A DNA stretch of 20,438 bases. It comes from a virus. The stretch lies in IMG/VR virus record IMGVR_UViG_3300044712_000290, positions 1 through 20,438 of that record; one strand, 5' to 3'. Below the pieces are notes generated by a model, which saw nothing but the letters and a program-made list of their open reading frames with translations, did not search any database and was not told the DNA's origin. This document shows, piece by piece, positions 1-20,438 of this stretch; position 1 is the stretch's first letter, and each line of letters begins with the position of its first letter. Position numbers and translations under genes: made by a program.

Positions 1-2
1 CA

Positions 3-101
3 AGAAAGCAAACTAAGGTAGAGATGGAAGATATAAACATTGAAGAAATTTTGGATTACTTAAAATCCACAAAAGAATATAAAGAATTAATAATGGCGTG
101 A
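3..101 (+). CDS. C-terminal end of an unknown upstream protein (partial)
   Basis: An open frame enters from the left edge and stops at TGA 99-101. It encodes about 32 residues, including EDINIEEILDYLKSTKEYKEL, an acidic and lysine-rich, probably helical tail. No family is recognisable from this piece. An in-frame ATG lies at 24, but no ribosome binding site precedes it, so a truncated longer protein is more likely than a 25-residue gene. It directly precedes the terminase genes, a place where small regulatory or DNA-binding phage proteins often sit; that role is only a guess. Confidence 0.45.
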   Translation, partial: RKQTKVEMEDINIEEILDYLKSTKEYKELIMA

Positions 102-126
102 TGCCAAAGAAAGGGCGAGATGCTCA

Positions 127-702
127 ATGTCAAAGAAAGGATTAACCGATAAACAAGAGAGATTTTGCGATGAGTACCTTATAGATTTAAATGCCACACA
201 AGCAGCTATAAGGGCGGGATATTCTGAAAAAACAGCTCATTCAATCGGAAATGAAAACCTTATAAAACCTGAAATTCAAGAAAGAATAAGAGAAAAGCAA
301 AAAGAGATACAAGAACGAAACAAAATCACAGCTGATATGGTAGTCCAAGAACTCGCAAATGTAGGGTTTATGAATATAGGGGAAGTATTTAACGAAAACG
401 GATTAATACAAAACCCATCAATGTTGAGCCAAAAAGCAAAAGCAGCTATCTCAAGTGTAAAGATAACAAAGCGTTCGTATGGTAGAGACGACAATAAAAC
501 AGAAGAAGAAACGACAGAATATAAGTTATGGGATAAAGTAAAAGCACTTACTAAGCTCGGCGAGCATTTAGGAATATTCGAGAACGATAACGAAGAAAAT
601 AAAAATACTAACCCACTTAATAGGATTGCGGACGTGTTAGAAAATGACATCAAATATTATAAACAAACCGACATACTCCCTAAAGAGAATTCAAGCACTT
701 AA
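127..702 (+). CDS. terS: Terminase small subunit
   Basis: DNA-recognition subunit of the packaging motor, 191 aa. The N-terminal part (residues about 4-55) reads LTDKQERFCDEYLID, then NATQAAIRAGYS, then a helix ending in PEIQERI. This is the classic Terminase_2 helix-turn-helix pattern, in which the small subunit binds the packaging site and presents DNA to the large subunit. The C-terminal half is acidic and polar, and probably carries the oligomerisation helices and the contact to the large subunit. The length fits the family. The Shine-Dalgarno AAGAAAGG lies 12 nt before the ATG, which is long; an out-of-frame ATG at 120 lies between them. The gene overlaps the start of the large subunit by 59 nt, so the two are probably co-translated. 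Confidence 0.9.
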   Translation: MSKKGLTDKQERFCDEYLIDLNATQAAIRAGYSEKTAHSIGNENLIKPEIQERIREKQKEIQERNKITADMVVQELANVGFMNIGEVFNENGLIQNPSMLSQKAKAAISSVKITKRSYGRDDNKTEEETTEYKLWDKVKALTKLGEHLGIFENDNEENKNTNPLNRIADVLENDIKYYKQTDILPKENSST

Positions 703-1882
703 ACAAGCTGATTACGGAATTAATATATTTGAAGGTGCAGTAAGAAGTGGTAAGACTTACGACACTTGTACAAAGTTTCTTGAGAAACTAGACAAAGAGC
801 GTAAATCTAATGTTGAACACGCCATATTTGGCAAAACAGATTTGACAATTAAGCGTAATATAATATCAACCTTTGAACAGATAATCGGACATAAAGAGAT
901 TAAGCAATCAACAGGATTTATTAGGATATTTGGACAAAAGATTTATACTCAAGGTCTTAACGATATAAGAGCCGAAGGCAAAATTAAAGGTATGACGATT
1001 AAGAACGCTCTCGGCGATGAAATGACCGAGTGGCAAGAGTCGCAATTCAATATGATAATGACTCGTCAATTAACCTTTGAAGATAGTTGGTTCGGTGGAA
1101 CAACCAACCCAGACAGCCCTATGCACTGGATGTATAAACGCTATGGCGATTTAATCGGGAACGGATTACAAACAAGAGGTAACGTGTTTGTAGCCCATTA
1201 TGCCCTAGACGATAACCTATTAATCCCTGATAGCAAAAAACAACAACTAAAAAATGATTATACTGGCGTTTTCTATCTAAGAAACATTGAAGGTCTTTGG
1301 GTAATAGCAGAAGGGCTTGTAGTTCCTGAATTTAGCAAAGAAATTCATCTAATTTCAAGAGAGCAAGTCCAAGAGAACATTCTAAAAGGTCTCTATAAGG
1401 AATATATAGGGGCTTGCGACTGGGGGTTTTCACACGCTATGGCGGCTGGTGTTTTAGGCGTGACAAGAGATAACAAGTTTCATTTACTTTGGGAGTTTTA
1501 CGAAACAAAGAAACTTACGCAAGACGTAAGCAAGTGGTTTCAAGAAAAACAAAAAGCATTAGGCAAAAAATTAAATTATATCTTTTGTGATAGTGCCGAA
1601 AGCGATAGGATTCAAGAATTAGTAAATGATGGATTAAATGCTTATCTATCTGAAAAAGCAATAAATGCAGGGCTTAACACAATAAACACAGGATTTAAGA
1701 ATAACGAAATCTTATTATGTGATGATTGCGTAAATATTCAAAACGAATTATTAACATTACGTTACCCACAATCGGGTGAAAGCGGTTTTGGCGATGAAAA
1801 GAAGTTTATCGGAGACGACCACGCAGTCGATATGATTAGATATGGTATTCATTCATATAAAAAAGACATTATAGGTTTATAA
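644..1882 (+). CDS. terL: Terminase large subunit (ATPase and nuclease)
   Basis: Packaging motor and headful or cos nuclease, 412 aa. The ATPase domain has Walker A GAVRSGKT at residues 31-38, Walker B with the catalytic acid in NALGDEMTEW at 121-130 (D125, E126), and a GGTTNPDSP coupling motif near 151-159. The C-terminal RNase H-like nuclease domain shows acidic positions D259 (ACDWGFS), D316 (FCDSAES) and the GDDHAVD cluster at about 390-396. Size and order match PBSX- and SPP1-type large terminases (Terminase_3 and its C-terminal nuclease domain). The ATG at 644 is the only methionine before Walker A and leaves a normal 30-residue lead. It starts inside the small-subunit gene in another frame (59 nt overlap). 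Confidence 0.95.
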   Translation: MTSNIINKPTYSLKRIQALKQADYGINIFEGAVRSGKTYDTCTKFLEKLDKERKSNVEHAIFGKTDLTIKRNIISTFEQIIGHKEIKQSTGFIRIFGQKIYTQGLNDIRAEGKIKGMTIKNALGDEMTEWQESQFNMIMTRQLTFEDSWFGGTTNPDSPMHWMYKRYGDLIGNGLQTRGNVFVAHYALDDNLLIPDSKKQQLKNDYTGVFYLRNIEGLWVIAEGLVVPEFSKEIHLISREQVQENILKGLYKEYIGACDWGFSHAMAAGVLGVTRDNKFHLLWEFYETKKLTQDVSKWFQEKQKALGKKLNYIFCDSAESDRIQELVNDGLNAYLSEKAINAGLNTINTGFKNNEILLCDDCVNIQNELLTLRYPQSGESGFGDEKKFIGDDHAVDMIRYGIHSYKKDIIGL

Positions 1883-1897
1883 CGAAAGGATTTAATA

Positions 1898-2110
1898 ATG
1901 GCAGAAACTAAAGAGAAAGCTGTAAAACCAGCAAAGGAAACTAAAGAGAAAGCTGTAAAACCTATTGACAGTTCTATCTTTGTAAAGTTTCTTGACGGTT
2001 TAGAAGAAGGTTTAGCACACTACGCAGGACGCAGAACAGAACGTTTAAGACGTGAATTTGTAACAGATTTAACCGAGTTGATAACAAAGACAAGAGAAGC
2101 ACTTAAATAA
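1898..2110 (+). CDS. Small basic protein between terminase and portal, unknown
   Basis: 70 aa, unrecognised. Residues about 3-22 hold two copies of ETKEKAVKP, encoded by a 26-bp perfect direct repeat. They are followed by a helical segment (FVKFLDGLEEGLAHYAG), an arginine-rich stretch (RRTERLRREF) and a polar helix to the end. A good Shine-Dalgarno, CGAAAGGA, precedes the ATG, and the stop overlaps the portal start (TAATG), so the gene is very likely translated. The charged, lysine-rich N-terminus would suit nucleic-acid or terminase-portal contact, but this is inference only. Confidence 0.7.
   Translation: MAETKEKAVKPAKETKEKAVKPIDSSIFVKFLDGLEEGLAHYAGRRTERLRREFVTDLTELITKTREALK
1904..1962 (+). 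repeat. Two-copy 26-bp direct repeat
   Basis: The 26-bp units 1904-1929 and 1937-1962 are identical and offset by 33 nt (11 codons), so the copies stay in frame and duplicate the peptide ETKEKAVKP. Identity at third codon positions points to a recent duplication. Confidence 0.85.
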
Positions 2111-3576
2111 TGACACTAACATCTTTAGAATTTTTAAGCGTTGGGCAAGAATGGACTCCAAAGGACGAACAACAAAGAATTGCGTTATACGAATTAAACA
2201 AGTCTTTGTACTCAAACGACCATAAAACTATTCTTGATACAATGCTCAATATTATTTATCCCGACAAAGCAGATAGCGAAAACGTAAACCCTGTTTTTAT
2301 TAACCTTTATCGGTCTGTGTCAAAATTGTGGGCTGATTTGTTGTTCTCGGAAGACCCAAAATTAACAAATGCAAACGATACGGATAAAACAAAGATAGAC
2401 GATTTAATAACTTCTCATAAATTCTGGAAAGTATCTAAAAAAGTCGCTATTGATGTATCAAGATATGGCAACGGGATTTATAAAGTAAGAAGAAACGCGG
2501 AAGGGAAAGCCATAATTGAAGCTATAAGCCCCCGAATTTGGTTTCCTGTGCTTAATCCTGATAACATTAATGAAGTTCAAGCACACGTTTTAGGTTTTAC
2601 TTTTATGGGGACAGCTCCAGCGTTATTAGGACTAACAACAAAGGCAGTACAATATTTAAAGGTCGAAATTCATACAATTGGGCAAATCCAACACAAACTA
2701 TTTATAATTAACCTAGATAATAGAAAAATTCAAGTAGAATTAGAAGTTAAAACGCTTGATAGATATAAAGATTTAAACATTAACGCTGATGGTATAGAAT
2801 CAACAGGCGTTGATGATTTTCTTGTTATTCCTGTTGAAAATTCAATGGATTCAGAAACCGCTTTTGGTGAGGACGATTACACAGACCTTAATCCGATTGT
2901 TGGCGAATTAGAAATCCAGTTGACTAAATACGGTCAAGACTTGAAAGAACAAGGAAATATAAAATATGGACCGAAAAACGCCATTGATGAAGATGGAAAT
3001 GTTAAGCGTAATGGTTATATTGGCTTAATGGGCGGAGCAAATGCAGAGCAACCACCTGGTGCTGTTACTTGGAGCGTTGCACACGAAGCAATCAAAGCAT
3101 ATATCGACCAGTTAATGTTTTTCTTTTATGTTTGTTCTGAAACTTCCCCAGCTATATTTAATCCCGATGTATCAATCGGCAATCTTTCAGGTGTTGCGCT
3201 TAAAAGATTAATGCAAAGGCTTTTATTAAAAGCAGGGCGATTAGCAGAAAACTTTGATGAAAGTATTAAAAGAGTTTTAAAAGTTGCGGCAAAATTAGAA
3301 GGCAACGACTTAGGCGACTTTGAAATCCAATGGCAAGACGGATTAGTAAGCGATATGCTCGAAAAGGCTAATACGGCTAATGTTGCTATAACATCAGGTA
3401 CAATGAGCAAGAAAACAGGCATTGGATATGTCCAAGAACTCGAAGGTGATGCGCTTGATACTGAATTAGGACAAATTGAAACTGAAAAACAAGCGGAAAC
3501 GGTAAACGCTCTAGATGCTCTTTACCCGCCTGACAATACGAATGATAATGGAAACAAAGACAACGGTAATGAATAA
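2110..3576 (+). CDS. Portal protein (SPP1 gp6-like)
   Basis: 488 aa, the expected size for a portal of the SPP1 gp6 type (Phage_prot_Gp6). The family signature near the N-terminus is visible: VFINLYRSVSKLWADLLFSEDP, an early helix after which the lipped beta and wing region follows. The C-terminal part includes a SETSPAIFN loop and the long helix SGVALKRLMQRLLLKAGRLAENF, which corresponds to the stem and crown. The tail is hydrophilic and asparagine-rich (about residues 475-488), as is common in the crown. The portal forms a dodecameric ring at one capsid vertex, docks the terminase and later the connectors. The start shares an A with the preceding stop (TAATG) and the stop overlaps the next start in the same way. 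Confidence 0.92.
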   Translation: MTLTSLEFLSVGQEWTPKDEQQRIALYELNKSLYSNDHKTILDTMLNIIYPDKADSENVNPVFINLYRSVSKLWADLLFSEDPKLTNANDTDKTKIDDLITSHKFWKVSKKVAIDVSRYGNGIYKVRRNAEGKAIIEAISPRIWFPVLNPDNINEVQAHVLGFTFMGTAPALLGLTTKAVQYLKVEIHTIGQIQHKLFIINLDNRKIQVELEVKTLDRYKDLNINADGIESTGVDDFLVIPVENSMDSETAFGEDDYTDLNPIVGELEIQLTKYGQDLKEQGNIKYGPKNAIDEDGNVKRNGYIGLMGGANAEQPPGAVTWSVAHEAIKAYIDQLMFFFYVCSETSPAIFNPDVSIGNLSGVALKRLMQRLLLKAGRLAENFDESIKRVLKVAAKLEGNDLGDFEIQWQDGLVSDMLEKANTANVAITSGTMSKKTGIGYVQELEGDALDTELGQIETEKQAETVNALDALYPPDNTNDNGNKDNGNE

Positions 3577-4541
3577 TGGCATTAGACCATATATGGAATT
3601 ATAACCAACCTCTAACGCTTGCAGGGTCTTCGAAAAAGAATGAAGATATTTTACTTAAATTCTATAGAGATACCGACAGAAGGCTTAAAAAACTTATAAT
3701 AGAAGCAATAAACAAAGGCAATAATATAGATTACTTGTTAAAACTCCAAGAAGAAGCTAGAAAAGAAATAGCCGCACTTGATACAAAGTATTTAATTTTT
3801 GCCAATGAAGCAGTCAGATTTTCTTATAAGAATGGGATTAAGAAACAAGAGCAAGGATATAAAAAACTTGAAGTTACTTTTAGCCCAATCGCAACAGCTA
3901 ATTTTGGCGGGCTTCACAAAGAAGCTATTAAGATACTCGCAGAAAACACTTATAAACCCTTACACCAAGTAACAAAGATTATCGGACGCAATACGCAAGA
4001 GTTCTTAAAACGTGAAAACTTTAAAGACACTCAGGCGACGCTTAAAGCCGTTGAAAAGTTTGTGGACAGTAAAGCGTTAAGAGAAGCAGGGATAACAAAC
4101 GTCAGGGGCATTGTGGTAGGCGATACCACTTGGAAAAACGCAGCCAAAGCGATAGAAAAAGAATTAGCAAGCAAAGATATATTCAAAGTTCCTTATTACA
4201 CTAAAGACGGCGATATTAAATGCTATGTAGGTGCAAAAGATTATTCTCAAATGGTTGCAAGAACAACAACAGCCGAGGCAATGAGAGAAGGAACTAAAAA
4301 CAGCATCTTAGATACGTTTGAAAACAATGATTTAGTCCAAATAGTCGGCGGTGGAAGCAATGAGTGCGATGATTGCGCGGCATTAGTCGGCAATATCTAC
4401 TCGCTTGAAGGATTAACTGAGGGTTTCCCTTTGATTGATGAAGCAGAAGCAGCAGGACTTTTCCACCCTAATTGCACGCATTCATTCGCGGTAACAGAGG
4501 ACGTAATAAAAACTTACGATGACAACAATATAGATTATTAA
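3576..4541 (+). CDS. Minor head protein, Mu gpF / minor capsid 2-like
   Basis: 321 aa minor head or head-morphogenesis protein, directly behind the portal as expected. The diagnostic part is C-terminal: RTTTAEAMREGTKNSI (about 230-247), then ECDDCAALVGNIYS with C264 and C267, then FHPNCTHSF with H297 and C300. CxxC followed by HPNC is the usual layout of the Mu F-like and Phage_min_cap2 domains and could bind zinc. The N-terminal half is helical (DIWNY region, a YRDTDRRLKKLIIEAI helix). Family members join the capsid with the portal in small copy number. The stop is followed by the Shine-Dalgarno for the scaffold gene. Confidence 0.85.
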   Translation: MALDHIWNYNQPLTLAGSSKKNEDILLKFYRDTDRRLKKLIIEAINKGNNIDYLLKLQEEARKEIAALDTKYLIFANEAVRFSYKNGIKKQEQGYKKLEVTFSPIATANFGGLHKEAIKILAENTYKPLHQVTKIIGRNTQEFLKRENFKDTQATLKAVEKFVDSKALREAGITNVRGIVVGDTTWKNAAKAIEKELASKDIFKVPYYTKDGDIKCYVGAKDYSQMVARTTTAEAMREGTKNSILDTFENNDLVQIVGGGSNECDDCAALVGNIYSLEGLTEGFPLIDEAEAAGLFHPNCTHSFAVTEDVIKTYDDNNIDY

Positions 4542-4557
4542 AAAGAAAGGTAGCGTG

Positions 4558-4566
4558 ATGCTATGA
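4558..4566 (+). other. Two-codon minicistron ATG CTA TGA at the scaffold start
   Basis: The Shine-Dalgarno AAGAAAGG (4543-4550) is 7 nt from ATG 4558 but 12 nt from the scaffold ATG 4563. The first ATG opens only ATG-CTA-TGA, and its stop overlaps the scaffold start (ATGA). Ribosomes could start at the minicistron and re-initiate at 4563. This is seen in the sequence; the function is inferred. Confidence 0.35.
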
Positions 4567-5174
4567 CAGAAGAAAAAAAAGCGAGTGATTTGCAATCCTA
4601 CACAAAAGCAGATGTAGACAAAATGATTCAAGAGGCTACGAAAGCCCAAAGCACAGAGCTTGAAAAGTTACAAAAAATCTTTGATGAAAGACAAACAAAA
4701 GCTTTAAAAAAAGAAGATGTCTTAAAAAAAGATGAAATCTTAAAAGTTTTAGGCCTTGAAAAAGACGCAACAAAAGACCCATTGGAACTAATTAACGAGA
4801 AGTTATCAGGTTTCAACAAAACAATCGAACAATTGCAGAATGACATTAAGGACAAAGACGCGAAGTTGACCCTTAAAGAAAAGCAAGAAAAAGCCAAAGA
4901 ACTCGCCGAGAAGGCAGGATACAAGGCAAAAATAGTTAAGTTAATGAATTTAGATGCAGAGGATTTACAAAAAGAACTTGAAGAACGTGCGGAAGAATTC
5001 CCCGAGTTAAAGGAAAACAAAACTTTAGGCGGTGGCGGCAATCCACCAGAATTCAGCTCATCAATGGTTAATCCTTACAAAACAGAGTCATTCAATTTGA
5101 CTAACCAATTTAAGTTAGAAGCAGCCAACCCTTCACTTGCAGCTAAATTCAAAGCTGAAGCAGGGCTAAAATAG
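4563..5174 (+). CDS. Capsid scaffold protein
   Basis: 203 aa, almost entirely charged and helical (lysine- and glutamate-rich), with coiled-coil-like heptads over about residues 25-145. A glycine-rich break (LGGGGNPPEF) follows, then a compact C-terminal motif, NPYKTESFNLTNQFKLEAANPSLAAKFKAEAG cut here as NPYKTESFNLTNQ at about 170-182 and LAAKFKAEAG at the end. Scaffolds carry such a C-terminal helix-turn-helix to grip the capsid protein. The position between the minor head protein and the major capsid protein is the usual one for GP20- or DUF4355-type scaffolds. No protease domain is visible. Scaffolds direct procapsid assembly and leave before DNA enters. Confidence 0.8.
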   Translation: MTEEKKASDLQSYTKADVDKMIQEATKAQSTELEKLQKIFDERQTKALKKEDVLKKDEILKVLGLEKDATKDPLELINEKLSGFNKTIEQLQNDIKDKDAKLTLKEKQEKAKELAEKAGYKAKIVKLMNLDAEDLQKELEERAEEFPELKENKTLGGGGNPPEFSSSMVNPYKTESFNLTNQFKLEAANPSLAAKFKAEAGLK

Positions 5175-5186
5175 AAAGGAATTAAA

Positions 5187-6182
5187 ATGGCAGACATAGT
5201 AACAATAGGCGGTTTAGCCTTGGACATTGAAAAAGTTGTAGCATACGGATTACAACAAACAACAAACAACTCAAACTTGATTGATTCAGGTATTATGGTT
5301 CGTGATGCGGTATTTGACGGGCTTGCAAACTCAACAGGCACAACTGCTAAAATGCCTTATTGGAACGATTTAAGCGGAGCAAGTGAGGTTCTTCCTACTG
5401 ACGGAACAACCGAATTAACCACCGATGATATTTCAAGCGGGCTTGATATTGCAGTTATCAACCACAAAGGTAAAGCATTTGCGGTTCAAGATTTAGTAAA
5501 AGAACTTGCAAAAGTTCAAGCTAATGACCCTAATGCTGACCCAATGGGAATTATTGCATCAAGATTGGGTATTTATTGGGCTAACGAATACCAAACAACT
5601 CTTTTAAGTATTCTTAAAGGTGCATTTGCGGACAGTTCAATGAGCGGTTTAGTTCTTGACATCTCAGGTGAATCAACGGCAGCAACAAGAACAGCAAATG
5701 CAGACACATTGATTGACGCAGAAGGAAAATTAGGCGATAAAGGTGGAATCCTAACCGCTATAATGATGCACTCTGCAACAGAAAGAAAATTGCGTAAGGA
5801 TGATTTGATTGATTATGTTGTTCCTTCGCAAGGTGGCGGTCAAATAGCTATGTACGCAGGAAAAAGAGTAATCGTTAATGATTCGCTCCCTGTAGCAACT
5901 GGCAACGTTTATACATCTTATCTTTTTGGAGCTGGTGCTATTGCTTACGGTGAAGCAACCCCTGACTACCCTGCATTAGAAAGCCAAAGAAAAGCACTTG
6001 CAGGCGTAGACCAATTGATTTCAAGACGTAAATTCTTGTTGCACCCACGCGGTGTAGCATTTGATGGAAACCCAACAGGTGTTTCACCTACCAACGCAGA
6101 ATTTGAAACATCATCCAATTGGACAAGAAAATATGAAAATAAAAATATTAAAATTGTCCAATTCAAACACTTACTAGCGTAA
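5187..6182 (+). CDS. Major capsid protein (HK97 fold)
   Basis: 331 aa, with composition (Ala, Gly and Asp rich, few Cys) and position typical of a major capsid protein. The segment TTAKMPYWNDLSG followed by VLPTDGTTELTTDD, then HKGKAFAVQDLVKELA and the helix IASRLGIYWANEYQTTLL (about 115-145), matches the N-arm, E-loop and spine-helix order of this P22/SPP1-like group. The C-terminal half holds the A domain (DKGGILTAIMMHSATERKL) and a late LHPRGVAFDG strand. A strong ribosome binding site, TAGAAAGGA, precedes the ATG. A hairpin terminator follows the stop. Confidence 0.9.
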   Translation: MADIVTIGGLALDIEKVVAYGLQQTTNNSNLIDSGIMVRDAVFDGLANSTGTTAKMPYWNDLSGASEVLPTDGTTELTTDDISSGLDIAVINHKGKAFAVQDLVKELAKVQANDPNADPMGIIASRLGIYWANEYQTTLLSILKGAFADSSMSGLVLDISGESTAATRTANADTLIDAEGKLGDKGGILTAIMMHSATERKLRKDDLIDYVVPSQGGGQIAMYAGKRVIVNDSLPVATGNVYTSYLFGAGAIAYGEATPDYPALESQRKALAGVDQLISRRKFLLHPRGVAFDGNPTGVSPTNAEFETSSNWTRKYENKNIKIVQFKHLLA

Positions 6183-6189
6183 TTAAATA

Positions 6190-6218
6190 GTGGGGCGTGA
6201 AATACCGCCCCGCCTTTT
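6190..6218 (+). terminator. Rho-independent terminator after the capsid gene
   Basis: GGGGCG (6192-6197) pairs with CGCCCC (6206-6211) around an 8-nt loop, extended by a G-C pair at 6190/6213 across a wobble, and followed by CTTTTAT. It lies 8 nt after the capsid stop and would separate or attenuate transcription into the accessory gene downstream. Confidence 0.75.
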
Positions 6219-6231
6219 ATAAAGAGGATAA

Positions 6232-6819
6232 ATGACTGATGATGTAATTATTTTTGGATGCTCGCCTTTTGTGAATGAAATAAAAGAGGATATTCCAAAA
6301 CTACAAGAAAAATATACAACAATCGGCATTAATATGTTTCCTGTTTATTACCCGAACGTTAATCATTGGTTTTTTTACGACGACCAAGGAATTGATATTT
6401 TAAAAGAACATTACAAAGGTCAAAAGATACATACCAGAGAAGCCCTGATGGGACATTTAGACCTATTAAATATAACAAACTTTGAATGCTTCAAGCCCAC
6501 AGAGGGCTACATCGACAAAGAAAACGAAAACTCCCTTTTATTCGTAAATTACACAATAAGCTTAGTTGTTCATTGGTGTATAAGAAAAGGGTTTAAAAAT
6601 ATATATTTTATCGGTATTGATATGGATTCAGAGGATTGGTTTCATTTCTTTGAACCAGATTATGCGAGATTTTCACATCACAGATACCAAAAACAGACAA
6701 TGAAATGGATTTATGACCTACAAGAATATATAAATATTTATCAAGTCAATCCGAGCAATACATTGAAATTACCTAAAAAGAATATAAAGGATTTATTAAA
6801 TGCCAGATACAATAATTAA
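6232..6819 (+). CDS. GT42/DUF115-like glycosyltransferase-type accessory protein
   Basis: 195 aa, not a structural protein. It has a Rossmann-type start, VIIFGCSPF (residues 5-13), then GINMFPVYY (32-40), the segment SLVVHWCIRKGFKNIYFIGID (110-130), a histidine pair SHH (148-150) and a late IYQVNPSNTL (169-178). From memory, this order parallels Campylobacter Cst sialyltransferases (GT42): GNGPSL, an N-containing strand, a helix leading to a GID motif, an active-site His and an NPxS-like end. It also parallels DUF115-type proteins. The first motif is altered (GCSPF instead of GNGPSL), so donor use or activity may differ. The protein could glycosylate virion proteins or alter host surface glycans. 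It follows a terminator, has Shine-Dalgarno AAAGAGGA, and overlaps the next small gene. The family call is tentative. Confidence 0.5.
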   Translation: MTDDVIIFGCSPFVNEIKEDIPKLQEKYTTIGINMFPVYYPNVNHWFFYDDQGIDILKEHYKGQKIHTREALMGHLDLLNITNFECFKPTEGYIDKENENSLLFVNYTISLVVHWCIRKGFKNIYFIGIDMDSEDWFHFFEPDYARFSHHRYQKQTMKWIYDLQEYINIYQVNPSNTLKLPKKNIKDLLNARYNN

Positions 6820-6955
6820 CCATAAAAGGGGCAGAATGGCTGAGAATGTTGCTAAAATAGCAACCCCTGCAAGTGCTACAGCGCAAGATGTAGCGGAAAA
6901 ATTAAACGGATTAATCCAAGCACTAATTGACAGCAAACAAATGAGAAGCGAATAA
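6800..6955 (+). CDS. Small alanine-rich protein, unknown
   Basis: 51 aa if started at ATG 6800, which has AAAGGATTTATTAA before it, almost the same leader as the gene at 1898. An in-frame ATG at 6836 with AAGGGG would give 39 aa starting MAENVAKIATP. The sequence ends in a probable amphipathic helix (TAQDVAEKLNGLIQALIDSKQ). It overlaps the preceding gene by 20 nt, and its TAA shares an A with the next ATG, so translational coupling is likely. No family is recognised. A small virion or connector-associated peptide is possible. Confidence 0.6.
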   Translation: MPDTIINHKRGRMAENVAKIATPASATAQDVAEKLNGLIQALIDSKQMRSE

Positions 6956-7488
6956 TGACAACAATTCCAACAATAACGATAGTTACTGGAAGCCCCCAGT
7001 ATAGTTATATTTCTTATGATGATGCACAAGACTATTTTGCGAATAGACTAAATTCAAATATATGGGATGGTGCAACGGAAGTTAATCGCAAGAAAGCTTT
7101 AGTTACTGCAACAAAACGCATTGATTTAATTAGGTTTAAGGGTTTTGTATGCGCAGAAGACCAACCTTTGCAATTTCCAAGATATATTTTGCCTAATTAT
7201 CTATCAAAACATACTTACACTGATAAAATCAACCTCGTAAATATAAACGGTCAAAACGTTATTTATGTAGACATCACAGATGCAGTCAAAGAGGCAACTT
7301 GTGAAGAAGCTATTAGTCTTTTAGAGTTCGGCAATTCTGCACACTTAAAAAATCAGGCTTTAGGCATTACAAGTATGAACTTCGGCGGCGGTTCAAGTTC
7401 TTATGCTCCGACAGGTAACGAATTAATATCAGTAAGAGCATTGCAATTGCTTGATAAGTATATGCAAAAAGTGGGGAAAGTTGTTTAA
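6955..7488 (+). CDS. Head-tail connector, DnaT-like adaptor
   Basis: 177 aa. The N-terminal segment YISYDDAQDYFANRL, followed by W then KKALVTATKRIDLIRFKG and LQFPR, is the typical pattern of the phage proteins often called DnaT-like ssDNA-binding or gp6-like adaptors: a helical bundle that sits under the portal. The usual C-terminal part follows: VKEATCEEAISLLEF, then a glycine- and serine-rich loop (FGGGSSSYAPTG) and the final helix ISVRALQLLDKYM. Despite the database name, a structural connector role is expected from its place between capsid and stopper genes. Start and stop both overlap neighbours (TAATG). Confidence 0.8.
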   Translation: MTTIPTITIVTGSPQYSYISYDDAQDYFANRLNSNIWDGATEVNRKKALVTATKRIDLIRFKGFVCAEDQPLQFPRYILPNYLSKHTYTDKINLVNINGQNVIYVDITDAVKEATCEEAISLLEFGNSAHLKNQALGITSMNFGGGSSSYAPTGNELISVRALQLLDKYMQKVGKVV

Positions 7489-7790
7489 TGTTCACACATC
7501 TTTTAAATCAAACAATAACACTGAAAGTAACTAACGGAACGGATGAAAACTCTGCTCCGATTATAAGTTCAACTAAAACAGGCGTAAAGTGTCGTATTGA
7601 TTGGAAGAACTCACTTGTAACTACTTCACAAAGCCGGCAAATAACCTCAAAGGCTAGTATTCTTTTCGAAGAAGAAACCGCAAAGATAGGCGATATTGTT
7701 ACAATTAATTCAATAGACTACACAGTTATTCAAGCAAGTCCTAAGTATGATTTTGACGCCAACTTTATAATAAATGAAATTTTAATTTAA
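7488..7790 (+). CDS. Head closure / stopper-type head-tail joining protein
   Basis: 100 aa, small and beta-rich: LNQTITLKVTNGTDE, then TGVKCRIDWKN, SKASILFEEE, KIGDIVTINSIDYTVI. This matches the beta-barrel head completion proteins that follow the adaptor in siphophages. These form a ring beneath the adaptor and hold DNA in. Recognition rests on size, strand pattern (the xIGDxVTINSxDYTVIxA segment) and position rather than on a strict motif. The stop overlaps the 3' end of the opposing HNH fragment by 4 nt. Confidence 0.7.
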   Translation: MFTHLLNQTITLKVTNGTDENSAPIISSTKTGVKCRIDWKNSLVTTSQSRQITSKASILFEEETAKIGDIVTINSIDYTVIQASPKYDFDANFIINEILI

Positions 7791-8077
7791 AAAGTTCTTA
7801 ATATTTTGCGTTGTTGTTCTGCCATAGTTTTAGCCTCATCCAACGATTTACAGTATTTAAAAAACTGACACTTCCCATTTTTAGAAAATTTCACTGACCA
7901 ACCTTGTAATCTAGTATTCCAAGATACATTAAGACAATTAGCAGAATTATTTTTCTGGTGTGATTTTCTATTTATTGAATTATCTGAATTATTACAAATT
8001 CTAAGATTTGATTTCCTATTATCTAAAGTATTATGGTTTATATGGTCGACATATTCAGAAGTATTCACAGTATTCAT
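7787..8077 (-). CDS. HNH homing endonuclease, C-terminal fragment (HNH plus AP2-like)
   Basis: 96 aa as an ORF from ATG 8077, but it is the second half of a gene split by a frame change. The HNH core is complete: VDHINHNTLDNRKSNLRIC with H12, N20 and N24, then NSDNSINRK, followed by an AP2-like DNA-binding end (NVSWNTRLQGWSVKFSKNGKC, then SLDEAKTMAEQ). The frame stays open upstream of 8077 and encodes IDGKLKTKYLHRFIM, the usual strand before the HNH motif, so the real protein starts in the other fragment. The gene runs against the structural genes, in the gap between stopper and tail completion genes, as free-standing homing genes often do. Confidence 0.75.
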   Translation of the reverse strand: MNTVNTSEYVDHINHNTLDNRKSNLRICNNSDNSINRKSHQKNNSANCLNVSWNTRLQGWSVKFSKNGKCQFFKYCKSLDEAKTMAEQQRKILRTF

Positions 8078-8103
8078 TATAAAGCGATGTAAATATTTTG
8101 TTT

Positions 8104-8457
8104 TTAATTTGCCATCAATTCTTTCTTTATATTGAAATAATAATTATCTATATCTTTTGAATAATGAGCAAATAAGTGACCTAGTTTTTTTATTTTAGGC
8201 AAATCTTCTAAATCAATTAGACATTTTATTACTTTGTCCTCAAAAAATATTTCTACAATATCATCAACAGTATTAATTTTATTAAAATCTTTTAGCCTTA
8301 CCTTGCCAAGTCTTTTTATATTTAATCTTTCGGCTTTGGCTTTTATTGAAATCCAAGTTCTATCAGGTAAAAGTTTTAAAATCCCAGATTTAGTCAATTT
8401 AAGATAATCATTTTGTAATACTTCAATTTCTTTAGCAGTCCATAGTTTATTAACCAT
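8104..8457 (-). CDS. HNH homing endonuclease, N-terminal fragment (SANT/HTH-like)
   Basis: 117 aa ending at TAA 8104-8106. Residues 6-49 (WTAKEIEVLQNDYLKL, then LLPDRTWISIKAKAERLNIKR) are the helix-turn-helix of the SANT or GcrA-like kind that leads many phage HNH enzymes. Residues about 66-112 (FFEDKVIKCLIDLEDLPKIKKLG, DNYYFNIKK) are the beta domain that normally precedes the HNH core. The last residues (ELMAN) are off-frame. A -1 shift near 8119-8125 would join this to the downstream fragment and give about 223 aa, a normal length. The Shine-Dalgarno GGAGGT lies 8 nt before ATG 8457, and a TATAAT promoter lies further upstream. Confidence 0.72.
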   Translation of the reverse strand: MVNKLWTAKEIEVLQNDYLKLTKSGILKLLPDRTWISIKAKAERLNIKRLGKVRLKDFNKINTVDDIVEIFFEDKVIKCLIDLEDLPKIKKLGHLFAHYSKDIDNYYFNIKKELMAN

Positions 8458-8495
8458 AATTCAATACCTCCGTAGTATTAATCCGAATTAATTAC

Positions 8496-8545
8496 GTGGA
8501 AAGCTAAGTCGGAAACCTAGCTTATCGGTAGCGAGCCTATTCCAC
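8496..8545 (-). ncRNA. Foldable 50-nt leader element of the HNH gene
   Basis: The outer stem GTGGAA/TTCCAC (8496-8501 with 8540-8545) encloses two hairpins. One is AGCTA (8502-8506) with TAGCT (8518-8522), extended by two pairs past a mismatch. The other is 8524-8529 with 8535-8540, weaker, containing a mismatch and a wobble. The result is a three-way-junction shape. On the - strand the first base of the stem, 8545, falls 7 nt after the predicted -10 box, so the transcript would begin with this fold. No known riboswitch or ribozyme core was recognised. Confidence 0.45.
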
Positions 8546-8551
8546 AAGCCA

Positions 8552-8579
8552 ATTATATCATAAAAGAAAAGGTAAGCAA
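8552..8579 (-). promoter_or_regulatory. Sigma70-like promoter of the HNH gene
   Basis: Read on the - strand: -35 TTGCTT (8579-8574), a 16-nt spacer, and a perfect -10 TATAAT (8557-8552). The predicted start is near 8545. The -35 box overlaps the ATG of the tail gene on the other strand. Confidence 0.6.
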
Positions 8580-8971
8580 TGACAAATTTTGGAGAAACTA
8601 CAATAAATATAAATTGGGTAGATTCAGGGTTGGTAGAAAAAGAACTAAAGGTTGCAGCATTAAAGGGTTTAAGAAAATTAGGTAATGTTATCCTAGGTGA
8701 ATCACAAAAAGTGTGCCCAGTTGATACGGGTACGTTAATGAGAAGTGGGGTTGTTAATCAAGGTATAAAAGAAGGGATAGTGACTATTTCATATAGCCAA
8801 CCTTATGCAAGACGTCAACACGAAGAAAACAAAGCAAAAGCAAAGTATCTTGAAAGACCGTTTAATGAATTAAGCAAACAGGCTCAAAAATACGGCGAAG
8901 ATGCAATAGCAGATGTTTATATTAAGAAAAAATACAGTGATGAAGCGGTTTTAAAAGGAATGGATGAATGA
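8579..8971 (+). CDS. Tail completion / HK97 gp10-like protein
   Basis: 130 aa. The family hallmark is seen: CPVDTGTLMRSGVV (46-59), then SYSQPYARRQHEE (71-83) and KYLERPF (89-95), the order of the HK97 gp10 family. These small proteins join the head connector to the tail in siphophages. The Shine-Dalgarno AAAAGAAAAGG lies ahead of the ATG. The stop overlaps the next start (ATGA). The HNH element sits directly upstream on the opposite strand, so the ancestral spacing to the stopper gene has been enlarged by about 780 nt. Confidence 0.85.
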   Translation: MTNFGETTININWVDSGLVEKELKVAALKGLRKLGNVILGESQKVCPVDTGTLMRSGVVNQGIKEGIVTISYSQPYARRQHEENKAKAKYLERPFNELSKQAQKYGEDAIADVYIKKKYSDEAVLKGMDE

Positions 8972-9336
8972 TTTTAGACGATTTAAAAGCGTTCTTAGTA
9001 GCGAATAACTTGGCAACATCAACAGAAATTAAGTTCGATTTTGACAGTTCAACCGCTAACGGTGTTGTTCTTTGGCAATATGACGGAATAGTAACCGATT
9101 TAGGTTCACGTCCTGCAATCCAAATAGCGGTCAAAGACACAGCAATGGTAACCGCAAGGACTAAAATACAAGCTATTTATGATGCGCTTTACCCAAAAGA
9201 CCAATTTCAAAAGGTAATCGAAATAAACGGTAAAAATATGCACATAACACCACGTCAAGAACCGTTCTTTAACGAAAAAGATGCTTCAAATAGATACATT
9301 TACATATTCAATATAATTGTTAACTTAGATAGATAA
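8968..9336 (+). CDS. Tail terminator-type minor capsid protein
   Basis: 122 aa. The fold pattern is a helix (LDDLKAFLVAN), strands, the segment GSRPAIQIAVKDTAM, a helix (TKIQAIYDALYP) and late strands (MHITPRQEPFFNEKD, then RYIYIFNIIVNLDR). This suits the phage minor capsid / tail terminator family that comes just before the tube protein. It would cap the tail tube and bind the head completion proteins. Assigned by size, position and the PRQEPFF...D...R.Y.F.I.V pattern. Coupled to the preceding gene by ATGA. Confidence 0.7.
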   Translation: MILDDLKAFLVANNLATSTEIKFDFDSSTANGVVLWQYDGIVTDLGSRPAIQIAVKDTAMVTARTKIQAIYDALYPKDQFQKVIEINGKNMHITPRQEPFFNEKDASNRYIYIFNIIVNLDR

Positions 9337-9349
9337 GAAAGGAAAAACT

Positions 9350-10213
9350 ATGGCACTTGAAACAGTTACAAAATTATACGGGGTTGATGATATTAAATTA
9401 TTCCCTGTAACAGAGGATTCAGCATCAGCTTTTACATATGGCTCTGAAGTTGACGTACCGGGGGCGAGACAAATTTCATTAACCTTTGAAATAGAATCAA
9501 AAGAATTAAGAGGCGATGAAAAATTAATGGATTTAGTATCTAAAGCTAAATCAATTACTGCGAAAGTAGAAAACGCAAAATTAAGTTTAGATGTATTGAC
9601 TACAACTTTAGGCGGTAGCGTTTCGTCTGATTCTAACACGGCAACATTCTCTTTTGGAAGCAACGCAATTATCCCATATTTCCAACTACACGCACAAATT
9701 AAACAAACTGACAATTCAGGTGGCGACCTTCACTTTGTTTGCTATAAAACTAAAATTACATCTTTCCCTATCAACGGCACTCAAGATGATTATGCAATCT
9801 GTACTTTTGAAGTAAAGGGAACGTTCACTAATTATGAGTTCTCTGGCGAATCAAAACTAATGGATATAAAATTAAATGCCACAGCTACAGATATTGCAGG
9901 CGTAGGAAGTGCAACAGCAGCAACAACATCATTATCTACAAATATTGTTAAAACTGATAGCGGCGGCGTTATCGGCGTTAGTGTTGCGGGCGTTAAATTC
10001 GCAAGTGAAAGCGCAGCAGAAAGCACATCTAATTATACGTTTAGCTATGGTACAACAGGATTAACAGTAGGGGCAATTACTTATATTAACCCTAACGTAG
10101 TAGCAATGACATTTACAGGAACAGCAGCAGCAGGCACATTATCAATAACTCCAAAAGCAGCAGTAATGGCAAACGGAGTACAAGCATCGGCAGCAACATT
10201 TACAATGACATAG
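9350..10213 (+). CDS. Major tail (tube) protein with C-terminal Ig-like domain
   Basis: 287 aa. The tube domain covers about residues 1-175: an early LYGVDDIKLFPVTED, then DVPGARQISLTFEIESKELRGDE and an IICTFEVKGTF-like strand set, typical of lambda gpV-like tube proteins. A linker rich in Ala and Thr (about 176-195) leads to an Ig-like domain (about 200-287) with NYTFSYGTTGLTVGAITYI and GTLSITPKAAVMANG. Such domains decorate the tail surface and are optional for tube assembly. The ribosome binding site AGAAAGGA is among the strongest here, as expected for an abundant protein. A terminator follows. Confidence 0.85.
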   Translation: MALETVTKLYGVDDIKLFPVTEDSASAFTYGSEVDVPGARQISLTFEIESKELRGDEKLMDLVSKAKSITAKVENAKLSLDVLTTTLGGSVSSDSNTATFSFGSNAIIPYFQLHAQIKQTDNSGGDLHFVCYKTKITSFPINGTQDDYAICTFEVKGTFTNYEFSGESKLMDIKLNATATDIAGVGSATAATTSLSTNIVKTDSGGVIGVSVAGVKFASESAAESTSNYTFSYGTTGLTVGAITYINPNVVAMTFTGTAAAGTLSITPKAAVMANGVQASAATFTMT

Positions 10214-10219
10214 ATTGAC

Positions 10220-10244
10220 GGGGGAGAAATCCCCCTTATTTTTT
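10220..10244 (+). terminator. Rho-independent terminator after the tail tube gene
   Basis: GGGGGA (10220-10225) pairs with TCCCCC (10230-10235) around a GAAA tetraloop, followed by TTATTTTTTG. It lies 7 nt after the stop and would lower transcription of the chaperone and tape measure genes relative to the tube gene. Confidence 0.85.
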
Positions 10245-10255
10245 GAGGAGAGAAT

Positions 10256-10660
10256 ATGGAAGTAGAAGATATTTTTAATATACCAGAAAAATTGGTAATT
10301 AATGGTAAAGAATATGATTTTGAGTTTGATAACAGAGCATTTGCTACACTCGAAGGGTTAACGCAAAAAGGAACGTACAAGATACGTGAATTATTGCTTG
10401 ATAACAACCTCACTTTGAACGAATGTACAGAGCTTGTTTGTTGCGGATTAATCAAGAATTATAAGGCAGATGAAATAAGCGTTATTCGCCAAGAACTACA
10501 AAAAAGCCCTTCTGTCTGGACGAGCAATAATGATGCTATCTTAAAAGCGTTTTTAAAGCCGTTAATGCCTCCTGAAATCTACTTAAAAATGGAAGAAGTC
10601 AAGGCAAAGTTACAAAAGCTTGTGGACAAGCCCGAAAAAAAAAAGAAACCGAAGAAATAA
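10256..10660 (+). CDS. Tail assembly chaperone, short form (G-like)
   Basis: 134 aa, the product when no frameshift occurs. It begins with a strand pair (LVINGKEYDFEFDNRAFATLEGL), followed by helices to about residue 120, the pattern of lambda G-type chaperones (a small beta region, then a helical body). The C-terminus is lysine-rich (KPEKKKKPKK) because it reads through the slippery run. It sits between tube and tape measure genes, exactly where chaperones coat the tape measure during tail assembly. The Shine-Dalgarno GAGGAGAG precedes the ATG. Confidence 0.88.
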   Translation: MEVEDIFNIPEKLVINGKEYDFEFDNRAFATLEGLTQKGTYKIRELLLDNNLTLNECTELVCCGLIKNYKADEISVIRQELQKSPSVWTSNNDAILKAFLKPLMPPEIYLKMEEVKAKLQKLVDKPEKKKKPKK

Positions 10661-10866
10661 ATTGGGCAGAAATGCACGTTTACTCAACAACAATGTTGAG
10701 ATGGAGTGATAACGCTTTTTGGAACGCAACACCGAGAAAATTTCACGCTTGTTGTATTTCATTTGCGGAATTAAATAAAAAACCAGAAGCACCAGCGCAA
10801 GATGTTTTGACTGGCAGCGATGCAATAAAAGATATGATTGGAACAGTAGGAAAAATAAAGGTTTAA
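10256..10866 (+). CDS. Tail assembly chaperone, -1 frameshift fusion (G-T-like)
   Basis: Expected product of 203 aa when ribosomes slip back one base at 10639-10645: 130 residues of the short form, then 73 residues in the -1 frame (ETEEINWAEMHVYSTTMLRW, then SDNAFWNATPRKFHACC). The extension has the T-domain look (NWAEMHVY, AFWNATPRKF), which recruits tube subunits. The frame is open without interruption from before the slip to the TAA at 10864-10866. An ATG at 10672 has no convincing ribosome binding site, so a separate gene is unlikely. The stop lies 1 nt before the tape measure ATG. Confidence 0.88.
10639..10645 (+). promoter_or_regulatory. -1 ribosomal frameshift site A_AAA_AAG
   Basis: A run of ten A followed by G (10635-10645) gives the heptamer A_AAA_AAG in the correct phase (codons 10640-10642 and 10643-10645). 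The zero-frame stop follows 12 nt later (10658-10660). A short hairpin, GCTTG/CAAGC (10618-10622 with 10627-10631), lies just upstream. No strong downstream stem was seen. Confidence 0.88.
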
Positions 10867-10867
10867 A

Positions 10868-13051
10868 ATGGCTGATACTGGACAAAATGTAGGTGCAATA
10901 AATGTAACGATGGGGCTTGACAGCTCCAAGTTTAAAGCTGCATTAGGGCAAGCACAAGGGTTGACTACGTCTTTTTCTGGGATGGCAAAAATGGCTTTAG
11001 GCGGAATTGCAGCAGGATTCTCACTAGGCGCTATTGTTAATGAAATGGGAAAAGCATACAAGGCAGCAGAAGAAGCAATAACAATAGAAAAACAATTAAA
11101 CGCCACACTAATGGCTACGGGCTATGCAGCAGGACTAACACAAGACCAGCTAATCAATATGGCAAGTGCTATGCAAGATTTAACAGGCGAAAATGATGAA
11201 GTAATTAAATCCGCTGAAAATATCCTTTTGACTTTTAGAAATATTAACGCTGATATATTCCCTGAAACATTGCAATTATCACAAGATATGGCAACTACAA
11301 TGGGACAAGACCTTAATAGCGCAATTTTACAAGTCGGTAAAGCATTAAATGACCCAATCAAAGGAATGACAGCATTATCAAGAATGGGCGTAGCCTTTAC
11401 TCAACAACAAAAAGACCAAATTAAAACACTAGTGCAAAGCGGACAAGCCCATAAAGCACAAGCAGTAATCTTAAATGAACTTAAAAACGAGTTTGGCGGG
11501 GCTGCTCAAGCATCTAAAACTTACTCACAACAAACCACAAATGATACAGATGACTTAAGAGAAGAATTAGGGAGATTAATCGGCTTAGACAATCCATTAA
11601 CTAAGTTTTGGGCTAATTTCGTAAAAGGATTAAAGGACACTGTATATGAAGTAAGAGTTTTAAAATCTAATATAGCGGATTTGAGACTAACTGAGTTGCA
11701 GGATAGATTAAATAAAATAACAAAAGACCAAAAAGAAATGACACAGTGGTGGTCTGGAGGAGCAAACTATAACAAAGAACGAATAAATGCCATTGAAAAA
11801 GAGCGCCAAACCATCCTAAAGCAAATAGATGCAGTAAAAGCAAGAGACAAAGCAAACGCAGAAACAGGAAAGCAAACGCAAGCGGGCTTAAATTTCAACA
11901 CCGGCACAACATCAAAGACTAAAAAAGACAATCCAGCACTTGACGCTTATAAAAGTTTTATTGATGAATTCAAACAAGCTAACAATGACTACGAAGCAAC
12001 TTTAAAAGCTAAAAAATACGTTGAAGAAACTCTCGGGATGTCTGCTATCCAAGTAGATAAAGCAGGCTACGACAATGCAATAACCGCATACAAGGATTAT
12101 TATTCAAAGATAGCTGAGATTAACCAATCAGAGGCGATAAATAAAGGTATTCTTTTAAAACGTAACGAGGAAAAACTACAAGAAGATTTAAAACTAATAT
12201 CCTTAAATAAAACACAAGAGGCTTTAATTGCTCAAAATGAGTTAATAAAAAACTATCAAGAGCAATCTAAATCAATCGAAAATGCTACTCAAGCAGATGG
12301 CGAACTCGGAGGAGTTTTAGGCTCTTTCCAAAGCGGCTATGCTCAAAAACTAGAGATTCTAAAATGGTACTACGACGAACGAGACAAGATAACCAATACT
12401 GCCAATATTACTAATGAACAACAGCTAGAGGCTTGGGGGCAACTAAATATTTTAAAAACTAAAAAGCTGGCGGAAGTAAATAAACAAACCGTAAAGGATG
12501 AAAGACAAAGAATAGCTGAAATATTTGGCAATTCTCTGGATACTATGTTGACCAGCTATGGCGGTTTCTCCGTTAGTATGCAGCAACTAGTGTTAAATCT
12601 TGGCAGAGAGCTATTAAGCTATGAACTGAAAAAGGCTATAGACCACATCAATATTGCACAAATGGAAGCCGTCGCAATAACTGCTATTCAAGCGGCTATG
12701 GGTTTTGTCACTGGCGGAGTCAGCAATATCGCTAGTAGCATTACTGGGCTACTAGGATTTAAAAAAAATCACTCAGGCGGATATCAATTACCGGGCACAA
12801 AAGAACAACTTGCTTTATTAAAGGGCGGTGAGCGTGTTTTAAGCCCTGCTGAAACCACTAGCTATAATAACGGGGAGCAAGGTGGCATAGGTAAGGGCAG
12901 CACTATAGTTTACGCTCCGCAAATAAAGGCAATGGACTCCAAAGACGTATCCAGATGGTTTAATGAAAATAAAAACCAAATCATAAACATAATTGCGCAA
13001 GGGGCTAAAGATAATACTGGGAATTTGAGAACTATTATACAGTCAGTTTAG
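10868..13051 (+). CDS. Tape measure protein
   Basis: 727 aa, the longest tail-assembly gene and directly after the chaperones. The N-terminal region (1-230) has the family pattern: GAINVTMGLDSSKFKAALGQ, a hydrophobic stretch MAKMALGGIAAGFSLGAIVNE, and the segment NDEVIKSAENILLTFRNI followed by SAILQVGKALNDPIKGMTAL. The middle (about 235-590) is charged and helical. The end has a hydrophobic part (MGFVTGGVSNIASSITGLLG, about 617-636), then NHSGGYQLPG and KGGERVLSPAETT, a frequent C-terminal motif. At about 0.15 nm per residue this predicts a tail near 110 nm. Shine-Dalgarno AAAGG. The stop overlaps the 3' end of the opposing cargo gene by 4 nt. Confidence 0.93.
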   Translation: MADTGQNVGAINVTMGLDSSKFKAALGQAQGLTTSFSGMAKMALGGIAAGFSLGAIVNEMGKAYKAAEEAITIEKQLNATLMATGYAAGLTQDQLINMASAMQDLTGENDEVIKSAENILLTFRNINADIFPETLQLSQDMATTMGQDLNSAILQVGKALNDPIKGMTALSRMGVAFTQQQKDQIKTLVQSGQAHKAQAVILNELKNEFGGAAQASKTYSQQTTNDTDDLREELGRLIGLDNPLTKFWANFVKGLKDTVYEVRVLKSNIADLRLTELQDRLNKITKDQKEMTQWWSGGANYNKERINAIEKERQTILKQIDAVKARDKANAETGKQTQAGLNFNTGTTSKTKKDNPALDAYKSFIDEFKQANNDYEATLKAKKYVEETLGMSAIQVDKAGYDNAITAYKDYYSKIAEINQSEAINKGILLKRNEEKLQEDLKLISLNKTQEALIAQNELIKNYQEQSKSIENATQADGELGGVLGSFQSGYAQKLEILKWYYDERDKITNTANITNEQQLEAWGQLNILKTKKLAEVNKQTVKDERQRIAEIFGNSLDTMLTSYGGFSVSMQQLVLNLGRELLSYELKKAIDHINIAQMEAVAITAIQAAMGFVTGGVSNIASSITGLLGFKKNHSGGYQLPGTKEQLALLKGGERVLSPAETTSYNNGEQGGIGKGSTIVYAPQIKAMDSKDVSRWFNENKNQIINIIAQGAKDNTGNLRTIIQSV

Positions 13052-13596
13052 TTATAAGCCTCTATTACTTTCCTAGTGCCTATAATCTTCCCAGAATTAC
13101 TATAGCAAATATCGCCTTTACAGTGGGCATTTAAATTACCATTCTTGTCATATCTATAATTATCACCATATGAAATATTGACAGTAATATAGACCAAGTC
13201 CCCCTTTGTGTTATAAGAATAGCTTTTATTTGGGTAAATAGTGTTATGTTCTTGCTCGTTAACATCAATTCCGATTAAGATATTACCAAGATAATAGAAT
13301 GAATAAAACGGGTCGGACTTATATGTAACCACATACGCAGTTAACCCCTTTGTCTTTAATTGTTCCAAATCCCTATCGTACAAAGCAATATTATTTCTTA
13401 AAGCATATTTATTTTCTTTCGCGTTGGGGTCAAAAAGGTTCGGCGTTATATATTTAGCTTTGTCAATTTTATATTGCACTCCCTCAAACGCAATCTTTCT
13501 AACAGTATCAACATTATATTCAATATTTCCATTAAGAGTTTGGGCTAAAGCAGGCAAAGCAATAAATAAACTTAATATAACAAATAACTTTTTCAT
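13048..13596 (-). CDS. Exported protein of unknown function (cargo gene 2)
   Basis: 182 aa with a clear SPase I signal peptide: MKKLFVILSLFIALPALAQ, predicted cut after ALA at residue 18. The mature part is rich in Tyr and Asn. Late residues contain a repeated strand-turn pattern (YSYNTKGDLVYITV, then YRYDKNGNL), loosely like YD/RHS-type beta turns, and two cysteines (CKGDIC) six residues apart that could form a disulfide. No family is recognised. It is the downstream partner of the exported gene at 13599-13937, starting 2 nt after that gene's stop, with GAGGT as ribosome binding site. Not a structural protein by position or strand. A role in the envelope, such as superinfection exclusion, is inference. 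Confidence 0.75.
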   Translation of the reverse strand: MKKLFVILSLFIALPALAQTLNGNIEYNVDTVRKIAFEGVQYKIDKAKYITPNLFDPNAKENKYALRNNIALYDRDLEQLKTKGLTAYVVTYKSDPFYSFYYLGNILIGIDVNEQEHNTIYPNKSYSYNTKGDLVYITVNISYGDNYRYDKNGNLNAHCKGDICYSNSGKIIGTRKVIEAYN

Positions 13597-13598
13597 AA

Positions 13599-13937
13599 TT
13601 AAATACCTCTTATTTTTAAAATAGTAATTTCACCATTTGAAGCCTTTTTGATACGTCTATAATACTTCATATCTCCCTTTTTCATAATAAGGGCTACGGC
13701 AGGCTTCTTCCCTGTCATTTTTGAATAATAAAGACTTTGTCCTATAGATTCAGCCCATTTGTGAGCAAATTCAAACTCGACAGCATATTCAGGGGTTAAG
13801 CAGTCAACCCTTGTTTTGTCGGGCAACTCATACTCTGATATGCCACCGTTAGCGTTGCACCAAGGCACAGCATAATCTTTTTCTAAAGCCTGAACGGGCA
13901 GCGATAAAAAAAACATTATTAAAATTAATTTTCTCAA
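13599..13937 (-). CDS. Exported small protein with PD-(D/E)XK-like pattern (cargo gene 1)
   Basis: 112 aa starting at TTG. The start is chosen because GGAGGT lies just ahead and because MRKLILIMFFLSLPVQA forms a complete signal peptide; the next ATG (residue 8) would lose the charged n-region. The mature part reads TRVDCLTPEYAVEFEFAHKWAESIGQSLYYSK, written here in pieces: RVDCLT (43-48), EYAVEFEFAHKW (50-61), ESIGQSLYY (63-71), then TGKKPAVALIM (75-85). D45, E54 and E56, K60 and Q67 resemble a PD-(D/E)XK nuclease core in strand-strand-helix order. C27 and C46 could pair. I recall similar uncharacterised secreted proteins in Gram-negative bacteria. Nuclease activity is inferred, not shown. Confidence 0.72.
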   Translation of the reverse strand: MRKLILIMFFLSLPVQALEKDYAVPWCNANGGISEYELPDKTRVDCLTPEYAVEFEFAHKWAESIGQSLYYSKMTGKKPAVALIMKKGDMKYYRRIKKASNGEITILKIRGI

Positions 13938-13958
13938 ATAACCTCCAATTTTAGATTC

Positions 13959-13986
13959 AGTTTAACTCAAAAGTTAGGTTTTTCAA
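13959..13986 (-). promoter_or_regulatory. Possible promoter of the exported cargo pair
   Basis: Read on the - strand: TTGAAA (13986-13981), a 16-nt spacer, and TAAACT (13964-13959). The -10 match is moderate. It faces the GGAGGT and TTG start at 13937, leaving a leader of about 15 nt. Confidence 0.4.
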
Positions 13987-13989
13987 CTA

Positions 13990-15330
13990 ATGACATATCC
14001 AACATTTAACATAACTTATAATTATGCCTATTCTACCTCAATAGAATTTATGACTCAAATTAACGAGAAAATGAAGGGCAGAGAGCAGCGTTATCCTCAA
14101 TGGACTTATCCTAAGCGTACCTTTACGCTCACCTTTGAGAAAACACCGGCAAAAAGAGAAGAATTAGAAGCCTTTTTTATTGACGTAATGGGACAAGCTG
14201 GTAAATTTTATTGGACTTGGAACGCTTCAAATGGTGGGGACGATAAAACTTACGAATGTACTTTTGATAGTGACGATTTTAAACAACAAGTCTATGATTT
14301 AGGATTTAGCAAAGCTAAATTAAATCTTGTTTGCATAGATAATAACCCTGTTGAAGATGTCGCCGAATTAGATTTCTATCATAAGGCTGAATGTGATTTT
14401 AATATAAGCTTTTACACTGTATTAGATAAGATTTTCACAGCTCAAAATAATAGAAAATCTTATTGGGATTCCCCTAAAAAATCTTGGACTTTATCTTTTG
14501 AGAAAACACCAGAGGTAAGAAAACAGCTTGAAGCGTTCTTTATTGCCAAACGTGGCAAATTTCGCTCGTTTGAATGGACTTGGGCAACAGACAGGGGCGG
14601 TGACGGGCAAACTTACATTGTAAGATTCGATATAGATAGTTTAGATATTGATATTTTAGACTCTGGCTATGGTACGTTCCAGCTAAAACTTAAAGAAGTA
14701 TTCCCGACACCTAATCCATTATTAGAAGTTGAAAAAGACGAGATAATACCTCGTAAGCTATTAAAGATAGAACTTGAAGGTGGCTCAATTTATGTTTTAG
14801 ACAATGAAACATTAGAAGAGCTTAATTATAACGGTGAGATGTATTTAGGTGCGCCACTATCGCACGGGGAAATAAAAAAAGACGACAATTCAAGCGTATC
14901 AAAGCTTGAAATATCGCTTTCTAATGTCGGGCTTGCTATAAGCGGAATTATCGGGCAAAGAGGAGATGTAATAACCGGCTCTCCTGCGGTGTTAACTCTT
15001 GTATTTTTAAATATAAATACTAACGAGATGATACCAGATTTAAAAGATATTTTATGGTCTGGCTATTGCAACAATCTCAAATTAGATTATGAAACAGCGA
15101 CTATGGACGTTGAAACAGCACTAGGAGGTTATGAGAAACAAGCTCCAGTTATTAGATATCGTCCGACTTGTCAAGTGAGAAGATTCAAAGATATTAGATG
15201 CGGTTATATCGGTAGTGAAACGTCTTGTGATAGAACATTCGCTACTTGTAAAGCGTTGGGTAATCAAGGTAATTTTGCAGGATTCCCTAGTGTAGTAGTT
15301 GAAACAACCATAAAGGCGGCGTCAAGATGA
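13990..15330 (+). CDS. Fused distal tail and hub protein (two gpM-like domains plus gpL-like)
   Basis: 446 aa. Residues about 1-115 and 128-235 are two copies of a minor-tail domain (lambda gpM or DUF2460-like). Compare KRTFTLTFEKTPAKREELEAFF with KKSWTLSFEKTPEVRKQLEAFF at the aligned positions, each followed by an aromatic FYWTW or FEWTW. The rest (about 236-446) is gpL or DUF2163-like, ending in four cysteines, C394, C404, C413 and C420, and NFAGFPSV. In lambda gpL four C-terminal cysteines hold a [4Fe-4S] cluster, and the last CX6C spacing is the same here. The hub closes the tube and carries the J protein. The ribosome binding site is weak (TTAGG, distant), perhaps because the cargo cassette replaced the original upstream region. 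Confidence 0.82.
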   Translation: MTYPTFNITYNYAYSTSIEFMTQINEKMKGREQRYPQWTYPKRTFTLTFEKTPAKREELEAFFIDVMGQAGKFYWTWNASNGGDDKTYECTFDSDDFKQQVYDLGFSKAKLNLVCIDNNPVEDVAELDFYHKAECDFNISFYTVLDKIFTAQNNRKSYWDSPKKSWTLSFEKTPEVRKQLEAFFIAKRGKFRSFEWTWATDRGGDGQTYIVRFDIDSLDIDILDSGYGTFQLKLKEVFPTPNPLLEVEKDEIIPRKLLKIELEGGSIYVLDNETLEELNYNGEMYLGAPLSHGEIKKDDNSSVSKLEISLSNVGLAISGIIGQRGDVITGSPAVLTLVFLNINTNEMIPDLKDILWSGYCNNLKLDYETATMDVETALGGYEKQAPVIRYRPTCQVRRFKDIRCGYIGSETSCDRTFATCKALGNQGNFAGFPSVVVETTIKAASR

Positions 15331-15704
15331 TTGATAAAATAAACGAAATAATTAAGCTCGTAGGTGAGCCTTATACAATGTTTGACGAAAAAGGTTATTA
15401 TGTTGGCTGTTTCAGACCTATACAGCTTTTATACCCTGATAAGCCAAAATATAAATTACGCTCACAAGATGATGATAAAAATTTCTTTTACGGGATGGCT
15501 AAAATTCGTAAGCACTGCACAGAGATACCACGTAACGAATTGAGGGCAGGGGATTTTGTTGCAACAAGATATAAAGATGAGTTACACGTAGCATTGTACC
15601 TATCTTATGGAAAGATTCTACACGTTTTTAAAAATCATACACTTTGTATTAGCCGATTAAAGTTATTCAAAGAGTATAAATGTTTTAGGGTAAATAATGA
15701 TTAA
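15327..15704 (+). CDS. NlpC/P60-like tail peptidase (gpK-type)
   Basis: 125 aa, a tail-tip peptidoglycan hydrolase by position (between gpL-like and J-like genes, as lambda gpK and the GTA cell-wall peptidase) and by pattern. Candidate catalytic residues are C28 in YYVGCFRP and H87 in DELHVALYL, with H99 in GKILHVF as a possible third. RNELRAGDFVATR before the histidine is the normal NlpC strand. The usual DC-(W/I)-G-(L/F) context of the cysteine is altered to GCFRP. No JAMM domain is present, unlike full lambda gpK. The start overlaps the preceding stop (ATGA), and the end overlaps the next gene by 8 nt. Confidence 0.75.
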   Translation: MIDKINEIIKLVGEPYTMFDEKGYYVGCFRPIQLLYPDKPKYKLRSQDDDKNFFYGMAKIRKHCTEIPRNELRAGDFVATRYKDELHVALYLSYGKILHVFKNHTLCISRLKLFKEYKCFRVNND

Positions 15705-18519
15705 ACTATTATATGAATTATCAGGAAACCTACAATTTTCAATAGTTATAGGTTTAATAATTTATTTTTGTTTTGTTTTTGATATTTATAATCTAACACG
15801 TTATAAAAAAGCCCAATTAAACTTTGTAGTTTCTGCAATAGTAGGATTTTTAGCTGCAAATATCGCTATGGCGGTCGGTGTTTCGATAACAACTGCAATA
15901 ACCGTGGGGAATATTATAGGCGTCATTGGCGCGGTCTTAATATACGGCGGCATAGCTTTATCGGTAATGAACAAGCCCTCTGCTAATGCAGATTTCACAG
16001 TATCATCTCCTACCTATTCACCAACAAAGCAAACACAAACAGACCCTAACCTACCTTTACCGATGCTTTATGGCACTGCCAAGCTCGCAGGAAATAGAAT
16101 TTGGCAAGCTGACGATGCGGCTACTTACGTTAAACGTATTGTAGCTTTTGCGGAAGGTGAAATAACAGACTTTACCGATATTAGATTAAATGATATTCCT
16201 ATTAATGAAATATCTGGCATAACAGTAAATAAATATTATGGAACTTCTACACAAGAAGTAGATAGTATTATTTCAGGTGCTAATCATTTAGCAAGATGCG
16301 AAACCGTCGGGAGTTTAAAAAATGTTGCATATTTAGCTATAACAGTACCTGCAACAAATGACATTCAAGCAAATTATAACCTTACAACTGTTGTTAAAGG
16401 TCGCAAGATAAGAGTTTATACAGATGAAAATACTTATACTACCGAGTATAGCGAAAATCCTGTTTGGGTTTTATTAGATTTCTTAACTTCTTATAACGCT
16501 TTAGGCCTCGGGTTAAATAATGATGGTTCTAAAAATGACACTTTAATAAAAACTATTTTTGACCTTGATACGTTTATTGAAAGTGCAGATTTCTGCGACG
16601 AATTAATAGAAAGCGCTTTAACGGGCACAGTATCTACAAATGGAACATCCGTAACAGGAGTAGGAACAGCGTTCAAGACTGAATTATCAATCGGACGTAT
16701 AATTTCAGTAAGCGGAGAAGATAAAACCGTAACCGCTATTACGGACGACACACACTTGACGGTAGATACGTCATTTACAACAATGACAGGCCAAGCAGCT
16801 ACCGAAAAACAACCTCGCTTTTCCTTCAATATGATTTTTGACAGCCAAACAAGTGTTAGAAGTCTTTTAGACGAAATATACAGAAATTGTAGGGGTGGTT
16901 TATTTACTAGAAATGGGCAGTTTCAGTTTAAAATTGATAAAGCAGAAACAATAAGTAAGGTCTTTACCGAAGATGATATTATCAAAGGTTCTGAAATATT
17001 CCATACCATACCGAGCGAAGAGCATTACGATATTTTAAAATGTGTTTATATTTCGCCTAACCACGAATGGCAAAAAGTAGAAGCTTTTGCAGAAATTCCA
17101 GAATACAGGGATGGTGTACCAATTGAGCACAGCGTTAATATGTACTCTTGTACGAGTTTTAAACAGGCTTCACGCTTAGCTTGGTATTACGTAAATTCAA
17201 AAACACTTTGCCCTAACTTCGGAGAGTTTAAAACAAATTATAGGGCGTATGACTTAGAGGTTGGCGACGTAATCCAACACTATAGCATTTTAATGGGTGC
17301 TACTCTTGTAAGCAAAGTAACGAGTGTAACTAACGACGGAGCTGGTATTTTTACAGTAAACTGGCGCAACTATGATGCTGATTTGTATAGCGATACTTTA
17401 GGTAGCAAACAACCTAAGGTTTTGGTTTCTGTATTAAAGGATGTTTATGCCTATCCAGACGACGTACAAAACTTTAGAGTTTCTCAAAACCAAAACCTAC
17501 TAGAGTTTAAATGGGTATCTGTTGAGGATGCAACATATGAAATAAGACAAGGTGACACTTGGGATTCTGCTACTCTAATAGCTACAAATATTGCAACTAC
17601 TTCTTACACAATAAATTTGAATCAAAGAGGTATATTCACATATTGGATAAAATCAAGAAATAATTATAACTACTCAATAAATGCAACCAGCGATGTCGTA
17701 AATGTTCAGTATTTACCTAATATGAATGAAATAATTTCAGAGGATATCCTAGCAAATGTTACAGGTAGTGCAAAACCTTTTGTTAACGCTAATGGGGATA
17801 ATCTTGTAGATTCTAACGGAAATAATCTCGTTTCTTCAAATAGCAGTATTGGGGAAAATATTTATATTTATAATGGGAAGCTGAAGCTTATACCTACTAC
17901 TTTGTGGCAGGATTTAACTCCTGAAGCTTGGGCAGACAGTGGAACTCGTTATTATTCTGACGGTTTAAACAGATGGGGAACGCAAACAAGAACAAGCGGG
18001 AATTATGTTTCTCAAATATTTGATATTGGGGCTAATTTACAAAATATAGTTACATTTAATTATGATTTCTATAAAAGTGATGATTCTGCAACTGCCACTT
18101 TCGAGTGGAAATATTCTGAAGACAACGAAACGTGGAGTGACTGGACTTTAATTTCTACAGGGTCGTATAAATTCAGATATTACCAAGTAAGAATTACTTT
18201 GAGCAACCCTAATAGCGCAACTTTATATATAACAAAATTTATCATAAATATTGATGTACCTGATAGAGAAGAAAATTATACAAGCAGGGAAATAACTAAT
18301 GCCAGTAACGGCATCACAATTTCTTACGCCACAGACGTAGAAAGCAAAATAGCCGACGATTTTATTAAGGAAGAACCGCATATTTTAGCTACTCCGTTAA
18401 GCAATAATACTTACCCGGTTGTTACTTCTTCAACATCATCAAATTGCACGGTAAAGCTTTATACAAATACAGGTACATTGACTACAGGACTTTTGAACAT
18501 AAGAGTTAAAGGATATTAA
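15697..18519 (+). CDS. J-like tail tip / host-specificity protein with membrane segments
   Basis: 940 aa. Hydrophobic N-terminus: a membrane-like helix at 13-29 and two more at about 43-62 and 67-91. Then the J-type hub: LPMLYGTAKLAGNRIW (about 121-136), VKRIVAFAEGEITDFTDIRLND, and a late QFQFKIDKAE and DLEVGDVIQHYSILM. An inserted module at about 309-367 (GTVSTNGTSVTGVGTAF, then TDDTHLTVD) is a known add-on in phage tail proteins. A fibronectin-like domain covers about 586-675. A short repeat, NGDNLVDSNGNNLV, follows at about 693-706, then beta domains (WGTQTRTSGNYVSQIFDIGAN) to the end. It anchors the fibres and probably touches the receptor. No gpI-like gene precedes it. Confidence 0.85.
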   Translation: MIKLLYELSGNLQFSIVIGLIIYFCFVFDIYNLTRYKKAQLNFVVSAIVGFLAANIAMAVGVSITTAITVGNIIGVIGAVLIYGGIALSVMNKPSANADFTVSSPTYSPTKQTQTDPNLPLPMLYGTAKLAGNRIWQADDAATYVKRIVAFAEGEITDFTDIRLNDIPINEISGITVNKYYGTSTQEVDSIISGANHLARCETVGSLKNVAYLAITVPATNDIQANYNLTTVVKGRKIRVYTDENTYTTEYSENPVWVLLDFLTSYNALGLGLNNDGSKNDTLIKTIFDLDTFIESADFCDELIESALTGTVSTNGTSVTGVGTAFKTELSIGRIISVSGEDKTVTAITDDTHLTVDTSFTTMTGQAATEKQPRFSFNMIFDSQTSVRSLLDEIYRNCRGGLFTRNGQFQFKIDKAETISKVFTEDDIIKGSEIFHTIPSEEHYDILKCVYISPNHEWQKVEAFAEIPEYRDGVPIEHSVNMYSCTSFKQASRLAWYYVNSKTLCPNFGEFKTNYRAYDLEVGDVIQHYSILMGATLVSKVTSVTNDGAGIFTVNWRNYDADLYSDTLGSKQPKVLVSVLKDVYAYPDDVQNFRVSQNQNLLEFKWVSVEDATYEIRQGDTWDSATLIATNIATTSYTINLNQRGIFTYWIKSRNNYNYSINATSDVVNVQYLPNMNEIISEDILANVTGSAKPFVNANGDNLVDSNGNNLVSSNSSIGENIYIYNGKLKLIPTTLWQDLTPEAWADSGTRYYSDGLNRWGTQTRTSGNYVSQIFDIGANLQNIVTFNYDFYKSDDSATATFEWKYSEDNETWSDWTLISTGSYKFRYYQVRITLSNPNSATLYITKFIINIDVPDREENYTSREITNASNGITISYATDVESKIADDFIKEEPHILATPLSNNTYPVVTSSTSSNCTVKLYTNTGTLTTGLLNIRVKGY

Positions 18520-18520
18520 T

Positions 18521-19219
18521 ATGACCGACACAAGACCAGTAAATGAGAACTCAGCTACATCAACAGATAGTAGCGATTATTTATTAATGGACAGTTTAAC
18601 AAACGGAACGCAAAAAATATCTCCGTTAAATTTGCCTATCCCAAATTCAGTGCAAACAGAACTTGATTTAAAAGCCGTAGATAGCGCAGTAGTTCATAAA
18701 ACTGGCGGCGAAGAAATAACAGGGCAAAAGAATTTTACTAATGCAAGTAATATTATGTATGGCGTTGGTACAAATCTAACCGCTTTAAATGCTACTAATA
18801 TAACAAGTGGGACTTTAAACGCCGCAAGATTGCCAGCGTCAGGGGCTACGGCAGCGACTTATAAAAATCCTACAATGACAGTTGATGTCTATGGCAGAAC
18901 AACATCTATAAGTAATGGAATCGATTACGAAGCAGCAAGCACGAAAACGGGCAATTATACTCTTACGCAATCTGATAATGGATGTAGAATAAGAGTAAAT
19001 ACTTCCACATCCGCCACAATAACAATACCTGATTCATTAAGTGCAGGGTTTTCTTGTTTGGTAATTCAAAAGGGTAGCGCCCAAGTATCGTTTGCAACTA
19101 GCGGCAGTATGGTTTTACATTCAAGTAATGGGTATACAAAAACAGCAAAACAGTATTCTATAGTAACAATAATTATAGACGAAATTAACGAGGCTATAAT
19201 TGGTGGAGATTGTGTATAA
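18521..19219 (+). CDS. Tail fibre protein
   Basis: 232 aa. The N-terminus is polar (RPVNENSATSTDSSDYLLMD) and resembles the attachment part of short fibres. It continues with VVHKTGGEEITGQKNF and the typical trimeric-fibre stretch LTALNATNITSGTLNAARLP (about 86-105). The C-terminal domain (about 140-232) contains YTLTQSDNGCRIRVNTSTSATITIP, quoted here to show the strand pattern YTLTQSDNGCRI and TITIPD, seen at the ends of many phage fibres. Shine-Dalgarno AAAGGA. The stop overlaps the next start (TAATG). Receptor recognition is the likely role; the target sugar or protein cannot be told. Confidence 0.78.
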   Translation: MTDTRPVNENSATSTDSSDYLLMDSLTNGTQKISPLNLPIPNSVQTELDLKAVDSAVVHKTGGEEITGQKNFTNASNIMYGVGTNLTALNATNITSGTLNAARLPASGATAATYKNPTMTVDVYGRTTSISNGIDYEAASTKTGNYTLTQSDNGCRIRVNTSTSATITIPDSLSAGFSCLVIQKGSAQVSFATSGSMVLHSSNGYTKTAKQYSIVTIIIDEINEAIIGGDCV

Positions 19220-19977
19220 TGATTCCGAGTTTAGTTGGCTGCTTAAAGCCAAAATCTGAAAAGATAATTAGTATTTCTGCCACAAGGTCATTTTTAAGTG
19301 TCCATACTGATTCGAGGGTTTTGTATTCAACAAATAGCGGAGCTAGTTTTAATCAGTTCGAGCTACCTGTGGAAAATATATTAAAAGTCATAATGTGTGA
19401 CACTACCACATTTTTTGCTGCTACGACTTCAGCTATTTATTATTCAACAAATAGCGGGGTAAGCTGGACTTCTTCAAATTCGCCTATAATAATAGTAGAT
19501 TTATGCGTCTCAGGTTACGAATCCGTGCAAGTTATTAGTGCATCAGCCAGAAGATATTTTTATATTTCAACTGGCTGGTCTAATAGTATGTATGTTCCAT
19601 CCTCCGGACTAGTTAGAGTTTCAGGAGGGGATAACACGACCGCGGATGTATGGGTAACGACTCCTTCGACGCCATATTATATAGACGATGGATTCTTCAC
19701 AAGTTCAATCACCGGGACTTCTCCTGCAAATGATATTATCGCTCTTGAAGCTGACTATTATGGTAATTATTTGTATGTATTAACCCCTTCAATAATAAAA
19801 TATTCAACAGCAGACAGCTTGGATAGCTGGACATCTTGGAATTTACCTATTAATGGTGCAATTGGCATATCAATAGGCTATTCAAATAAAAATTTATTTT
19901 ATATCGCAACTACCAATAAATTATATAAAGCCACCTCTAAGGGTGGTTCTTGGGCGTTGGTATCATTACCCATTTAA
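19219..19977 (+). CDS. Asp-box repeat (beta-propeller-like) tail protein
   Basis: 252 aa from ATG 19219. A longer TTG start at 19210 is open but lacks support, whereas the ATG shares an A with the preceding stop. It contains four Asp-box-like turns: STNSGASF (37-44), STNSGVSW (76-83), STADSLDSW (196-204) and ATSKGGSW (238-245), each after a strand ending in Tyr (VLYSTN, IYYSTN, IKYSTA, LYKATS) and followed by a short strand with LP or SP. These BNR turns mark sialidase- or sortilin-like beta propellers. The length allows a partial or small propeller, or one blade set per chain. Catalytic sialidase residues (FRIP arginine) are not seen, so sugar binding is more likely than cleavage. Confidence 0.7.
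   Translation: MIPSLVGCLKPKSEKIISISATRSFLSVHTDSRVLYSTNSGASFNQFELPVENILKVIMCDTTTFFAATTSAIYYSTNSGVSWTSSNSPIIIVDLCVSGYESVQVISASARRYFYISTGWSNSMYVPSSGLVRVSGGDNTTADVWVTTPSTPYYIDDGFFTSSITGTSPANDIIALEADYYGNYLYVLTPSIIKYSTADSLDSWTSWNLPINGAIGISIGYSNKNLFYIATTNKLYKATSKGGSWALVSLPI
19324..19457 (+). repeat. 17-bp repeat coding Asp-box turns
   Basis: TATTCAACAAATAGCGG occurs at 19324-19340 and 19441-19457, offset by 117 nt (39 codons), with identical bases also at third positions. It encodes YSTNSG in two propeller blades. Confidence 0.8.
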
Positions 19978-19989
19978 GAAAGGTAAAAT

Positions 19990-20438
19990 ATGACAAATCC
20001 TTATACTTTTACACACAATGCTATGGAGGTAGCTGTAGCCGCTTGCAACCCAGACATAGCAGATGAAAACTTAGAATATTTAAAATACGCAATAGACAAT
20101 TTCACAGGGGCATTGCTCCCAGTAAACGCCCTCGGCTCTCGGTCTACAAATTTTACAGCAACATTAAACCAAATAACTACGGCTGATATTACAGCAAGTA
20201 TAACAGGTTCATTGCCAACATCAGGTTTTACGAGCGGAGTTGAAAATATTGTTGTTTTTGATTTTAGCTTGATTGCTGGGAATACTTTTACTTTTCCAAC
20301 TGGAACAAATATAAAATGGAATGGAAAAACTCCAACATCATTTTTTACAACATCGACAGGTAACGAACAAGCAGCAAGAAACCGTTTAATTTATAGAACA
20401 TTAAACGGTGGCACGAATTGGGAAGCCGAATATATTCC
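19990..20438 (+). CDS. Tail or fibre-associated protein, 5' part (runs off the window)
   Basis: An open frame from ATG 19990 with Shine-Dalgarno AAGAAAGG continues past the right edge; 149 codons are visible. It begins MTNPYTFTHNAMEVAVAACNP, cut here at MTNPYTFTHNAMEV, then LEYLKYAIDNFTG, TNFTATLNQITTADITASI, and strands such as NIVVFDFSLIAGNTFTFPTGT. The N-terminal helix, followed by a beta-rich Thr- and Asn-heavy region including NGGTNWEAEY, fits a tail fibre or fibre-attachment protein. No family was recognised, and the function cannot be settled without the rest. Confidence 0.6.
   Translation, partial: MTNPYTFTHNAMEVAVAACNPDIADENLEYLKYAIDNFTGALLPVNALGSRSTNFTATLNQITTADITASITGSLPTSGFTSGVENIVVFDFSLIAGNTFTFPTGTNIKWNGKTPTSFFTTSTGNEQAARNRLIYRTLNGGTNWEAEYI

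Follow-up and report, generated by a model that had tools for sequence, protein, structure and literature searches.

The stretch of DNA analysed here (the window) is a 20438-base IMG/VR virus fragment carrying a siphophage structural operon on its plus strand, which comprises the genes for terminase, portal, capsid, tail tube, tape measure, a tail gene, an NlpC-like protein, tail tip and fibres, whereby some of these names were assigned by position and by homology to sibling phages. Two genes of the minus strand, P1 and P2 (Table 1), separate the tape measure gene from the tail gene that follows it, and both open reading frames lie where they had been placed by an initial interpretation made without database searches (the sequence-only reading). 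The signal peptides assigned to both proteins in that reading are classic leaders of the standard Sec type, whose cleavage points were read as lying between MRKLILIMFFLSLPVQA and LEKDY in P1 and between MKKLFVILSLFIALPALA and QTLNG in P2. The P1 stop and the P2 start are separated by a gap of 2 nt and, as the P2 ribosome binding site lies within the end of P1, translation of both genes is probably coupled; P2 and the tape measure gene are convergent, their stops being placed within a 4-nt overlap. Ribosome binding sites of the GGAGGT type had been attributed to both genes, which holds for P1, the site of P2 reading AGAGGT instead. Also the possible promoter ahead of P1 (TTGAAA-16-TAAACT) does exist as a site scoring 9/12, however such sites are no more frequent in the window than in shuffled sequence (5 found versus 5.7 expected) and the promoter is therefore regarded as putative.

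Table 1. Positions of genes and sequence features around the tape measure junction of the window
Feature	Position	Strand	Basis or remark
Tape measure gene (TMP)	10868..13051	+	PHROG tail tape measure, E=1.4e-27
P2, 182 aa, exported beta-repeat protein	13048..13596	-	Tape measure/tail-linked Gastranaerophilales family
P2 signal peptide, residues 1-18	13543..13596	-	Sequence reading; cleavage probably after ALA
Cargo slot, variable part	13597..13989		P1 in the window; other small genes in L319/L320; empty in L316
P1, 112 aa, exported, putative PD-(D/E)XK-fold nuclease, TTG start	13599..13937	-	Model and 106 homologs
P2 ribosome binding site AGAGGT	13605..13610	-	Inside the last codons of P1
P1 signal peptide, residues 1-17	13887..13937	-	Sequence reading; cleavage probably after VQA
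P1 ribosome binding site GGAGGT	13941..13946	-	Sequence
Possible sigma-70-like promoter TTGAAA-16-TAAACT	13959..13986	-	Not above chance
Conserved tail gene downstream of the slot	13990..15330	+	60-71% identical in sibling phages/host elements

A family profile search identified 228 relatives of P1 in viral contigs and 523 in a one-per-species set of genomes, the best genome matches belonging mostly to Gastranaerophilales; in plasmids no P1 matches were found. Judged by these searches, the P1 family appears to be large and widespread and is without a name in any library searched, as neither Pfam, PHROG, NCBIfam nor PADLOC returned a family above its cut-off. The top Pfam match of P1 is Tox-REase-9 (PF15650; E=0.043, 14.5 bits versus a cut-off of 27.3), which was likewise matched weakly by 3 of 106 family members (best E 0.023). 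With Tox-REase-9, P1 would share the restriction-endonuclease fold, but its score is far below the cut-off and a polymorphic-toxin architecture is lacking. NCBIfam yielded a chance match only, a known PADLOC defence protein was rejected for want of any PADLOC match, and a similarity to virginiamycin B lyase (PDB phmmer, E=0.0056) was discarded as a short chance match which is not found with the family profile. Among 106 diverse homologs, 13 residues are fixed (E19, C27, E35, R43, D45, C46, A52, E54, K60, E63, G66, Q67 and Y71), hence two of the invariant residues are cysteines. Export was identified as a family trait, since 139 of 145 homologs possess a hydrophobic stretch at the N-terminus; the phage homologs include a small clade devoid of any leader (L069, L070 and L076-L078).

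The AlphaFold model of P1, for which 102 aligned sequences served as input, possesses a pLDDT of 95 and predicts a helix (20-29), three strands (33-37, 43-47 and 51-57), a second helix (58-75) and a fourth strand (78-85), followed in the C-terminal part by helix 90-100 and strand 105-110. The alpha-beta-beta-beta-alpha-beta topology of the predicted core is that of the PD-(D/E)XK nuclease core, which agrees with the PD-(D/E)XK-like pattern noticed earlier, the residues of which (D45, E54, E56, K60 and Q67) are indeed found at the named positions. In the model, D45 locates to strand 2, E54 and residue 56 locate to strand 3, and K60 resides together with the Q67xxxY71 motif on the helix after strand 3. 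It had been reasoned that an unrelated predicted fold, or homologs lacking D45, E54 or E56, would count against the nuclease idea; the idea withstands both checks, as the predicted core is of the expected type and D45 and E54, as well as K60 on the adjacent helix, are kept in 106 of 106. Structural matches within BFVD were obtained to A0A248SKB8, a strong match which belongs to the same family and is 33% identical, to giant-virus KilA-N proteins (probability 1.0) and to a phage PD-(D/E)XK domain (probability 0.97). The corresponding fold search of the PDB gave no match below E=0.001, its weak matches including ERCC4-type folds (FAAP24, FANCM, ERCC1). Based on the order of the core elements, the positions of acids and lysine and the BFVD matches, the predicted PD-(D/E)XK fold and its putative active site are considered to be well supported. 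From this model we infer nuclease activity, the most likely reading being that P1 acts as a PD-(D/E)XK-type DNase which would be held outside the cytoplasm.

One residue of the pattern departs from the family, as position 56, for which E had been listed as a pattern residue, is D in 105 of 106 homologs and E in the window copy alone (D56E). PD-(D/E)XK-like folds without activity exist, and it may be argued that P1 possesses the fold while serving no nuclease role at this locus, either because it functions in binding or because it is inactive via D56E. This alternative is regarded as quite improbable, given that E19, D45, E54, K60 and Q67 are intact, that ExE pairs are functional in BamHI and that residues so strictly fixed among proteins of about 40-60% identity speak for catalysis within the family.

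For COG4636, Feder and Bujnicki described a lysine that has moved to the following helix, including the order PD-EXD-K in one member (PMC551604). P1 and COG4636/Uma2 (PF05685) have in common the abbbab core, an acid in strand 2, the E-x-D of strand 3 and a lysine on the next helix, whereas P1 differs from Uma2 in being about 95 residues long when mature, in being exported and in possessing two invariant cysteines and a QxxxY-like motif. Membership of P1 in Uma2 was rejected (hhalign to PF05685, E=0.38, probability 0.2%) and, as profile similarity to Uma2/COG4636 is thus lacking, the likeness is understood as one of active-site design.

A CI-like repressor gene is located within six genes of P1 in 30 of 77 distinct viral loci, its position peaking at -2, i.e., two genes upstream of P1 on the same strand (11 loci). 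S24 repressor and HTH are the commonest Pfam families among 124 close P1 neighbours in viral contigs, lysis genes being few. P1 homologs adjoin repressors in Nitratiruptor phage NrS-4 and Dulem virus 31, and a further one is found near the repressor of Nitratiruptor phage NrS-3. Of 40 same-strand neighbours at -1, 16 encode exported or membrane-bound proteins, as compared to 47 of 348 more distant genes (p=1e-4), whereby the exported and membrane genes just upstream of P1 do not constitute one family. As CI/S24 repressors are its commonest phage neighbours, P1 looks lysogen-expressed; for the window copy this is suggested by the repressor-rich neighbourhoods of other viral loci, the window harbouring no repressor gene and hence no P1-repressor linkage of its own. 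A few viral loci in which P1 lies near DUF1353 (3), lysozyme (1) or M15 peptidase (1) genes would fit a lytic-phase protein, exported near lysis and degrading host DNA or the lysate. Yet lysogeny regulators outnumber lysis genes among the neighbours, the window gene runs against the late operon and chromosomal copies exist, which renders a lytic role highly improbable.

These chromosomal copies were found in 78 of 117 host-family genomes, mostly as one or two per genome, and they possess recurring neighbours in several unrelated settings. Within the tree, 17 chromosomal copies form the sister group of the window P1 (support 99/88) and the phage or chromosome label of P1 switches at least eight times, by well-supported branches. 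Being common in host chromosomes, P1 is not phage-only and its role need not be anti-phage. As a consequence, P1 could be an exported DNase for general DNA handling at the envelope, meaning extracellular DNA scavenging, processing or the limitation of DNA uptake, in which case the phage would carry a host-derived host-fitness gene acting in lysogenic conversion. Both the chromosomal distribution and the tree favour this explanation, whereas the strong clustering of P1 with phage repressors and small exported genes suggests selection in lysogeny modules; it is regarded as a real possibility, albeit on the unlikely side. The computed results are compatible with DNA scavenging as well as with exclusion.

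The layout of the junction recurs in sibling phages (L316/L317, L319 and L320), in which, as in the window, a tape measure gene on the plus strand is followed by P2 on the minus strand, the slot and the tail gene on the plus strand. To the left and right of the slot, L319 and L320 share about 98.8% identity, while the slot itself, between P2 and the tail-gene start, contains unrelated small genes in L319/L320 (76 aa; 62 plus 60 aa). No gene lies between P2 and the tail gene in L316, and in the window P1 is found at the place of the L319/L320 small genes. The presence of unrelated genes at P1's place in near-identical phages identifies a swappable cargo slot and, together with the sibling layouts, indicates that the resident gene of the junction is P2, whereas P1 belongs to several genes which replace one another there. 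In the more distant relative L301 (capsid 72% identical), the next gene starts 1 nt after the tape measure gene, leaving no cargo, and two other inserts of the window are missing as well. Relatives without cargo, the swappable slot and the repressor linkage of P1 elsewhere all bear out the earlier idea that P1 and P2 are cargo, a status which is well supported. That they form a co-occurring pair was not supported, as every P2 homolog tested outside the window is without an adjacent P1. For the same reason, a lasting role of P2 as the partner of P1, or as its anchor or inhibitor, was rejected. The lasting link of P2 is to the tape measure and tail genes, whereas P1 was added to the slot of P2. 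An apparent homology between P1 and P2 (hhalign, E=1.7e-5) was rejected, since it covers mainly the signal peptides.

P2 belongs to an exported, fast-varying beta-repeat family of Gastranaerophilales, surface-type proteins with a lasting link to the tape measure/tail module, and neither for this family nor for its swappable neighbour slot was a description found in the literature searched or the databases used. Among 117 genomes of the host family, 50 carry P2 homologs, with up to eight copies, and 15 carry homologs of the window tail gene; in most of these tail-gene-bearing host elements, P2 copies lie beside or near a tape measure homolog or the tail gene. P2 was also found at fixed chromosomal sites without phage genes, an occurrence not expected if P2 served exclusion alone. 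A single-sequence search of viral and phage collections with P2 found nothing, and viral homologs were located via the sibling tail gene, for which the window copy as single query gave no matches either, relatives being found with an alignment-based query. The P2 model (pLDDT 89) combines helices in the N-terminal part with about ten strands forming a predicted beta-repeat, and its fold search of the PDB produced no clear match. Among 41 relatives, three weakly match MORN_2 (best 1.8e-4) and three RHS_repeat, Pfam matches which the window P2 itself does not possess; matches to TnpW and prephenate dehydrogenase were rejected as chance matches. P2 paralogs within one element show the pattern of a constant base and a diversifying tip: their N-terminal halves are at least 89% identical in DNA (95-98% in one set of five, with almost identical protein), their C-terminal halves 63-74%. 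This combination of a constant N-terminus and a diversified C-terminal sheet suggests that P2 binds a variable target at the envelope, and it points to an envelope arms race.

That the P1-P2 pair does not recur, that P2 is retained beside structural genes in nearly all scrambled host elements and that the slot takes unrelated genes would be in line with two unrelated passengers, i.e., P2 as an accessory of the tail module (assembly, lysis or particle-to-surface functions) and P1 as a chance insertion into a permissive gap. However, all catalytic-type residues of P1, its leader and the coupled ribosome site are retained, which identifies it as a maintained gene. Moreover, P2 points against the tail operon in the window, L316, L319 and L320 and it diversifies, a combination unusual for an assembly factor. 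The passenger explanation is therefore considered doubtful.

The window phage is regarded as a temperate-type Gastranaerophilales siphophage and as a gut phage. Tentatively, with a chance that falls somewhat short of even, the two genes are interpreted as a moron-type cassette for envelope exclusion or conversion, in which P1 would be an exported DNase and P2 would act on tape measures in an HK97 gp15-like fashion. Secretion would keep P1 from the host chromosome and allow it to meet DNA crossing the periplasm, and cutting of the entering DNA may limit superinfection or other DNA entry. The envelope target bound by P2 would be variable, the most plausible candidate being the tape measure or the tip of an infecting phage, on whose injection machinery P2 may act much as HK97 gp15 does. 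Counting against this reading are the PDB search of P1 that gave no match below E=0.001, the libraries without its family, the window-specific D56E, the chromosomal P1 copies, the leaderless clade, the window without a repressor gene and the phage-free P2 sites. A closer cooperation of both proteins, a two-part restriction in which P2 as sensor recognises the tape measure or tip and P1 cuts DNA outside the inner membrane, self being spared by location, is deemed improbable.

SNIPE has been described as an envelope-anchored nuclease able to cut phage DNA during injection and is linked to tape measure proteins of siphophages (PMC13190303). What it would share with P1 is the idea of an envelope-located nuclease; SNIPE combines a GIY-YIG nuclease with DUF4041 and faces the cytoplasm from an inner-membrane anchor, whereas P1 is small, secreted and PD-(D/E)XK-like, and an identity of both was rejected as P1 has no GIY-YIG or DUF4041 Pfam match. 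For P2, the closest comparison is given by HK97 gp15 and TP-J34 Ltp, small envelope exclusion proteins of siphophage prophages, escape from which involves changes in the tape measure or tail tube gene (cited in PMC10883804). HK97 gp15 and P2 are alike in being encoded by an extra gene beside tail and tape measure genes, a likeness of gene position; P2 differs from gp15 and Ltp by its signal peptide and the predicted single-layer beta-repeat.

P1 represents an unnamed family, found in hundreds of phage and bacterial genomes, which combines a predicted nuclease-type fold with export and prophage-repressor linkage. Being secreted, PD-(D/E)XK-like and linked to prophage repressors, it would be kin to both the nuclease superfamily and envelope exclusion. 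If active, P1 would defend by virtue of its location, acting against DNA entry from outside the cytoplasm and thereby complementing SNIPE. Were the improbable two-part restriction true, its family would be a widespread class of secreted DNA-entry nucleases of phages and hosts. Phages of Gastranaerophilales are little studied, and with two near-identical phages differing mainly in their cargo, the slot beside P2 represents an almost controlled natural experiment.

In three sibling phages (L316, L319 and L320), the reading frame of P2, the exported beta-repeat protein encoded beside the tape measure gene, has an upstream continuation that encodes a small domain of GAGRP type, similar to a ribbon-helix-helix, and the extended product is possibly a fusion of DNA-binding, transmembrane and outer domains. 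Within the L316 frame lies an ATG with AAGGAGG, from which P2 alone could also be made. In the five P2 paralogs of the host-family locus L263 the N-terminus is almost constant (95-98% DNA identity) and the C-terminus has diversified; a coiled-coil-like ORF of roughly 55 codons (LDKLRQEVIEFNK...) comes after most of them. The set looks like an exported protein diversified by recombination.

For P1, the exported putative PD-(D/E)XK-fold protein, the homologs of phage loci L069, L070, L076, L077 and L078 form one clade, which lacks the leader, carries an additional cysteine ahead of the conserved lysine K60 and is adjoined by XRE-type regulators. This clade is a possible cytoplasmic version of P1. 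In BFVD, the P1 model fold was matched by parts of KilA-N proteins from the giant viruses mimivirus, moumouvirus and Feldmannia virus, which points to a DNA-acting domain common to phages and eukaryotic viruses.

Features of the P2 extension, the P2 paralogs and the other inserts
Feature	Location	Strand	Remark
Extended P2 frame	L319:4944-5630	-	sibling phage
Extended P2 frame	L320:4805-5491	-	sibling phage
Extended P2 frame	L316:5261-5995	-	sibling phage
P2 paralog	L263:9732-10262
P2 paralog	L263:10599-11114
P2 paralog	L263:11477-11986
P2 paralog	L263:17751-18263
P2 paralog	L263:19096-19605
Extra gene, 195 aa	window 6232-6819	+	between capsid and head-completion genes
Second reversed insert of structural operon	window 7787-8457	-	HNH endonuclease + 117-aa gene

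The extra gene, a counterpart of which is missing in the more distant relative L301, gave a weak MptE-like match, its product being perhaps glycosyltransferase-like. The second reversed insert, whose HNH endonuclease was identified by PF13392 (E=1e-5), is missing in both L301 and L316.

Dulem virus 31 (PP511318.1, locus L012) is assigned to the Microviridae in its record; as its 35.8 kb encode an exonuclease, a replisome organizer and a CI repressor, this taxonomy line looks wrong. In host-family genomes (L247-L260, L263-L265), homologs of the window phage's structural genes occur in chromosomal clusters of scrambled order with a short tape measure homolog (about 300-340 aa), and two clusters from different species adjoin the same chromosomal genes. 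Such clusters may be prophages that the host has domesticated, or they may represent a gene transfer agent.
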